Shown here piece after piece: positions 1-64,000 of a stretch of DNA of 64,000 nucleotides (position 1 is its first letter; each line of letters begins with the position of its first letter). This DNA is from Aestuariirhabdus litorea (GTDB lineage Bacteria > Pseudomonadota > Gammaproteobacteria > Pseudomonadales > Aestuariirhabdaceae). The DNA lies in assembly GCF_003864255.1 (NCBI RefSeq), contig NZ_QWEZ01000001.1:1860001-1924000 (forward strand), read 5' to 3'. A model generated the notes under the pieces. That model made no database searches. It worked only from the letters and a program-made list of their open reading frames with translations, and was not told where the DNA came from. The position numbers and the translations under genes are program-made.

Positions 1-927
1 GTGATTCCGGTCAACGGCACCCGCGAAGCCCTGTTCTCCTTTACCCAGGCGCTGGTCAACCGCCATTTACCCGCACCTCGGGTACTGATGCCGGCCCCCT
101 TTTACCAGATTTACGAAGGGGCCAGCCTGCTGGCGGGTGCCGAGTGCCAATACCTGCCCTGCCTCGAGGAAAACGGCTTCCTGCCCGACTACGAGGCGGT
201 CAGTGAAACGCAGTGGCAGCAGTGCCAGCTGCTGTTTCTCTGCTCCCCGGGCAACCCCACCGGTGCGGTTACCCCGCTGGCCACCTTGCACAAACTGATC
301 GAACTGGCGGATCGCTACGACTTCGTGATCGCCTCCGACGAGTGCTACTCCGAGATCTACCCCGACGAGGCTCAGCCGCCGGTGGGGCTACTGGAAGCCT
401 GCGCTCGGCTGGGACGAGATGACTACCGCCGTTGCGTGGTGTTCCATAGCCTGTCGAAGCGTTCCAATCTGCCCGGCCTGCGCTCCGGCTTTGTGGCGGG
501 CGATGCCAGCCTGCTCAAGCCCTACCTGCTCTATCGCACCTACCACGGCTGCGCCATGCCCCTGCAGCACCAGCAGGCCAGCATCCTGGCCTGGCGGGAT
601 GAGGAGCACGTGCTGGGCAACCGCCGCCTCTACCGGCAGAAGTTTGCCGAGTTCAAGGCGATCCTTGGCGACCTCTGCCGGGTCGAGTTGCCCGATGCCG
701 GCTTTTACCTGTGGCTGCAAACCCCCGCCGGATACAGTGACGAAACCTTTGCCCGCGAGCTGTTCGCACGGCAAAATATCACCGTGCTGCCCGGCAGCTA
801 CCTCGCACGGGAGGTTAGTGGCGCCAACCCCGGCGCCAACCGGGTACGGATGGCACTGGTCGCCTCGCTGGAGGAGTGCCGGGAAGCGGCCCTGCGCATT
901 CAATCCTTTCTACAGAGCAACGACTGA
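1..927 (+). CDS. dapC: Succinyldiaminopimelate transaminase DapC, 5' end missing
   Basis: PLP-dependent class I/II aminotransferase that converts N-succinyl-2-amino-6-ketopimelate and glutamate to N-succinyl-diaminopimelate in the lysine/peptidoglycan branch. The gene enters from the left edge, so the first codon seen (GTG) need not be the start; about 90 N-terminal residues of a roughly 400-residue family appear to be absent. Visible are the substrate/PLP region GNPTGAV, the Asp/Tyr pair of SDECYSE, and the PLP lysine in SLSKRSN (about residue 153 of the fragment). It is followed after 2 bases by the ArsC-like gene and then dapD, a DAP-pathway cluster. Assignment to DapC rather than another aminotransferase rests on the adjacent dapD and on overall similarity. 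Confidence 0.88.
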   Translation: MIPVNGTREALFSFTQALVNRHLPAPRVLMPAPFYQIYEGASLLAGAECQYLPCLEENGFLPDYEAVSETQWQQCQLLFLCSPGNPTGAVTPLATLHKLIELADRYDFVIASDECYSEIYPDEAQPPVGLLEACARLGRDDYRRCVVFHSLSKRSNLPGLRSGFVAGDASLLKPYLLYRTYHGCAMPLQHQQASILAWRDEEHVLGNRRLYRQKFAEFKAILGDLCRVELPDAGFYLWLQTPAGYSDETFARELFARQNITVLPGSYLAREVSGANPGANRVRMALVASLEECREAALRIQSFLQSND

Positions 928-929
928 CG

Positions 930-1283
930 ATGGTTACCCTTTACGGCATCAAAAACTGCGACACCATGAAAAAGGCCCGCACCTGGCTTGACCAACAGGG
1001 GATCGAGTATCGCTTCCACGATTACAAAACCGAGGGGGTTCCGGCCGAGGAGTTTGCCGGACACCTCCAGCAGCTGGGCTGGGAGGCGCTGGTCAACCGG
1101 CGCGGCACCACCTGGCGCAAACTCCCCGAGGCGGTCCGTGAGGGTACCAGCGCAGCGACCGCACTGGCCCTGATCTGCGAGCACAGCTCCCTTATCAAAC
1201 GGCCACTGCTGGTCGCCGGCGAGCACCGCCTGCTGGGCTTCAACGCGGATCAGTACGCCGCCTTTTTTGACGCCCAGCCCTAA
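930..1283 (+). CDS. ArsC/Spx-family reductase (YffB type)
   Basis: 117-residue thioredoxin-fold protein of the ArsC/Spx/YffB family. The sequence opens with LYGIKNCDTMKKA, with the single N-terminal active-site Cys at residue 10, and carries the family block RRGTTWRKLP and a C-terminal IKRPLL segment. The ATG at 930 starts 2 bases after the dapC stop, so the two are probably co-transcribed and translationally coupled; no strong ribosome site is visible. Relatives are annotated as glutathione-dependent reductases, but the physiological substrate is not known, and the company of dapC and dapD does not reveal it. Length is normal for the family. Confidence 0.85.
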   Translation: MVTLYGIKNCDTMKKARTWLDQQGIEYRFHDYKTEGVPAEEFAGHLQQLGWEALVNRRGTTWRKLPEAVREGTSAATALALICEHSSLIKRPLLVAGEHRLLGFNADQYAAFFDAQP

Positions 1284-1335
1284 CCCGACTTCCACCCTTG
1301 GCAATCACCCTTCCGATTCAACAACAGGACTTCCC

Positions 1336-2376
1336 ATGAGCAACCCATTTTTCAGCTTCGCCCTCGGCATAGGTACCAAAAACAGCAAGGGCGAATGGCT
1401 TGAGGTCTACTATCCCAACCCACTGTTCGACCCTTGCCAGGAGCTGGTCAGCCGACTCGGTGAAGCGGTCGGCTACCAGGGGGGCAACCAGACCATCGAG
1501 TTGAACCAGGAGCAACTCAACGACCTTCGAGACCTGGTGGCCGACACCACCGATTTCCACGAGCAGTCCGCCATCCTCGATGAGCTGGTCCAGAGTCAAC
1601 AGCCTGCGGTGGCCACCTTCCTGGAGACCGACAGCGCCCCCACCACCACACCGGAGGCCTACCTCAAGCTGCACCTGATCTCCCACCGCTACGTCAAACC
1701 CCACGGCACCAACCTCACCGGCATCTTCCCGCTGCTGCCCAACGTAGCCTGGACCAACCAGGGCGCCATTGACCTCAGTGAGCTGCCCCGGCGCCAGCTG
1801 CAGGCCCGTGCCCGCGGCGAGCTGCTGGAGGTCGCCTCCGTCGACAAGTTCCCCAAGATGACCAACTACGTGGTGCCCGCCGGTGTGCGCATCGCCCACA
1901 CCGCCCGCGTGCGCCTGGGTGCCTACATTGGCGAAGGCACCACCATCATGCACGAGGGCTTTGTGAACTTTAACGCCGGCACCGAAGGCACCAGCATGGT
2001 GGAGGGACGCATCTCCGCCGGTGTGGTGGTGGGCAAGGGATCGGACCTGGGGGGCGGCTGCTCCACCATGGGCACCCTGTCGGGGGGCAACGATGTGGTG
2101 ATCTCCGTGGGCGAAGGCTGCCTGCTGGGTGCCAATGCGGGCCTCGGCATCCCCCTCGGGGATCGCTGCACCGTGGAAGCTGGTCTCTACGTCACCGGGG
2201 GGTCCAAGGTCAATCTGCTGGACGACCAGGGACAGGTGGTGGAGACGGTCAAGGCCGCCTCCCTGGCGGGCAAATCGGACCTGCTGTTCCGCCGCAACTC
2301 CCTCAGCGGGGCGCTGGAGTGCAAGACCAACCGCTCCGCGATCGAGCTCAACGAAGAACTGCACGCCCACAACTGA
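1336..2376 (+). CDS. dapD: Tetrahydrodipicolinate N-succinyltransferase DapD
   Basis: 346-residue cytosolic enzyme that transfers succinyl from succinyl-CoA to tetrahydrodipicolinate, the committed step of the succinylase DAP route. The second half shows the hexapeptide repeats of a left-handed beta helix (isoleucine- and valine-rich GEGTTI, GVVVGKGSDLGGG, GEGCLLGANAG). The N-terminal half matches the longer Pseudomonas-type DapD rather than the about 274-residue E. coli form. The ATG at 1336 is preferred over upstream in-frame starts because MSNPFFSFALGIG fits the family N-terminus. It lies 52 bases after the ArsC-like gene, on the same strand as dapC. Confidence 0.95.
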   Translation: MSNPFFSFALGIGTKNSKGEWLEVYYPNPLFDPCQELVSRLGEAVGYQGGNQTIELNQEQLNDLRDLVADTTDFHEQSAILDELVQSQQPAVATFLETDSAPTTTPEAYLKLHLISHRYVKPHGTNLTGIFPLLPNVAWTNQGAIDLSELPRRQLQARARGELLEVASVDKFPKMTNYVVPAGVRIAHTARVRLGAYIGEGTTIMHEGFVNFNAGTEGTSMVEGRISAGVVVGKGSDLGGGCSTMGTLSGGNDVVISVGEGCLLGANAGLGIPLGDRCTVEAGLYVTGGSKVNLLDDQGQVVETVKAASLAGKSDLLFRRNSLSGALECKTNRSAIELNEELHAHN

Positions 2377-2388
2377 TCGTGGCTGGGC

Positions 2389-2416
2389 GCCTGCTGCCAT
2401 TATTCCGGCAGCAGGC
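2389..2416. terminator. Perfect 10-bp hairpin between convergent dapD and nrdG
   Basis: GCCTGCTGCC and its exact complement GGCAGCAGGC flank an 8-base loop in the 89-base gap between the two convergent genes. There is no T-run on either side, so it is not a canonical Rho-independent terminator. It may act as an mRNA 3'-end stabiliser or a weak bidirectional stop. Confidence 0.45.
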
Positions 2417-2465
2417 GGCCGGGGGACCATTGGCACCCCGCCCCAAGACAGGTAATCATTGAACG

Positions 2466-3191
2466 TTAACGGAAGCTGAACTGCTTAAACATAGCGCCCA
2501 GCTCGGCCAGTAGTGGCTGCAGCTCGGCGGGATCGATCCAGGACTCCCCCAGATCCGGGTTCAGGCAGTGGTCATCACGGCAATCCTGCAACACAAAGCG
2601 CTCAACCCCTTCGCATTTCAGGCGCGCTGCCAGCGCCACTACCTGCTGCGGGCTCATCAACCCCCAGTGCACCGTGGTACGCACCTCGTGCTCCACCCCG
2701 CTCTCCAACAGCAGGCGCAGGCTTTGCCAACTCTTGTCGCCACTGCTGGCGATGGTGGTGATGGCGGCGCAATCGGCGGGCAGCGCCTTGATGTCGAGGC
2801 CGACCCAGTCGAGCTTCGGCAGCAACTGCGCCAGGCGCTCGGGAATACTCCCAGAACTGTGCAGCGCCACCCGAAACCCCATTTCCCGGACAGTATCAAT
2901 GGCGGGCTCCAGGCTGTGCTGCAGGAGAGGTTCTCCACCACTGAACACTACCGCATCCAGAAGCTGACGGCGCTGATCAAGGAAATCGAGTATCGATTCC
3001 CAGCTCACCAGCTCCTCGGCGTCCACCGCCATCAAGTGAGGGTTATGGCAGTAGTGACAGCGCCAGCTGCAGCCCTGGCAAAAAAGCACGGCGCTGAGCT
3101 GCCCGGGAAAATCCAGGCTGCTCATCGGCACCATCCCCCCGACCCTTAGGGGAACCGGAGGAAGGTTGCTGTTGACGCCAACGTCGATCAC
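2466..3191 (-). CDS. nrdG: Anaerobic RNR activating enzyme NrdG (radical SAM)
   Basis: Radical-SAM activase that generates the glycyl radical on class III ribonucleotide reductase. The CX3CX2C cluster motif is visible in FCQGCSWRCHYCHNP, followed by the SAM-binding VFSGGEPLLQ. The start is uncertain. A GTG at 3191 overlaps the stop of the upstream small nrdD gene (GTGA), giving 241 residues and retaining the LRVGGMVP segment that homologues carry just before DFPG. The first good ATG, at 3134, gives 222 residues and cuts that segment. The frame is open further upstream but overlaps the small gene. Order on the minus strand is nrdD large, nrdD glycyl-radical tail, nrdG, so probably one anaerobic operon. 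Confidence 0.92.
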   Translation of the reverse strand: MIDVGVNSNLPPVPLRVGGMVPMSSLDFPGQLSAVLFCQGCSWRCHYCHNPHLMAVDAEELVSWESILDFLDQRRQLLDAVVFSGGEPLLQHSLEPAIDTVREMGFRVALHSSGSIPERLAQLLPKLDWVGLDIKALPADCAAITTIASSGDKSWQSLRLLLESGVEHEVRTTVHWGLMSPQQVVALAARLKCEGVERFVLQDCRDDHCLNPDLGESWIDPAELQPLLAELGAMFKQFSFR

Positions 3192-3346
3192 TGCATGCGT
3201 TCTACAAACTGCTTGCGCTCGGCGTACTCGGACTGCTTGCCCGGGTTGAAGGCAGATACCGGACGGTGGTAACCCATCACACGGGTCCATACCTCGCAGC
3301 GCTGACGTTCGTGCTCTTCCAGTTTGATCTGTACATCATTGCTCAT
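3188..3346 (-). CDS. nrdD: Separate glycyl-radical tail of class III ribonucleotide reductase
   Basis: A 52-residue ORF. Its body, CEVWTRVMGYHRPVSAFN followed by PGKQSEY, is the C-terminal glycyl-radical segment that normally ends NrdD; Gly25 in VMGYH is the expected radical site. The large nrdD ORF upstream stops after its zinc-binding region and lacks this motif. The small ORF is in the same frame as the large one, separated by a TAA and six codons, but it has its own AAGGAG ribosome site about 9 bases before an ATG. Its stop overlaps the GTG of nrdG. I infer a two-polypeptide NrdD; a nonsense-split gene that reinitiates is the alternative. Confidence 0.85.
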   Translation of the reverse strand: MSNDVQIKLEEHERQRCEVWTRVMGYHRPVSAFNPGKQSEYAERKQFVERMQ

Positions 3347-3364
3347 GGTTGTGCTCCTTCGGTG

Positions 3365-5413
3365 TTAAACAGCCTGCTTCTGCTGGCTTTGGCTCTTGCG
3401 GATCTTCTCGGCCAGTCGCTCCTGGTCGCAGGTCGGGCAGAACTCGTGCTCGCCCTTCAGGTAACCGTGGGTTGGACAGATGGAGAAAGTCGGTGTGATG
3501 GTGATGTAGGGCAGGCGGAAGTTAGTCAGCGAGCGCTGAACCAGCTTCTTGCAGGCCTCGGTGGAGGAGATGCGCTCGTTCATGTAGAGGTGGAGCACGG
3601 TACCCCCGGTGTACTTGCACTGCAGCTCGTCCTGCATCGCCAGCGCCTGGAAGGGATCATCGGTGTGACCCACCGGCAGCTGGGAGGAGTTGGTGTAGTA
3701 GGGTTTGTTATCGGTACCGGCCTGGATGATGCCCGCAAAGCGCTTGCGATCCTCCTTGGCCAGGCGGTAGGTGGTGCCCTCAGCCGGGGTCGCTTCCAGA
3801 TTGTAGAGGTGCCCGGTCTCCTCCTGGAACTCCTGCATGCGTTCGCGGATATGGTCCAGCAGGTCCACTGCCAGCTGGTGACCCGCCACACTGGTGATAT
3901 CCAGCTGGTCGGAGGTGAAGTTACGGATCATCTCATTGATACCGTTCACCCCGATGGTGGAGAAGTGGTTACGCAGGGTGCCCAGATAACGCTTGGTGTA
4001 GGGGAACAGGCCCGCGTCGATGTAGCTCTGGATCACCTTGCGTTTAATCTCCAGGCTGTTGCGCGCCAGGTTCAGCAACTCGTCCAGGCGAGCAAACAGT
4101 CCCTCGCGGTTGCCCTTGAAGAGATAGCCCAGGCGAGCACAGTTAATGGTCACCACCCCCAGGGAGCCGGTCTGCTCGGCGGAGCCAAACAGGCCGTTAC
4201 CGCGCTTGAGCAATTCGCGCAGGTCGAGCTGCAGGCGGCAGCACATGGAGCGAACCATATTGGGAGTCAGGTCGGAATTGAGGAAGTTCTGGAAATAGGG
4301 CAGGCCGTACTTGGCCGCCATATCGAACAGCAGATCCGCGTTCTCACTTTCCCAGTCGAAATCGGGGGTCACGTTGTAGGTGGGAATCGGGAAGGTAAAG
4401 ACACGACCCATGGCATCACCCGCCATCATCACCTCGATGTAGGCGCGGTTGATCATCGCCATCTCATCGGACAGATCGCCGTAAGCGAAGGGCATCTCCT
4501 CACCGGCGATCACCGGAATCTGCTCGCGCAGATCCTCAGGGCACACCCAGTCGAGGGTGATGTTGGTGAAGGGGGTCTGGGTGCCCCAGCGTGAGGGTAC
4601 GTTAAGGTTATAGATGAACTCCTGAACGCACTGCTTCACCTCGGCGTAGCTCATTGCGTCCTTGCGTACAAAGGGCGCCAGGTAGGTATCAAAGGAGCTG
4701 AACGCCTGGGCACCGGCCCACTCGTTTTGCAGGGTTCCCAGAAAGTTGACCATCTGGCCAATGGCACTGGAGAGGTGCTTGGGTGGTGCGGCTTCGATCT
4801 TGCCGGGAACGCCATTAAAGCCTTCGTGCAGCAGGGTACGCAGTGACCAGCCGGCGCAATAGCCCGCCAGCATATCCAGGTCGTGAACATGCATATCGGC
4901 GTTGCGGTGGGCCTGTCCGATCTCTGGCGGATAGACGTGGTTCAACCAGTAGTTGGCCACCACTTTACCGGAGACATTAAGGATCATCCCCCCCAGCGAG
5001 TAGCCCTGGTTGGCGTTGGCTTTCACCCGCCAGTCGAGCTGTTCCAGGTACTCATCCATTGAGGCTTCGACATCCAACAGGGTCTTGCGGTCGCTACGGA
5101 TCTGCTTGTGGGTTTCCCGGTAGAGAATGTAGGCCTTGGCGGTCTGGAAGTATTCCGACATCGCCAACACCTGCTCGACCACGTCCTGCACCTGCTCCAC
5201 CGTCGGGACTTCGCGGGTATAGCGGAAGCTGATAACTTTCAACACCTTCCTGGTGAGTTCAACGGCCTGCTCGGAGCCATACTCCTGGCTCGCCTGACCG
5301 GCCATCTCTACCGCTTTGAAGATCTTCACGGCATCGAATACACACTCCTTTCCGTCACGCTTTTTGATGGTAAGGGGCAGCGGCTCGTTGATCTGGATCT
5401 GGTCCTTAATCAT
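3365..5413 (-). CDS. nrdD: Anaerobic ribonucleoside-triphosphate reductase NrdD, large catalytic part
   Basis: 682-residue class III ribonucleotide reductase, reducing NTPs to dNTPs without oxygen. Residues about 13-105 form an ATP-cone (LTIKKRDGKECVFDAVKI) for allosteric control; the barrel follows, and the C-terminus has the Cys/His zinc motif ICPTHGYLKGEHEFCPTC. It ends at QSQQKQAV without the glycyl-radical motif, which is carried by the 52-residue gene 18 bases downstream in the same frame. Together they match the length of a normal NrdD (about 710-730). Two FNR/ANR-like boxes upstream suggest oxygen-dependent induction. No ribosome site other than a weak purine run is obvious before the ATG. 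Confidence 0.95.
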   Translation of the reverse strand: MIKDQIQINEPLPLTIKKRDGKECVFDAVKIFKAVEMAGQASQEYGSEQAVELTRKVLKVISFRYTREVPTVEQVQDVVEQVLAMSEYFQTAKAYILYRETHKQIRSDRKTLLDVEASMDEYLEQLDWRVKANANQGYSLGGMILNVSGKVVANYWLNHVYPPEIGQAHRNADMHVHDLDMLAGYCAGWSLRTLLHEGFNGVPGKIEAAPPKHLSSAIGQMVNFLGTLQNEWAGAQAFSSFDTYLAPFVRKDAMSYAEVKQCVQEFIYNLNVPSRWGTQTPFTNITLDWVCPEDLREQIPVIAGEEMPFAYGDLSDEMAMINRAYIEVMMAGDAMGRVFTFPIPTYNVTPDFDWESENADLLFDMAAKYGLPYFQNFLNSDLTPNMVRSMCCRLQLDLRELLKRGNGLFGSAEQTGSLGVVTINCARLGYLFKGNREGLFARLDELLNLARNSLEIKRKVIQSYIDAGLFPYTKRYLGTLRNHFSTIGVNGINEMIRNFTSDQLDITSVAGHQLAVDLLDHIRERMQEFQEETGHLYNLEATPAEGTTYRLAKEDRKRFAGIIQAGTDNKPYYTNSSQLPVGHTDDPFQALAMQDELQCKYTGGTVLHLYMNERISSTEACKKLVQRSLTNFRLPYITITPTFSICPTHGYLKGEHEFCPTCDQERLAEKIRKSQSQQKQAV

Positions 5414-5493
5414 TAATCTGTACCTGTGTTCTGGCGAATTCCGGCGATAAAACGATCAAAATCGACTGTTTGGATATCGCATATTTAGTGTTG

Positions 5494-5507
5494 TTGATAT
5501 ATATCAA
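5494..5507. promoter_or_regulatory. FNR/ANR box, perfect consensus, upstream of nrdD
   Basis: TTGATATATATCAA is an exact match to the FNR/ANR consensus TTGAT-N4-ATCAA. Its centre lies about 87 bases upstream of the nrdD start codon, leaving room for a class II promoter (centre near -41.5) with a leader of about 45 bases. No convincing -10 hexamer could be picked, so the transcription start is not proposed. Confidence 0.8.
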
Positions 5508-5559
5508 CCACTATATATTGTGGTTCTGGGTAATTTACTGAATAGAGCGGCCAGCTTTA

Positions 5560-5573
5560 TTGACACAGATCAA
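5560..5573. promoter_or_regulatory. Second FNR/ANR box upstream of nrdD, one mismatch
   Basis: TTGACACAGATCAA matches TTGAT-N4-ATCAA in nine of ten fixed positions. It lies 66 bases (centre to centre) beyond the first box, about six helical turns. It could be an upstream activator or repressor site for nrdD, or could serve a divergent plus-strand transcript. Confidence 0.6.
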
Positions 5574-5662
5574 CAAATCAAAAACAGCAAAATCCCACGC
5601 CTCCAAATAGTGATAGAAACTCATAATAACCCCCAGATAAGACAAGGCCTTACCACTCGTCA

Positions 5663-5693
5663 ACCCCCTCGCAGGGGGTCACCCTTTTTTTTT
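5663..5693 (+). terminator. Terminator-like hairpin with T-run, plus strand
   Basis: ACCCCCT-CGC-AGGGGGT forms a seven-bp stem, followed by CACCC and nine T residues. The gap between stem and T-run makes it a weak candidate. There is no plus-strand gene upstream, so if it works it would end an unannotated transcript from the nrdD upstream region. Confidence 0.35.
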
Positions 5694-5882
5694 GCCCGTG
5701 CACTAACGGGAAGCCGCTCCCCCGCCCAAACAGGGCTGCAGCAGCGGGAGTCGGTTGATTTTTACGACAGATTAAAAAAGCGCCACTCGGGGATCCATCG
5801 ACATAAGGCCTACAGGGGGATAGCAAGCACCCGTTGCGCCGGCGCAGAGCTGCCTCCAGACTCCGCGCCGTAGGACCCAAAT

Positions 5883-6074
5883 GGACGCAGGGAGCGCCGG
5901 CTGCGCAGGAGCACCGCTGCCGGCCCGTACATCCCTTGTGATCGCTCCCGTCATCCATGACTCCCGCGATCTACGACCTACAGGACGCAGAGAGCGCCGG
6001 CTGCGCAGAAGCACCGCTGCCGGCCCGTACATCCCTTGTGATCGTTCCCGTCATCCATGACTCCCGCGATCTAC
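5883..6074. repeat. Two-copy imperfect direct repeat, 100-bp period
   Basis: The block beginning GGACGCAG at 5883 and ending GCGATCTAC at about 5974 recurs at 5983-6074 with only a few substitutions. Each copy is about 92 bp with an 8-bp spacer. Internal words such as GAGCGCCGGCTGCGCA are partly palindromic, so each copy could fold. It is non-coding as far as I can judge. The form suggests a dispersed intergenic repeat family rather than a mobile element with a gene. Confidence 0.75.
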
Positions 6075-6091
6075 CGCCCGCCCCTGGGCAT

Positions 6092-6118
6092 AAAAAAACC
6101 GCACCGGGGGGTGCGGTT
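6092..6118 (-). terminator. Rho-independent terminator for the CBS gene
   Basis: Read on the minus strand, AACCGCAC and its complement GTGCGGTT flank a C-rich loop and are followed by seven T residues. It lies about 50 bases after the stop of the CBS-domain gene. Confidence 0.85.
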
Positions 6119-6167
6119 CGCCGTGGGCACAGGGGTTCACGCCGGAAGCCCCCCCTGCACCAAAAAC

Positions 6168-6665
6168 CTAGCTGACCTCCTGCCGCAACATATCCAGCGA
6201 GGAGATGATCCCCACCACCTTCTTGTCATGGGTCACCAGCACGCGGTGAATATTGGCCTTCACCATAATGGCCGCCACCTTGTGCAGGGGAGTGTTCATG
6301 GTGACGTCATAGACATCGGTGGACATGATGTCCGCCACCCGTAGCGAATGATTGCGCTGCTCACCGGCATCGCGCCGCTGCTCCCGGGAGCTAAACTGCT
6401 CGGGGGGGCGGTAAAAGTCATCGTCCAGGCGCTGGCGCACCACATCGGTGAGGGAAACCACCCCCGCCAGGCGACCACTGCCATCGATAACCGGCGCCCC
6501 CGAGATGCGGTGCTCCTTGAAAAAAACCGCCAGCGCCTCCACCGGCCAGTCGCTGCTCACGGTCAGGACACGGCTGGTCATGATCTCCGCGGCAACACGG
6601 TCATCCAACACGCTGCCACGGTGGGAGTTTCGACGGGGATCCAGGCTAAAGATCTTTTCGTTCAT
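6168..6665 (-). CDS. Two-CBS-domain protein, probable oxygen-regulated
   Basis: 165-residue cytosolic protein made almost only of a CBS pair (Bateman module). CBS1 is about residues 30-80 (IMTSRVLTVSS...SGAPVIDGSGRLAGVVSLTDVV); CBS2 is about 110-163 (IMSTDVYDVTMNTPLHKVAAIM...HRVLVTHDKKVVGIISSLDML). Such pairs bind adenine nucleotides and act as energy or redox sensors; the partner is unknown. The ATG at 6665 is chosen because AAGGTGG lies 10 bases upstream and earlier codons are not family-like. It stands alone with its own terminator and two FNR/ANR-like boxes upstream, so induction under low oxygen is inferred. Confidence 0.88.
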   Translation of the reverse strand: MNEKIFSLDPRRNSHRGSVLDDRVAAEIMTSRVLTVSSDWPVEALAVFFKEHRISGAPVIDGSGRLAGVVSLTDVVRQRLDDDFYRPPEQFSSREQRRDAGEQRNHSLRVADIMSTDVYDVTMNTPLHKVAAIMVKANIHRVLVTHDKKVVGIISSLDMLRQEVS

Positions 6666-6754
6666 GGGGGGCGTTCCACCTTGGGGCCCCGGCTCGGTAA
6701 TAATACGCGGGGCGACTGTGGAGCAAAGTCTGACCAGTGGTCGCTTTTTTCTCA

Positions 6755-6768
6755 TTGATATGTGTCAA
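6755..6768. promoter_or_regulatory. FNR/ANR-like box upstream of the CBS gene, proximal
   Basis: TTGATATGTGTCAA fits TTGAT-N4-ATCAA with one mismatch. Its centre is about 97 bases upstream of the CBS-gene ATG. Confidence 0.65.
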
Positions 6769-6786
6769 GCGGGGCCCCCGCACCGG

Positions 6787-6800
6787 TTGATGCATATCAA
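6787..6800. promoter_or_regulatory. FNR/ANR box upstream of the CBS gene, distal, perfect consensus
   Basis: TTGATGCATATCAA is an exact TTGAT-N4-ATCAA match and a near-perfect palindrome. It lies 32 bases centre-to-centre from the proximal box (about three helical turns). It also lies 41 bases downstream of the yqaA stop, so both boxes sit between two genes read on the minus strand and can only sensibly serve the CBS gene. Confidence 0.75.
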
Positions 6801-6840
6801 GAAAGCTCGCAACAGGGTCCCACGAAGCCTGAGGTCCCGC

Positions 6841-7290
6841 CTAAAGGGAGGCCATCACCCCACCGGTAATGCCTATCACCAGGGCGTAGCGCCCCCCCTT
6901 GGCCAGCAGCACCAGCAGCAGGAAGGTGGCGAAGCGCACCCTCATCACTCCGGCCGCGAAGGTAATGGGGTCACCGATCACCGGCACCCAGCTCAGCAGC
7001 AGTGACCAGAGCCCCCAACGGTTAAAACGGCTCTGGGCGCGCTCCAGCTGCTCGCCACTAAAGGGAAACCAGCGACGTTCCTGAAAGTGCAGCAGGTATC
7101 GGCCCAGCTGCCAGTTCACACAGCTTCCCAGGGTATTACCGAGGGTGGCCGCGCCCCACAAGGCATAGGGGTCCAGCCCCCTGAGCTGCATGGTCGCCAA
7201 TAGCGCTTCCGAGGAGAAAGGCACCAGGGTCGCGGCCAAAAAGGCGGTACCCGCCAGCAGCAACAGCTCCCCTACAAAGACGTCAAGCAC
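6841..7290 (-). CDS. yqaA: YqaA-family small membrane protein (DedA/SNARE-associated fold)
   Basis: 149-residue integral membrane protein with about four hydrophobic segments (near residues 5-30, 42-60, 95-112, 122-145) and the family pattern PFSSEALL...GNTLGSCVNWQLGR...PVIGDPITFAAG. DedA/SNARE-associated relatives are linked to lipid or ion transport across the inner membrane, but YqaA itself has no defined role. It starts with GTG 8 bases after dcd and is probably the last gene of the operon that includes apbC and dcd. The ribosome site is weak, so expression may depend on coupling. Confidence 0.85.
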   Translation of the reverse strand: MLDVFVGELLLLAGTAFLAATLVPFSSEALLATMQLRGLDPYALWGAATLGNTLGSCVNWQLGRYLLHFQERRWFPFSGEQLERAQSRFNRWGLWSLLLSWVPVIGDPITFAAGVMRVRFATFLLLVLLAKGGRYALVIGITGGVMASL

Positions 7291-7298
7291 CTGGGGAA

Positions 7299-7886
7299 CT
7301 AACCCTCATCGCGGTTGATACGACTGGCAACCGCGCCGCTCTGGTTATGGTACTTGGCGTTGGTCCGGCGGTTGTAAGGCTTCTCGGCGGGACCGCTGAG
7401 GGCTTCAAAGTTGATGGCGCCGATGGTCATGCCGGGCTTCAACGCCAGCGGCAACTTACCCCCATTGAAAAACTCCAGCACAATCTGCCCGCTCCAGCCC
7501 GGATCGATGCGATGGGCCGTCACATGCACCATCAGCCCGAGGCGGGCAAGGGAGGAGCGGCCATCGAGCCAGCCGACAATGTCGTCCGGCAGGGTGACCG
7601 ATTCAAAGGTAACCGCCAGCGCCAACTCGCCGGGATGGAGAAAGAAGGACTCTTCTTGCGTCAGCAGGATCTCCCGACTCATGATGGAGTCGAGCACCCG
7701 CTCGATCTCCTCCCGCGGCCCGCTCAGATCAACAAAGGGAGCGGTATGATCGGTAAAGACGCGAAAGCTGTTGCCGAGGCGCAGGTCCACACTCACCCCG
7801 CTGATCGCCTCCTCCGGTGGAGGGGGTTCGATCTGGATGCGACCCTGTTGCAGTAACTGCTTGATGTCCCGGTCACAAAATCGCAT
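7299..7886 (-). CDS. dcd: dCTP deaminase Dcd
   Basis: 195-residue enzyme that deaminates dCTP to dUTP, the main source of dUMP for thymidylate synthesis in this type of bacterium. Family signatures are visible: [13 protein letters not shown] near the N-terminus, [27 protein letters not shown] with the catalytic Glu region ahead of IVLEFFN, and the C-terminal [12 protein letters not shown]. The ATG at 7886 has AGGAGG 5 bases upstream. It starts 10 bases after apbC and ends 8 bases before yqaA, a tight operon. The apbC-dcd pairing is also found next to metG in pseudomonads. Confidence 0.96.
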
Positions 7887-7896
7887 CGCACGCCTC

Positions 7897-8991
7897 CTAG
7901 TCTTCGTTGATCGATATGGTGGGTGCCGCTACCGCCTGTTCGGCCCTCAGGGCCAGGGTAGCCCCCACCTGGCGTGCTACCTCACGGTAGAGGGTGGCGA
8001 GCTGGCCATCGGGCTCGGCCGCCACCGTCGGTTGCCCCTTGTCCACCTGCTCACGGATGCTCATCGACAGGGGCATCGAAGCCAACAGGTCGGTGTCGTA
8101 AAGGTCGGCGATACGGGTGCCGCCCCCCTCACCAAACAGATGCTCGGCGTGGCCGCACTGGCTGCAGATATGGACCGCCATATTCTCAACAATACCCAGC
8201 ACGGGCACGTTGACCTTGTTGAACATCTCCACCCCCTTTTTCGCATCCAGCAGCGCCAGATCCTGAGGGGTGGTGACAATCACCGCGCCGGCCAGCGGCA
8301 CCTGCTGGGAGAGGGTGAGCTGGATATCGCCGGTGCCGGGGGGCATATCCACCACCAGGTAATCGAGCTCGCCCCACTCGGTCTGGGTCATCAGCTGCTG
8401 CAGCGCCCCGCTCGCCATGGGGCCACGCCACACCACCGGGGTGCGATCATCGGTCAGGAAGGCCATCGACATCAGTTTCAATCCCTGCGCCTCGACCGGA
8501 ACAAACCACTTCTGGTCTCGCACCTGGGGACGGGTTCCCTCGGCAATACCCAACATCAGCCCAAGACTGGGTCCGTAGATATCGGCATCCAGGATTCCCA
8601 CCCGTGCTCCCTCGGCACTGAGCGCCAACGCCAGGTTAACGGCGGTAGTGGATTTACCCACCCCCCCCTTACCGGAGGCCACTGCCACCACATTCTTGAC
8701 CGACTGCAGGGCTTCCAGGTTGTGCTGGCCCGGGTGGGCAGCTACTTCAAAGCGGACATTAACCTGGGTGTCGGTGACTCCGTCCAGGTTGCTAATAGCA
8801 CTGCTCACCAGCTGCCCGATGGCGTTGCACAAACCACCGGCCGGATAGCTGAGGCAGATGGCAACCCTGACCTTGCCCCCCTCAATCTCAATCGACTCCA
8901 CCGCGCCGGCAGCGATCAGGTCCCGCTTCAGGTAAGGGTCCTGGTAATTGCGGATCGCTTGCTCTACAAGCGGACGACTCAGTTCGGACAT
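7897..8991 (-). CDS. apbC: Iron-sulfur carrier ATPase ApbC/Mrp
   Basis: 364-residue P-loop ATPase of the Mrp/NBP35 group that binds and delivers Fe-S clusters to apoproteins. An N-terminal MIP18-like domain occupies about residues 1-90. The deviant Walker [19 protein letters not shown] follows at about 100, with [15 protein letters not shown] as the switch region, and the cluster-binding CX2C is in HICSQCGH. Length and order are normal for the family. It lies 44 bases after the P-like gene and 10 bases before dcd, so the operon appears to join a replication-loader pair, an Fe-S carrier and dCTP deaminase. Confidence 0.95.
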
Positions 8992-9035
8992 AGGGTCACT
9001 CCATCTTCAGGTTGGGTATCAGGTAAGGTTGGCGC

Positions 9036-9794
9036 CTAGGGGCGCTCCATCTTTTTCTTTAAATCCAGAAAGGCCTGGCGGCCAGCGGCGGGGTCGATTC
9101 CCTGCTGCTGCATACGCTGCTGCATCTGCTCTGAAGCAGTGCGTTCAAGCTCTGCGGCCAAGGCCGCCTGGCGTGGGTTCTCGAGGGCACTGGCCACCAT
9201 CGCCTCCAGGTCCTCCCCTTCGAGCACGCGGTTGCACCAGAGTTCATAATTCTGTTCGTAAAGAGGAAACGCCAGTCGCTGCTCCTCCCCGCGGAGGGTT
9301 TGCCAGCCGGTGTCCCGAGCCGCCAGATAGACCGCAATGTGGCTCCAGGGGTAATCCAGCGACGGGTGGGGGGCATTACAAGCTTCGTAGTAAGCCTGCA
9401 ACGGCTCCTTCAGGCCGTGGCGCGTATAGGCAGCGCGACACAGACGGTAGATCTCCGCCAGGTCCGGGAAGTACTTGCTGGTTTTGATCGCTTCCCGTGC
9501 CACCGACACAATCAGCGGGGGCGGGAAAACCTTGAGGGAAGACATCCACACCCGTTGCGCGCGCTCGCGATCTTCGGCACTGCGAAAAGCGTGTTTGAAT
9601 TTGGTGGGAAAAGCGTCTTCGAGCAGAGTAAAAAGCACATTGACCGCCTGCGAAAGCTCCTGCTTCTGCTGCGGGGTCAGTTTACGCTCCGAATCCTGGA
9701 TATCGGCGCGGTGGTCAGATATCGAGGGAGTCTGCCCAGCTGGTGTCTGTAAGCTTTTCAGCTGTTGTCCGATGAGGGTTTTGCTCTCTTTCAC
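9036..9794 (-). CDS. Lambda-P-like replication protein (putative helicase loader)
   Basis: 252-residue soluble protein. Residues about 48-125 (NVLFTLLEDAFPTKFKHAF, then RAQRVWMSSLKVFPPPLI and YFPDLAEIYRLCRAAY) match the pattern of phage replication protein P, which recruits the replicative helicase DnaB to origins. Residues 150-195 form a second helical block (LAARDTGWQTLRG...FPLYEQNYELW). No Walker A motif is present, as in lambda P. The only usable start I see is a GTG at 9794, giving an unusual 80-base overlap with the upstream DnaT-like gene; a later non-canonical start cannot be excluded. No other phage genes are nearby. Function is inferred from family resemblance plus the DnaT-like neighbour. 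Confidence 0.72.
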   Translation of the reverse strand: MKESKTLIGQQLKSLQTPAGQTPSISDHRADIQDSERKLTPQQKQELSQAVNVLFTLLEDAFPTKFKHAFRSAEDRERAQRVWMSSLKVFPPPLIVSVAREAIKTSKYFPDLAEIYRLCRAAYTRHGLKEPLQAYYEACNAPHPSLDYPWSHIAVYLAARDTGWQTLRGEEQRLAFPLYEQNYELWCNRVLEGEDLEAMVASALENPRQAALAAELERTASEQMQQRMQQQGIDPAAGRQAFLDLKKKMERP

Positions 9795-10143
9795 TCTGCT
9801 GCCGCTTCCACTGATAGATCACATGGTTTTTGAACTTGTTTTGCCACGCCTTTCGAGCCTCACCGGTTTCGAGCCAGTAGAGCTTAAAATCGGGCAGCTG
9901 TTCCAGGGTAAAGCTCGGGGGGATACCGTAGTGCTGTTGCAGCCACTCGATATAGGCCACCTCCGGCATAAAGTCTTCGGGCAGCGGCTCTATCGCAGCG
10001 CTGGAAAAGGCGGTCGTGTGAGAAGTGGTTTGCAGGGTACGGGCAAACACCGGCGGCACCGGTGCGGTGGCCGCATCGAGTTCCCACATGGATCCCCCAG
10101 CATTGAGCATTCGATGATAAGCCTTGTGATCGTCGTTACTCAT
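9715..10143 (-). CDS. DnaT-like ssDNA-binding-domain protein
   Basis: 142-residue protein. Residues about 57-113 (DFMPEVAYIEWLQQHYGIPP, then DFKLYWLETGEARKAWQNKFKNHVIYQW) match the DnaT single-stranded-DNA-binding domain of primosomal proteins: regularly spaced Trp/Phe residues and the terminal W-x-x-x-F...W pattern. The N-terminal 55 residues look disordered (Pro/Ala/Thr-rich). The ATG at 10143 is preferred over the GTG one codon earlier because GGGGGAG lies about 8 bases before it. It overlaps the P-like gene by about 80 bases and is first in the operon with apbC-dcd-yqaA. A role with the P-like protein in loading DnaB is inferred. Confidence 0.75.
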   Translation of the reverse strand: MSNDDHKAYHRMLNAGGSMWELDAATAPVPPVFARTLQTTSHTTAFSSAAIEPLPEDFMPEVAYIEWLQQHYGIPPSFTLEQLPDFKLYWLETGEARKAWQNKFKNHVIYQWKRQQSEREQNPHRTTAEKLTDTSWADSLDI

Positions 10144-10487
10144 CACAGCTCCCCCACTGACAACACCCCAAAACAGACTCCCGTTACCTTAGGTCGACTA
10201 CAGTCAGCCGCGGATCACCCCCGACCCGTCGACGACATTGACTATGCAATCAGACATTCTACGGCCTTGCCGCCAACCTTCGCCAATAGTTTTTTATTAA
10301 TCTCGGGAGCGCTCCAATTAGCGAGCCGCCGCCGCCAACGGCTCGTGAGGCTGCAGGCCACGGCTCGCGGGATAGAAATGGAGATGGCGATCGGTAGCAA
10401 CGGATGATCTACCCCTCAAAAGGGGCTATAATCGCGCTCCTTTGCAAACCACCGAACCAATCCGTCCACCAATCCTGACTTCTGTCG
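10144..10487. other. Divergent intergenic region, DnaT-like gene / metG
   Basis: 344 bases with no convincing gene. It must hold promoters for both directions. On the metG side a TATAAT is present (listed separately). A 7-bp inverted repeat CGAGCCG/CGGCTCG with a 10-base loop lies around 10322-10346 without a T-run. I could not identify the promoter for the DnaT-like operon. Confidence 0.6.
10427..10432 (+). promoter_or_regulatory. metG -10 element
   Basis: TATAAT in the context GGGGCTATAATCGCGCTCC, about 55 bases before the metG ATG. The -35 position has no good match to TTGACA, so the assignment rests on the perfect -10 and its location. Confidence 0.6.
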
Positions 10488-12533
10488 ATGGCCCCTATGA
10501 CGCAAAAATCCCGTAATATCCTTGTGACCAGCGCCCTACCCTATGCCAACGGCCCCCTCCATATGGGACACCTGGTCGAATACATCCAGACCGACATCTG
10601 GGTACGCTTCCAGAAGCTGCGCGGTCACCGCTGCACCTACGTCTGTGCCGATGACGCCCACGGTACCGCCATCAGCCTGCACGCCGAAAAGATGGGAATT
10701 TCCCCTGAGCAGTCGGTCGCCCTGATCAATGCCGAGCGCAAGCGGGATTTCGGCGAGTTCCTGGTGGAGTTCGACAACTACTACTCCACCCACTCCGAAG
10801 AGAACCGCCAGCTGTCGGAGTCGATCTACATAGCGCTCCGGGACAAGGGGCACATTGCCCGCCGCACCATCCGCCAGGCCTTCGACCCCGAGAAGCAGAT
10901 GTTTCTCGCCGACCGCTACATCAAGGGCGACTGCCCCCGCTGCGGTGCCAGCGGCCAGTACGGTGACAACTGCGAGGCCTGCGGCGCCACCTACTCGCCC
11001 ACCGAGCTGAAAAATGCCGTCTCCGCCCTCTCGGGCGCGACCCCGGTCGAGAAGGATTCCGAACACTTCTTTTTCAAACTCACCGACTTCCAGTCGTTCC
11101 TCCAGCAGTGGACCCGCAGCGGTGCCGTGCAGGAGGAGATCGCCAACAAACTGGCCGAGTGGCTCGACGGTGAGCTGCAAGACTGGGATATCTCCCGCGA
11201 CGCCCCCTACTTCGGCTTCGAGATCCCCGGCGAGCCCGGCAAATACTTTTACGTCTGGCTGGACGCGCCGATCGGCTACATGGCCAGCTTCAAAAACCTG
11301 TGCGAGCGCCGCGACGACCTCAACTTCGACGACTACTGGAAAGCCGGCAGCGAAGCCGAGGTCTACCACTTCATCGGCAAGGATATCGTCAACTTCCACT
11401 GTCTGTTCTGGCCCGCCATGCTTCAGGGTGCCGGTTACCGTACCCCGACCCAGGTCTGCGCCCACGGCTTCCTGACCGTCAACAACGAGAAGATGTCCAA
11501 GTCCCGCGGTACCTTCATTACCGCGCGCACCTACCTGGACCACCTCAACCCCGAGTACCTGCGCTACTACTTCGCCAGCAAGCTCAACAACCGTATCGAC
11601 GACCTCGACCTCAACCTCGAGGACTTTTCACAGAAGGTGAACTCGGACCTGGTGGGCAAGGTGGTCAACATCGCCAGCCGCTGCGCCGGTTTCATCAAAA
11701 AGGCGGGAGGCCAGCTCGCCAGCAGCGATAGCGAAGCCGAACTCTGCGCCGAGTTTATGGCCGCCGCCGATCGCATCGCCGACCATTATGAGCAGCGCGA
11801 ATACGCCCGCGCCATCCGCGAGATCATGGCACTGGCCGACAAGGCCAACGCCTACATCGCCGACAAGGAGCCCTGGGCCCTGGCCAAGCAGGAGGGGACC
11901 GAACAGCAGGTGGCCGACATCTGTTCCGTAGGGATCAACCTGTTCCGCCTGTTAATGATTTACCTCAAGCCGGTGCTGCCCGCGCTGGTGGCCAACGCCG
12001 AGCAGTTCCTCAACGTTGAGCCCCTGCGCTGGAGCGATGCCACTGAGCTGCTGACGGCGGGCCACAGCATCAACAAGTTCAAGCCCCTGCTGACCCGGGT
12101 CGAGAGCGACAAGGTAGCCGCCATGGTCGAAGCTTCCAAAGAGCTTCTGGCCGAGCAGAGCACCCCCAAGGTCGCGGATACCGAACTCTCCCGCGACCCT
12201 ATCACCGAGGAGATCGAATACCCCGACTTCGCCAGGGTCGACCTGCGGGTGGCGCGCATCGCCAAGGCCCAGCATGTGGAGGGGGCCGACAAGTTGCTGC
12301 AACTGACCCTGGATCTGGGGGGTGAAACCCGTAACGTCTTTGCCGGCATCAAAAGCGCCTACAGCCCCGAGCAGCTCGAAGGCAAGCTCACTGTGATGGT
12401 GGCCAACCTCAAGCCCCGCAAGATGAAGTTCGGCCTTTCCGAGGGGATGGTGCTGGCGGCCGGCCCCGGAGGTAAGGAGCTGTGGATTCTGGAACCCCAC
12501 GAGGGAGCACAGCCGGGGATGCGTATCTGCTAG
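10488..12533 (+). CDS. metG: Methionyl-tRNA synthetase
   Basis: 681-residue class I aminoacyl-tRNA synthetase charging tRNA-Met. The HIGH-equivalent is in [11 protein letters not shown] at about residue 20, the zinc knuckle [18 protein letters not shown] near 150, and KMSKSRGT at about residue 336. The C-terminal 100 residues are an EMAP/Trbp111-like tRNA-binding domain ([20 protein letters not shown]), so this is the long dimeric form. An alternative ATG at 10497 would remove three residues; neither has a clear ribosome site. It is monocistronic and divergent from the apbC-dcd operon. Confidence 0.97.
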
Positions 12534-12624
12534 CCTAAGGATAGGGGTGAGTCAACTGCGGCTCCCCCACCCTGCTTTGCTTAAGCTTATAGTTATTTTG
12601 ACTTATAAGTGCCAGCCATATGCC

Positions 12625-12653
12625 TTGTGCGGAATATTGTGCTACCTGATAAT
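12625..12653 (+). promoter_or_regulatory. Candidate sigma-70 promoter of the rnf operon
   Basis: TTGTGC at 12625-12630 and GATAAT at 12648-12653, with a 17-base spacer, lie about 75 bases before the rsxA ATG in the metG-rsxA gap. Confidence 0.5.
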
Positions 12654-12727
12654 AGACAGGATGTGAGCCACGGCGCCTGCGCCGGTCAGCGCTCCCGACC
12701 AACCCGACGAAAACCCGGAACTTCGTA

Positions 12728-13324
12728 ATGCCAGAGATCGCCACTGAACTGACCCTGATTCTGGTCAGCGCCGTTTTGGTGAACAACTTTGTGCTAGTCC
12801 AGTTTCTCGGCCTCTGCCCCTTTATGGGCGTGTCCAACAAACTGGAAACTGCCATGGGCATGTCGCTGGCAACCACCTTTGTGCTGACCCTGGCCTCGGT
12901 CTGCAGCTACATCAGCTTCGAGTACATTCTCAAGCCACTGCAGCTGGAGTTCCTCAAAACCATCACCTTCATCGTGGTCATCGCCGTGGTGGTCCAGTTC
13001 ACCGAGATGGTGGTCAAGAAGGTGAGTCCCCTGCTGCACCGGGTACTGGGGGTATTCCTGCCGCTGATCACCACCAACTGCGCGGTATTGGGGGTCGCCC
13101 TGCTCAACAGCAACCGCATGAACAGCAGCTTTGTGGACTCGGCCACCTACGGTTTCGGTGCGGCCCTCGGCTTCTCCCTGGTGCTGGTGCTCTTCTCCGC
13201 CATGCGCGAGCGGTTGGCCGCCGCCGACGTTCCCCTGCCCTTTCGCGGTGCCGCCATCGGCATGATCACCGCCGGCCTGATGTCGCTCGCGTTCATGGGC
13301 TTCACCGGCCTGATCAAACTCTAG
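12728..13324 (+). CDS. rsxA: Rnf electron transport complex subunit A
   Basis: 198-residue inner-membrane protein with six predicted helices, homologous to RnfE. The family Cys-containing motifs [15 protein letters not shown] and [10 protein letters not shown], which hold the membrane-embedded 2Fe-2S site between RnfA and RnfE, are both present. It is the first gene of the six-gene cluster ABCDGE. The complex exchanges electrons between NADH and ferredoxin at the cost or gain of an ion gradient; in E. coli the Rsx version also keeps SoxR reduced. Confidence 0.97.
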
Positions 13325-13346
13325 CGGAGGCGGTGGTCGACTTTCT

Positions 13347-13931
13347 ATGGATATCCTGCTTTACGCCATCCTCGCCATGCTTGCCCTGTCGCTGATTTTT
13401 GGCGCCGTGCTGGGCTTTGCCGCTGTGCGTTTCAAAGTGGAGGGGGATCCGCTGGCCGACCGCATCAACGAGCTGCTGCCCCAGACCCAATGTGGCCAGT
13501 GCGGCTACGCAGGCTGCCGCCCCTACGCCGAAGCGATCGCCAGCGGCGACCTCATCAACAAGTGCCCCCCCGGCGGGGAGGCCACCATCGCCGCGCTGGC
13601 AGACCTGCTGGATGTAGAACCTATGCCGCTGGACAGCGAGCATGGCGAGGAGAAACCCCGCTCCCTGGCGGTAATCCGTGAGGAGGAGTGCATCGGCTGC
13701 ACCAAATGCATCCAGGCCTGCCCGGTGGACGCCATTCTCGGGGCTGCCAAGCAGATGCACACCGTCATCGCCTCCGAATGCACCGGCTGCGAACTCTGCG
13801 TTGAGCCCTGCCCGGTCGACTGCATCGACATGGTTCCCGTCGAAACCAACATCAAGAACTGGAGCTGGGATCTGCCCGTGCCCGCCGAACAGCTGATCAT
13901 CACCGACGCCGGTCGGGGGAGTGCCGCATGA
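13347..13931 (+). CDS. rsxB: Rnf complex ferredoxin subunit B
   Basis: 194-residue Fe-S subunit. An N-terminal membrane anchor (residues about 5-26) precedes the four-Cys motif [18 protein letters not shown]...NKCPPGG for one 4Fe-4S cluster. Two ferredoxin motifs follow, [16 protein letters not shown] and [16 protein letters not shown]. It probably passes electrons between soluble ferredoxin and the membrane subunits. It starts 22 bases after rsxA and its TGA overlaps the rsxC ATG (ATGA). Confidence 0.97.
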
Positions 13932-16282
13932 GCCGTCGCCTGTGGGAGATCCCGGGCGGGGTTCACCCCCCCCTGCGCAAAGAGCAATCAAGGCAGGCGC
14001 CCATTCAGCCGGTGGCCCTGCCACCACGGCTGGTACTGTCCCTGCAACAGCACATCGGGGCCGCCGCTACGCCGCTGGTGAAGGTGGGCGACCCGGTTCT
14101 GAAGGGACAGAAGATCGCCGAGGCCAAGGGTTTTGTCAGCGCCCCCCTGCACGCTCCCAGCTCGGGCACCGTGGTGTCCATCGAGCCCCATCCGGTTCCC
14201 CACCCTTCGGGGATGGAGGAGCTGTCGATCATTATCGACACCGACGGCGAGGAGCGTTGGTGCGACCTCGCCCCCTGCCCCGATTACCACCAACTCGACG
14301 CCAGCGAGCTACTGGCCCGCATTCGCGAGGCGGGCATCGCCGGCCTTGGGGGGGCGGGATTCCCCTCGGCGGTCAAGCTCAGCGCGCGCCCCGAGCAGGA
14401 GGTGCGGACGCTGATCATCAACGGTACCGAATGCGAGCCCTACATCAGTGCCGATGACCGCCTCATGCGCGAGCGCAGCGAGGCGCTGGTGACCGGCATC
14501 GACATACTCAACCAGATCCTCAAACCCGAGGAGGTTCTGATCGCCATTGAGGATGACAAGCCGGAGGCGATCCAGGCCCTGCGTCGCCAGATCAGCGACC
14601 AGCAGCGCCCCTTCGAAGTGGTGGTGTTGCCGACCAAATACCCCTCCGGGGGCGAAAAACAGCTGATCCAGATTCTCACCGGCTGCGAAGTGCCAAGTGG
14701 CGAGCTGCCCGCTGACCTCGGCATCCTTTGCCAGAATGTAGGCACCACCGCGGCGATCCGTGATGCCGTCATTGAGGGTCGCCCCCTGATCTCCCGTATC
14801 ACCACCCTGACCGGCGAGGCAATTGCAGAGCCGGGCAACCGCGAAGTATTGATAGGCACCCCCGTGAACCACCTGCTGGCCTTGGCCGGTGTCGATGAGC
14901 AACGCCTCAAACGGCTGGTCATCGGCGGACCGATGATGGGCTTTAGCCTCGAACAGGCCCAGGCCCCCATTACCAAGACGGTCAACTGCGTGATCGCTGC
15001 CACCGCCAGTGAGCTGCCTCCGCCGCCACCGGCACAGGCCTGTATCCGTTGCGGCGCCTGCGCCGAGGTGTGCCCGGTGAACCTGCTGCCCCAGCAGCTC
15101 TACTGGCACGCTCGAGCAAAGGATTACAGCCAGCTGCGCCACCACAACCTGTTCGACTGCATCGAGTGCGGTGCCTGTTCCTACAGCTGTCCCAGCCACA
15201 TTCCCCTGGTGCAGTACTATCGCGCTTCCAAGGCAGACATCCGCGCCCATGAGGCGATGCAGCAGAAGGCAGAATACTCCCGCATCCGCTTTGAGGCCCG
15301 TGAGGCGCGCCTGCAACGGATGGAGGAGGAGAAGGCCGCCAAGCGCAAGGCCAACGCCGAAAGGGCCGCCAAGCTCAAGGCTGCCAAGCAGGCGTCGGCC
15401 AGTCAGCCGGCTGCCCCCGCCGACAGCGAAGACAAGGCGCTCAAGATCCAGCGCGCCAAGGTCGCGGCCGAGATCAAGAAGCTCAACCGCCAGCTTGAGG
15501 CCGCCGCCTCTGAAGAGCAGTCTGCGCTAAAGGCCAGCATCGCTGCGCTGGAGTCGCAGCTTGAGCTGCTGCAGCCGTCCCCCAGCGCGCCACCCCCGCC
15601 CTCCAGTGATGACAGTGCCAGCGACGATAAAGCGGCCAGAATCAAACTGGCGATGGCCAAGGCCGCCGTCAAGAAGGCGGAGCGTGCATTAGCCAGCGCC
15701 GAGCAAGCCGGCGCTCCCCTTGAGGCCTTAGAGGCCGAGCTGGCGCAGCAGCGTGCGGCCCTGCAGACGTTGGAGCCTGCTTCTGGCGAGGCCACAGTCC
15801 CCACAGGGAGCCGTCCCCCCCCTTCCCGCGCGCCCCTGAGCGAGGCGCAAAAGAAGCTGAAGATCGAGGCCGCTATGGCCCGTGCTGCCCTCAAAAAAGC
15901 GGAGCGTGCCTATGCCGATGCGGCCCAGAGCCAGTCGGCCGGGCAGCAGGGGTTGGAGGAGGAGGTGGCGCGCCTGCGTGAGGACCTCGACAGCGCACTC
16001 GCCAAACTCGAAGCCTCTGCCGATGCCGCCCCGCAGGAGGCAACGCCTGCGGTGTCGACACCCGCCCCCCAGCCGGCGGAGGATGGGGAGGCCGAGCTCA
16101 AGCGCCTGAAGATACGCCAGGCGATGGCGCGGGCGGCGCTCAAAAAAGCACAGCGTGCCCTCGACAAGGCCCCGGACAACAGCGACCCCGGCTTGACCGA
16201 AGCCCTCAAGGCGGCGGAGCGGGAGCTGGCGCAGGCCACCCTTGCGCTCGACGGCGCAACCACAGAAACCAGCGGAGGCTAA
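13928..16282 (+). CDS. rsxC: Rnf complex subunit C with long repetitive C-terminus
   Basis: 784-residue peripheral subunit, the NADH/FMN entry site. The NADH-dehydrogenase-like fold carries [13 protein letters not shown] at about residue 139 and [16 protein letters not shown] just after. Two ferredoxin motifs are [13 protein letters not shown] (from residue 372) and [13 protein letters not shown] (from 411). After about residue 460 the protein becomes Lys/Ala/Glu-rich with four loose repeats built around K-A-x-x-K-K-A-E-R-A, likely coiled coil. Such tails vary greatly in length among RnfC proteins. The start overlaps the rsxB stop. Confidence 0.96.
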
Positions 16283-16288
16283 TCGGCA

Positions 16289-17350
16289 ATGGCGCTGTTG
16301 CGAGTCAGTTCACCCCACGCCCACGGCCCCGGATCCACCGCCCGCTTGATGCGGTTGGTGATCCTGGCTACCCTGCCCGCCTTCCTCACCCTGAGCTTCT
16401 TTTTTGGCTGGGGTACCCTCATCAACCTGGTGTGGGCGAGCCTCATTGCACTGGGCTGTGAAGCCGCCGTGCTCAAACTGCGCAAGCGCCCCCTCGCTTT
16501 TTACCTGAGCGACAACAGTGCCCTGCTGACCGCCGTACTGCTGGCGCTTGCACTGCCGCCGCTGGCCCCTTGGTGGCTGACCCTGATCGGCGTCGCCTTC
16601 GCCATCCTGGTTGGCAAGCACCTCTACGGTGGCATGGGCTACAACCCCTTCAATCCTGCCATGCTGGGGTATGTACTGCTGCTGATCTCCTTCCCGGTGC
16701 AGATGAGCGCCTGGGCGGCACCGGCTGGTGTGGAGGGGGCCATTGGCGTGGAGGGCTTTAGCGCCGCCTTCAAAACCATCTTTCCCCTGTTCGGCGACCC
16801 CCTGCCGGTGGACGCCTACACCCTGGCAACCCCGCTGGAGCTGATGCGCGAGAACAAGAGCCTCACCCTTGACGAGCTCTGGGCGCTCCACCCCGTGCTC
16901 TGGGGCCTTGGCGGCCAGGGCTGGATCTGGGTCAACCTCGCGTTCCTGGCGGGCGGACTGTTCCTGCTTAACCAGCGGGTGTTCACCTGGCACGCCCCCC
17001 TCTCCATGCTGATCGCCCTGTCGCTGATGAGCCTGTTCTTCTATGGCGGCGATGATTCCTCCAGCAAAGGCTCGACCGCCTTCCACCTGCTGAGCGGCGC
17101 AACCATGATGGGTGCGTTTTTTATTGCCACTGACCCGGTCACCAGCGCCGTCAGCAGCCGAGGGCGAATCCTCTACGGGGCGGGAATCGGCATACTGGTG
17201 TATGTGATCCGCAGCTGGGGCGGCTACCCGGACGGGGTCGCCTTTGCGGTACTGCTGATGAACATGGCGGCCCCCACCATCGACTACTACACACAGCCGC
17301 GTACCTACGGCCACAAGAAGCCCAATAAAGGGCTTGCCAAACCGGACTGA
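16289..17350 (+). CDS. rsxD: Rnf complex subunit D
   Basis: 353-residue membrane subunit with about ten hydrophobic segments and a covalently bound FMN. The flavinylation motif is in LLSGATMMGAFFIATDPVTS, where the Thr of SGAT is the expected attachment site. The GGMGYNPFNPAM motif is also typical. The ATG at 16289 has GGAGG 10 bases upstream and lies 6 bases after rsxC. With RnfG it forms the flavin part of the path and is a candidate for ion pumping. Confidence 0.96.
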   Translation: MALLRVSSPHAHGPGSTARLMRLVILATLPAFLTLSFFFGWGTLINLVWASLIALGCEAAVLKLRKRPLAFYLSDNSALLTAVLLALALPPLAPWWLTLIGVAFAILVGKHLYGGMGYNPFNPAMLGYVLLLISFPVQMSAWAAPAGVEGAIGVEGFSAAFKTIFPLFGDPLPVDAYTLATPLELMRENKSLTLDELWALHPVLWGLGGQGWIWVNLAFLAGGLFLLNQRVFTWHAPLSMLIALSLMSLFFYGGDDSSSKGSTAFHLLSGATMMGAFFIATDPVTSAVSSRGRILYGAGIGILVYVIRSWGGYPDGVAFAVLLMNMAAPTIDYYTQPRTYGHKKPNKGLAKPD

Positions 17351-17354
17351 CCCG

Positions 17355-18017
17355 ATGACGACGCTCACCCAATCGATCACCCGAAACAGCGTTTCCCTCG
17401 GCCTCTTCTCGATCTTCACCGTGGGGCTGATTGCCCTCACCTACGTGATGACTCAGGAGCGTATCGTCGAGCAGGTTCGCGCCTTCGAGATCAAGGCCCT
17501 AAACGAGATCGTACCGCCCGATGCCTACGACAATGATCTCCTGCAGACCCTGGTCACCGTCGATGACGCTCCCCTGCTGGGGCTGGACGGCTCCCACAAA
17601 GCCTATTTCGCGTTCCACCAGCAGCAGCCGGTGGCGGCCATCCTGCCGGTCTGGGCACCCGATGGCTATAACGGCCGCATCAGTTTGCTGGTGGGGATTC
17701 ACTACAACGGTGAGCTGGCAGCAGTGCGGGTCATTACTCATCGAGAAACCCCGGGCCTTGGCGACGCCATCGATACCAAGGTATCAGACTGGATCCACCA
17801 GTTTCAGGGTCTGTCACTGCTCAACACCGCTCCACGGCAGTGGGGCGTGCAGAAGGACGGTGGCCAGTTCGACCAGTTCACCGGCGCCACCATCACCCCC
17901 CGTGCAATCGTGGGTGCAGTGCATCGCAGCCTGAAGTATTTTGATGAGCACCGCGATGCACTCTTTGCCGAAGCTCGCCTTCAGTTTGAGCAGGCTACCC
18001 CCCAGGAGGTCCAATGA
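17355..18017 (+). CDS. rsxG: Rnf complex flavoprotein subunit G
   Basis: 220-residue subunit with one N-terminal membrane helix (about residues 12-33) and a periplasmic FMN-binding domain. The flavin-attachment motif is in [12 protein letters not shown] near residue 180. The ATG at 17355 is used rather than an upstream in-frame start that would overlap rsxD. The stop overlaps the start of rsxE, and an AGGAGG just upstream serves that gene. Confidence 0.95.
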
Positions 18018-18718
18018 TGTCCAAGCGCGCCGACTACCGCACCATCAGTCTTAACGGCCTCTGGAACAACAACCCCGCCCTGGTGCAGTTGCTGGGGCTC
18101 TGCCCGCTGCTGGGGGTATCCAACTCGGTAGTGAATGCACTGGGCCTGGGGATCGCCACCATCTTCGTACTCACTGGCTCTAACATCGCGGTCTCACTGA
18201 TCCGTACCCAGGCCAGCGAAGCGATTCGGCTGCCGGCCTTTGTCATGATCATCGCCTCGCTGACCACCTGCGTCGAGCTGCTGATGCAGGCCTTCACCTA
18301 CGAGCTGTACCAGATCCTGGGCATCTTTATCCCCCTGATCGTCACCAACTGCGCGATTCTGGGGCGCGCCGAGGCCTACGCCGCCAAAAACCCGGTGCTG
18401 CCCTCGGCGGTGGACGGTTTTATGATGGGCACAGGCTTCGCCCTGGTGCTCTTGCTACTGGGGGGCCTGCGAGAGCTGATCGGCAAGGGTACCCTCTTCT
18501 CCGGAATGGAGCTGCTGCTGGGTCCGGGTGCCGCACACTGGGAGCTGGTGGTGTTTGCGGACTACCAGAAGTTCCTGTTCGCCATCCTGCCCCCCGGCGC
18601 TTTTGTTATTATGGGGTTCATCATTGCCGGCAAAAACCTGGTGGATGCTCACCTTAAAGCACGCCAGGCCGCAACCCCCAAACCGACCCCTGCCCTCGAA
18701 GATGCCGAAGCCCCATGA
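18014..18718 (+). CDS. rsxE: Rnf complex subunit E
   Basis: 234-residue membrane subunit homologous to RsxA, with the paired Cys motifs [15 protein letters not shown] and [16 protein letters not shown]. Two adjacent ATGs are possible (18014 and 18017); the AGGAGG at 18004-18009 is better spaced for the second, which gives 233 residues. Its TGA overlaps the nth ATG (ATGA), so nth is translationally coupled. Confidence 0.96.
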
Positions 18719-19353
18719 ATCGAGCCAAGCGAGAGGCGATTTTCAGCCGCTGGCGGACGCTGAATCCCGAGCCCAGGACCGAGCTCAACTACAGCTCCCC
18801 CTTCGAGCTACTGGTGGCGGTACTGCTGTCGGCCCAGGCCACCGATGTGGGGGTCAATAAAGCCACCGCAAAGTTGTTTCCGGTGGCGAACACCCCCGAG
18901 GCGATCCTGGCCCTCGGAGTGGAGGGGCTCAAGCACTACATCAAGACCATCGGCCTGTTCAACAGCAAGGCGGAAAACCTGATCAAGACCTGTCGTATTC
19001 TGGTCGAACAGCACAACAGCCAGGTCCCCGACAATCGAGAGGCTCTGGAGGCCCTGCCGGGGGTGGGGCGAAAGACTGCCAACGTCGTCCTCAATACCGC
19101 CTTTCGTCAACTGGCGATGGCGGTCGACACCCATATTTTCCGGGTCTCGAACCGCACCGGTATCGCGCCGGGTAAAAACGTGCTGGAGGTGGAAAAGCGC
19201 CTGCTGCGGTTAGTACCCGCGGAGTTCCTGCTCGACGCCCATCACTGGCTGATCCTGCACGGACGTTACATCTGCAAGGCGCGCACGCCCCAATGCACCG
19301 CCTGCCCGATCGAAGACCTGTGCGAGTACCGCAAGAAAACCTCTGAAAAATAG
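18715..19353 (+). CDS. nth: Endonuclease III (base-excision DNA glycosylase/AP lyase)
   Basis: 212-residue HhH-GPD enzyme that removes oxidised pyrimidines and nicks the AP site. The helix-hairpin-helix [12 protein letters not shown] contains the catalytic Lys; the catalytic Asp is in [12 protein letters not shown]. The 4Fe-4S cluster motif is [17 protein letters not shown] (C-X6-C-X2-C-X5-C). It is the last gene of the rnf operon, an arrangement also found in E. coli and pseudomonads. Confidence 0.97.
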
Positions 19354-19422
19354 CGCCCCGAGCGTTAGCCCGGCGCCGCGTCGGGATGCCCTCTGAACAG
19401 GGCTGCAATCAAGGGGGCAGTC

Positions 19423-19830
19423 TCAGGCGCTGGCCTTGCTGTAGTACTGGTCGTGGTAGATCCGCTCAATCCGCGAGAGGCTATTATCAAAACTGACGTC
19501 GTACTGCTCCTCCTCCTGCCAGTAGAGGAATACTGCGCCCACCCGGAAACCCTCACCGCTGCGCTCACAACTCACCACCTGAGCAGCGACATTATCCAGC
19601 GAGATGTAGGGACCACGAAAAGAGAGATAGAGGCGATTGCCCTTCTTGTAGGGCATATTGCACTGCAGGGCGAGACCATAGCGATTAAAATCGACCCCGG
19701 CGGCAGCCCGCCAGTCTGACGCCAGAGAGAAGATTGAACGCTGCCGCACCCGAATACTCAGATCCGGAATCGGAAGACGCTCCTTCATGCGGCGATTGGG
19801 GTTAACACCCTGATCTTTCTTAGCTCCCAT
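19423..19830 (-). CDS. PilZ-like domain protein
   Basis: 135-residue soluble protein that I assign tentatively to PilZ, the c-di-GMP-binding fold. Evidence is an N-terminal Arg-rich RRMKERLPI (compare RxxxR) and, some 30 residues on, GVDFNRYGLAL in place of D/NxSxxG; beta-strand-like alternation follows. The second motif is degenerate, so c-di-GMP binding is not certain. The ATG at 19830 has CAGGGA about 8 bases upstream and is preferred to a TTG 12 bases earlier. It is convergent with nth, 69 bases apart. Confidence 0.6.
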   Translation of the reverse strand: MGAKKDQGVNPNRRMKERLPIPDLSIRVRQRSIFSLASDWRAAAGVDFNRYGLALQCNMPYKKGNRLYLSFRGPYISLDNVAAQVVSCERSGEGFRVGAVFLYWQEEEQYDVSFDNSLSRIERIYHDQYYSKASA

Positions 19831-19962
19831 AATCCCTGCCAACAGCTATCCATTTCTTGAACGCTAACTGTACCACATTGGCAATGATCCTGGGCAATCC
19901 CACTGCATATTGTGACTCACTTTGCTAGAATGCCCTCCCCCTCTCACAATACAGATGCCCCC

Positions 19963-21108
19963 ATGTCCGAGCTATCCCCCACACTGCAATTTGCCATGGA
20001 CCTGATCCGCCGCCCTTCGGTTACACCGGACGATGCTGACTGCCAGCAGATGATGATCTCGCGCCTGCAGCCCCTGGGCTTCGAGGTGGAGCAGATGCGG
20101 TTTGGGGAAGTCGATAACCTCTGGTTGCGGCGAGGTAGCGAAGGCCCTCTGTTTGCCTTTGCTGGCCACACCGACGTGGTTCCCACCGGTTCCCTGGAGC
20201 AGTGGCACAGCAACCCCTTCCAGCCGGAAATCCACGACGGCATGCTCTTCGGCCGCGGTGCCGCGGATATGAAGGGCAGCCTCGCCGCCTTCGTCACCGC
20301 CTGCGAACGCTTTGTCCAACGGCATCCCGACCATAAGGGCTCCATCGCCCTGCTGATCACGGCCGACGAAGAGGGGCCGGCGATCAACGGCACCCGTAAG
20401 GTGGTAGAAGCCCTGCAGCAGCGCGGCGAGACCATCGACTGGTGTCTGGTGGGGGAACCTTCCAGCACCGCCAGCCTGGGTGATGTGGTGAAAAATGGCC
20501 GCCGAGGCTCCCTCGGGGCTGACCTCTGGATCAAGGGGATTCAGGGACACGTGGCCTATCCACACCTGGCGCAGAATCCGATCCACCAGGCGCTGCCTTT
20601 CCTGGCCGAACTGGCGGCCACCGAGTGGGACCAGGGCAATGCGTTCTTCCCACCCACCAGTTTTCAGATCTCCAACATCCAGAGTGGTACCGGCGCCACC
20701 AACGTGATCCCGGGGGAAGCCCACGTCATGTTCAATTTCCGCTTCTCCACCGAAACCTCGGCCCCTGAGCTGCAGGCCCGGGTGGAGGCGATGCTGGAAC
20801 GGCACGGCGTCGACCATGAGATCGAGTGGCGCCTGTTTGGCGAACCATTCCTCACCTCCCGGGGCGAGCTGGTCGATGCCACGGTGGCCGCGATCCGTGA
20901 TGTAACCGGCACCGACACCGAACTCTCCACCTCCGGAGGTACCTCCGACGGACGCTTTATCGCCCCCACCGGCGCCCAGGTGGTTGAGCTAGGCCCTTGC
21001 AATGCCACTATCCATAAGGTGAACGAGTGCGTTAAAGCCAGCGATCTCGACCTGCTGAGCCAGGTCTACCAGAACATTCTCCAGCGCCTGCTGACGGATA
21101 CCCCCTGA
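19963..21108 (+). CDS. dapE: Succinyl-diaminopimelate desuccinylase DapE
   Basis: 381-residue M20 metallopeptidase-family enzyme that hydrolyses N-succinyl-LL-DAP to LL-DAP. Metal ligands and catalytic residues are in [39 protein letters not shown] and the C-terminal [10 protein letters not shown]. The ATG at 19963 gives [15 protein letters not shown], which matches the family N-terminus; upstream in-frame starts add a Pro/Ser-rich stretch with no support. It is followed directly by rlmA (TGATG overlap). With dapC and dapD it shows the succinylase lysine route. Confidence 0.96.
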
Positions 21109-21977
21109 TGCCCGGCCTCAGTCACTGGTGCTGTCCCCACTGCCGTTGTCCCCTGCAGGCGGAGGGAAACAGCTGGCGCTGTGCCAATAACCACAGCTTC
21201 GATCGAGCCCGCCAGGGCTACGTCAACCTGCTCCCCAGCAACCGCAAACAGAGCAAGCAACCCGGTGACAGCCCGGAGATGGTTAACGCCCGCAGTCGCT
21301 TTCTGGACACCGGTCACTACCACCCACTGCGCGAGGCGGTTCTCTCCCTGCTCCAGGGTCGATTCGATGACACAGCGGGCAGCTGGCTTGATGCCGGTTG
21401 CGGCGAAGGCTGGTACACCGCGGCCCTGGCATCGGCCTTACCCGCCATGCAGGGATTTGCGTTCGACATTTCAAAGTGCGCAGTCAGTGCCTGCTGTCGA
21501 CGCAGCAAAGCCATCGAGTGGGCGGTCGCCTCAGTCGCCGACATCCCCCTGGCCGATGCCAGTATGCGATTTATCCTCAGTATTTTTTCTCGCATCGACT
21601 GGGTCCAGTTCGAGCGCATCCTGGTCAACGAGGGGCTGCTGCTGGCGGTCACCCCCGGTAGCCACCACCTGCTCGAGCTACGCCAGGCGATCTATCGCGA
21701 GGTGCGCCTGCACGAGGAGGAGAAGCCCCTCAAAGAGATGCCAACCACCTTCGAGTGCATCGCCACCGAGTCATGCCAGTTCAATGTTCACCTCGAGAAC
21801 CAGCAGCAGATTCAGGACCTGCTGGCCATGACCCCCCACTACTGGCACATCAAGGCCGACCAGCGCGAACGATTAGCACAACTACCGAACCTCACTACCC
21901 GAGCCGATTTCAGGTTAACCCTGTTCCAGAAAAAATCCGCCCAAGCTCCGGCGCTAAACCCCTGGGCTAAACCCTGA
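21108..21977 (+). CDS. rlmA: 23S rRNA (guanine-N1) methyltransferase RlmA
   Basis: 289-residue SAM-dependent methyltransferase. The N-terminal zinc site has C9, C12, C25 and H29 (CCPHC...WRCANNH), followed by SFDRARQGYVNLL, the RlmA-type signature. The SAM motif is WLDAGCGEGWYTAAL near residue 93. RlmA proteins methylate G745 (type I) or G748 (type II); I infer type I from the group of organisms. It overlaps the dapE stop by one base. Confidence 0.9.
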   Translation: MPGLSHWCCPHCRCPLQAEGNSWRCANNHSFDRARQGYVNLLPSNRKQSKQPGDSPEMVNARSRFLDTGHYHPLREAVLSLLQGRFDDTAGSWLDAGCGEGWYTAALASALPAMQGFAFDISKCAVSACCRRSKAIEWAVASVADIPLADASMRFILSIFSRIDWVQFERILVNEGLLLAVTPGSHHLLELRQAIYREVRLHEEEKPLKEMPTTFECIATESCQFNVHLENQQQIQDLLAMTPHYWHIKADQRERLAQLPNLTTRADFRLTLFQKKSAQAPALNPWAKP

Positions 21978-21991
21978 CAACTGATCCCACC

Positions 21992-22258
21992 ATGAACAAA
22001 CAGCAGCTGCGTCTTCATCTTTTGCGGATGGCCCAAAACCCCCAGCACAGTTTCCAGATCTTCGTTGCAGGAGTATTTCTGTTTTCTGTGGGTGTCGGCG
22101 CTATACTGTACGCCGAGCACCGCCTGGCTCCATCGGTGTCGCGGGAGTTGCTGGCCAGCCTGGGGATGCTGATCGCCGGCGCCGGTGTGGTGGTGACTCT
22201 TAGCGGTTATTTGCGTCTGTGCGCGGGACGCGTTCTCAAACTCTTCTTCGGCGACTGA
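21992..22258 (+). CDS. Small two-helix membrane protein, unknown function
   Basis: 88 residues. Hydrophobic stretches at about 22-42 (FQIFVAGVFLFSVGVGAILYA) and 52-74 suggest two membrane helices, with a basic N-terminus. No family recognised. It lies 14 bases after rlmA and 2 bases before the next gene, so it seems part of the dapE-rlmA transcript. Confidence 0.7.
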   Translation: MNKQQLRLHLLRMAQNPQHSFQIFVAGVFLFSVGVGAILYAEHRLAPSVSRELLASLGMLIAGAGVVVTLSGYLRLCAGRVLKLFFGD

Positions 22259-22260
22259 CC

Positions 22261-22647
22261 ATGCTGCAACCCGATATAGAAATCTACATCAAAAACACCA
22301 GTATCAATGCCATCCGCGACTGGTTGAGCGCAACCTTTGAGGCGGTTGAAGAGGGGCAGCACCGTGGCCACAGCTACCGATTCCAGGTGTTTCATGAGGG
22401 TCAGGGAATCCCTGTGATGGTGGTAGAAAAAGCGGCGGGGAAATCCTTTACCAGTGTCTGGTTTGACTCCAGCGCGACCCCCTGGAACGACGACCTCAGC
22501 TGCGCCCGTGACGCCCATCGACAGCTGGAGCGCCCGGTTCGATGCAACGGCGGTTTCTGGGAGGATGGCAGCGAAGCAATGGACACCTGGGTGGAGGTAT
22601 CGGAGCAGGGCGAACAACTCATTGAGTGGGCGCAGACTGAGAGCTAA
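22261..22647 (+). CDS. Conserved-looking hypothetical protein, 128 aa
   Basis: Soluble acidic protein with no motif I recognise. The N-terminal IEIYIKNTSINAIRDWL looks like a beta-alpha unit, and the C-terminal part is rich in Glu and Trp. The ATG at 22261 is 2 bases after the previous gene; the upstream in-frame start would overlap it. Codon use matches its neighbours, and close spacing supports that it is real. It ends before the plsB promoter. Confidence 0.7.
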   Translation: MLQPDIEIYIKNTSINAIRDWLSATFEAVEEGQHRGHSYRFQVFHEGQGIPVMVVEKAAGKSFTSVWFDSSATPWNDDLSCARDAHRQLERPVRCNGGFWEDGSEAMDTWVEVSEQGEQLIEWAQTES

Positions 22648-22674
22648 GTTGGTCCCATTGCTCACCCGAGGGCG

Positions 22675-22680
22675 TATAAT
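22675..22680 (+). promoter_or_regulatory. plsB -10 element
   Basis: TATAAT in GGCGTATAATAGCCCCC, 37 bases before the plsB ATG. A TTGGTC at 22649 is 20 bases away, too far for a good -35, so only the -10 is claimed. Confidence 0.55.
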
Positions 22681-22716
22681 AGCCCCCGATTCCACAGGTC
22701 CCTTACTGCCGCCTCC

Positions 22717-25179
22717 ATGAACCGACTCTTTACCTCCCGCTTTCTCTTTAACCTGCTCAGACCACTCCAGAATCTCTGGGTTCGCCCGACCCTGGACGGT
22801 CTCGACAACCTCAACCCCCTCGATCCCGAGCGTCCTGTCTGTTATGTGCTGTCACAACGGTCACTGAGCGACCTGCTGGTACTGGAGCAGCAGTGCATCA
22901 AGGCGGGGTTACCGAGGCCCTATCAGGCGATGCTGCCGGCCGAGATCGAGGAGCCCCGTGCCTACTTTTACCTGTCCCAGGCCCAGGGACTGATCCTGCA
23001 ACGTGACCGTATGCTATCGGCCCAGCGGCTTGCCCGCCTGCTGCATTGGGTTGGGGAAGCGCCTCACCGCGATGTACAGCTGGTTCCCGTGAGCTTTTTC
23101 TGGGGACGTGCGCCGGATAAAGAGGAATCCCTGCTCAAGTTGCTGTTTGCCTATAACTACAGCGTGGGCGGTCGCTTTAGAAAGTTCATCACCACCCTGC
23201 TGCTGGGCCGCCAGACGATGATCCACTTCAACCACCCTCTGTCACTGCGGGAGCTGGTGGATGAGGGGATGGACCCGGCGCGAACCATGCGCAAGGCCAA
23301 CCGTATTTTAAGGGTTCACTTCCGTCAGCAACGTACCTCGGTGGTAGGGCCCGATCTCTCCCACCGGCGCACCCTGGTGAGCGGCTTGGTGAAGACCCAT
23401 GCGGTTCAGCTGGCGATCGAGGAGGAGGCAAAAAGCAGTGGTCTCAAGCCGGCCCAGATTGAGGGTCGCGCCCGCCTCTACGCCAACGAGATCGCATCCG
23501 ACTACACCATCTCCGCCATCCGCTTTCTGGAATCCCTGCTGAGCTGGTTCTGGAACCGGATCTACCAGGGCATCGAAGTCCATAACCTGGAGCAGATCAA
23601 GGAGTACGCCAAGCGCCAACACGCCCTGGTCTATGTGCCTTGCCATCGCAGCCACATCGACTACCTGCTGCTCTCCTACCTGCTCTATCGCAACGGCCTC
23701 ACCCCGCCCCATATCGCCGCCGGCATAAACCTCAACATGCCACTGGTTGGCGGCCTGCTTCGTCGCTGTGGCGCCTTTTTCATGCGCCGTAGCTTTCGCG
23801 ACAACGCACTTTACACCGCCGTCTTCAACGAGTACCTGCACACCCTTTTCACCCGTGGTTTTCCGGTGGAGTACTTTGTTGAGGGGGGGCGCAGTCGCAC
23901 CGGCCGTACCCTTAAACCCCGCACCGGCATGCTCGCCATCACCCTGCGCAGCTTCCTGCGCGACCACCGTCGACCAATCACCTTTGTGCCAATCTACGTG
24001 GGGTACGAACGGGTGCTCGAAGGCAACACCTATCTCGGAGAACTGCGCGGCAAGAGCAAGAAAAAGGAGTCTCCTCTCGATATTATTCGCACCCTGCGCG
24101 GCCTCAACAGCTCCTTCGGCAAGGTGCGGGTCACCTTCGGCGAACCCCTCGAGCTGGAACCCTTCCTGGACGCCCACAGCGATCAATGGCGCACGGCCGA
24201 CAAGGACCCCCGCAGCCCGGCTCCCGAGTGGTTATCCCCCCTCACCAACCAGCTGGCCACCCGTATCGCCAGCCACATCAATGGCGCTGCCGCCATCAAC
24301 CCGGTCAACCTGATCGCCATGGTCCTGCTCTCAACCCGTAACCAGGCACTGGGAGAGGAGGTGCTGGTGAGCCAGCTTGACAGCTACCTGAAATTGCTGC
24401 AGCAGGTTCCCTACGCCCCCCATGTCACCCACCCGGAGATGAGCGCGGCGGAGCTGATTCAGTATGTGGAAAACCTGGGACTGGTGGCCCGCCGCAGTGA
24501 CTCACTAGGGGACATCCTCTTCCTGGAGGGCAACAACGCGGTATTAATGACCTACTACCGCAACAACATCCTGCACCTGTTTGCCATTCCTTCGCTGCTG
24601 GCCAACTATTTCATCAACGCCCACCGGGTGTCAGAGGCGGAGCTGATCGAGTTCAGCGCGCTCCTCTACCCCTATCTCAGCTCTGAGCTGTTCCTCCACT
24701 ACGACGAGTCGCAGGTACCCGAGCTGATCCGCCGCTGGCTGGCGGCCATGGTGGAGCAGGGGCTGTTGATCGCCGAACAGGGGGATTATCGCCGCCCCGA
24801 CAGCAGCTCCCCCGCGTTCGTGATTCTCAACCTGCTGGGCAAAGCGATCGCACCCACCCTGGAGCGTTTTTACATCGTGGCGAGCCTGCTCGACAGCAGT
24901 CACCACCACCCCATGACCGCCCAGGAGCTGGAGAACCAGTGCCATGACCTGGCCCAGAGGCTCTCCATCATTAACGGTCTCAATGCACCGGAGTTTTTCG
25001 ACAAGGCGCTGTTCCGCAACCTCATCAACACCTTACAGCAGAGGGAGGCAGTGGTTCAGGAGGCGGATGCAACGCTCTGTGCCAGCGATCCCCTGAGCGG
25101 ATTATTGACCAACGCCCGGCGGGTGCTGACGGCGGATGTGCGTCACAGCATCACCCAGGTGACGCGGGGGAATCAGTAG
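22717..25179 (+). CDS. plsB: Glycerol-3-phosphate acyltransferase PlsB
   Basis: 820-residue inner-membrane enzyme that acylates sn-glycerol-3-phosphate from acyl-ACP or acyl-CoA, the first step of phospholipid synthesis. The HX4D catalytic motif is in PCHRSHIDYLLLSY (His310, Asp315); block III is FVEGGRSRTGRTL and block IV is FVPIYVGYERV. Length agrees with E. coli PlsB (807). Its last 29 bases overlap the convergent rsmJ stop region. Confidence 0.97.
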   Translation: MNRLFTSRFLFNLLRPLQNLWVRPTLDGLDNLNPLDPERPVCYVLSQRSLSDLLVLEQQCIKAGLPRPYQAMLPAEIEEPRAYFYLSQAQGLILQRDRMLSAQRLARLLHWVGEAPHRDVQLVPVSFFWGRAPDKEESLLKLLFAYNYSVGGRFRKFITTLLLGRQTMIHFNHPLSLRELVDEGMDPARTMRKANRILRVHFRQQRTSVVGPDLSHRRTLVSGLVKTHAVQLAIEEEAKSSGLKPAQIEGRARLYANEIASDYTISAIRFLESLLSWFWNRIYQGIEVHNLEQIKEYAKRQHALVYVPCHRSHIDYLLLSYLLYRNGLTPPHIAAGINLNMPLVGGLLRRCGAFFMRRSFRDNALYTAVFNEYLHTLFTRGFPVEYFVEGGRSRTGRTLKPRTGMLAITLRSFLRDHRRPITFVPIYVGYERVLEGNTYLGELRGKSKKKESPLDIIRTLRGLNSSFGKVRVTFGEPLELEPFLDAHSDQWRTADKDPRSPAPEWLSPLTNQLATRIASHINGAAAINPVNLIAMVLLSTRNQALGEEVLVSQLDSYLKLLQQVPYAPHVTHPEMSAAELIQYVENLGLVARRSDSLGDILFLEGNNAVLMTYYRNNILHLFAIPSLLANYFINAHRVSEAELIEFSALLYPYLSSELFLHYDESQVPELIRRWLAAMVEQGLLIAEQGDYRRPDSSSPAFVILNLLGKAIAPTLERFYIVASLLDSSHHHPMTAQELENQCHDLAQRLSIINGLNAPEFFDKALFRNLINTLQQREAVVQEADATLCASDPLSGLLTNARRVLTADVRHSITQVTRGNQ

Positions 25180-25966
25180 CGGCGGGCAGGGCGGCCCGCA
25201 CGTAGAGGTCGAAGCGCCCCGATTTTCCCTCCAGGCTGTAGTCGGGCTTACGCTCCCCCAGCCAGGGGGCCTGGCGCGGGCGCTTGACCACCACCCGATA
25301 ACGGGCCACCTCCCAGGCCAGTGGCAGCAAGCTGTCGGCATCCAGGTCGTCCCCCAGCAGCTCCCGGAAGACTCGCATCTCCTTTTTAACCAGTGCGGAT
25401 TTGGTGCGATGGGGGAACATCGGGTCCAGGTATACCACATCCCATTGTGTTCCCTCGGCGGCAGCCTCCGCCAGAAACGTCTGCGCATGGGCTCGCTGCA
25501 GACGCATCCGACCCAGCACCTCGGCCACTTCGGGCTCGTACCGTCCTCGCTCCAGTCCGTCACGCAGCAGGGTATAGACCGCCGGTGCCCGTTCCAGCAG
25601 GGTCACCTCACAGCCCTGGGTCGCGAACACAAAACTGTCACGTCCCAATCCCGCGGTGGCATCCAGTACACTGGGACGGTAGCTCCCCTTGAGACCCAGG
25701 GCGCGAATAATCGACTGTCCCTTACCGCCGCCAAAGCGCCGACGATGATCAACGGCGCCACTGGCAAAATCGACCCGCACCGGACCGGGAGCCCCCTTCC
25801 CCCCCTGCTGTAAACTCCAGCCATCCTCGCCCAAAACCAGGGCGACACGGTTTGATGGCAGCTCTGCAGGCGCCTCCTCCAGGAAGCTAACCTGTAAATC
25901 GCCAGCCGTGTCACGGGCCTGATCCACCCATGCGGGGCTTTGCGCTATAACAACCAGATCCAACAC
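25151..25966 (-). CDS. rsmJ: 16S rRNA (guanine-1516-N2) methyltransferase RsmJ
   Basis: About 271-residue SAM-dependent methyltransferase. Signatures are VDFASGAVDHRRRFGGGKGQ, the SAM site VLDATAGLGRDSFVFA and the very conserved VVYLDPMFPHRTKSALVKKEMR. The start is uncertain: no ATG is usable. The GTG at 25966 follows AGG at a fair distance and fits the family length; a TTG at 25990 would add eight residues. It overlaps plsB by 29 bases tail to tail. Confidence 0.9.
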   Translation of the reverse strand: MLDLVVIAQSPAWVDQARDTAGDLQVSFLEEAPAELPSNRVALVLGEDGWSLQQGGKGAPGPVRVDFASGAVDHRRRFGGGKGQSIIRALGLKGSYRPSVLDATAGLGRDSFVFATQGCEVTLLERAPAVYTLLRDGLERGRYEPEVAEVLGRMRLQRAHAQTFLAEAAAEGTQWDVVYLDPMFPHRTKSALVKKEMRVFRELLGDDLDADSLLPLAWEVARYRVVVKRPRQAPWLGERKPDYSLEGKSGRFDLYVRAALPAATDSPASPG

Positions 25967-26042
25967 GATCGATAACCTATCAACAAACAAACTAAAGGGA
26001 GGCTCAATTTTATCCCATTCGCGCCGATAAACCCCATTAAGA

Positions 26043-26855
26043 TTGAGCCTCGGACCCCTTACTGTGGATATCAGTGCCTCCCCTCTCCCTAACCCCCACT
26101 CCGCCGCCGATACCCAGGGGCTGGATCCCCGCAGTTCATTGCGTTACCAGATACTGGCGCACACCTTTGGCGTCCGTATTGAGGCGCCACTGGGGCTGGG
26201 CAAGGCAGAGGCAAGTAGTGACCCGGTCGCCCCCAGGGTAAACGCCGTCAGCGCCTCTGCACAGCCGGTGCTCGAGCGCAGCAGCAGCCGCGTCATTAAC
26301 CAAAGCCAAAGCTTGCAGGTCAGCGGTCAAGCGGAGAGCGAAGTCGTAGTGAATGATCCGCTGGCGATTGATTTGGGAGGCGATGGTTTCTCCACCACTT
26401 CGGTCGAGCAGGGAATCTGGTTTGATATCAATGGCGACGGCCACAAGGAGTTGACCAGTTTCGTCACCGGGAACGATGCCTTTCTCGCACTGGACCTCAA
26501 CAACAACGGCACCATCGACAGTGGCCGGGAGCTGTTCGGTGACCAACTGGGAGCGCGAAACGGCTTCGAGCAGGCCGCCAGCCTCGACAGCAACGGTGAT
26601 GGCTACCTGGACGCCATGGACGAGCAGTTCCATCGGCTGAGCCTGGTGACTCTGGGCGAAGATCGGCAGCTTCAACAGCAGTCTCTGGCACAGGCGGGGA
26701 TCAGCCGTATCGGGCTCGCCTATCGCGACACTCACCAGGCAATTAACACCTACGACAGTATCCGCCAGCTGGGCACCGTCGATACCGTCGACGGGCTACG
26801 CCTCGACAGTGCCGACCTGATGCTGGGAGCCCGCAGTCCGGCTCAGGAAAAATAG
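26043..26855 (+). CDS. Orphan RTX-toxin-type calcium-binding protein
   Basis: About 271 residues. Residues 105-168 (DPLAIDLGGDGFSTTSVEQG, then WFDINGDGHKE and LDLNNNGTIDSGRELFGDQ) match a module found in large RTX/FrpC-like proteins, with EF-hand-like Asp loops at about 129, 151 and 180. No signal peptide, RTX nonapeptides or membrane helices are seen, and no type I secretion genes are nearby. The N-terminal 100 residues are low-complexity Ser/Ala/Gln. The start is poorly defined: a TTG at 26043, or a GTG seven codons later, without a clear ribosome site. The 3' end overlaps uppP by 13 bases. Function unknown. Confidence 0.72.
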   Translation: MSLGPLTVDISASPLPNPHSAADTQGLDPRSSLRYQILAHTFGVRIEAPLGLGKAEASSDPVAPRVNAVSASAQPVLERSSSRVINQSQSLQVSGQAESEVVVNDPLAIDLGGDGFSTTSVEQGIWFDINGDGHKELTSFVTGNDAFLALDLNNNGTIDSGRELFGDQLGARNGFEQAASLDSNGDGYLDAMDEQFHRLSLVTLGEDRQLQQQSLAQAGISRIGLAYRDTHQAINTYDSIRQLGTVDTVDGLRLDSADLMLGARSPAQEK

Positions 26856-27643
26856 ATCAGGAACAGCAAGGCAGCCAGCAGCACCCGGTACACCACAAAG
26901 GGCAGCATACCGATCCGATTGATCACCGCCAGGAACCAGCGGATGCAGAGCCAGGCGCTGACGCCCGACAGCAGTGCCCCGATAAAGAGAACCGACCACT
27001 GCACCGGTTCAGCCTGGGCGATCAGGTCTCGGGTTTTCAAAGAACCCGCCGCCAGGATAATCGGGATGGACATCAGGAAGGAGAAGCGCGCCGCTACCTC
27101 GCGGGAGTAACCCAACAGCAGCGCCGCAGTGATGGTGATGCCGGAGCGCGAGGTACCGGGAATAATGGCCAGGGCCTGCGCCAACCCGATCAGCAGGGCA
27201 TCACGCCAACCGATAGCACTCATGGGCTTTCCGCGAACGAAGCGCTCGGCCACCCCCAGCAAAATACCAAAAAGCAGTGTGGTGGTGGCGATCACCGCAA
27301 TCGAGCGCATCGCCTCATCGACGCCACTGATGCTGACCGCCAACCCAAACAGCACGGCCGGGATGGTTGCCAACACCAGCAGCAGGGAGAGGTGTAGTTC
27401 GGCATTAAACTGCCGCGCACTCAACGCCTGCTGGCAACCGCGGGTCAGCTGCCACAGGTCGGAGCGAAAATAGATCAGGACGGCAGCCAGGGAGCCGAGG
27501 TGGACGGCAACGTCAAACGCCAGCCCCTGATCGGGCCATCCCAGTAGCTGCGATGGCAATATCAGGTGAGCCGAGCTGGAGATAGGAAGAAATTCACTGA
27601 TACCTTGAATGAGTGCCAGCACAACTACCTGAACCGTTTCCAT
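26843..27643 (-). CDS. uppP: Undecaprenyl-diphosphatase UppP (BacA)
   Basis: 266-residue membrane enzyme that dephosphorylates undecaprenyl diphosphate so the carrier can be reused in cell-wall synthesis; it gives bacitracin resistance. The two active-site motifs are visible: GISEFLPISSSAHL near the N-terminus and PGTSRSGITIT in the middle, with about seven or eight hydrophobic helices. The ATG at 27643 is preferred to the TTG one codon before; AGGA lies about 10 bases upstream. Confidence 0.96.
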   Translation of the reverse strand: METVQVVVLALIQGISEFLPISSSAHLILPSQLLGWPDQGLAFDVAVHLGSLAAVLIYFRSDLWQLTRGCQQALSARQFNAELHLSLLLVLATIPAVLFGLAVSISGVDEAMRSIAVIATTTLLFGILLGVAERFVRGKPMSAIGWRDALLIGLAQALAIIPGTSRSGITITAALLLGYSREVAARFSFLMSIPIILAAGSLKTRDLIAQAEPVQWSVLFIGALLSGVSAWLCIRWFLAVINRIGMLPFVVYRVLLAALLFLIYFS

Positions 27644-27721
27644 CAATGGGTCCTACCCTCTGCAAGCTGGCAACATAAACAGCAGCGGAATCCGTTCAAC
27701 ACGGAAACGCCGCACCGGCGT

Positions 27722-28396
27722 TCAACGCTCATGGCGTTTTTTGGCGACGCGATCACGGAGATAAACCGGCAACGCCTGCGCGGCAGCTACACTCTTACCC
27801 TGCTCGAAGAGCGGAACGGCCAGGCGCACAATATCCTCAGCCAACGGATAGGCGTCCACCTCGACCCGCGCCGGTGATAGCGGAATGCGGGAGCCCAGCC
27901 CCCAACCGGTACCGATGCCCATCCACCCCTGGGTATCTGCGGGCAGCACCACCTGCTCGGGCGCGCATACCTGCTCGGGAATGATCTCGACCACCCCATC
28001 GTCGCTGCAGTGATATCCGGCCCAGTAGATCTCGTCCATGCGAGCATCAATGGCGGCCAGCACGCGGGTGGCCTGATGGCACCTCGCGGCCTGTTGCGCC
28101 AGAGCTGCAAGGGTGGAGATCGGCAGCACCGGCTTATCGGTTGCGAAGGCAAGTCCCTGCACAATCGCGGTGGCGATTCGAACCCCAGTGAAGGCACCAG
28201 GACCGCGGCCAAAAGCGATGCCGTCAACCTGCGACAACACCAGGCCGGCACTCGCCAGCAGGCGGTCCACCATGGGCAAAATCATTTCACTGTGCTGGCG
28301 GGGAATCAGTGCCCACTCGGAGAGCGTCTCGCCATTCACATCAAGGGCGACGGAGCAGGCTTCGGTCGCAGTATCAATCGCTAGTAAGGTGCTCAT
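27722..28396 (-). CDS. tsaB: tRNA threonylcarbamoyladenosine synthesis protein TsaB
   Basis: 224-residue ASKHA-fold protein and partner of TsaD/TsaE in t6A37 modification of ANN-decoding tRNAs. Signatures are LLAIDTATEACSVAL at the N-terminus and IAFGRGPGAFTGVRIATAIVQGLA in the middle. The ATG at 28396 starts MSTLLAIDTATE, which fits the family; the upstream in-frame start only adds MLCGS. It lies 78 bases upstream of uppP on the same strand. Confidence 0.95.
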   Translation of the reverse strand: MSTLLAIDTATEACSVALDVNGETLSEWALIPRQHSEMILPMVDRLLASAGLVLSQVDGIAFGRGPGAFTGVRIATAIVQGLAFATDKPVLPISTLAALAQQAARCHQATRVLAAIDARMDEIYWAGYHCSDDGVVEIIPEQVCAPEQVVLPADTQGWMGIGTGWGLGSRIPLSPARVEVDAYPLAEDIVRLAVPLFEQGKSVAAAQALPVYLRDRVAKKRHER

Positions 28397-28452
28397 GGAT
28401 CCGCACAGCATGGTTAGGGGCCGCGATTATAGCAACAGTCAGCGACGACAAC

Positions 28453-28478
28453 AAAAAGGCCCCCTGAAAAGGGGGCCC
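28453..28478 (-). terminator. Terminator of the histone-H1-like gene
   Basis: On the minus strand GGCCCCC and GGGGGCC form a 7-bp stem with a short T/C-rich loop, followed by TTTTTG. It is 28 bases after the stop codon. Confidence 0.85.
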
Positions 28479-28505
28479 TGGGGCGGGTCATGCGATCACT
28501 CCGGC

Positions 28506-29630
28506 CTATCCGGCTTGCCCCTCCGCGGCCGGAGCCGCCGCTGGCGCGGCCGAAGCGGATTTTTTCGCAGCCGGTTTCCTGGTGGCCGTTTTTTTGGCTA
28601 CCGGTTTTTTGGCCGCTGTCTTTTTGGGGGCTGCTTTTTTGGCAGGCGCTTTTTTGGCAGGCGCTTTTTTGGCAGGCGCTTTTTTGGCAGACGCTTTCTT
28701 CGCGGGAGCTTTTACCGCCGTTTTTGCTGCGGCTTTCTTGGTGGTTGAGGCCTTGGTGGTTGATTTTTTAGGGGCCGTTTTTTTCGGGGCTGCCTTTTTA
28801 GCCGCAGGCTTTTTAGCGGACTCGGCTTTGGCCGCGGGCTTCTTGGCAGCCGCTTTTTTGGTGGGGGCTTTGGCCTTGCCAACGCTCTTGGCTTTGACGG
28901 CTGACTTCTTCAACGCAGCCTTCGCCTTCTGCTCGGCTTTCTTCTCGGCCGCCTTTATTTTTGCAGCCGCTTTTTTTGCCGCCGCTTTGGCCTTGAGCAG
29001 CTCCTTCTTTTCCAACGCTTTCAAACGATCGGCTTCCGCCTTCTGTATCGCCTTGGCCTTGGCGGCTGCTTTTTTGGACACTTGCTTGAGCTTAGCCTTC
29101 TCCTTATCAGCCCGTGCTTTTACCTTGGCAGCATCCACTTTCGCACGGGCCTGCTTCCATTTGTTTTCAAATACCTTGACGGCTTTGACCAGCTCCTTGT
29201 CCGCTTTCTCCTGCAGCTTCTCTTTGAACAGCTCTACACGCACCTTGAGTGCCTCTTCCGCTGCCACCAGTGATGCTTTCACAGAGGCTTCCGCCAGGCT
29301 GGTTTTTGCAGCGCGCACACTGTCCTTCTCTTTTTGCAGCTTAGTTGCAAGACGCTTGGCAGCGCTGGCCGCTGAAGCCGCTGCCCGTTTCGCGGCTGCA
29401 GTGGAGGTCTTAGCTGCCTTATCCTTTGCCGCAGCCGATTTCTTTTGAGCTGCATCCAGTTGCTTTTGCACCGCTGTCACATTTTTTTCTGCTTTAGCAA
29501 CAGCATCCTGGGCTTTGGTTAAAAACGCAGGAACAACGGGCTTCTTTGAAGCCTTGGGGGTTGCTTTCTTCGCTACCGATTTTTTGGCAGTCGGTTTTTT
29601 TGCCACGGTGGTTTTTTTACCTTTAGCCAT
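28506..29630 (-). CDS. Lys/Ala-rich histone-H1-like protein
   Basis: 374 residues made almost entirely of Lys, Ala, Glu and a few Pro. The N-terminal 30 residues are AKK/TAKK repeats; residues about 35-230 are Ala/Lys/Glu-rich and should be coiled coil; the C-terminal third is made of KKAPAKKA and KKTAAKK repeats like eukaryotic H1 tails and AlgP/HctA-like bacterial proteins. It is very likely a nucleoid or polyanion binder, but the long middle region differs from AlgP as I remember it, so I give no symbol. The ATG at 29630 has AGGAGAT 7 bases upstream. It has its own terminator and is monocistronic. Confidence 0.85.
28633..28692. repeat. 15-bp coding tandem repeat, four units
   Basis: Four units of GCTTTTTTGGCAGGC (the last with one change) encode consecutive KKAPA pentapeptides in the H1-like protein. 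Each unit holds a run of six T, so slippage could change unit number without breaking the frame, or cause frameshifts within the T-runs. Confidence 0.9.
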
Positions 29631-29704
29631 CTCGCGATCTCCTGGAACAACTCAACAGTTTTTGGAACGAACCTGCTAAAACATAGCACAATAATTGTAC
29701 GACC

Positions 29705-29730
29705 AATAAAACAAAGCCCGCTTTAGCGGT
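29705..29730 (-). terminator. Weak minus-strand terminator-like hairpin
   Basis: On the minus strand CCGC-TAAA-GCGG is followed by GCTTTGTTTTATT. The stem is only four or five pairs. It lies upstream of the H1-like gene, so it would end a transcript coming from the adk side. Confidence 0.3.
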
Positions 29731-30001
29731 AGCAATGAAAAAAAACATTGAAGAGTAACCATCGTTTCTGCGTTTGTTTTTTCCGAGTCCCTTTCAGTCA
29801 TCCATACAAGCACGTGGATTTATCACCTGAGGAGCGGAAAGTGAGCCCAGCGAGCCCGTGGATGCAGTAATCCACAGCGCCTGTTTGCTGGCGATGGGGT
29901 TTGAGGCCAGCACAGAAGGAGCTGCCAATACTTCTAGGAACAGACTCTGTTTTTGGCGGTTGCTGCGGTCTTTAGGGAGTCCCCTGGCTACAGATTCCGG
30001 G

Positions 30002-30039
30002 CGAAAAAAAACCGGGGTAAGCCCCGGTTTTTTTTCGCC
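30002..30039. terminator. Strong bidirectional terminator after adk
   Basis: GGCGAAAAAAAACCGGGG and its near-complete complement make a long symmetrical hairpin with A and T runs on both sides. It ends the minus-strand adk transcript (adk stop at 30046) and would also stop any plus-strand transcript from 29820-30000. Confidence 0.9.
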
Positions 30040-30045
30040 CTGAAA

Positions 30046-30702
<657 letters not shown>

Positions 30703-30925
30703 TCACCACTATTCAGAAAAATCTTTCCCTTTTGGCTCTGATCAGGAACCACGCACGCACCGACTGCCGGGCAATTACGCCCGAAAAAGGGGCCCACAAG
30801 CATACTCAGGTCTGTGCGGCAGTACAAGCCGCCAGCGGATTGGGATTATCCCAAGTTAGCGGTGGTCAATTAATACGACTTTGGGCTACGCAGGTCCCGA
30901 CCTGCAACGGGAGAGAGGCGGAGTT

Positions 30926-32320
30926 TCAAGCCGCCGCCATAGAGGAGGAGATCTGCTCAATGGAGTCACTTGACTCCAGTAGCGCTTCGAACTCAGCCTG
31001 GGCCTCCTCAATGGAGATACCCAGCAGCGCGCACACCTGGGAATCCAGCTGTGACAGGGTTGTGTACTCAATCTGGTTGCGGGTCAGCAGGTAGTTCACC
31101 AGCTGCATCAAGGCCACATAGGGCTGCTGCTCATAGTTCACCCCCGGTTGGGTATGATGAATGGCAGCGGACACCAACTCCGCCGGCATCTGCCACTCCT
31201 CCAGCAACCAGCCACCGATGCGACCATAGCCCAGGCTCAATATATCCCGCGCCTGGCCAAACCCCATCACCCGCTTTTCCAGCTCGAACAGCGGCTCCTC
31301 AGGCTCACGCTCTACCAGTCGGCAAAACAGGTTGAACTCAGGTGGGAACAGGTGCGCCAGCAACACCAGCCCAAACTGGTGCAGCATGCCGCATAGATAA
31401 GCCTTGGCGGGAACCAGCTTCAGGCTCGGGTTGGATTTTGCGGCAAGCCGCCGTGCCAGCTCGGCGCTGTAGAGGGAGTGGCGCCAGTAACGTCCGAGCG
31501 ACAGCGGGCCACTGGAAGGCATGTGAAACGACTGACAGGCGGCGAGCCCGAGTGCGATGTTGCTGACCAGGTCGAAGCCCAGCACTCGGGTTATGGCATC
31601 CTGCACCGTCTCCACCTTGCCCCGGTACCCGAACAGGGCCGAACGTGCATGCCGCATGACCTGCAAAGAGAGACTGGGATCGGTCTCCACCAGCGTCGCC
31701 AGATCACGGGCACTGCTGTCAGGATCGTTGACCAGCTGTAGAATGCGCACCACATTGGCCGGCATCGGAGGCAGGCGCTGAAGGGATTTCAGCTTGGCAC
31801 AAACCGCCGCTTCCAGGCCCGTGGCAGAGAGGCACTCAAGGTCGTCACAACCCGGCTCGCTGAAGCGGGCCACCAGGGCTCCAGGATTCAGGAAGCGAAA
31901 CTCATCCAGGTCGGTGGCAATCAGGGTCTGTTCGCAGCCCGCTCTAAAGTAGACCGTCTCATGCTTGAGCAGGGCCGGATCGATCACCACTTTGAGACCA
32001 TAGGGGGCGCCTATGGGGGGCAGTGCGTTGACGGCACAGTCATCAAAGAGTGTTTCAACCTTGTGCAACTCGCAACATCGGGCCTTGGGACCCAAAAGCG
32101 CCTTGATCTCATCTTCAGACAGCTTGTGGGTAAGGGGGTAAACCAGCAGGCTTTTACCGTTTCGGTGCTCGTAGACCCTGGCAAACGCCACCGCTGAAGG
32201 CTCGATACCCCGGCCGCTAACGGCCTCGCAGACAGAGAGTACAGGAGAGGCGAGGCGGTGCACCTTAAAGCGTGCCCCATTGGCCTGAAGATATCGTTTT
32301 ACACGCGTGGCGATCGGCAT
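30926..32320 (-). CDS. YbaK/ProX deacylase domain fused to HDOD domain
   Basis: 464 residues. Residues about 5-150 (VKRYLQANGARFKVHRLASP...LLVYPLTHKLSEDEIKALLG...NALPPIG) match the YbaK/prolyl-tRNA-deacylase-like fold that clears mischarged tRNA. Residues about 175-375 form an HDOD domain (LPPMPANVVRILQLVNDPDSSARDLATLVETDPSLSLQVMRHARS), linked to signalling and c-di-GMP networks, without a complete HD catalytic set. How the halves cooperate is unknown. The ATG at 32320 is preferred to a TTG five codons earlier. It is flanked by adk and mazG on the same strand but separated by 100-235 bases. Confidence 0.88.
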   Translation of the reverse strand: MPIATRVKRYLQANGARFKVHRLASPVLSVCEAVSGRGIEPSAVAFARVYEHRNGKSLLVYPLTHKLSEDEIKALLGPKARCCELHKVETLFDDCAVNALPPIGAPYGLKVVIDPALLKHETVYFRAGCEQTLIATDLDEFRFLNPGALVARFSEPGCDDLECLSATGLEAAVCAKLKSLQRLPPMPANVVRILQLVNDPDSSARDLATLVETDPSLSLQVMRHARSALFGYRGKVETVQDAITRVLGFDLVSNIALGLAACQSFHMPSSGPLSLGRYWRHSLYSAELARRLAAKSNPSLKLVPAKAYLCGMLHQFGLVLLAHLFPPEFNLFCRLVEREPEEPLFELEKRVMGFGQARDILSLGYGRIGGWLLEEWQMPAELVSAAIHHTQPGVNYEQQPYVALMQLVNYLLTRNQIEYTTLSQLDSQVCALLGISIEEAQAEFEALLESSDSIEQISSSMAAA

Positions 32321-32421
32321 ACTACAATCCTGCAAATCCTATACGTTCAACCGCAACTATACGCCGACGATACTGGGACGATAGTAACCCTTTCACAATT
32401 TAACCTGTACAAACTGATCAA

Positions 32422-33258
32422 TCAACCGCCATTTTCCGCCACCTTCACCCGTTGCCAGAGCGCCTCCATCTGCTCCAGGTCCGCCTCCTGGAGAGAGCTT
32501 CCCGCTTGCCTCAGCTGCGCTTCGACCCCTTCAAACCGACGCTGGAATTTGCGGTTGGCCTGCGACATGAGGGACTCGGCATCCGTGCCCAGATGGCGCG
32601 CCAGGTTGACACAGGCAAACATCAGGTCACCCAGCTCCTCGAGCGCCGCTTCGCGCCCTTCATCTTTGAGGGCCCGCTCGAGTTCATCCACCTCTTCAAA
32701 GATCTTGGCCACCACCGGCTGCGGGCTGTCCCAGTCAAAGCCCACCTCAGCGGCCCGTTTCTGCAGCTTTTGCGCACGCTTCAAAGCCGGCAGGCTTAGC
32801 GGCAGGTCGTCGAGCCACCCGCCCGGTTTGTCGTCGCCCCGGCTCTGTTTCAGCGCTCGCTCCTGCTGCTTGATGCGATCCCAGGTCGCCTTGATCTCCT
32901 GCTGGGAAACGGTCTGTTGAGGTGAACGGCGAGACGCCAGGGTACCCTCGGGAAACACATGGGGGTGGCGGCGAATCAGCTTGGCTACCAGGTTGTCGAG
33001 GATATCCGCCAACTCAAACAGCTGCTGCTCCTTCCCCAGCTGGGCGTAGAAGATCACCTGAAACAGCAGGTCCCCCAGCTCATCCATGACATGGGGATAA
33101 TCCTCCCGCCGGATCGCATCGGCCACCTCGTAGGCCTCCTCCAGGGTATAGGGCACGATGGTCTCGAAGCTCTGTTGCAGATCCCAGGGGCAGCCGGTCT
33201 CCGGGTCCCGCAGACGCTCCATCAGTAACACCAGGTCCTCCAGCTGGTATCGAGCCAT
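32422..33258 (-). CDS. mazG: Nucleoside triphosphate pyrophosphohydrolase MazG
   Basis: 278-residue all-alpha NTP pyrophosphatase with two MazG repeats. The N-terminal RDPETGCPWDLQQSFETIVPYTLEEAYEVADAI with the EExxE-type metal motif and DELGDLLFQVIFYA is typical, and a second copy lies around LEELGDLMFACVNLAR. It hydrolyses NTPs and limits (p)ppGpp-linked toxicity in E. coli. Its ATG is 3 bases after the relA stop, a conserved relA-mazG pair. Confidence 0.96.
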   Translation of the reverse strand: MARYQLEDLVLLMERLRDPETGCPWDLQQSFETIVPYTLEEAYEVADAIRREDYPHVMDELGDLLFQVIFYAQLGKEQQLFELADILDNLVAKLIRRHPHVFPEGTLASRRSPQQTVSQQEIKATWDRIKQQERALKQSRGDDKPGGWLDDLPLSLPALKRAQKLQKRAAEVGFDWDSPQPVVAKIFEEVDELERALKDEGREAALEELGDLMFACVNLARHLGTDAESLMSQANRKFQRRFEGVEAQLRQAGSSLQEADLEQMEALWQRVKVAENGG

Positions 33259-33261
33259 CCC

Positions 33262-35493
33262 TTAACCCCGCCGACTGCGCGATGCTTCGATCACGTTGGG
33301 GAGCTGGTTGATACGCGCCAGCACCATGGAGAGCGAATCCAGGCCATCGACCTCGATGGTCAGGGTCATGCGCGCCATGTTGTCGCGGGTATCCGAGAGG
33401 GTGTTCAGTGCAATCACGTTCACCTTCTCGTTAGCCAGTACCATGGTGATATCCCGAATCAACCCGGGCCGGTCGTAGGCCAGCAACTCGATCCCCACGG
33501 CATAGGTATTTTCCGGTTGACCACCCCAGTCCACCTCGATGAGCCGGTTGGACTCCCGCTCCTGCAGGAGCAGCGCCTGTTGGCAATCCTGGCGATGGAT
33601 GGTCACACCCCGACCGAGGGTGATGTAGCCAATAATGGGGTCCCCCGGCAGTGGGTGGCAGCAACCCGCCATCTGGGTCAGCAGGTTACCCACCCCGCGA
33701 ATGCGGATATCACCATCGGATACCTTGGCCTTGGGCATACGCAGCTGCAGTTCAAACTGCTTCTCATCGTCGTAGCCAACCTGGCGCTGGGCCGCATGGA
33801 TCACGTGGGCCTGGCGAAGATCCCCGGCGCCTACCGCAGCGAACATATCCGCCGCCGTTTTGTAGTTGAGTTCGGGAGCCAGGGCATCGAAATCGACATC
33901 CACCAGCGCCAGGCGCTTGAGTTCGTGCTCGATCTGCTGGCGCCCGGCCAATTCGTTCTGGTCCCGGTCCTGCTCCTTGAACCAGTGCATCACCTTGGAA
34001 CGCGCTCGACTGGTGGTGATGTAGCCCAGGTTAGGGTTCAGCCAGTCCCGACTGGGGGAGCCCCCCGCCGCGGTCAGGATCTCCACCTGGTCGCCGGTCT
34101 TGAGGCTGTAGGTCAGCGGAACGATGCGTCCTCCCACCTTGGCGCCCCGGCAGCTGTTACCCACCTCGGTGTGGATGCGGTAGGCGAAATCGATCGGGGT
34201 CGAGCCCACCGACAGATCCACTACGTGACCGTTTTTAGTAAACACGTAAATACGATCGGATTCGATATCGCTGCGCAGCTGGCCTGCCAGGCTATCGAGA
34301 TCGCCAATATCTTCATGCCACTCCATCACCTGGCGCAGCCAGGCAATCTTCTCCTCGTAGCTGCCGCTGGCCTTGGTGTCGGTTCCCTTATAGCGCCAAT
34401 GGGCACAGACCCCGAGCTCCGCTTCTTCGTGCATCTCGTGGGTGCGTATCTGCACCTCCAGGGTTTTTCCGCCCGGGCCAATCACCGCCGTGTGCAGGGA
34501 GCGATAGCCGTTCTCCTTGGGGGTCGCAATGTAATCATCGAACTCGCGGGGAATATGGCTCCACAAGGAGTGCACGATACCAAGGGTGCCGTAGCAGTCA
34601 CGCAGCTGCGGTACCAACACCCGTACCGCGCGGATGTCGTAGACATCACGAAAATCGATCCCCTTGCGGCGCATTTTGCGCCAGATACTGTAGATATGCT
34701 TGGCCCGGCCGCTGATCTCGGCCTTGATCCCGGCCTCCGCCAGCGCCTGCTGAAGCTGCTGCATCACATCATCAATGTATTGCTGGCGGTCGAGGCGACG
34801 TTCATCCAGCAGGCGGGCGATCTTTTTGTAGTCCTGGGGTTTCAGGTATCTAAACGAGAGATCCTCAAGTTCCCACTTGATGTGACCGATTCCCAATCGA
34901 TGGGCCAGGGGAGCATAGATCTCGAACACCTCGCGGGCCACCACCAGGCGCTTGTCCTTATCGAGATTCTTGACCGCCCGAATGGCGCAGGTACGCTCGG
35001 ACAGTTTTATGAGGGCAACGCGCACATCGTCGATGATCGACACCAGCATCTTGCGCACATTCTCCAGCTGGCCCTGCACCTGGCCCAGCACCGCACCATG
35101 GCCCGGAGTCTGGATGGCACTGATAGCCGCCATACCCAGCACGCCCGAAATCAGCTTGGCCACACCGGCACCGAAGCGCTCTTTGACCAGCTCCAGCTCC
35201 AGTTTCCCTTCACGCACCCCGCGGTAGAGGATAGCGGCAATCAAAGACTCCTGGTCCAGGTTCAACTCCGCCAGGATCTCGGCCATCTCCAGGCCGGTGC
35301 GGTAGCTGTTGCTGTCCTGCCAATGGTCATCGCGATCGCCGCCCTGCAAGGAGGCGTCGCAGGACATCTGGCAGGCGGCCGTAATCAGCTCGACGTCACG
35401 AACATTGCTATCGCGGCCAATACGCGTCAGCCAGGCATCGATATTAACCGAACCATCTTCGTGAACCGGGTGATCTTCTCTTACTTTAACCAT
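33262..35493 (-). CDS. relA: (p)ppGpp synthetase RelA, hydrolase-dead
   Basis: 743-residue ribosome-associated alarmone synthetase of the stringent response. The N-terminal region aligned with the hydrolase domain has AAILYRGVREG where SpoT-type enzymes have HD and ED motifs, so hydrolysis should be lost. The synthetase domain contains YDIRAVRVLV and FDDYIATPKENGYRSLHT; TGS (VFTKNGHVVDLSVGSTPIDFAY) and C-terminal zinc-finger/ACT domains (GCCHPLPGDPIIGY, ELLAYDRPGLIRDITMVL) follow. It sits between rlmD (65 bases) and mazG. Confidence 0.97.
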   Translation of the reverse strand: MVKVREDHPVHEDGSVNIDAWLTRIGRDSNVRDVELITAACQMSCDASLQGGDRDDHWQDSNSYRTGLEMAEILAELNLDQESLIAAILYRGVREGKLELELVKERFGAGVAKLISGVLGMAAISAIQTPGHGAVLGQVQGQLENVRKMLVSIIDDVRVALIKLSERTCAIRAVKNLDKDKRLVVAREVFEIYAPLAHRLGIGHIKWELEDLSFRYLKPQDYKKIARLLDERRLDRQQYIDDVMQQLQQALAEAGIKAEISGRAKHIYSIWRKMRRKGIDFRDVYDIRAVRVLVPQLRDCYGTLGIVHSLWSHIPREFDDYIATPKENGYRSLHTAVIGPGGKTLEVQIRTHEMHEEAELGVCAHWRYKGTDTKASGSYEEKIAWLRQVMEWHEDIGDLDSLAGQLRSDIESDRIYVFTKNGHVVDLSVGSTPIDFAYRIHTEVGNSCRGAKVGGRIVPLTYSLKTGDQVEILTAAGGSPSRDWLNPNLGYITTSRARSKVMHWFKEQDRDQNELAGRQQIEHELKRLALVDVDFDALAPELNYKTAADMFAAVGAGDLRQAHVIHAAQRQVGYDDEKQFELQLRMPKAKVSDGDIRIRGVGNLLTQMAGCCHPLPGDPIIGYITLGRGVTIHRQDCQQALLLQERESNRLIEVDWGGQPENTYAVGIELLAYDRPGLIRDITMVLANEKVNVIALNTLSDTRDNMARMTLTIEVDGLDSLSMVLARINQLPNVIEASRSRRG

Positions 35494-35558
35494 ATTACGT
35501 CTTCACTTTCCTTCCGCACCTGCAGGAGACCCCAAGGAACGGGTTGGCTCCCACACTG

Positions 35559-36905
35559 TTAGTTTCCGGACTGCACGAAAAGTGCCATTGACTCTATGTG
35601 ACCGGTCTGGGGAAACATGTCCATGACACACAGACGCTGCAGGCGGTATGCCCTGTCCCTGAGCAAGCCGGCATCCCTCGCCAGGGTGGCAGGATCGCAG
35701 GAAATATAGAGTATGCTGGCGGGGCCCAGCTGGCAAATATCGCTTATTGTCTCGGCGGCCCCAGCCCGCGGGGGGTCCAGCACCACCTTATCGACCCCAT
35801 TGGGGCAGAGTGACCGCAACACCCCCTCTTCGGTCAGGTCCAGAACGTGGAAGCGGGCCGTCTCGATGCCCGCTGACTGTGCATTGAGCTGCGCCCGCTG
35901 CACCATGGTAGCACTTCCCTCCACACCCACCACCTCGGCCCCCAGCCGCGCCGCCGGCAGGGAAAAGTTGCCCAACCCGCAGAACAGGTCCAGCACCCGC
36001 TCGCCGGGCCCGGGGTCAAGCCACTCCATGGCCCGGGTTACCATCGCCTCATTGAGGGGACGGTTCACCTGGGTAAAGTCCAGTGGCTGGTAAGCGAGGG
36101 AAAGCGAAAAGGCCGACAAGGGGTAACTCAGCCGGGGGTTCCCCTCCCGGCTCCAGAAACAGTGCACCGAATGGCTGTCGCCCTGCAGATAGAGCTGCTG
36201 CAGGTGCTGCTCTGCGAACGCCTGCAAGCGCTGCTGATCCTCCTCGCACAGCGGCTGCAGGTGACGAAACAGCACCGCCGGCCCCCGTTCGCCCAGTAAC
36301 AGCTCAAGGTGCGAGACCTGGTCGAAGGCCTTCAGGGAGCCAATCAGTTGCTGCAGGGGTTGCAGCAGGCACTCCAGTTCAGGGGCCAACACCGGGCACT
36401 GCGCCAGGGAGATCACCTGCCGACTGCGCGCTTCGCGAAAGCCAACCAATAGCTGCTTCTGTTTGCGGTGATAGTAGACCGCCAGGCGGGCCCGCGAGCG
36501 GTAACCAAAGGGCTGGGAACCAAGTGGGGGGGCCAGCTGGTCGGGCTGAACAGCGGCAAAGCGCTCCAGTTGACCCAGTACCGCCTGTTCCTTGTGGGTC
36601 AGCTGGGCCTGGCTGTCGAGATACTGCAGGGAACAGCCTCCGCAGCGGCCGAAGTGTTGGCAGCGAGGAGAAACACGCTCCCGGGAGGCCTCCTCAATGT
36701 GCAGGGCCCGCCCTTCGAGATAGCGCCCGTGGCGACGTTCGATCCGCACCGATACCTGCTCGCCGGGCAGAGCATTGTCGATAAAGAGGGGTTTCCCCTC
36801 ATGGCGCGCAATTCCGCGCAGGTCGTGGGTCATCCCCTCCACGTGCACCCGCACCGGCTTCTGTGGCTGTTGCCGGGAGCGTCCCGGCTGCTGGTAGAAC
36901 TTCAC
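35559..36905 (-). CDS. rlmD: 23S rRNA (uracil-1939-C5) methyltransferase RlmD
   Basis: 448-residue RumA-type methyltransferase with an N-terminal TRAM domain and a 4Fe-4S site (CQHFGRCGGCSLQYL plus Cys in LAQCPVLAP). The SAM motif is VLDLFCGLGNFSLPAA; the catalytic Cys is in YISCDPATLARD, with DPPRAGA before it. The start is a GTG at 36905 with GGGG about 8 bases upstream; the next ATG would remove part of TRAM. Order rlmD-relA-mazG is typical of pseudomonads. Confidence 0.96.
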   Translation of the reverse strand: MKFYQQPGRSRQQPQKPVRVHVEGMTHDLRGIARHEGKPLFIDNALPGEQVSVRIERRHGRYLEGRALHIEEASRERVSPRCQHFGRCGGCSLQYLDSQAQLTHKEQAVLGQLERFAAVQPDQLAPPLGSQPFGYRSRARLAVYYHRKQKQLLVGFREARSRQVISLAQCPVLAPELECLLQPLQQLIGSLKAFDQVSHLELLLGERGPAVLFRHLQPLCEEDQQRLQAFAEQHLQQLYLQGDSHSVHCFWSREGNPRLSYPLSAFSLSLAYQPLDFTQVNRPLNEAMVTRAMEWLDPGPGERVLDLFCGLGNFSLPAARLGAEVVGVEGSATMVQRAQLNAQSAGIETARFHVLDLTEEGVLRSLCPNGVDKVVLDPPRAGAAETISDICQLGPASILYISCDPATLARDAGLLRDRAYRLQRLCVMDMFPQTGHIESMALFVQSGN

Positions 36906-36991
36906 ATTAACCCCATCAATGGGCGCCCCCCAACGGGGTGCGAGCTTAAAAGCCGCTAATTTTACGTGATATCGATCGGTTTATCAGCGCT

Positions 36992-37891
36992 TCACAGGGC
37001 ACTGCCGGAAAATACTCCGGTGGAGAGATAGCGATCGCCGCGGTCACAGATGATCGCCACGATGGTCGCGTTCTCCAGCTCCCGGGAGAGGCGCAGGGCA
37101 CCGGCCACCGATCCGCCCGATGAGACGCCACAAAAGATCCCCTCCTGGCGGGCGAGGGCGCGCATGGTGCGCTCCGCCTCCTCCTGCCCCATATCGATCA
37201 CCCGGTCGACCCGCTCGGGCTCGAAGATTGAGGGCAGGTAAGCCTCGGGCCAACGTCGGATACCGGGGATGGAAGCCCCCTCCCTTGGCTGCAGGCCAAC
37301 GATCTGCACGCTCGGGTTCTGTTCCTTGAGGTAGCGCGACACCCCCATGATGGTACCGGTGGTCCCCATGGAGCTGACAAAGTGAGTGATCTCGCCGCCG
37401 GTCTGGCGCCAGATCTCGGGACCGGTCCCGCGGTAGTGAGCGCCGGGGTTATCGAAGTTGCCAAACTGGTCGAGTACCCGCCCTTCACCCCGTTGCTGCA
37501 TCGCCAGCGCCCGGTCACGAGCTCCCTCCATCCCCTCCTCACGGGTCACCAGCACCAGCTCGGCGCCATAGGCGGTCATCGCCGCACGCCGCTCTGCGCT
37601 CATGTTATCGGGCATGATCAACACCATGCGATAGCCCTTGATGGCGGCAGCCATTGCCAGGGCGATGCCGGTGTTGCCGCTGGTAGCCTCGATCAGGGTG
37701 TCGCCGGGGCAAATATCCCCCCGCTCTTCGGCCTGCTGGATCATGCTCAACGCCGGCCGGTCCTTGACCGATCCTGCGGGGTTGTTACCCTCCAGTTTAA
37801 CCAGCACCCGATTGCTGGTCTGCCCGGGCAGGCGCTGCAAACGAACCAGCGGTGTCTCACCGATTAACTGTTCGATGGTGGGGTATTCCAT
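36992..37891 (-). CDS. cysM: Cysteine synthase B (O-acetylserine sulfhydrylase) CysM
   Basis: 299-residue PLP enzyme making cysteine from O-acetylserine and sulfide or thiosulfate. The PLP lysine is in GNNPAGSVKDRPAL; the substrate loop EATSGNTGIALA and phosphate-binding SSMGTTGTIMG are present, and GVSSGGSVAGAL near the end fits. The length fits CysM rather than CysK. The ATG at 37891 has AGGAG about 10 bases upstream; an upstream in-frame extension is unsupported. It is divergent from gacS across 224 bases. Confidence 0.95.
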   Translation of the reverse strand: MEYPTIEQLIGETPLVRLQRLPGQTSNRVLVKLEGNNPAGSVKDRPALSMIQQAEERGDICPGDTLIEATSGNTGIALAMAAAIKGYRMVLIMPDNMSAERRAAMTAYGAELVLVTREEGMEGARDRALAMQQRGEGRVLDQFGNFDNPGAHYRGTGPEIWRQTGGEITHFVSSMGTTGTIMGVSRYLKEQNPSVQIVGLQPREGASIPGIRRWPEAYLPSIFEPERVDRVIDMGQEEAERTMRALARQEGIFCGVSSGGSVAGALRLSRELENATIVAIICDRGDRYLSTGVFSGSAL

Positions 37892-38048
37892 GCCAGCGTT
37901 CTCCTGCCTGTCAGAGGGTTTATGAAAGGTGGCTTGCGCAACCGGTGAGGGGCAATAGTTGACGGTTTCGCTCAAAAACAAGGACATGATACTGTGATTC
38001 CTGAATCCATTATAAATACCCAAAACCTATATATTTATAAGAAATCAA

Positions 38049-38077
38049 TTGGACCTATTTTATTCTCTAAATAGAAT
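38049..38077 (+). promoter_or_regulatory. Candidate sigma-70 promoter of gacS
   Basis: TTGGAC at 38049-38054 and TAGAAT at 38072-38077 with a 17-base spacer, in an AT-rich stretch 39 bases before the gacS ATG. Confidence 0.65.
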
Positions 38078-38115
38078 CCTGACTTCAACGGATACTTCCC
38101 GTAACCAAGGGTAAA

Positions 38116-40935
38116 ATGTCGATGTTCCTGGCCGGAAAAAACAGTGGTATCAAACAGCGCGTGTTGGCCATGGCGCTACTGCCCACCCTCTCAATCACAC
38201 TGATGTTGGGGGTCTTCTTTACCCTGACCCGCCTCAAGGATCTCGACAACCTGCTGTTTGAACGCAGCCTGACGATTGCCGAACAGTTTACTGCCACCGC
38301 CAGCTTCGGTTACCCCGCCGACGACTCCCCGCTGTTGCAGGAGGTTGCCAATGCCGCCCTGGAAAAAAGCGATGTGCGTGCCATCAGCCTCTACAACGCC
38401 GCCGGCACCCGTATTATCCACTCCGGTCCCGGCATGCTGCCGGTTCATCACCCGGCCAGCCCCTTCGGCAGCCAGCAACAAATTCTCCAGGGTGACCGGT
38501 CGTTACGCATCATCACCCCCATCTATCCGCCCGCCGAAAACCACTTGCACAGCGCCAATGAGTTACTCGCCCCACTGGGATGGCACGAGATCGAGTTTTC
38601 CACCGCCAATACGGAGATCAAGCAGTACCAGACCCTGCTCGGCAGCGGCGTACTGATCATCGTTGGTGTATTACTGAATATCTTTCTTGCACTGCGTATC
38701 GGTAGCCACATCACCCGACCGCTGCAAAAGATCTCCAACGCCGTCAGCCATATCCGCAACGGCAATCTGGATACCCGCATCAACACCGAAACCGGCGGTG
38801 AACTGCGCACCCTGGAGTCGGGTATCAACTCCATGGTCTCCTCCCTGCAGCAGGCCCATCATGAGATGCAGCAGAACATCGAGCAGTCGACCCGCGACCT
38901 GCAGGAGACGCTGGAAACCATCGAGATCCAGAACATCGAGCTCGACATGGCGCGTAAAGAGGCCCTCGAGGCGAGTCGCATCAAGTCGGAATTTCTCGCC
39001 AACATGAGCCACGAGATCCGCACTCCGCTCAACGGTATCATCGGCTTTACCAACCTGCTGCTGCGATCAAACCTCAATGAGCGCCAGCGTGAGTACCTGC
39101 AGACCATCCACAGCTCCTCCGAGGGGCTGCTGGCCATCATCAATGATGTCCTCGACTTCTCCAAGATCGAGGCGGGCAAGCTGGAGCTGGAGAGCATCCC
39201 GATGAACCTCGGTGACACCATCGACGAGGTGCTCAATATCCTTGCCCCTGCGGCCCACGAGAAGCAGCTGGAGCTGATTCCCCTGCTGTACTCCGACACC
39301 CCCACCCAGCTGATTGGCGATCCCCTGCGGATCAAGCAGATACTCACCAATCTGGTCAGCAATGCCATCAAGTTCACCCACCAGGGCTCAATCACTGTGC
39401 GCGCCATGCTGGAGGAGCAGCGCGCCAAGAACGCCGTCATCAAGATCAGTGTCACCGACACCGGCATTGGCCTCTCACGCCAGCAGCAGAAAGAGCTCTT
39501 CAAGGCCTTTACCCAGGCCGACACCTCCACCACCCGCCGTATTGGCGGCACCGGGTTGGGGCTGGTGATTTCCAAACGCCTGGCTCAACAGATGGGCGGG
39601 GATATTGGTCTCGAGAGCGAAGAGGGTGAGGGCTCCACCTTCTGGTTTACCATCAACGTTCCCCTGTCCAGTGAGCGTATTGACAAGACCCCCGAGCGTC
39701 ACTACCCCCAGCGCAGTGCCCTGCTGCTGGAGACTCAGGAGTTGGTTCGCCAGGCCAGTGGCCACCTGATCCGCGCCATGCAACTGCAGTTGACATCCGT
39801 TGACACGGCGCAGGAGCTGGAAGCACAGCTCAGTGACGGAAGTATGCCTCCCTATGACCTGGTGATACTGAGTCACAACGAGCAACTCTTGCCTACCAGT
39901 AAGCTGCGACAGCTATTGGCCCTGCCCTGGGCCGCCCATACCGCTTTCCTGATCCTGGTGGACACCAACAAGGAGTACGAGGTTAACCGCCTGCTCACCA
40001 CCACCTCCCGCGCCCTCACCATCGTCAAGCCCATGGTCCGGGCACGTCTTCACAAGGCCGTGGCCTGGGTACTGGGTTCAGTGCCCGAAGCTAACGAGCT
40101 GTCGCTTCCCCACGATACCCCTGTTGAGGTGGCCACCCGCGCCCCCCACATACTGGCGGTGGACGACAACGCCGCCAACCTCAAGCTGGTAACCGTGCTG
40201 TTGGAGGGGATGGGGGTACAGGTGACGGCAGTGGACAGCGGGCAGCAGGCAATCGTCAAAGTCAGGCAATATCGCTTCGACCTGATCTTTATGGATGTGC
40301 AGATGCCGGATATGGACGGCATGGACACCACCCGCCGCATTCGAGACATTGAGCTGGCCGAACACCGTACGCCCATCGTGGCGCTGACCGCCCATGCCCT
40401 GGCCGCCGAGAAAAAGGCCCTGTTGCTGGCGGGCATGGATGATTACATGAGCAAGCCCATCAGTGAGCCACAACTGCAGCAGATGATTCGCAAATGGACC
40501 GGCATCAAACTGAGCCTGCCCAGCCTGGAGATGTCGACCCGCGACTCACATCCGGAGCACCCCCCTTCCCGCCTGATCGACCTGCAGGAGGGTGTTCGAC
40601 TGGCCGGTGGCAAAGAGGACCTGGCGGAGGAGATGCTCGCCATGTTGCTCGATAACCTGCCCCAGGATCGTCAACAGATCGAGCAGCAGTACAACGACAA
40701 GCAGCTGCCACAGCTGCTGGAGACCGTTCACAAACTGCACGGCGCCACCCGCTACTGTGGCGTCCCCCTGCTGCGACAGGCCTGTCACGAGATGGAGTCA
40801 GCCCTGAAGCTCAGCCGGAGGGGGGAGGAGAACAGCTCCCTGCAGCAGTTATGGAAAGAGTTGCTGACCCAGATCGATGCCCTCATCCAGTGGCATCACG
40901 CGCGCGCCGAGAGCACCACAAAGGCCACCACGTAG
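38116..40935 (+). CDS. gacS: Hybrid sensor histidine kinase GacS/BarA
   Basis: 939-residue inner-membrane tripartite kinase. Two membrane helices (about 18-40 and 178-197) flank a periplasmic sensor. HAMP follows (about 198-250), then HisKA with phospho-His299 in NMSHEIRTPLNG, an ATPase domain (N-box SNAIKFTH from about 415, GGTGLGLVIS), a receiver with Asp727 in FMDVQMPDMDG, and a C-terminal HPt with His872 in VHKLHG. Its known partner is GacA/UvrY, controlling Csr/Rsm small RNAs; no regulator gene is in this window. AAGGG precedes the ATG. Its 3' end overlaps acpS by 40 bases. Confidence 0.94.
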   Translation: MSMFLAGKNSGIKQRVLAMALLPTLSITLMLGVFFTLTRLKDLDNLLFERSLTIAEQFTATASFGYPADDSPLLQEVANAALEKSDVRAISLYNAAGTRIIHSGPGMLPVHHPASPFGSQQQILQGDRSLRIITPIYPPAENHLHSANELLAPLGWHEIEFSTANTEIKQYQTLLGSGVLIIVGVLLNIFLALRIGSHITRPLQKISNAVSHIRNGNLDTRINTETGGELRTLESGINSMVSSLQQAHHEMQQNIEQSTRDLQETLETIEIQNIELDMARKEALEASRIKSEFLANMSHEIRTPLNGIIGFTNLLLRSNLNERQREYLQTIHSSSEGLLAIINDVLDFSKIEAGKLELESIPMNLGDTIDEVLNILAPAAHEKQLELIPLLYSDTPTQLIGDPLRIKQILTNLVSNAIKFTHQGSITVRAMLEEQRAKNAVIKISVTDTGIGLSRQQQKELFKAFTQADTSTTRRIGGTGLGLVISKRLAQQMGGDIGLESEEGEGSTFWFTINVPLSSERIDKTPERHYPQRSALLLETQELVRQASGHLIRAMQLQLTSVDTAQELEAQLSDGSMPPYDLVILSHNEQLLPTSKLRQLLALPWAAHTAFLILVDTNKEYEVNRLLTTTSRALTIVKPMVRARLHKAVAWVLGSVPEANELSLPHDTPVEVATRAPHILAVDDNAANLKLVTVLLEGMGVQVTAVDSGQQAIVKVRQYRFDLIFMDVQMPDMDGMDTTRRIRDIELAEHRTPIVALTAHALAAEKKALLLAGMDDYMSKPISEPQLQQMIRKWTGIKLSLPSLEMSTRDSHPEHPPSRLIDLQEGVRLAGGKEDLAEEMLAMLLDNLPQDRQQIEQQYNDKQLPQLLETVHKLHGATRYCGVPLLRQACHEMESALKLSRRGEENSSLQQLWKELLTQIDALIQWHHARAESTTKATT

Positions 40936-41279
40936 TCCTTCTCGTCGGACAGGGTCACTAAAAAGTCGCTGGCGCCGCGCTCGCTGGCGATCGCCAGGGC
41001 ACGCTCACGCAACCGCAACAGGGGCGCCCCCAACGGGTCGTGCTCGACAAAGATATGCTGGAAGGAGACGCCATTGCCGATGCCGGTGCCCAGCGCCTTG
41101 GAGGCGGCCTCCTTGACCGCAAAACGTTTGGCCAGGAAGGTTGCCGGTTTGCTGGCCCGCTGGAACTGCTCCAGTTCGTCGGGGGTCAGTACCCGCTCGG
41201 CGAATCGATCTCCCAACTTGTCCAGCGAGCGCTGGATGCGGTCGATGCGAACGATATCGGTACCAATACCCACCACCAT
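40896..41279 (-). CDS. acpS: Holo-[acyl-carrier-protein] synthase AcpS
   Basis: 127-residue phosphopantetheinyl transferase that converts apo-ACP to holo-ACP. Metal and CoA residues are in GIGTDIVRIDRI (Asp) and AKRFAVKEAASKALGTG (Glu, Lys). The ATG at 41279 is preferred to a GTG one codon upstream; GAGGA lies about 9 bases before it. The start is 11 bases after the pdxJ stop, the usual pdxJ-acpS pair. The last 40 bases overlap the end of gacS. Confidence 0.96.
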   Translation of the reverse strand: MVVGIGTDIVRIDRIQRSLDKLGDRFAERVLTPDELEQFQRASKPATFLAKRFAVKEAASKALGTGIGNGVSFQHIFVEHDPLGAPLLRLRERALAIASERGASDFLVTLSDEKDYVVAFVVLSARA

Positions 41280-41290
41280 CACAATAATCC

Positions 41291-42046
41291 TCAGGCGCGC
41301 AGCGCACTAAAGCGTTGCGCTTCGAGCATCACGCGTTTCATTTCGACAATGGCCGGGGCCAGCCCGGTAAACAGCGCCCGGGCAATAATACCGTGGCCTA
41401 TATTGAGCTCGTTGAGGCCGGGAATGGCGGCGATCGGCTCCACATTGTCGTAGTTGAGGCCGTGGCCGGCATTCACGATCAGCCCCTGTTCGAGAGCGAA
41501 ACGAGTGCCCTCAACCACCCGCCGCAGCTCTGCCTCCATGGTCTGGGGAGCCGCATCGGCATAGGCACCGGTGTGAATCTCAATGGCAGGGGCACCACAA
41601 CGCACCGCGGCGGCAATCTGCTCGGGGTCGGCGTCGATAAAGAGCGACACCTGGATACCCTGCTCTCCCAGATTGTCGCAGGCCGCCTTGATGCGCGACT
41701 CCTGCGCCAGCACATCGAGCCCCCCTTCGGTGGTCAGCTCTTCCCGCTTTTCGGGCACCAGGCAGACATGGGCCGGGGCGATGCGACGGGCAATCGCCAG
41801 CATCTCGTCGGTCACCGCCATCTCAAGGTTCATGCGGGTCTGAAGTACCTCTCGCAGCACCTCCAGGTCGCGGTCCTGGATATGGCGGCGATCCTCCCGC
41901 AGGTGAACCGTAATGCCGTCGGCGCCGGCCTGCTCAGCTTCGATCGCTGCCTGCACCGGATCGGGATAGCGCGTACCGCGCGCCTGGCGCAGGGTAGCGA
42001 CATGGTCAATATTGACCCCCAGTAACAGGCGATTTTTGGACAGCAT
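41291..42046 (-). CDS. pdxJ: Pyridoxine 5'-phosphate synthase PdxJ
   Basis: 251-residue TIM-barrel enzyme that forms pyridoxine phosphate from 1-deoxyxylulose-5-phosphate and 3-amino-2-oxopropyl phosphate. Signatures are [51 protein letters not shown] and [11 protein letters not shown]. The ATG at 42046 has GAAGGAGAT 6 bases upstream, which decides it over the longer in-frame start. Part of the recO-pdxJ-acpS run. Confidence 0.97.
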
Positions 42047-42106
42047 AGGTATCTCCTTCATAAAAGCGGGCTGGCCCAACGAATGGAACGGCCCGGCAGC
42101 ATCTAA

Positions 42107-42817
42107 TTAAACAAACAACTCCCGGCTACGCAATGGCCGCCCCCCCAGCAGGTGAGCCAGCGCATGGCGCATCAAGCGCTTGGCCGCCAGGCGCTGCTCG
42201 GGCGAATGCAGCTCCCCCCGCGCCAGGGCCAGCAGCATCTCCCCGCGGTAAACCTGGCTGCGCTCCCCGCTGCCCGGTAGCACCGAGAAAAACCCCGCTT
42301 CGGGGTCGTATTGATAGTACCCCTCCGCCACCAGCGCTGCCCCGCTGATCGCTTCCGCCTCCAGCGGCAACCCGTAGCCCATCAGCTCCAGCAGTTGCAG
42401 CTCAAAGGCCCGCAGGGTGGGTTCGAGGTCGGCGGCTTCGTCCAGGCTCTGCAGCAGCCGGGTATAGAGGGTAAAGAGTTCCGGATGGGGGTCCTGGGGC
42501 TGCAGCAGGCGCTGCAGCAGCTCGTTCACGTAGAGGGCGCAGAACAGGTAGTGGCCCTGCAAGCGGATGGGGGTGGCAGCGGCCTCGACATCGGTAGCGG
42601 TCTTCAGCTCCCGCTGCCCCTGCCAGCTTACCAGCAGGCGTCCGAAGGGTTGCAACAGCCCTTTATGGCGCGCCCGTCCCCCGCGTACCCCCTTGAACAG
42701 CACACTGACCCGTCCCTGCTCCTCGGTGAACAGGTCGGCGATGAGGCTGGTTTCCCGGTAGGGGCGAGCGTGGATCAGGAAGGCACTGCAGAGGCTGACC
42801 TGATGGGAAGAAGCCAT
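42107..42817 (-). CDS. recO: DNA repair protein RecO
   Basis: 236-residue recombination mediator that with RecR helps load RecA on SSB-coated DNA. An N-terminal OB fold (SAFLIHARPYRETSLIADLFTEEQGRVSVLFKGVR) and a helical C-terminal domain are visible; no zinc cysteines, as in most gammaproteobacteria. It starts 11 bases after era and lies 60 bases upstream of pdxJ. Confidence 0.95.
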   Translation of the reverse strand: MASSHQVSLCSAFLIHARPYRETSLIADLFTEEQGRVSVLFKGVRGGRARHKGLLQPFGRLLVSWQGQRELKTATDVEAAATPIRLQGHYLFCALYVNELLQRLLQPQDPHPELFTLYTRLLQSLDEAADLEPTLRAFELQLLELMGYGLPLEAEAISGAALVAEGYYQYDPEAGFFSVLPGSGERSQVYRGEMLLALARGELHSPEQRLAAKRLMRHALAHLLGGRPLRSRELFV

Positions 42818-42828
42818 GGCCAGCTCCG

Positions 42829-43731
42829 CTAGAGGTCGTTATAACCCAGACTGCGCAACGCTCGCTCGTCGTCCGACCAGCCACCCTTCACCTTGACCCA
42901 GAGGTTGAGCATCACCTTGGCGTCGAACAGCTGCTCCATGTCGAGCCGGGCCTCGCGCCCGATCAGCTTCAGGCGCGAGCCCTTGTCACCGATAACGATC
43001 GCCTTCTGCCCCGCTTTCTCCACGAGGATCAGGGCACTGATGTGAAGTACCCCCTCCTGCGCCTTGAACTCCTCGATCTCCACCGTCATCTGGTAGGGCA
43101 GCTCATCCCCTAACTGGCGCATGATCTTTTCCCGCACCAGCTCGGCGGCCAGGAAACGGGAACTGCGGTCGGTCAGCTGATCCTCGTCGTAGAAGTGCTC
43201 GCCGAGGGGAAGCAGCCGGGCAACGGCGGCCTCCAACTGCTCGACGTTGCGTCCCGACTTGGCGGAGATAGGGATGATCTCGGCAAAACCATGTTGTTCG
43301 GAGAGCGCCTGCAGGTGAGGCATCAGCTCCTGCTTGTTTTCAATGCGGTCCACCTTGTTGACCGCCAGGATCACCGGGCAGCGGCTGTGGCGAATTCGCT
43401 CCAGCACCATTTGGTCCTCATCGGTCCAGCGCATACGGTCGACCAGGAACACCACCAGGTCAACATCCTTGATGGCAGTGCTGGCGGCCCGGTTCATGTA
43501 ACGGTTGATCGCCTTCTGCTCCCCCCGGTGCAAGCCGGGGGTGTCCACGTAGATCGCCTGCACCCCCTGTTCGGTTTTGATGCCTTGGATCTGGTGGCGG
43601 GTGGTCTGCGGACGACGCGAGGTGATACTGAGCTTCTGCCCGAGAATGCGGTTGAGGAGGGTCGACTTGCCCACGTTAGGGCGCCCCACCAGTGCGATAA
43701 AACCGCAGCGTGGCTCCTTAGTGTCCGTCAT
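42829..43731 (-). CDS. era: GTPase Era
   Basis: 300-residue GTPase that binds 16S rRNA near its 3' end during 30S assembly. G1 is [15 protein letters not shown]3 DTPGLH, G4 NKVD; the C-terminal KH domain includes the [14 protein letters not shown] motif. The start overlaps the rnc 3' end by 14 bases, so the two are translationally coupled. Confidence 0.97.
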
Positions 43732-44407
43732 GGTCGGCTCCCAACGCTTTTAATACCTGGCGGGCGGCCTGCTGCTCGGCCCCCCGGCGACTGTTACCTA
43801 CCCCGATACAGGGACTGTCAAGCAGCTCGACCACACAATGCACGCGGAACGTCTGGGCGTGGGCCTCACCCTCTACCCCCAGCACCTCGTAAAGAGGCAA
43901 CGCCGCCTGCCGGGCCTGCAACAGCTCCTGCAGGCGGGTCTTGGGATCCTTTTGCGTATCCTCCAGCGTGAGGGCGTCGAGCCGGCTACTGTACCAGGCC
44001 AGAATGCGCTCGCGGCAGCACTCCATGCCGCGATCCAGGTAGATCGCCCCGATCAGCGCCTCCACGGTATCCGCCAGGATCGACTCGCGCCGGTAGCCAC
44101 CGCTTTTCAGCTCACCGGAGCCGAGGCGCAGGTAGTCACCCAGCTCAAACTCCCGTGCCAACTCGGCCAGGGTCTGCCCCTTGACCAGGCGCGCGCGTAA
44201 ACGGCTCAGCTGCCCCTCCTTGGCCTGGGGAAACTTGTTGAACAGCGCTTCGGCAATGGTGAAGTTAACGATCGAGTCTCCCAGGAACTCAAGGCGTTCG
44301 TTGTTGCGTGAGGCGTAGCTGCGATGGGTCAGGGCCAGCAGGGCCAGCTGCTGGTCGGCGAAGCTGTAGCCCAGCTTACGCGATAGTTTATCGATTCGGG
44401 TTTTCAC
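43718..44407 (-). CDS. rnc: Ribonuclease III
   Basis: 229-residue double-stranded-RNA endonuclease processing rRNA precursors. The signature [14 protein letters not shown] and the second acidic set in [15 protein letters not shown] are intact, and a dsRNA-binding domain is at the C-terminus ([11 protein letters not shown]...[18 protein letters not shown]). The start is a GTG at 44407 that overlaps the TGA of the upstream DUF4845 gene (GTGA). Confidence 0.97.
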
Positions 44408-44778
44408 TGATTCGCTACTTGCCAGTTGTGTTTAAAGCTCATCACCACATCGACATTGCCGGCAATATGAACCCGCTTTTCGTATTCAATATCGATCTTC
44501 ATGAAGCCATCGGCCTCGTACACTTCGATGTCTTCTCTATCGAAGTCACGGATCATGTTGGTCTGGAAGCCCTTGCTGAGATAGCCTCTGACTTGAAGGA
44601 TATCGGCGTCTTCGATACCCTGACGCTCCTTCATGTTCTCCAGCAGCTGTGCGATCGCCCGATCGTCCATATAGTAGGGCACCATCTTAAACACCAGCAG
44701 CAGGATCATGCCTCCCAGGGCAAGTGTCATCATCCATCCGGCGGTCGTCATTCCCCGCTGTCTATTGGCAAGTTTCAT
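44404..44778 (-). CDS. DUF4845-family single-pass membrane protein
   Basis: 124-residue protein with one membrane helix at about residues 12-33 after a basic [10 protein letters not shown] start, like a pilin-type leader in general form. It is the family that typically lies between lepB and rnc in pseudomonads. Function unknown. Two adjacent ATGs occur (44781 and 44778); GGAGG is better spaced for the second. Confidence 0.85.
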
Positions 44779-44796
44779 CATCCCTCCGGCCTCTTA

Positions 44797-45621
44797 TTAT
44801 CTTATGGATCCGTTGTTCTTGAAGCTGGGCAGCTCGCCCCACTGGGGCCAGTGCATCCAGATAGCCACTGCTTGACCCACTATATTCTCTTCAGGCACAA
44901 AACCCCAGTAACGACTGTCGTTGCTGTGATCCCGGTTGTCTCCCATCATGAAGTAGTGCCCTGCGGGAACCACCCACTCCTTCTGGGTACGAGGGTCCGG
45001 CGGGGTGATATCCTCACGGGTTGTATACTGGTGCTCACCATGGGTCTCCTCCATGATGCTGAAGGGGATCCCGCTTTGGGAGAAGCGTGCCACAAATCGT
45101 TTGCTCAGTGGCTCACCGTTGACCAATACGGTTTTGCCCTGGTAGCGGATGCGGTCACCGGGCAGGCCAATCACCCGCTTGATAAAGTTCACACTGGGAT
45201 CGCGGGGCTCACGAAACACCATCACATCCCCGCGCTCGGGCTCGCCGATATCAATAATCTTGGTGTCCAGTACCGGCAGGCGAATGCCATAGTTGAACTT
45301 GTTGACCAGAATAAAATCCCCGATCTCCAGCGTCGGTTTCATGGAGCCGGACGGAATCTGGAAAGGTTCGTACAGAAAGGAGCGCAGCACCAGTACCGCC
45401 AACAGCACAGGAAAAACAGAACGGCAGGTCTCCACCCAGCTGGGTTCCCTGCTCATCTCCTCCAGGACGGTTTCGTTGACCAGCGCCGCCTGGCCATTCT
45501 GTTGGCATTGCGACATAGCCCTGGCCCGACGCGCCGGCGCCAGTTTGACGCGATCAAGCAGGGTCACCAACCCGGTGACCGCGACCAGCGCCACCAACAC
45601 CAACGGAAAATTGATATCCAT
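44797..45621 (-). CDS. lepB: Signal peptidase I LepB
   Basis: 274-residue inner-membrane protease that removes Sec and Tat signal peptides. Two N-terminal helices (about 5-23 and 68-84) anchor a periplasmic domain. The catalytic Ser is in IPSGSMKPTLEIGD and the catalytic Lys in NFIKRVIGLPGD; GDNRDHSNDSRYWG is the conserved box E. It begins 3 bases after the lepA stop. Confidence 0.96.
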   Translation of the reverse strand: MDINFPLVLVALVAVTGLVTLLDRVKLAPARRARAMSQCQQNGQAALVNETVLEEMSREPSWVETCRSVFPVLLAVLVLRSFLYEPFQIPSGSMKPTLEIGDFILVNKFNYGIRLPVLDTKIIDIGEPERGDVMVFREPRDPSVNFIKRVIGLPGDRIRYQGKTVLVNGEPLSKRFVARFSQSGIPFSIMEETHGEHQYTTREDITPPDPRTQKEWVVPAGHYFMMGDNRDHSNDSRYWGFVPEENIVGQAVAIWMHWPQWGELPSFKNNGSIR

Positions 45622-45624
45622 AAG

Positions 45625-47424
<1,800 letters not shown>

Positions 47425-47641
47425 GATGGTTCACTAGATAACAGGAGTCGAAGTACGTGTTTCGGCTAGGCCAGTGAGGGCATTGGTGCAGGGGTTAGCC
47501 GCATCCGGAACCGCATTTAGGGCAAGCACTGGAGCCCGTTGGGGGCAAGCGCCGGAGACCCGCCGTAGGTCCCCTGAAAAACAGGGCGCAAGTGTACCCC
47601 ATTTACCCCCTGTCCGCTATGGATGCGGCGCCGATAAGCGA

Positions 47642-47666
47642 GGCGGTCGCAAGGGCTGCGACCGCC
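47642..47666. terminator. Perfect 10-bp hairpin between mucD and lepA
   Basis: GGCGGTCGCA and TGCGACCGCC flank a 5-base loop 13 bases after the mucD stop. No T-run follows on either strand, so it may stabilise the mucD mRNA end or attenuate rather than terminate. The rest of the 254-base gap must hold the lepA promoter; TACACT on the minus strand near 47597 is a possible -10. Confidence 0.5.
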
Positions 47667-47678
47667 GTGGGTAAACGC

Positions 47679-49079
47679 TTAATCCTGCAGTTTGAAGGTA
47701 ATGTAACCCGGGCGGCCGCGACGGATCAGGCGCATGGAGATGGAGCGGTCCGCGGGCAGTTCTGCCACCAGGCTGGAGAACTGCTTGGGGGTCTCAACGG
47801 ACTGGTTGTTGACATCGGTGATCACATCGCCGGGGCGCAGGCCGATCTCCTTGGCCGGACCACCAAGCACCTCACTGACCACCACCCCGTTGCTGATCTC
47901 CAGGTCGCTGCGCTGCTCCTCGCTCAGGGAGGTAACCTTTACCCCCAGGCGGTTAGCCTTTTTGGCAGGCTGGCCGGGAGCGCTGGCCTGGCGCTGTTCG
48001 GTCGGCAGCTCACCCACCGTCACATCGACGCTGATCTGCTTACCGGCCCGCACCAGCTTCACCTTAACGGTATCTCCCGGCGGGGTCGCCCCCACTGCGT
48101 GGGGAAGGTCAGCTGAGAGGTTGATCTCCTTGTCGCCAAAACGCAGAATCACATCGCCATCGCGCAAACCGGAGCGGTCACCGGGGCCATCGGGCATCAC
48201 CTGGGCCACCAGCGCGCCGGCGGCCTTATCCAGCCCAAAGGATTCCGCCAGGTCCTTGTTCACATCCTGAATGACCACCCCGAGCCAGCCGCGAGAGACA
48301 TAACCCTGCTTTTTCAACTGGTCCGACACCCGCATCGCCACATCCATGGGGATCGCAAAGGAGAGCCCCATGAAGCCGCCTGAGCGGGTGAAGATCTGCG
48401 AATTAATCCCGATCACCTCACCCTCCAGATTGAACAGCGGCCCCCCGGAATTGCCCGGGTTGATGGCCACATCGGTCTGGATAAAGGGAACGTAGTTTTC
48501 GCTCGGCAGGCTACGCCCAAGGGCGCTGATGATACCGGCAGTCACCGAGTAGTCGAAGCCAAAGGGAGAACCGATCGCGACCACCCACTGCCCCGGCTCG
48601 AGGTTGGCGGAGTGGCCAATCTTCACCGCCGGCAGATTGTCCGCCTCGATCTTCAACAGGGCCAGGTCCGATCGCTCATCAACGCCGATCACGACTGCTT
48701 CCAGCTCCCGCCGGTCGTTCAGGCGCACAATCACCTGGTCAGCACCATCCACCACGTGGTTATTGGTGAGAATATAACCGTCGCTGGAGATGATAAATCC
48801 GGACCCCAGCGACTGGGGGCGGGGCCGCCCCTCTTCCGAACGGGGGTGGGGACGCCCGAAAAACTCCTGGAAGATATCCGGCAGGGGTTGGCCGTTGGGC
48901 CCCAGAATCGGTTCCCCCTCCTTGGCTCCCCTCACCGTACTGATGTTCACCACGGCCGGAGAGGCCTCCTTGACCAGCTGGGTAAACTCCGGCAACTGGG
49001 CCGCCCAGCCGTTGGAAAACCATAGCAACGCACAGATGGCGGCGGTGATAGACCACATCGATGAATGAGATCGATTCAT
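47679..49079 (-). CDS. mucD: Periplasmic serine protease/chaperone MucD (DegP family)
   Basis: 466-residue HtrA protease. A signal peptide (about residues 1-27, ending SNGWAAQ) is followed by a trypsin-like domain with catalytic His in NNHVVDGAD, Asp in RSDLALLKIE and Ser in NPGNSGGPLFN, then two PDZ domains (RGWLGVVIQDV..., NRLGVKVTSL...). In the Pseudomonas system it clears misfolded envelope proteins and restrains AlgU activity. The ATG at 49079 has GGGAG about 9 bases upstream. It ends the rpoE-rseA-rseB-rseC-mucD cluster. Confidence 0.95.
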   Translation of the reverse strand: MNRSHSSMWSITAAICALLWFSNGWAAQLPEFTQLVKEASPAVVNISTVRGAKEGEPILGPNGQPLPDIFQEFFGRPHPRSEEGRPRPQSLGSGFIISSDGYILTNNHVVDGADQVIVRLNDRRELEAVVIGVDERSDLALLKIEADNLPAVKIGHSANLEPGQWVVAIGSPFGFDYSVTAGIISALGRSLPSENYVPFIQTDVAINPGNSGGPLFNLEGEVIGINSQIFTRSGGFMGLSFAIPMDVAMRVSDQLKKQGYVSRGWLGVVIQDVNKDLAESFGLDKAAGALVAQVMPDGPGDRSGLRDGDVILRFGDKEINLSADLPHAVGATPPGDTVKVKLVRAGKQISVDVTVGELPTEQRQASAPGQPAKKANRLGVKVTSLSEEQRSDLEISNGVVVSEVLGGPAKEIGLRPGDVITDVNNQSVETPKQFSSLVAELPADRSISMRLIRRGRPGYITFKLQD

Positions 49080-49120
49080 TATTTCTCCCAATTATCTAGC
49101 TGACTGTTGATTGCCTGGAC

Positions 49121-49564
49121 TCAGGATTCCCTGGGCAGCAACCCCACGACCCGGGGCTGGGCTTCGCCCCGTTGTTGCAACGCCCGGCTGCGTAATGCAA
49201 CCCCGGCAAAGCCTACCAGCAGCCCGGTAAAGGCACCCACAATGACGCCCACCTCGCTCAGCTGCATCCACTCACAGATCACCAGCGCCGCCATCATCAG
49301 TAGCAGCGGCATCAGGTAAACCAACATGGCGCCCTTGACGATCACCTGCTCGGGAACGGCGATGGTCACCGAGTCTCCCACCTGAACCGGGTAGCTGTTA
49401 AGGGCCCGCACCAGGTTGCAGTTTTCAGTGCGCCCCAGCTTGTTCAGCAGCTCCTGGCCGCAGACCGCGCGAGCACTGCACTGCCCGCAGCTCGACTGGC
49501 GACGGGTCTCCACCCAGATCGCTCCCGGCTCCACGGCAACCGCCACACCCCGCTCCTCAACCAT
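49121..49564 (-). CDS. rseC: RseC/MucC-family membrane protein
   Basis: 147-residue inner-membrane protein. N-terminal cysteines C-X2-C-X5-C (CGQCSARAVCG) follow VEERGVAVAV, and two membrane helices occupy about residues 75-120. RseC-type proteins modulate sigma E or take part in SoxR reduction with Rsx; this window has a complete rsx operon 30 kb away. The ATG at 49564 is used; longer frames upstream would overlap rseB. It begins 7 bases after the rseB stop. Confidence 0.9.
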   Translation of the reverse strand: MVEERGVAVAVEPGAIWVETRRQSSCGQCSARAVCGQELLNKLGRTENCNLVRALNSYPVQVGDSVTIAVPEQVIVKGAMLVYLMPLLLMMAALVICEWMQLSEVGVIVGAFTGLLVGFAGVALRSRALQQRGEAQPRVVGLLPRES

Positions 49565-49571
49565 CGCCTCG

Positions 49572-50600
49572 CTACCTCTGAGTTGGCGCAATCGAAACGG
49601 CGATGCGCTCCGCTGTACCCAACGGAATTTCACCCACCACCGTCACCATATAGTAATCCTCGTGGTCGCGAAAAACCCGGGAGATGGCGGTTGTGGCGCC
49701 GTTACTATCGGTGGCTTCACTGAGCAGATTTTCATCATCGAGCTCGACAAACAAGGAGAAGCTGGCCAGGCCATCGGAGTACATCAGGGAGTCAACGGGA
49801 TGCTTGCCCACCGGGCTGCGCCGTTCGTCGCGCTGGGTCAGGGAGAAGCCGGCCGGCACCCAACCCACCTGCCAGTTCAGGGGGCGATCCGTCTCGTCGA
49901 GATCGAGCCGGGATTCGATGCGATGGGTCGTGACCAGCTGCTCGGGCAGCTGCTGCACATCCACCGAGAGGCGAAGTTCCTCGGGACGAATATCACTGCC
50001 CACCTGCAGGGAGACAAACTGCAACCGCTCCAGAACCCCGCCCTTGTCATCCAGCATCAGGGATTTCAACAACAAACCGGTCTGTTCATCCAGCCAAAGT
50101 TGATAGCCGTATCGGTGTCGGTCACCGGGGACCACATTGACCATAATGGCCGCACGCCCGGCTACCCGGTCGCGGCCAACGAATTCGCTGCGATAGGAGT
50201 CCCCGAGTGCGCTGAATCGCCGCAGCATCTGTTCCGGGGTGACCACCGTTTCACCGTGCTCGAAGCGCAGTACCTGGTCGCTGTTGAGAAAGGTGACCAG
50301 CTCTCCATCACGCACCACCTCACGGTAGCGGCCATCGAGATAGACCATGCGCGCACGGTGCTGGTTACCACTGAGGTCGCGCACGATCGAAAGGGTATTG
50401 AGCCCCTGGGCATTTTGAAACACCAGGTTGCCGCGAAAACTGAGGGTACTGTAGGCCTCGTTCATCGCCCGCAGCCAGATTTCACTCTTTTCATGGGTCT
50501 CGGCCAGCACAGAGGGGGAGATCCACCCGCCCCCCAGAACCAGGGCGACCATCAGTAGTTGTCTAATCACCGTTGTGCTCGCATCAACGACTTTCTGCAT
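49572..50600 (-). CDS. rseB: Sigma-E negative regulator RseB/MucB
   Basis: 342-residue periplasmic lipid-sensing protein that shields the anti-sigma factor from cleavage. A signal peptide (VIRQLLMVALVLGGGWISPSVLA) precedes a LolA-like domain with YSTLSFRGNLVFQ and a second domain. Start choice: the ATG at 50600 overlaps rseA by 17 bases, while the GTG at 50570 lies just after the rseA stop and gives the more compact signal peptide; I cannot decide between them. Confidence 0.92.
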   Translation of the reverse strand: MQKVVDASTTVIRQLLMVALVLGGGWISPSVLAETHEKSEIWLRAMNEAYSTLSFRGNLVFQNAQGLNTLSIVRDLSGNQHRARMVYLDGRYREVVRDGELVTFLNSDQVLRFEHGETVVTPEQMLRRFSALGDSYRSEFVGRDRVAGRAAIMVNVVPGDRHRYGYQLWLDEQTGLLLKSLMLDDKGGVLERLQFVSLQVGSDIRPEELRLSVDVQQLPEQLVTTHRIESRLDLDETDRPLNWQVGWVPAGFSLTQRDERRSPVGKHPVDSLMYSDGLASFSLFVELDDENLLSEATDSNGATTAISRVFRDHEDYYMVTVVGEIPLGTAERIAVSIAPTQR

Positions 50601-51225
50601 TAACCAGGCGGGCAAAGGGCAGCATACCCTGATACTGCCCCAACGCACTGTTTTCAGCATGCTGTAACATATAGGTCCTCAGGCGCTGCTGGGAGATCGC
50701 TTCGGCATACTGACGCGCCTGTTCAACCCGCTCCGCCGACAGCGACGCTGCCGACTCGCCGTAACCGGCCTCCAGAGTGCTGGCCCCCATGCGGTCAATC
50801 GCCTGGATCACCCCTGGCTGCTGAATGACCTGAGGGGCCTGGGCAAGACCGGACTCCATCACCGAGCCACTATTAAGGCTGTAGTTGTAGGTCTGCACAC
50901 CAAAGAGTACCGCCACCGTGACACTGGCCGCGATGGCCACACGCCCGGCACGACTGGCCCACCGGCCATAGCGGCGACTGCTCTCGCGGCCCCCGTGGGG
51001 CGCCTCCTCAGCAATGGCATCACGGATAGAAGCCGACAGGTCGATCGATGACGGGCTCAGTTTTTCCTGCTTCAATACCGCCCCGAGCAGACGATAACGG
51101 TGCGCAAGATCGCGCAGCTCAGAATCCTGGTGGACCTCCGCCAACACCCGGTGCAATTCAAGCTCGTTGGCTTCGCTATCCCACACCGCTGACAGAGATT
51201 CACGCAATCGCTGGTCTGAACTCAT
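50584..51225 (-). CDS. rseA: Anti-sigma-E factor RseA/MucA
   Basis: 213-residue single-pass membrane protein. The cytoplasmic N-terminus (RLRESLSAVWDSEANELELHRVL) binds the sigma factor, one helix at about residues 96-115 spans the membrane, and the C-terminus is periplasmic, the site of regulated proteolysis. The ATG at 51225 follows GAGGTG by 6 bases. It lies 143 bases after rpoE, a larger gap than usual, with room for a separate promoter. Confidence 0.94.
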   Translation of the reverse strand: MSSDQRLRESLSAVWDSEANELELHRVLAEVHQDSELRDLAHRYRLLGAVLKQEKLSPSSIDLSASIRDAIAEEAPHGGRESSRRYGRWASRAGRVAIAASVTVAVLFGVQTYNYSLNSGSVMESGLAQAPQVIQQPGVIQAIDRMGASTLEAGYGESAASLSAERVEQARQYAEAISQQRLRTYMLQHAENSALGQYQGMLPFARLVNAESR

Positions 51226-51368
51226 TAAACACCTCAAACTTCGTGGTTAGTATCCGCCCATCCGGTTGATTCCAGCGCCGGTGCGCGTTTGTCTTAAGCA
51301 TTGACCCCGAAGGGGCTCGCCAGTTCCCTTATACTGACGATGGTTTTTAACGATTTTAAAAACTGGCC

Positions 51369-51947
51369 TTAACGCAGCAGCGGCTCGATCTCACGGTCCA
51401 CTGATTCCCGCGCCCGAAAGATTCTCGAGCGCACCGTCCCCACCGGGCACTGCATCACATCCGCGATCTCTTCATAACTTAACCCCTCAAACTCCCTCAG
51501 GGTCAAGGCCGTTTTGAGATCCTCGGGCAAATTAGTGATCGCCCGGTTGATGGTCGCCTCTATCTCATCGGTCAGCAGCCGGCTCTCGGGGTTGTCCAGT
51601 TCCCGCAGGGGGTTGCGCCCCTCCACGTACTCGGCATCCTCGGCATCCACATCGGTATCGGGCGGCCGGCGACCACGGGAAACCAGGTAGTTTTTTGCGG
51701 TATTGATGGCGATCCGGTAGAGCCAGGTATAAAAGGCGCTCTCTCCACGAAACTTTCCCAACGCCCGATAGGCTTTGATGAACGCCTCCTGGGTCACATC
51801 CTGGACCTCCTGGTGGTCGAAGACGTAGCGACTCACCAGCCCCAGAATCTTGTGCTGGTACTTAATCACCAGAAGATCAAATGCGCGCTTGTCGCCCTGC
51901 TGAACCCGGGCTACCAGTTGCTGATCTTCATCCTGCTGCTGGATCAC
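51369..51947 (-). CDS. rpoE: RNA polymerase sigma factor RpoE/AlgU
   Basis: 192-residue ECF sigma factor for envelope stress. Region 2 (DLLVIKYQHKILGLVSRYV...QDVTQEAFIKAYRAL...FYTWLYRIAINTAKNYL) and region 4 (LREFEGLSYEEIADVMQCPVGTVRSRIFRARE) are complete. The start is a GTG at 51947 with GGGAGAGA upstream. It heads the rpoE-rseA-rseB-rseC-mucD cluster and is divergent from nadB, exactly as algU is in pseudomonads. A possible self-activated promoter is listed upstream. Confidence 0.97.
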   Translation of the reverse strand: MIQQQDEDQQLVARVQQGDKRAFDLLVIKYQHKILGLVSRYVFDHQEVQDVTQEAFIKAYRALGKFRGESAFYTWLYRIAINTAKNYLVSRGRRPPDTDVDAEDAEYVEGRNPLRELDNPESRLLTDEIEATINRAITNLPEDLKTALTLREFEGLSYEEIADVMQCPVGTVRSRIFRARESVDREIEPLLR

Positions 51948-52013
51948 TTATCTCTCCCACAGACCACCCGACGATGCTCTTGAACTGACCGCACCTTTGC
52001 CGACATCAGCGGA

Positions 52014-52039
52014 TAGACTCCGCACCCTATTGTTAGTTC
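52014..52039 (-). promoter_or_regulatory. Candidate sigma-E/AlgU-type promoter of rpoE
   Basis: On the minus strand GAACTA (52039-52034) and TCTA (52017-52014) are separated by 16 bases, close to the AlgU pattern GAACTT-N16-TCTGA. It lies about 70 bases upstream of the rpoE GTG and could give the autoactivation known for this sigma factor. Confidence 0.5.
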
Positions 52040-52217
52040 AAAAAACCTTAACATCCGCTTGATATCCGCTACCATCGCTATAAAGCACTTCTGTTATATG
52101 GGGGGGCAACGGCCATAAGTCAACCATTGGCCTGTGAGGGTTGCCCTCACCACAGGCAGGCTATACCCTTGCCTCGCCTTGCCGATAAACCATGGACACC
52201 CTCAAGCGAGCCCCCTG

Positions 52218-53840
52218 ATGACAACAAAACATCTCCACGACGTGCTGGTCATAGGCAGTGGAGCCGCCGGCCTGAGTCTGGCGCTGGAGCTACCCCGTCA
52301 CTTCAGGGTAGCGGTTCTCAGCAAGGCCAACCTGATGGCCGGTTCAACCTCCCAGGCCCAGGGGGGTATAGCGGCGGTGCTCGACAGCACCGACAGTGTC
52401 GAGCACCACACCGCCGACACCCTCACCGCCGGGGCCGGGCTCTGCCACGACGACGCCGTGCGCTTTACGGTCTCCAACAGCTCCGACAATATCCGTTGGC
52501 TTATCGACCAGGGGGTCCCCTTTACCCGCAGTGGCGACACCCCCGACACCGAGTCACGCTATCACCTCACCAAGGAGGGCGGCCACAGTCACCGGCGGGT
52601 GATCCACGCCGCCGATGCCACCGGCCACGCCGTGGCCAGCACCCTGATCCAACGGGCGCAGGAGGCCGACAATATTGAGCTCTACGAAAACCGGGTTGCC
52701 ATCGATCTGGTGACGCATCGCCACATGGGGGGCGGTGCCCCCCGCTGCCTGGGGGCCTACGTGCTCGACACAGAGGCCGACCAGGTAGAGTTGTTCCAGG
52801 CTCGCAGTGTGGTGTTGGCCACCGGCGGGGCCAGTAAGGTCTACCTCTACACCAGCAACCAGGATGGTGCCAGTGGCGACGGTATCGCCATGGCCTGGCG
52901 CGCGGGCTGCCGGGTCGCCAATATGGAGTTCAACCAGTTTCATCCCACCTGTCTCTACCACCCCCAGGCCAAATCCTTCCTGATTACTGAAGCGGTACGG
53001 GGTGAGGGGGGAATCCTGCGACTGCCCGATGGCGAGCGCTTTATGGCGCGCTTTGACCCCCGCCTGGAGCTGGCACCCAGGGACATTGTCGCCCGTGCCA
53101 TCGACCATGAGATGAAACGCCTGGGGGCCGATTGCGTGTACCTGGACATCAGCCACAAACCGGCCGATTTTATCCTCGAACACTTCCCTACGGTCCACGA
53201 GTGCTGCCTGCGTTTTGGCATCGACATCACCCGCGAAGCGATCCCGGTGGTGCCGGCGGCCCACTACACCTGCGGCGGCGTCATTGTCGACCAGCACGGC
53301 CGCACCGACCTGGAGGGACTGTATGCGGTGGGTGAGACCAGCTTCACCGGGCTCCACGGCGCCAACCGCCTGGCCAGCAACTCCCTGCTCGAGTGCATTG
53401 TCTATGCCCGCTCGGCGGCGCGGGATATCCAGCGGGAACTGGCTACCCCGCTGCCCGCCCTGCCGGCCCTCCCCGACTGGGACGAGAGTCAGGTGACCGA
53501 CTCCGACGAGGATGTGATCATCGCCCACAACTGGGAGGAGCTGCGGCGTTTCATGTGGGACTACGTGGGTATCGTGCGCACCAATAAGCGCCTGCAACGC
53601 GCCAAGCACAGGGTCGATATGCTGCAGCAGGAGATCAACGAGTTCTACAGCAACTACAAGGTCAGCAACGACCTCATTGAGCTGCGTAACCTGGCGGTGG
53701 TGGCGGACCTGATCATCCGCTCGGCGCAGCAGCGCTGCGAAAGCCGCGGACTCCATTACACCCTCGATTACCCGCAAACCGCCCCCGAGGCGGTGGATAC
53801 CGTCCTGGTACCCGGTAACCATCCGCGAGAACACCCCTAG
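52218..53840 (+). CDS. nadB: L-aspartate oxidase NadB
   Basis: 540-residue FAD enzyme that oxidises aspartate to iminoaspartate for NAD synthesis. The FAD site [18 protein letters not shown] is at the N-terminus; [25 protein letters not shown] and [11 protein letters not shown] are family motifs, and AAHYTCGGV...GLYAVGE completes the active-site lid. The ATG at 52218 is chosen because upstream codons lack family likeness. It is divergent from rpoE; the shared gap also holds a TATAAA near 52079 as a possible -10. Confidence 0.96.
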
Positions 53841-54304
53841 GGCTCGCCGTCACTTCGCCCCTGAGGCCCTCCCCATCGCAGCAACAGGCGCAGGCGCCTG
53901 AGCTGCTCGGGATCGGCACTGTCGGCGAACAGCAGCACAGGATAGCGGCGCCCGCTCTCCTGGCCGCGAAAACTCAGCATGGTGAGCCGCGGTGATACCC
54001 AGGCCTCCCCGGTCGGGGTAACCGTCTCCCGCAGATCCCCCGCCACCAGCCACCACTGCTGCCCATCGTGTCCCAGGGCACGAACGCTGCCTACCCGGCA
54101 CAGCAGATAATGACGTCCCAGCCAAAAGATCAGTTGGCCACAGAGCAGCGCCGCCCCCAGCAGCTTCACCAGGGGGACGAGGGGAGCACTCAGCCAGAGC
54201 CCCAGCAGGAGAAAAAAGAGGGAAACGGACCAGCAAAGCATCTGCGTGCTGGCCTCGATCCGCAGCTGGGTAAAGCGATTGTTAGAGGGTACGACCGAGT
54301 CCAT
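53837..54304 (-). CDS. ygfX: YgfX-like membrane protein
   Basis: 155-residue protein with two close membrane helices at about residues 22-60 ([17 protein letters not shown] and [19 protein letters not shown]), then a soluble domain. Position directly after sdhE matches the E. coli sdhE-ygfX pair; YgfX (CptA) has been described as affecting cytoskeletal proteins, but this sequence is poorly conserved, so the name rests partly on context. The ATG at 54304 is used. Its TAG shares CTAG with the nadB stop on the other strand. Confidence 0.72.
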
Positions 54305-54332
54305 GGCGGCACCATCAGGTGGGGGCCAGCCG

Positions 54333-54587
54333 TTAGTCGGGCTGCACCCGGTTAACGATAATATCGACGATACGCGCCAGATCCGGGTCTTCCGGCACCT
54401 CTTTGCGCATAAACCAGGCAAACATATCCTGATCTTCGCAGGTCAGCAGCTTTTCGTATCGATCCTGATCCGCTTCCGACAGGTCGTTAAACGCCTCTTT
54501 CAGAAAGGGCACCAGCAACACATCCAGCTCCAGCATCCCTCTGCGGCTGTGCCAGAACAGACGGTTGAGCTCCTCTTGCGACTTCAT
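54333..54587 (-). CDS. sdhE: FAD assembly factor SdhE
   Basis: 84-residue protein that promotes covalent FAD attachment to succinate dehydrogenase/fumarate reductase flavoprotein. The RGMLELD motif ([12 protein letters not shown]) that contacts SdhA is intact, and the DxxMFAWFM helix is typical. It has its own promoter and is followed by ygfX after 28 bases. Confidence 0.95.
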
Positions 54588-54624
54588 CCATCGATCTCCG
54601 ATTATCCACGCAAATTAGCGGGCC

Positions 54625-54653
54625 ATTATAGCCGCTTCTCTGTCACTGTTGCC
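54625..54653 (-). promoter_or_regulatory. Candidate promoter of sdhE-ygfX
   Basis: On the minus strand TATAAT (54630-54625) lies 17 bases from GGCAAC (54653-54648), 38 bases before the sdhE ATG. The -35 is weak, the -10 perfect. Confidence 0.55.
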
Positions 54654-54730
54654 ATTAGCGCTTTTGCTCTATCATCGGCAACTCAAGGACGCATCCACGC
54701 CCCCTAGAAAAGATCCGGAGTACCCGCTCA

Positions 54731-55729
54731 ATGAGCACCCAATGGCAACAGTTTCTGCAACAGCAACCCGCCCCCCAGCCATTATCCGATGGTGACAGCT
54801 GGTTCTGCGACCTCTCGGACTGGTCCATCCTCTCCGTTAGCGATGGCAACCCCAAACAGTTCCTGCAGGGACAGATCACCTGTGACCTCAACTCCTTTGC
54901 GGACAACAGCAGCACCCTGGGCGCTCGCTGCAACGCTAAGGGGAGAATGATGAGTAATTTTCGCCTGCTCCCCAACGGCACGGGCTACTGGCTGGTCATG
55001 CACCACTCCATCATTGACGCCAACGTTACCGACCTGGGCAAGTACGCGGTGTTCTTCCGCAGCACGCTGCGTAACGAGCAGGAGCAGCTCGCCGGAATCG
55101 GCTTGGCCGGCCCCCAGGCCCGGCAATGGCTGGAGCAACAGGGGATAGCGCTGCCCGCCCGCGACCAGAGAACAGAGCTGCTCGGCGGCCAGCTGGTCTG
55201 CGTCGACGAGCACAGCCCCCGTTACCAGCTGTGGCTACCCCTTGAGAGCGCCTGCCAGCAATGGGCTGCACTGGCCGGCACGCTGCCAAGGAATCCCCAG
55301 TCGCGCTGGACGTTGGCGGATATCCGCCAGGGTATTGCCTGGGTCGATAGCGACAGTCTCGAGCAGTACACCCCCCACCAGTTCAACCTGCAGGCGTTGG
55401 GGGCGATCAGCTTCCGTAAGGGGTGCTACACCGGGCAGGAGATCGTGGCGCGTATGCAGCACCTGGGAAAATCCAAGAGCCGGCTCTATCGGCTGCAGTG
55501 TGAAGCATTGCCAGAGCAGACGCCTTGCAGCATCAGTGATGAGACCGGAGCGGCTGTCGGAGAGCTGGTCAGTTTTGCTCCCAGCGAGCGGGGTGGTGAG
55601 CTGTTGGCGGTGGTTCGCAACGACGCAATTGAGAATAAAAAACTGGCTTTCGGTGCTAATAAGGTTCTCACCGTGGCCGAACTTCCTTATGCTATAACCC
55701 ACAGGGAGCATCTGGAACAACGGACCTGA
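54731..55729 (+). CDS. ygfZ: Folate-dependent Fe-S maintenance protein YgfZ
   Basis: 332-residue GcvT-fold protein that supports certain Fe-S enzymes such as MiaB, probably through folate. The hallmark KGCYTGQEIVAR, with its reactive Cys, is at about residue 230, after FLQGQITCDLN and ARCNAKGRMMSNFRL. It is divergent from sdhE and followed after 75 bases by an HDOD gene. Confidence 0.94.
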   Translation: MSTQWQQFLQQQPAPQPLSDGDSWFCDLSDWSILSVSDGNPKQFLQGQITCDLNSFADNSSTLGARCNAKGRMMSNFRLLPNGTGYWLVMHHSIIDANVTDLGKYAVFFRSTLRNEQEQLAGIGLAGPQARQWLEQQGIALPARDQRTELLGGQLVCVDEHSPRYQLWLPLESACQQWAALAGTLPRNPQSRWTLADIRQGIAWVDSDSLEQYTPHQFNLQALGAISFRKGCYTGQEIVARMQHLGKSKSRLYRLQCEALPEQTPCSISDETGAAVGELVSFAPSERGGELLAVVRNDAIENKKLAFGANKVLTVAELPYAITHREHLEQRT

Positions 55730-55804
55730 ACAACAATAACGGCCCGCCCATCGTTACCTATGTCTCCATTGAGTAATAGCTACCAGCCAACAGTGAATTG
55801 ATAT

Positions 55805-56641
55805 ATGAGCGATCTCGCAGCCAGCATTCTCGAGCAGTTGACCCGCGCCATTGAGCAAGACCAACTCCGACTCCCCACCCTGCCCGAAGTGGCCTTGCGT
55901 GTACGTGAAGCGGCGGAGGATCCCAACGTCGATGTGCGCAAGATCTGCAACGTTATCGGCAACGATGCCGCCATCAGTGCCCGTATTATCAAGGTGGTCA
56001 ACTCCCCCCTGATGCGCGGCAGCCGCGAAATCGACAACCTGCAAAATGCGGTCAGCCGCCTGGGTATCACCTACTCCTGCAACCTTGCCACCGGCTTGGC
56101 CATGGAGCAGATGTTCCAGGCCACCAACGACATGGTTGACCAGCTGATGCGCGAGACCTGGCAAAAAAGCGTAGAGATCGCCGGTATCTCCCACGTTCTC
56201 TGCCGCCAGTACACCCGCCTGGCACCGGACCAGGCGACCCTGGCCGGCCTGCTGCACCGCATCGGCGTGCTGCCGATCCTGACCCACATTGAGGACAGCG
56301 GTGAGATTCCCGACGAAGCCACCCTGCGGCAGGTGATCCACGAGATCCACCCGATCCTCGGCAGCAAGATCCTGCGCACCTGGGACTTCCCCGCCGAGAT
56401 CGCCGATGTTCCCAGCGAGTCGATCCATTTCGACCGCGATATCGGCGACAAGCCGGATTACGCCGATATCGTTATGGTGGCCATCCTGCAATCGGTGGCC
56501 GGCACCGACCACCCCTATGCGCGGCTCGACTGGAGCCAGGTCAAGGCCTTTGAAAAGCTGGGCCTCGACCCCGAGATGGAGATGAGCGAAGGCGAGGACC
56601 TGAGCGACGAGATGGAGGCGGCCATGGCGCTGCTGGGCTAG
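55805..56641 (+). CDS. HDOD domain signalling protein
   Basis: 278-residue protein that is essentially one HDOD domain (about residues 18-215): LPTLPEVALRVREAAEDPNVDVRKICNVIGNDAAISARIIKVVNS, then RLGITYSCNLATGLAM and LAGLLHRIGVLPIL. The HD metal residues are not conserved, as is usual for HDOD. The C-terminal 30 residues are very acidic. Role unknown; the same gene follows ygfZ in pseudomonads. It is the second HDOD protein in this window. Confidence 0.9.
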   Translation: MSDLAASILEQLTRAIEQDQLRLPTLPEVALRVREAAEDPNVDVRKICNVIGNDAAISARIIKVVNSPLMRGSREIDNLQNAVSRLGITYSCNLATGLAMEQMFQATNDMVDQLMRETWQKSVEIAGISHVLCRQYTRLAPDQATLAGLLHRIGVLPILTHIEDSGEIPDEATLRQVIHEIHPILGSKILRTWDFPAEIADVPSESIHFDRDIGDKPDYADIVMVAILQSVAGTDHPYARLDWSQVKAFEKLGLDPEMEMSEGEDLSDEMEAAMALLG

Positions 56642-56652
56642 TTTCTCTTCTC

Positions 56653-56696
56653 CCTCCCACAAAAAACGGCGCCGAGGCGCCGTTTTTTGTGGGAGG
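56653..56696. terminator. Long bidirectional terminator between HDOD gene and mmsB
   Basis: CTCCCACAAAAAACGGCGCC and its exact complement flank a two-base centre, with A and T runs inside the arms. It would end both the plus-strand HDOD transcript and the minus-strand valine-degradation operon. Confidence 0.93.
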
Positions 56697-56703
56697 GGCT
56701 CAC

Positions 56704-57588
56704 CTACAGATCGCTGAACAGCTGCTGGATACTGGAGAAATCCAGTGCCCCCTTGCCCTGGCCGCTGTGGAGGGCGTAGAGGCTGCGTGCCAACGCACCC
56801 ATGGGGGTAGAGCTGCGGGTCTGCAGCGCCGCCTCCATCGCCAGCCCCAGGTCCTTGGCCATCAGGTCAACCCCGAAGCCGCCCTGGTAACCGTTACTGG
56901 AGGGCACCGACTCCATCACCCCGGGATAGGGGTTGTAGAGCTCCAGCGCCCAGTTACGGCCGGAGCTTTTTTGCATGATATCCGACAGCACCTTGGGATC
57001 GAGGCCATTGGCCACCCCCAACTGGATCGCTTCAGCGCTACCCGCCATCAGCACCGCCAGCAGCATATTGTTGCAGATTTTGGCCACCTGGCCAGCACCG
57101 CTGTCACCGGCATGGAAGATGTTCTTGCCCATCTTCTCCAGCACCGGACGCGCCCGCTCCAGCGCCTCGCTGCTGCCGCCGACGATAAAAGTCAGGGTGC
57201 CCGCCGCGGCACCCGCAGTACCCCCGGAGACCGGTGCGTCGATCATGGTGATTCCGCGCTCAGCGGCGGCAGCGGCCACCTTGCGTGCCGACTCCGGCGC
57301 AATGGTGCTGCTGTCGATCACCAGGGTGCTGGCATCAATCGCCCCCAGTAGCCCCGTATCACCCAGGTAGAGCCCCTCCACGTGCTGGCTGGCGGGCAGC
57401 ATGGAGATCAAAACCTCGACCTCACTGGCCGCCTCGGCCGCCGTGACCACCGCCGTGGCCCCGGCATCCACCAGCGACTGCACCGCCGCCGGCACCAGGT
57501 CAAACACCTTCAGCTCATGGCCGGCCGCGACCAGGTTCTTTGCCATCGGGCCACCCATATGCCCCAAACCGATGAATCCTATCTTCAT
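56704..57588 (-). CDS. mmsB: 3-Hydroxyisobutyrate dehydrogenase MmsB
   Basis: 294-residue NAD-dependent dehydrogenase that oxidises 3-hydroxyisobutyrate to methylmalonate semialdehyde in valine catabolism. The Rossmann motif GFIGLGHMGGPMAKNL, substrate motif DAPVSGGTAGAAAGTL and catalytic Lys in GQVAKICNNML are visible. The ATG at 57588 has GAGGTG 6 bases upstream. It is the last gene of the operon and ends 8 bases before the terminator. Confidence 0.95.
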   Translation of the reverse strand: MKIGFIGLGHMGGPMAKNLVAAGHELKVFDLVPAAVQSLVDAGATAVVTAAEAASEVEVLISMLPASQHVEGLYLGDTGLLGAIDASTLVIDSSTIAPESARKVAAAAAERGITMIDAPVSGGTAGAAAGTLTFIVGGSSEALERARPVLEKMGKNIFHAGDSGAGQVAKICNNMLLAVLMAGSAEAIQLGVANGLDPKVLSDIMQKSSGRNWALELYNPYPGVMESVPSSNGYQGGFGVDLMAKDLGLAMEAALQTRSSTPMGALARSLYALHSGQGKGALDFSSIQQLFSDL

Positions 57589-57655
57589 TGCAACACCTCT
57601 TATTGTTATTGCCATAGCATGATGTGTGGCCCCTCCCGCAGGAGGGGCGAAAGAG

Positions 57656-58789
57656 TTACAGCTGCGCCAGGGGGTGCGAATCCTCGTCCCACAGGGGCGC
57701 ATAAAAACCCTGCAACCAGGCGCTCGACACCTCATCGAGGGTGGCCGGCTGCCAATGGGGCTGGTTGTCCTTGTCGATCAACAGTGCCCGCACCCCTTCA
57801 CGGAACTGCCCCTGCCGCGAACACTGCACCGACACCAGCAGCTCCAGCTGGAACACCTCCCGCAGGGAGAGGGGGCGGCAGCGTTTGATCTGCTCCACCA
57901 CCAGGTGCGCCGAGGTGGGACAGCCGCGGGCAAAGGCCTGCACCGCGCGCTGCAGCCAGCGATCATCGGTCTCCAGCTTGAGGCAGGCCTCCAGACACTC
58001 CTGCAGGGTGCTGTGGTCCATCAGGCGGTTAATCAGGTCGTAATGGGTACGCAACGCCGACGGTGGAAAGTTGTGGAGGGAGCTCTTCTCGAAGCGGCGC
58101 AGCAGGCGGGTCACCCGCTCCCGGTTTTCGACGGCGTCCGCCCCCCAGGGCTCCACACAGAGGGCGTCGCAAAGCGCATCGTGCTCGCTGTTGTTGAGAA
58201 AACGATCCGCCAGCCCCGCAAAGATCGCATCGGCGGCGTTGAGGGAGGAGGCGGTCAGCCCGAGGAACTTACCCAGCCGTCCCGGCATCCGCGCCAGCAA
58301 CCAGGAGCCGCCGACGTCGGGATAGAGGCCGATGTTGATCTCCGGCATCGCCAGGCGGGTGGTCTCGGTCACCACCCGGTGACTGGCGCCGGCCATCAGC
58401 CCAACGCCGCCCCCCATCACGATCCCCTGCCCCCAGCAGATCAGGGGCTTGCTATAGCCATGGATCAGGTAGTCGAGGCGATACTCGCGGCTGAAGAACT
58501 CGACCGCGTAGGAGCTCTCCGACCGGTTCTGCTGGTCGTCGCACATCGACTCATAGAGGCGGCGAATATCGCCGCCGGCGCAGAATGCCTTCTCGCCCGC
58601 CCCCTGCAAAACCACACAGGCGATGCGCTGATCCTGCTCCCAGCTCAGCAGCTGGCCATAGAGCAGGTCGATCATCTCCAGACTGAGGGCGTTGAGCGCC
58701 TTCTCGACATTGAGGGTGGCGAAGGCCACCTGGTAGTCCCCCGCCGGACGGGTTTCAAACAGAACCGGGGCCTGGTTGGGCTGTGTCAT
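57656..58789 (-). CDS. 3-Hydroxyisobutyryl-CoA hydrolase
   Basis: 377-residue crotonase-fold hydrolase that releases free 3-hydroxyisobutyrate from its CoA ester. Evidence: VVLQGAGEKAFCAGGDIRRLYE, GIVMGGGVGLMAGASHRVVTE and PEINIGLYPDVGGSWLLARMPG, with the longer C-terminal region that separates HIBCH-type enzymes from simple hydratases. It sits between the enoyl-CoA hydratase (12 bases) and mmsB (67 bases), fitting the pathway order. Confidence 0.93.
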   Translation of the reverse strand: MTQPNQAPVLFETRPAGDYQVAFATLNVEKALNALSLEMIDLLYGQLLSWEQDQRIACVVLQGAGEKAFCAGGDIRRLYESMCDDQQNRSESSYAVEFFSREYRLDYLIHGYSKPLICWGQGIVMGGGVGLMAGASHRVVTETTRLAMPEINIGLYPDVGGSWLLARMPGRLGKFLGLTASSLNAADAIFAGLADRFLNNSEHDALCDALCVEPWGADAVENRERVTRLLRRFEKSSLHNFPPSALRTHYDLINRLMDHSTLQECLEACLKLETDDRWLQRAVQAFARGCPTSAHLVVEQIKRCRPLSLREVFQLELLVSVQCSRQGQFREGVRALLIDKDNQPHWQPATLDEVSSAWLQGFYAPLWDEDSHPLAQL

Positions 58790-58801
58790 GAACGGGTCCC
58801 C

Positions 58802-59602
58802 TTAGCCATTTTTCCACTCGGGTTTGCGCTTCTCCAGAAAGGCGTTCACCCCCTCCTTCTGGTCCTCGGTATCAAACAGGTCGACAAACAGCTCCCGCTC
58901 CACCGGCAGGGCCTGGGCCAGGGGATTTCTGCGCGCGGCCTGCACCAGGGTTTTGCAGACAGTAACACTGCTCGGACTCTGGCGGGCTACCCCCTCGGCC
59001 AGCTTAAGGGCGGCGTCCAGGGACTCACCCCGCCCCACCACCTGCTCCACCAGGCCGATCCGCTCGGCAGTGGCGGCATCGACCCGCTCTCCGCACAGGA
59101 TCATGCGTTTGGCCCAGCCCTCACCCACCAGCCAGGGCAGGTTCTGGGTACCGCCCGCGCAGGGCAGCAGCCCCACCGTGGCCTCCGGCAGCGCCATCTG
59201 CGCTTGCTCCTCGGCGATGCGAATATCGCAGGCCAGGGCGCACTCGAGGCCACCCCCCATAGCGTAGCCGTTGATCGCCGCGATCGAAACGCCACGGAAG
59301 GCGCTCAGGGTTTCAAAGGCGTGCCCGAACAGGCGCGCCATCTTCCGCGCCCGAGCCTTATCGCCGTCGGCAAACAGGTTGAGGTCGGCGCCGGCCGAAA
59401 AGAACTTCTCCCCCTGCCCATGGAGCACCAGGGCATAGATATTGCGATCGGCGTTGAGCGCCTCCACCAGGGTCACCAGCCCGGACAGGCTCTCGGCATC
59501 CCAGGTGTTGGCGGGGGGGTTATTGATGGTGACCAGGGCAGTGTGCTCGCGCACCTCCACCCGCAACTTGTCGGTAATCTCTGAATAGGATCTGTCGTTC
59601 AT
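58802..59602 (-). CDS. Enoyl-CoA hydratase (methacrylyl-CoA step)
   Basis: 266-residue crotonase. Oxyanion-hole and active-site segments are GEKFFSAGADLNLF and GYAMGGGLECALACD; the two catalytic Glu are in GGGLECAL and ALPEATVGLLPCAGGT. Operon position indicates hydration of methacrylyl-CoA to 3-hydroxyisobutyryl-CoA, though substrate range is not visible in sequence. 12-base gaps on both sides. Confidence 0.93.
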   Translation of the reverse strand: MNDRSYSEITDKLRVEVREHTALVTINNPPANTWDAESLSGLVTLVEALNADRNIYALVLHGQGEKFFSAGADLNLFADGDKARARKMARLFGHAFETLSAFRGVSIAAINGYAMGGGLECALACDIRIAEEQAQMALPEATVGLLPCAGGTQNLPWLVGEGWAKRMILCGERVDAATAERIGLVEQVVGRGESLDAALKLAEGVARQSPSSVTVCKTLVQAARRNPLAQALPVERELFVDLFDTEDQKEGVNAFLEKRKPEWKNG

Positions 59603-59614
59603 GAAACGTCCTCA

Positions 59615-60775
59615 CTAACGAATAATATCGACGGCACCGTCCATCAACAGGCGTCGACTGATGATGACGCGCATGATCTCGTTGGTACCCTCAAGAATCT
59701 GATGCACCCTCGCATCGCGCACATAGCGCTCGAGCGGGTACTCACGAATATAGCCGTAACCGCCATGGATCTGCAGCGCTTCGTTGCAGATATCGAAGCA
59801 GCGATCGGTGGCAAAGCGCTTGGCCATGGCACTGTAGGTGGTGGCTTCGGGGTCGCCGCTGTCGAGCTTGCTGGCCGCCAGCCGCACCATCTGTCGCGCC
59901 GCCACCAGCTCGGTGGCCATGTCCGCCAATTTGAACTGCAGGGCCTGGAAGGCCGCCAGCGGTTTGCCAAACTGCTGGCGCTCCTGCATATAGCCCTGGG
60001 CCTGCTCCAGGGCGGCCTGGGCCACCCCCAAAGAGCAGCTGGCGATATTGATGCGGCCGCCATCAAGCCCCTTCATGGCGATCTTGAACCCCTCACCCTC
60101 GGCGCCCAGCAGGTGAGCGGCCGGCACCCGGACCTCCTCGAAGGTGATCATGCGGGTGGGCTGGCAATTCCAGCCCATCTTCTCCTCCTTGCGACCGTAC
60201 AGGATGCCCTCGGCATCGGCCGGCACCAGCAGGCAGGAGATGCCACTCGCCCCCGCCTCGCCGGTGCGGGCCATCACCACCAGCAGGTCGGTGGAACCGG
60301 CCCCGGAGATAAACACCTTGGAGCCGTTAAGCACATACTCATTCCCCTCCCGGCGCGCACTGGTGCGCAGGGAGGCGGCATCGGAGCCGGCATTGGGCTC
60401 GGTCAGGCAGTAGGAGGCCAACAACTCGCCACTCACCAGCGCCTCGCAGTAGAGCGCCCGGGTCGCCTCGTTGGCAAAGCTGCACACCATCCAGGTGGCC
60501 ATGTTATGGATGGTCAGGTAGGCGGTGGTAGCGGTACAGCCCCGCGCCAGCTCTTCGAAGATCAGGCTGGCGTCGAGACGACTCATACCCATGCCGCCGC
60601 TCTGGGCGGGGGAGTAGATCCCGCAGAAGCCGAGCTCACCGGCCCGCTTGATCACCTCCAGCGGAAACTCCTGCTCAGCATCCCAGCGGGCAGCGTGGGG
60701 GGCCAGCTCGCTGTCGGCAAACTGGCGCGCCATGGCGCAGAACGCCTGCTGGTCTTCGTTAAGGTTAAAATCCAT
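59615..60775 (-). CDS. Acyl-CoA dehydrogenase (probable isobutyryl-CoA dehydrogenase)
   Basis: 386-residue FAD enzyme. Signatures include YCLTEPNAGSDAASLRTSA and the C-terminal QIHGGYGYIREYPLERYVRDARVHQILEGTNEIMR, where the Glu of LEGTNEI is the usual catalytic base position. Operon context (valine degradation) suggests isobutyryl-CoA as substrate. The ATG at 60775 begins MDFNLNEDQQAF, a typical start; the in-frame extension upstream is unsupported. Confidence 0.93.
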   Translation of the reverse strand: MDFNLNEDQQAFCAMARQFADSELAPHAARWDAEQEFPLEVIKRAGELGFCGIYSPAQSGGMGMSRLDASLIFEELARGCTATTAYLTIHNMATWMVCSFANEATRALYCEALVSGELLASYCLTEPNAGSDAASLRTSARREGNEYVLNGSKVFISGAGSTDLLVVMARTGEAGASGISCLLVPADAEGILYGRKEEKMGWNCQPTRMITFEEVRVPAAHLLGAEGEGFKIAMKGLDGGRINIASCSLGVAQAALEQAQGYMQERQQFGKPLAAFQALQFKLADMATELVAARQMVRLAASKLDSGDPEATTYSAMAKRFATDRCFDICNEALQIHGGYGYIREYPLERYVRDARVHQILEGTNEIMRVIISRRLLMDGAVDIIR

Positions 60776-60868
60776 ATTTATCTCCACACACAACCGGGCA
60801 TCCGCTGCGGACACCCGGAATCAATACCCTGGCCAAACCGGGGCCCGCTGTAACGGGCCTGGTGGCGA

Positions 60869-62365
60869 TTAACGGAGGTTAATGGTCATATTGGGACCGC
60901 TGTTCATCCCCTGGTCGAACCAGCGCGCGGTGATGGTCTTGGTCTCGGTGTAGAAACGCACCGCCTGCTTGCCGTAGGCGTGCTGATCTCCGTAGAAGGA
61001 GTTCTTCCAGCCGGTGAAGGAGAAGAAGGGCAGCGGTACCGGAATCGGCACGTTGATGCCCACCTGCCCCACCTCGATGTGGTGCTGGAAGTGGCGGGCC
61101 GCAAGGCCGGAGGCGGTGAAGATCGAGGTGCCGTTGCCGAAGGGACTGTTATTGATCAGGCAGATCGCCTCATCCAGGCTGTCCACCTCCATGGTGCAGA
61201 GAACCGGCCCGAAGATCTCCTCCTTGTAGATCGACATCTCGGGAGTGACCTTGCTGAACAGGGTCGGCCCCACCCAGTTGCCGTCGGGGTAGTCCTCGAC
61301 CACGCAGTCGCTGCCATCGAGCAGGCACTCGGCCCCCTCCGACTTGCCCTGGGCGATCAGCCCCAGCACCCGCTCGCGGGCCTGGGGAGAGATCAGGGGT
61401 CCATAACCCGCCTCGGCATCGTCCCAGGCACCGGGTTGAACCTTGGCCATCGCCTCCCTCAACTCGGGGATCCAGCTGGCCGCCTCGCCCACGAACACCG
61501 CCACACTGATCGCCATGCAGCGCTGGCCGGCGGCCCCTACGGAGGCCCCCACCAGATTATTGATCACCTGGTTCTTGTCGGCGTCGGGCATGATCACCAT
61601 GTGGTTCTTGGCACCGGTCATCGCCTGCACCCGCTTGAGGTGGTCACAACCGGTCCGGTAGACGTGAGCCCCCACGTTGACCGAGCCCACGAAAGAGATG
61701 GCGCGCACATCGGGGTGGGTCAGCAGGGTATCGACCTGCTCACGGCCACCGTGCACCACCTGCAGCAGCCCCTTGGGGAAGCCCGCCTGCTGGAACAGTT
61801 CGGCGAGGCGGTTGGGAGTCATCGGATCCTGCTCGGAGGGCTTGAGGATAAAGCTGTTGCCGCAGGCGATCGCCAGCGGGAACATCCACAGCGGAATCAT
61901 CGCCGGGAAGTTGAAGGGGGTGATACCGGCGCAGACGCCCAGCGGCTGCAGGTAGCTGTAGGTATCGATGGCGCGGGCCACGTTCTCGGCGGTCTCACCC
62001 ATCAGCAGGCTGGGGATGTTGCACGCCTGCTCGGCGACCTCGATCCCTCGCCACACATCGCCCTTGGCGTCGGCAAAGGTCTTGCCGGTCTCCTTGGCGA
62101 GGATCTCCGCCAGCTCGTCGTGGTGCTCCTTCAGCAGCGCCTGGTAGACCATCATGATGCGTGCCCGCTCGGGTGGAGGCACGTCACGCCACTCTGCGAA
62201 GGCCGCCTTGGCGCTGCTGATGGCAGCCTCCATCTCCTCGGGGGTGGCGTAGGGCACGTGACAAAGCACCTCCTGGGTCGCCGGGTTGGTCACGGGAAGG
62301 GGCTGCTCGCAGCGGCTCTGCTGCCACTCGCCATTGATCAGCTGGGGTATGGTATTTGCGGTCAT
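60869..62365 (-). CDS. mmsA: Methylmalonate-semialdehyde dehydrogenase (acylating) MmsA
   Basis: 498-residue CoA-acylating aldehyde dehydrogenase that converts methylmalonate semialdehyde to propionyl-CoA. The catalytic Cys is in [42 protein letters not shown] and [26 protein letters not shown] are diagnostic of MmsA rather than general ALDHs. It is the first gene of the operon and divergent from mmsR. Confidence 0.97.
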
Positions 62366-62626
62366 CGTCGGTCACCCATGGTGTTTTAGCGTTATTGTCA
62401 GTACTGCGGTGTTGATAGCTCGGTGGGGGGAGTCGCGGGTCTCACACGCCGGCACCCGAAGGATCCGAAGACCGGTTCAGGACTCGCCCAACATTGTCTC
62501 CTTTGTACCACGACACCCGGTGGATAAGGATTGACTAAATTGCTCGCATGATGGACTATTTTGCGATACGCATTTCCACACCCGGAACAGGTACACTTCC
62601 ATCATTAACTTATTTTTCAACAGGTT

Positions 62627-63514
62627 ATGAGCGACATATCGTCCGGATGGCCGCTGCCGGCTGAAGGGATTCGTTTTATAACCCCCGATTTCCTGATCCG
62701 TACCCTGGCCGCACACCCCCTCACCCAGGACTGCTACCCCCTGGGCTTTGGCTACTACCCCGATGCGGCCAGCCACCGCATGGAGCGACACCACCACGAC
62801 GACAACCTGCTGATCTTCTGCACCCACGGCAGTGGGGAGGCCTGGCTCGGCAGCCAGCACTACCCGCTTCATGCCGGCGAGCTGCTGTTGCTGCCTCGGG
62901 GCCAGTCCCACAGCTACCGCGCCTCCCCCACCCACCCCTGGACCCTATACTGGTTCCACTTTGACGGCCTGCACAGCGACCTGATGATGGACCGCCTGCA
63001 GCAACTGGCCGAGGGACCGGTGTTGAAAACCGGCCTGCAGGCCAAACTGCTGAGCGACTTCAGCAGCCTGATGAGCTTGCGCGACGGGGGTTACCAGCTG
63101 GACAACTTCATCTACGCCTCCAACCACATTGCGCAGATGCTGAGTTTTGTGGCGCTGGTGATCCGTCCGCGCCTGAAACTCAAGTCCGGCAGCTACCTTG
63201 ACCTCGACCGCATCCACAGCCTGATGCAGGAGAACCTGCACCAGCACCTCGACCTGGACACCATCGCCGCCAGTGTCAGCCTCTCCAAGTACCACTTCTC
63301 CAAAAAGTACAAGGAGCTCACCGGATACTCGCCGATCCAGCACTTTATCCACCTGAAGATGCAACACGCCTGTTACCAGCTCGACGTCTCTGATCGCAGC
63401 ATCCAGGAGGTAGCCGCCCAACTGGGGTACGATGACGCCTACTACTTCTCGCGCCTGTTCAGCAAGATTCTCGGGGTCTCCCCGAGCCAGTACCGCGCCC
63501 ACAAACACCGCTAA
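62627..63514 (+). CDS. mmsR: AraC-family activator MmsR
   Basis: 295-residue regulator with an N-terminal cupin-like sensing domain (HDDNLLIFCTHGSGEAWLG...HAGELLLLPRGQSHSYRA) and a C-terminal pair of helix-turn-helices (LDTIAASVSLSKYHFSKKYKELTGYSPIQHF and IQEVAAQLGYDDAYYFSRLFSKILGVSPSQYR). Divergence from mmsA in a 261-base gap matches MmsR of P. aeruginosa, which activates mmsAB. TTGACT at 62531 is a possible -35 for one direction; I could not define operator sites. Confidence 0.93.
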   Translation: MSDISSGWPLPAEGIRFITPDFLIRTLAAHPLTQDCYPLGFGYYPDAASHRMERHHHDDNLLIFCTHGSGEAWLGSQHYPLHAGELLLLPRGQSHSYRASPTHPWTLYWFHFDGLHSDLMMDRLQQLAEGPVLKTGLQAKLLSDFSSLMSLRDGGYQLDNFIYASNHIAQMLSFVALVIRPRLKLKSGSYLDLDRIHSLMQENLHQHLDLDTIAASVSLSKYHFSKKYKELTGYSPIQHFIHLKMQHACYQLDVSDRSIQEVAAQLGYDDAYYFSRLFSKILGVSPSQYRAHKHR

Positions 63515-63549
63515 CGGCCCGCGGATCGGCAAAAGCCAGCCCCCGCGCT

Positions 63550-63578
63550 TTTACCGGCCACCACTGCGCCGCTATAAT
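63550..63578 (+). promoter_or_regulatory. Promoter of the AGE-family gene
   Basis: TTTACC at 63550-63555 and TATAAT at 63573-63578 with a 17-base spacer, 41 bases before the ATG at 63620. Confidence 0.6.
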
Positions 63579-63619
63579 GCCGGGCTCCACAGGCAACCGG
63601 ACACCGCGCCCGCGACTCC

Positions 63620-64000
63620 ATGACCACCTCCTTCTACGCCCCGCTGGGCAATGCTGCCGCCCCGCAACAGGCCCGTATTGAGCAGTACCTGTTCGGCGCG
63701 CTGCTGCCAATGTGGCGCGAGCACGGCATCGATCGCCGTCATGGGGGATTTTTCGAGCGCCTCGACCAGCAGCTTAAGCCGCTGCCCCTGGACAGCAAGC
63801 GCCTGTTGGTCCAGTGCCGCCAGATCTTCGTCTACAGCCTCGCCTACAGCACCCTCGGCAATCCGCAGGACGCCCACGCGGCGCGCCAGGGGTTCGAGTT
63901 TCTGGTTCGTCACTACCGCGACCCCGACCTGGGGGGCTGGTTTTTCAGCACCCACGACGACGGCCGGGTTCGGGATACCACCAAAGATGCCTACGGGCAC
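63620..64000 (+). CDS. AGE-family N-acylglucosamine 2-epimerase/sugar isomerase, 3' end missing
   Basis: 127 codons are visible before the window edge; no stop is reached. The N-terminus has LLPMWREHGIDRRHGGFFERLD, then LVQCRQIFVYSLAYS and HYRDPDLGGWFFSTHDDG, the opening helices of the alpha/alpha-barrel AGE superfamily (N-acetylglucosamine 2-epimerase, mannose isomerase, YihS). The exact sugar cannot be told from this part. It has its own promoter and lies 105 bases after mmsR, so it is probably not part of valine metabolism. Confidence 0.85.
   Translation, partial: MTTSFYAPLGNAAAPQQARIEQYLFGALLPMWREHGIDRRHGGFFERLDQQLKPLPLDSKRLLVQCRQIFVYSLAYSTLGNPQDAHAARQGFEFLVRHYRDPDLGGWFFSTHDDGRVRDTTKDAYGH

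Follow-up and report, generated by a model that had tools for sequence, protein, structure and literature searches.

Helicase loading is essential, yet the loader protein has been swapped several times among bacteria. A third helicase matchmaker, DopC/DopE, derived from phage lambda O/P, was reportedly proposed by Brezellec et al. in 2017 in Genome Biol Evol. DopE has been named as a helicase-loader family (PMC13326638). Lambda P binds the DnaB ring and keeps it open without binding or hydrolyzing ATP, and its eviction, which is helped by the DnaK/DnaJ/GrpE chaperones, is required (PMC6391071). P. aeruginosa requires DciA for initiation, and the Cellvibrionales and three Oceanospirillales species were found to be without DciA and DnaC/I (PMC5109545). 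Here we describe a chromosomal gene pair of Aestuariirhabdus litorea which, judging from its sequence and from structural modeling, very probably loads the replicative helicase as a resident system of the DopC/DopE type that has replaced DciA.

The dopC/dopE pair lies between apbC and metG

The pair is on the minus strand of the window, by which we mean the whole 64,000-nt stretch of DNA that was analyzed. The dopE-like gene (9036..9794) has a GTG start and encodes a putative lambda-P-type helicase loader of 252 aa. The dopC-like gene (9715..10146) has a GTG start with an ATG at 10143 and encodes a 143-aa protein with a DnaT domain at residues 54-120 and a C-terminal tail. The two overlap out of frame by 80 nt (9715..9794), and this stretch codes for both the DopC tail, EKLTDTSWADSLDI, and the DopE N-terminus with the sequence TPAGQT; the first-pass annotation had located the minus-strand pair correctly and had put the overlap at about 80 bases. 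The pair is upstream of apbC (Mrp; 7897..8991, minus strand; PF10609, 336.5 bits), downstream of which is dcd (7299..7886, minus strand; PF22769, 141 bits), and is divergent from metG (10488..12533, plus strand), which matches E. coli metG and adjoins the pair in related loci. The E. coli genes apbC and metG are divergent neighbors 131 bp apart with nothing between them, so that the pair sits within an otherwise simple divergent arrangement.

We found no tRNA and no att-like repeat in the window and no phage gene adjoining the pair, the neighbors being housekeeping genes, and the pair is not surrounded by a prophage. These surroundings support the earlier suggestion that the pair was domesticated in a housekeeping locus. 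The core dcd-apbC-metG order that had also been proposed is not invariant. While dcd lies between apbC and a yqaA-like gene in the window and is present in most Endozoicomonadaceae loci, no dcd match was found between these two genes in L039, L049 and L050, which belong to the two sister genomes of the genus. When the pair was compared with its counterparts in two sister genomes, identity was 72-81% for the P protein and 70-78% for the DnaT protein, dN was 0.15-0.27 with synonymous change saturated, which precludes a dN/dS ratio, and the overlap was again exactly 80 nt in both. The identity, the dN and the exactly kept overlap rule out a chance ORF pair, and the pair is under purifying selection. 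NCBIfam contained no model for either the DopE-like or the DopC-like protein, and sequence searches of the PDB with the single window proteins returned nothing meaningful; a profile of P-like proteins was required.

DopE is assigned to the lambda P family

PF06992 (replication protein P) matched residues 50-197 of DopE with 33.2 bits (cut-off 26), and the window protein also matched PHROG 109, 'P-like helicase loader', with an E-value of 1.1e-22. The profile built from P-like proteins detected lambda P (E = 4.5e-5) and SPP1 G39P (E = 0.0016) in the PDB. When the AlphaFold (AF2) model of DopE (pLDDT 71.6) was searched with Foldseek, the sole significant match was 9oa1, lambda P in the DnaB complex (E = 8e-4). 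A second aligner (VIA) gave a Z of 9.6 and an rmsd of 7.0 with 157 residues aligned for lambda P, and it placed DopE residues 46-117 on SPP1 G39P with a Z of 8.8 and an rmsd of 1.8 over 67 residues; both ranked well above the remaining structures. Since helical proteins can reach middling Z values by chance, the fold call rests on the agreement of the sequence profile with Foldseek, and by these two measures DopE has the family and fold of lambda P. The translations of the pair contained no Walker A motif (GxxxxGK[ST]), as had been noted in the first pass, and matched no AAA family, which sets them apart from the AAA+ DnaC/DnaI loaders. ATP-free loading, which had been suggested on the same ground, is likely by analogy, given that lambda P neither binds nor hydrolyzes ATP (PMC6391071).

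DopC combines a single DnaT domain with a conserved tail

The window DopC matched PF17948 (DnaT domain) with 72.2 bits against a cut-off of 25, and with the PF06992 match this bears out the two identities that the first-pass annotation had proposed for profile search. On the other side, PF04492, the N-terminal origin-binding domain of lambda O, was matched by lambda O, PAJU2 O and one copy from the relative G036 and had no match in the window DopC. The DopC model was of low confidence (pLDDT 61) and yielded no usable fold match. Alignment identified the DnaT domain and the tail as the two well-conserved parts of the protein. The tail motif [DN]x[SDEGN]W ended DopC in all 38 of the 38 cellular loci scored, mostly as (L/H)TDxSWA, and also occurs in 8 of 11 O proteins from phages or prophages, those of lambda (LDLTNTDWIYGVDL) and PAJU2 (ANDTSWAVGL) included; of all ORF ends in this DNA, about 3% match it, the DopC proteins themselves counted in.

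The cellular overlap DNA, mostly 80-107 nt long, also encodes in the other frame the DopE N-terminus with T-AG-T; the O/P overlap in lambda, PAJU2 and VW-6S is 1-4 nt. Because the motif occurs in phage O proteins that have no long overlap, we consider it to be DopC's own and the DopE N-terminus to be overprinted. Lambda O reportedly binds P through its C-terminal part, and for this reason we read the tail, by analogy, as a putative DopE-docking peptide. A long overlap was considered as a cell-only trait and rejected, since Halomonas phage QHHSV-1 has a long O/P overlap too; its O gene (L179 1094-2422) is unannotated and encodes a DnaT domain and the sequence NDLSWADGM. The phage record annotates opposite-strand ORFs in its place. 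The long overlap is therefore no proof of a single domestication and, on the basis of this phage, may have begun in phage. The DopC proteins of Parendozoicomonas and Sansalvadorimonas (L043 233-1207 and L044 4079-5092) carry a long Gln-rich, coiled-coil-like N-terminal extension before a single DnaT domain.

Distribution of the pair in the order

Across Aestuariirhabdus and Endozoicomonadaceae, the pair is conserved along with its synteny. It adjoins apbC in ten related loci, including those of Kistimonas, Endozoicomonas, Parendozoicomonas and Sansalvadorimonas. Among the apbC-linked loci whose contig extends far enough, the majority have the pair facing metG. Other genera of the order carry the pair elsewhere, often beside radA, and in six loci dnaB is in the same contig stretch, so that it is widespread and no isolated oddity. 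This radA/dnaB-linked form, which we take to be the published DopE, is accompanied by a DopC of about 390 aa that had three DnaT domains in each of the three proteins examined. The window form is thus a reduced DopC, with 143 aa and one DnaT domain, at a different locus. The relative G036 has, besides its resident pair, four extra phage-like O/P pairs (L073-L076) with overlaps of at most 4 nt.

The pair and DciA exclude each other

We surveyed the co-occurrence of the P-like gene with dciA, a check that had been proposed at the outset. Among 38 relatives, the P-like gene or pair was present in 24 and DciA in 12, with no genome having both. In an order-wide sample of 293 genomes with a completeness of at least 95%, P was found in 184 and DciA in 91, and four genomes had both. 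The P matches in these four were all weak (E = 2.1e-26, 9.1e-6, 4.8e-7 and 4.5e-31), and from their scores they look like prophage copies. The remaining 180 P genes were strong, resident-type matches (E of 1.9e-45 or better), and none shared a genome with DciA. The exclusion had a Fisher p of 8e-48, a value that ignores relatedness among the genomes; since it follows a few deep lineages, the independent events are few. Neither loader was detected in 22 of the 293 genomes at these thresholds, indicating that absence calls are imperfect; in G037, for instance, a divergent candidate for DciA lies in the syntenic position. When 232 genomes were sampled across the class, P matches with E of 1e-45 or lower occurred outside the order in two genomes only. 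In these two (G439 and G522; loci L111 and L112), of 1.2-1.3 Mb, DciA was likewise undetected, and the resident-like DopE is accompanied by a partner that has the tail.

A search of the window genome gave no DciA match even at an E-value of 10. Between lpxC and the genes for the M23 peptidase and SecA, where dciA lies in L164, L166 and L167, this genome has an empty gap of only 272 bp. No DnaC-like ATPase was found in this genome, the only PF01695 match being a 516-aa DnaA-like frame. A weak DciA-like match in G027 (E = 0.05) was rejected, as it overlaps an nqrF-like frame. The first-pass annotation had suggested that the pair might complement DciA; given that DciA is undetected in the genome and that the two are mutually exclusive across the order, replacement is the better reading.

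It is improbable that the pair is a loader for PriA-dependent replication restart only, comparable to DnaT/DnaC, with something else loading at the origin. E. coli DnaT is a restart protein, and in the window genome PriA was present and PriC was not detected. However, our search of that genome found no other loader, and since DciA is indispensable for initiation in P. aeruginosa (PMC5109545), its mutual exclusion with the pair points to loading at the origin as well. Lambda P sequesters DnaB and is toxic on expression (PMC3640518; PMC4926192), and the pair could by the same token be an anti-phage decoy, hindering incoming lambdoid phages or tying up DnaB; we regard this as very improbable, since near-universal presence in whole families and the exclusion of DciA fit an essential role and not a patchy defense gene.

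Descent of the pair

In the DopE tree, the window form (100/98) was sister to the radA/dnaB-linked form (98/95), and together they excluded all phage and prophage P proteins (98/94); a grouping of the window form with PAJU2-type phages was rejected (p = 1e-4). By these sequence relationships, along with the common tail and overlap, the window pair shares its descent with the pairs of related genera. Searches of IMG/VR and of a phage collection returned no close viral relative of the pair, and a plasmid search gave one distant match only. The least probable reading is that the pair was left behind in a housekeeping locus by a prophage or plasmid and has no host role, for although P and DnaT-domain proteins are phage families and G036 has several phage-like copies elsewhere, the pair occupies the same locus in ten related loci, is conserved in sister genomes under purifying selection, and has neither phage genes or att repeats around it nor a close viral relative in these collections.

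A third group (G027 and G006), with no detectable DciA and with housekeeping surroundings, was placed apart, near a Halomonas phage, with weak support and is possibly a second, separate domestication; a topology with all resident forms on one side was not rejected (p = 0.26). Its O/P-like pair (L066 7440-8982 and L070 7413-9057) is divergent, and the partner ends in DxDW. In the DnaB tree, hosts of the window form were nearer to the DciA-bearing G021 than to most hosts of the other form (98/93), a marginal result on testing: the single-gene DnaB host trees rejected one clade of both forms at p = 0.03 only and did not reject a clade of both forms plus the third group (p = 0.10). On these marginal tests, the pair may have originated by transfer, by separate capture of related phage pairs or by one old gain.

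Proposed mechanism

For the preferred reading, a resident loader in the place of DciA, we infer that DopE binds DnaB and opens its ring, that DopC binds ssDNA and docks through its tail, and that the pair is essential. Because the two are homologous, DopE should act as lambda P does: it would bind the DnaB ring in the lambda P manner, open it without ATP and later be displaced. Through its DnaT domain, DopC would hold ssDNA where the origin has melted, and possibly where PriA restarts replication, and its C-terminal (L/H)TDxSWA tail would recruit the complex of DopE and DnaB. As the window DopC is without an O-type origin-binding domain, targeting through melted ssDNA or through contact with DnaA/PriA is more likely than targeting through iterons. 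We tentatively propose, as a minimal loader that may fall somewhat short of probable, that a DopC with one ssDNA domain and a docking tail suffices for DnaB delivery, that an origin-specific dsDNA-binding domain is dispensable, that the tail is the peptide by which O docks on P, retained from lambda through to chromosomal pairs, and that the pair was gained by transfer or separate domestication. The pair offers a compact example, open to testing, of helicase loading taken over by a phage system, with a defined candidate docking peptide common to lambda O and chromosomal DopC. The order-wide exclusion of DciA suggests that these families have nearly completed the swap.

Comparison with known systems

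The resemblance to SPP1 G39P, on which DopE residues 46-117 superpose, is confined to the N-terminal domain, and PF11417 scored 12.7 bits, below its cut-off of 22. DciA, which is found in related lineages of the order, probably has the same cellular task; it is unrelated in sequence and never occurred together with a strong, resident-type DopE in the sampled genomes. E. coli DnaT and the window DopC have in common the PF17948 DNA-binding domain family, but E. coli DnaT works with PriA/PriB and DnaC whereas the window protein is partnered by a P-type loader. Lambda O/P is like the window pair in the family and fold of P and in an O-type partner with a C-terminal [DN]x[SD]W tail, with which lambda O ends (LDLTNTDWIYGVDL). 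It differs in that lambda O has the PF04492 N-terminal origin-binding domain that the window DopC is without, and in the O/P overlap, which is 4 nt in lambda and 80 nt in the window pair.

The closest likeness is to DopC/DopE, a chromosomal O/P-type pair of a P-type loader and its partner in genomes without DciA or DnaC/I; the window pair is likewise chromosomal, stable in its lineage and outside prophage. Relative to the radA/dnaB-linked DopC, the window DopC of 143 aa has one DnaT domain, no N-terminal domain and a metG-apbC locus. Substitution of the loader is known in kind from the DopC/DopE proposal, and what this analysis adds to it is the reduced DopC and where it lies, together with the tail that phage O has in common with it and the broad count of exclusion with DciA.
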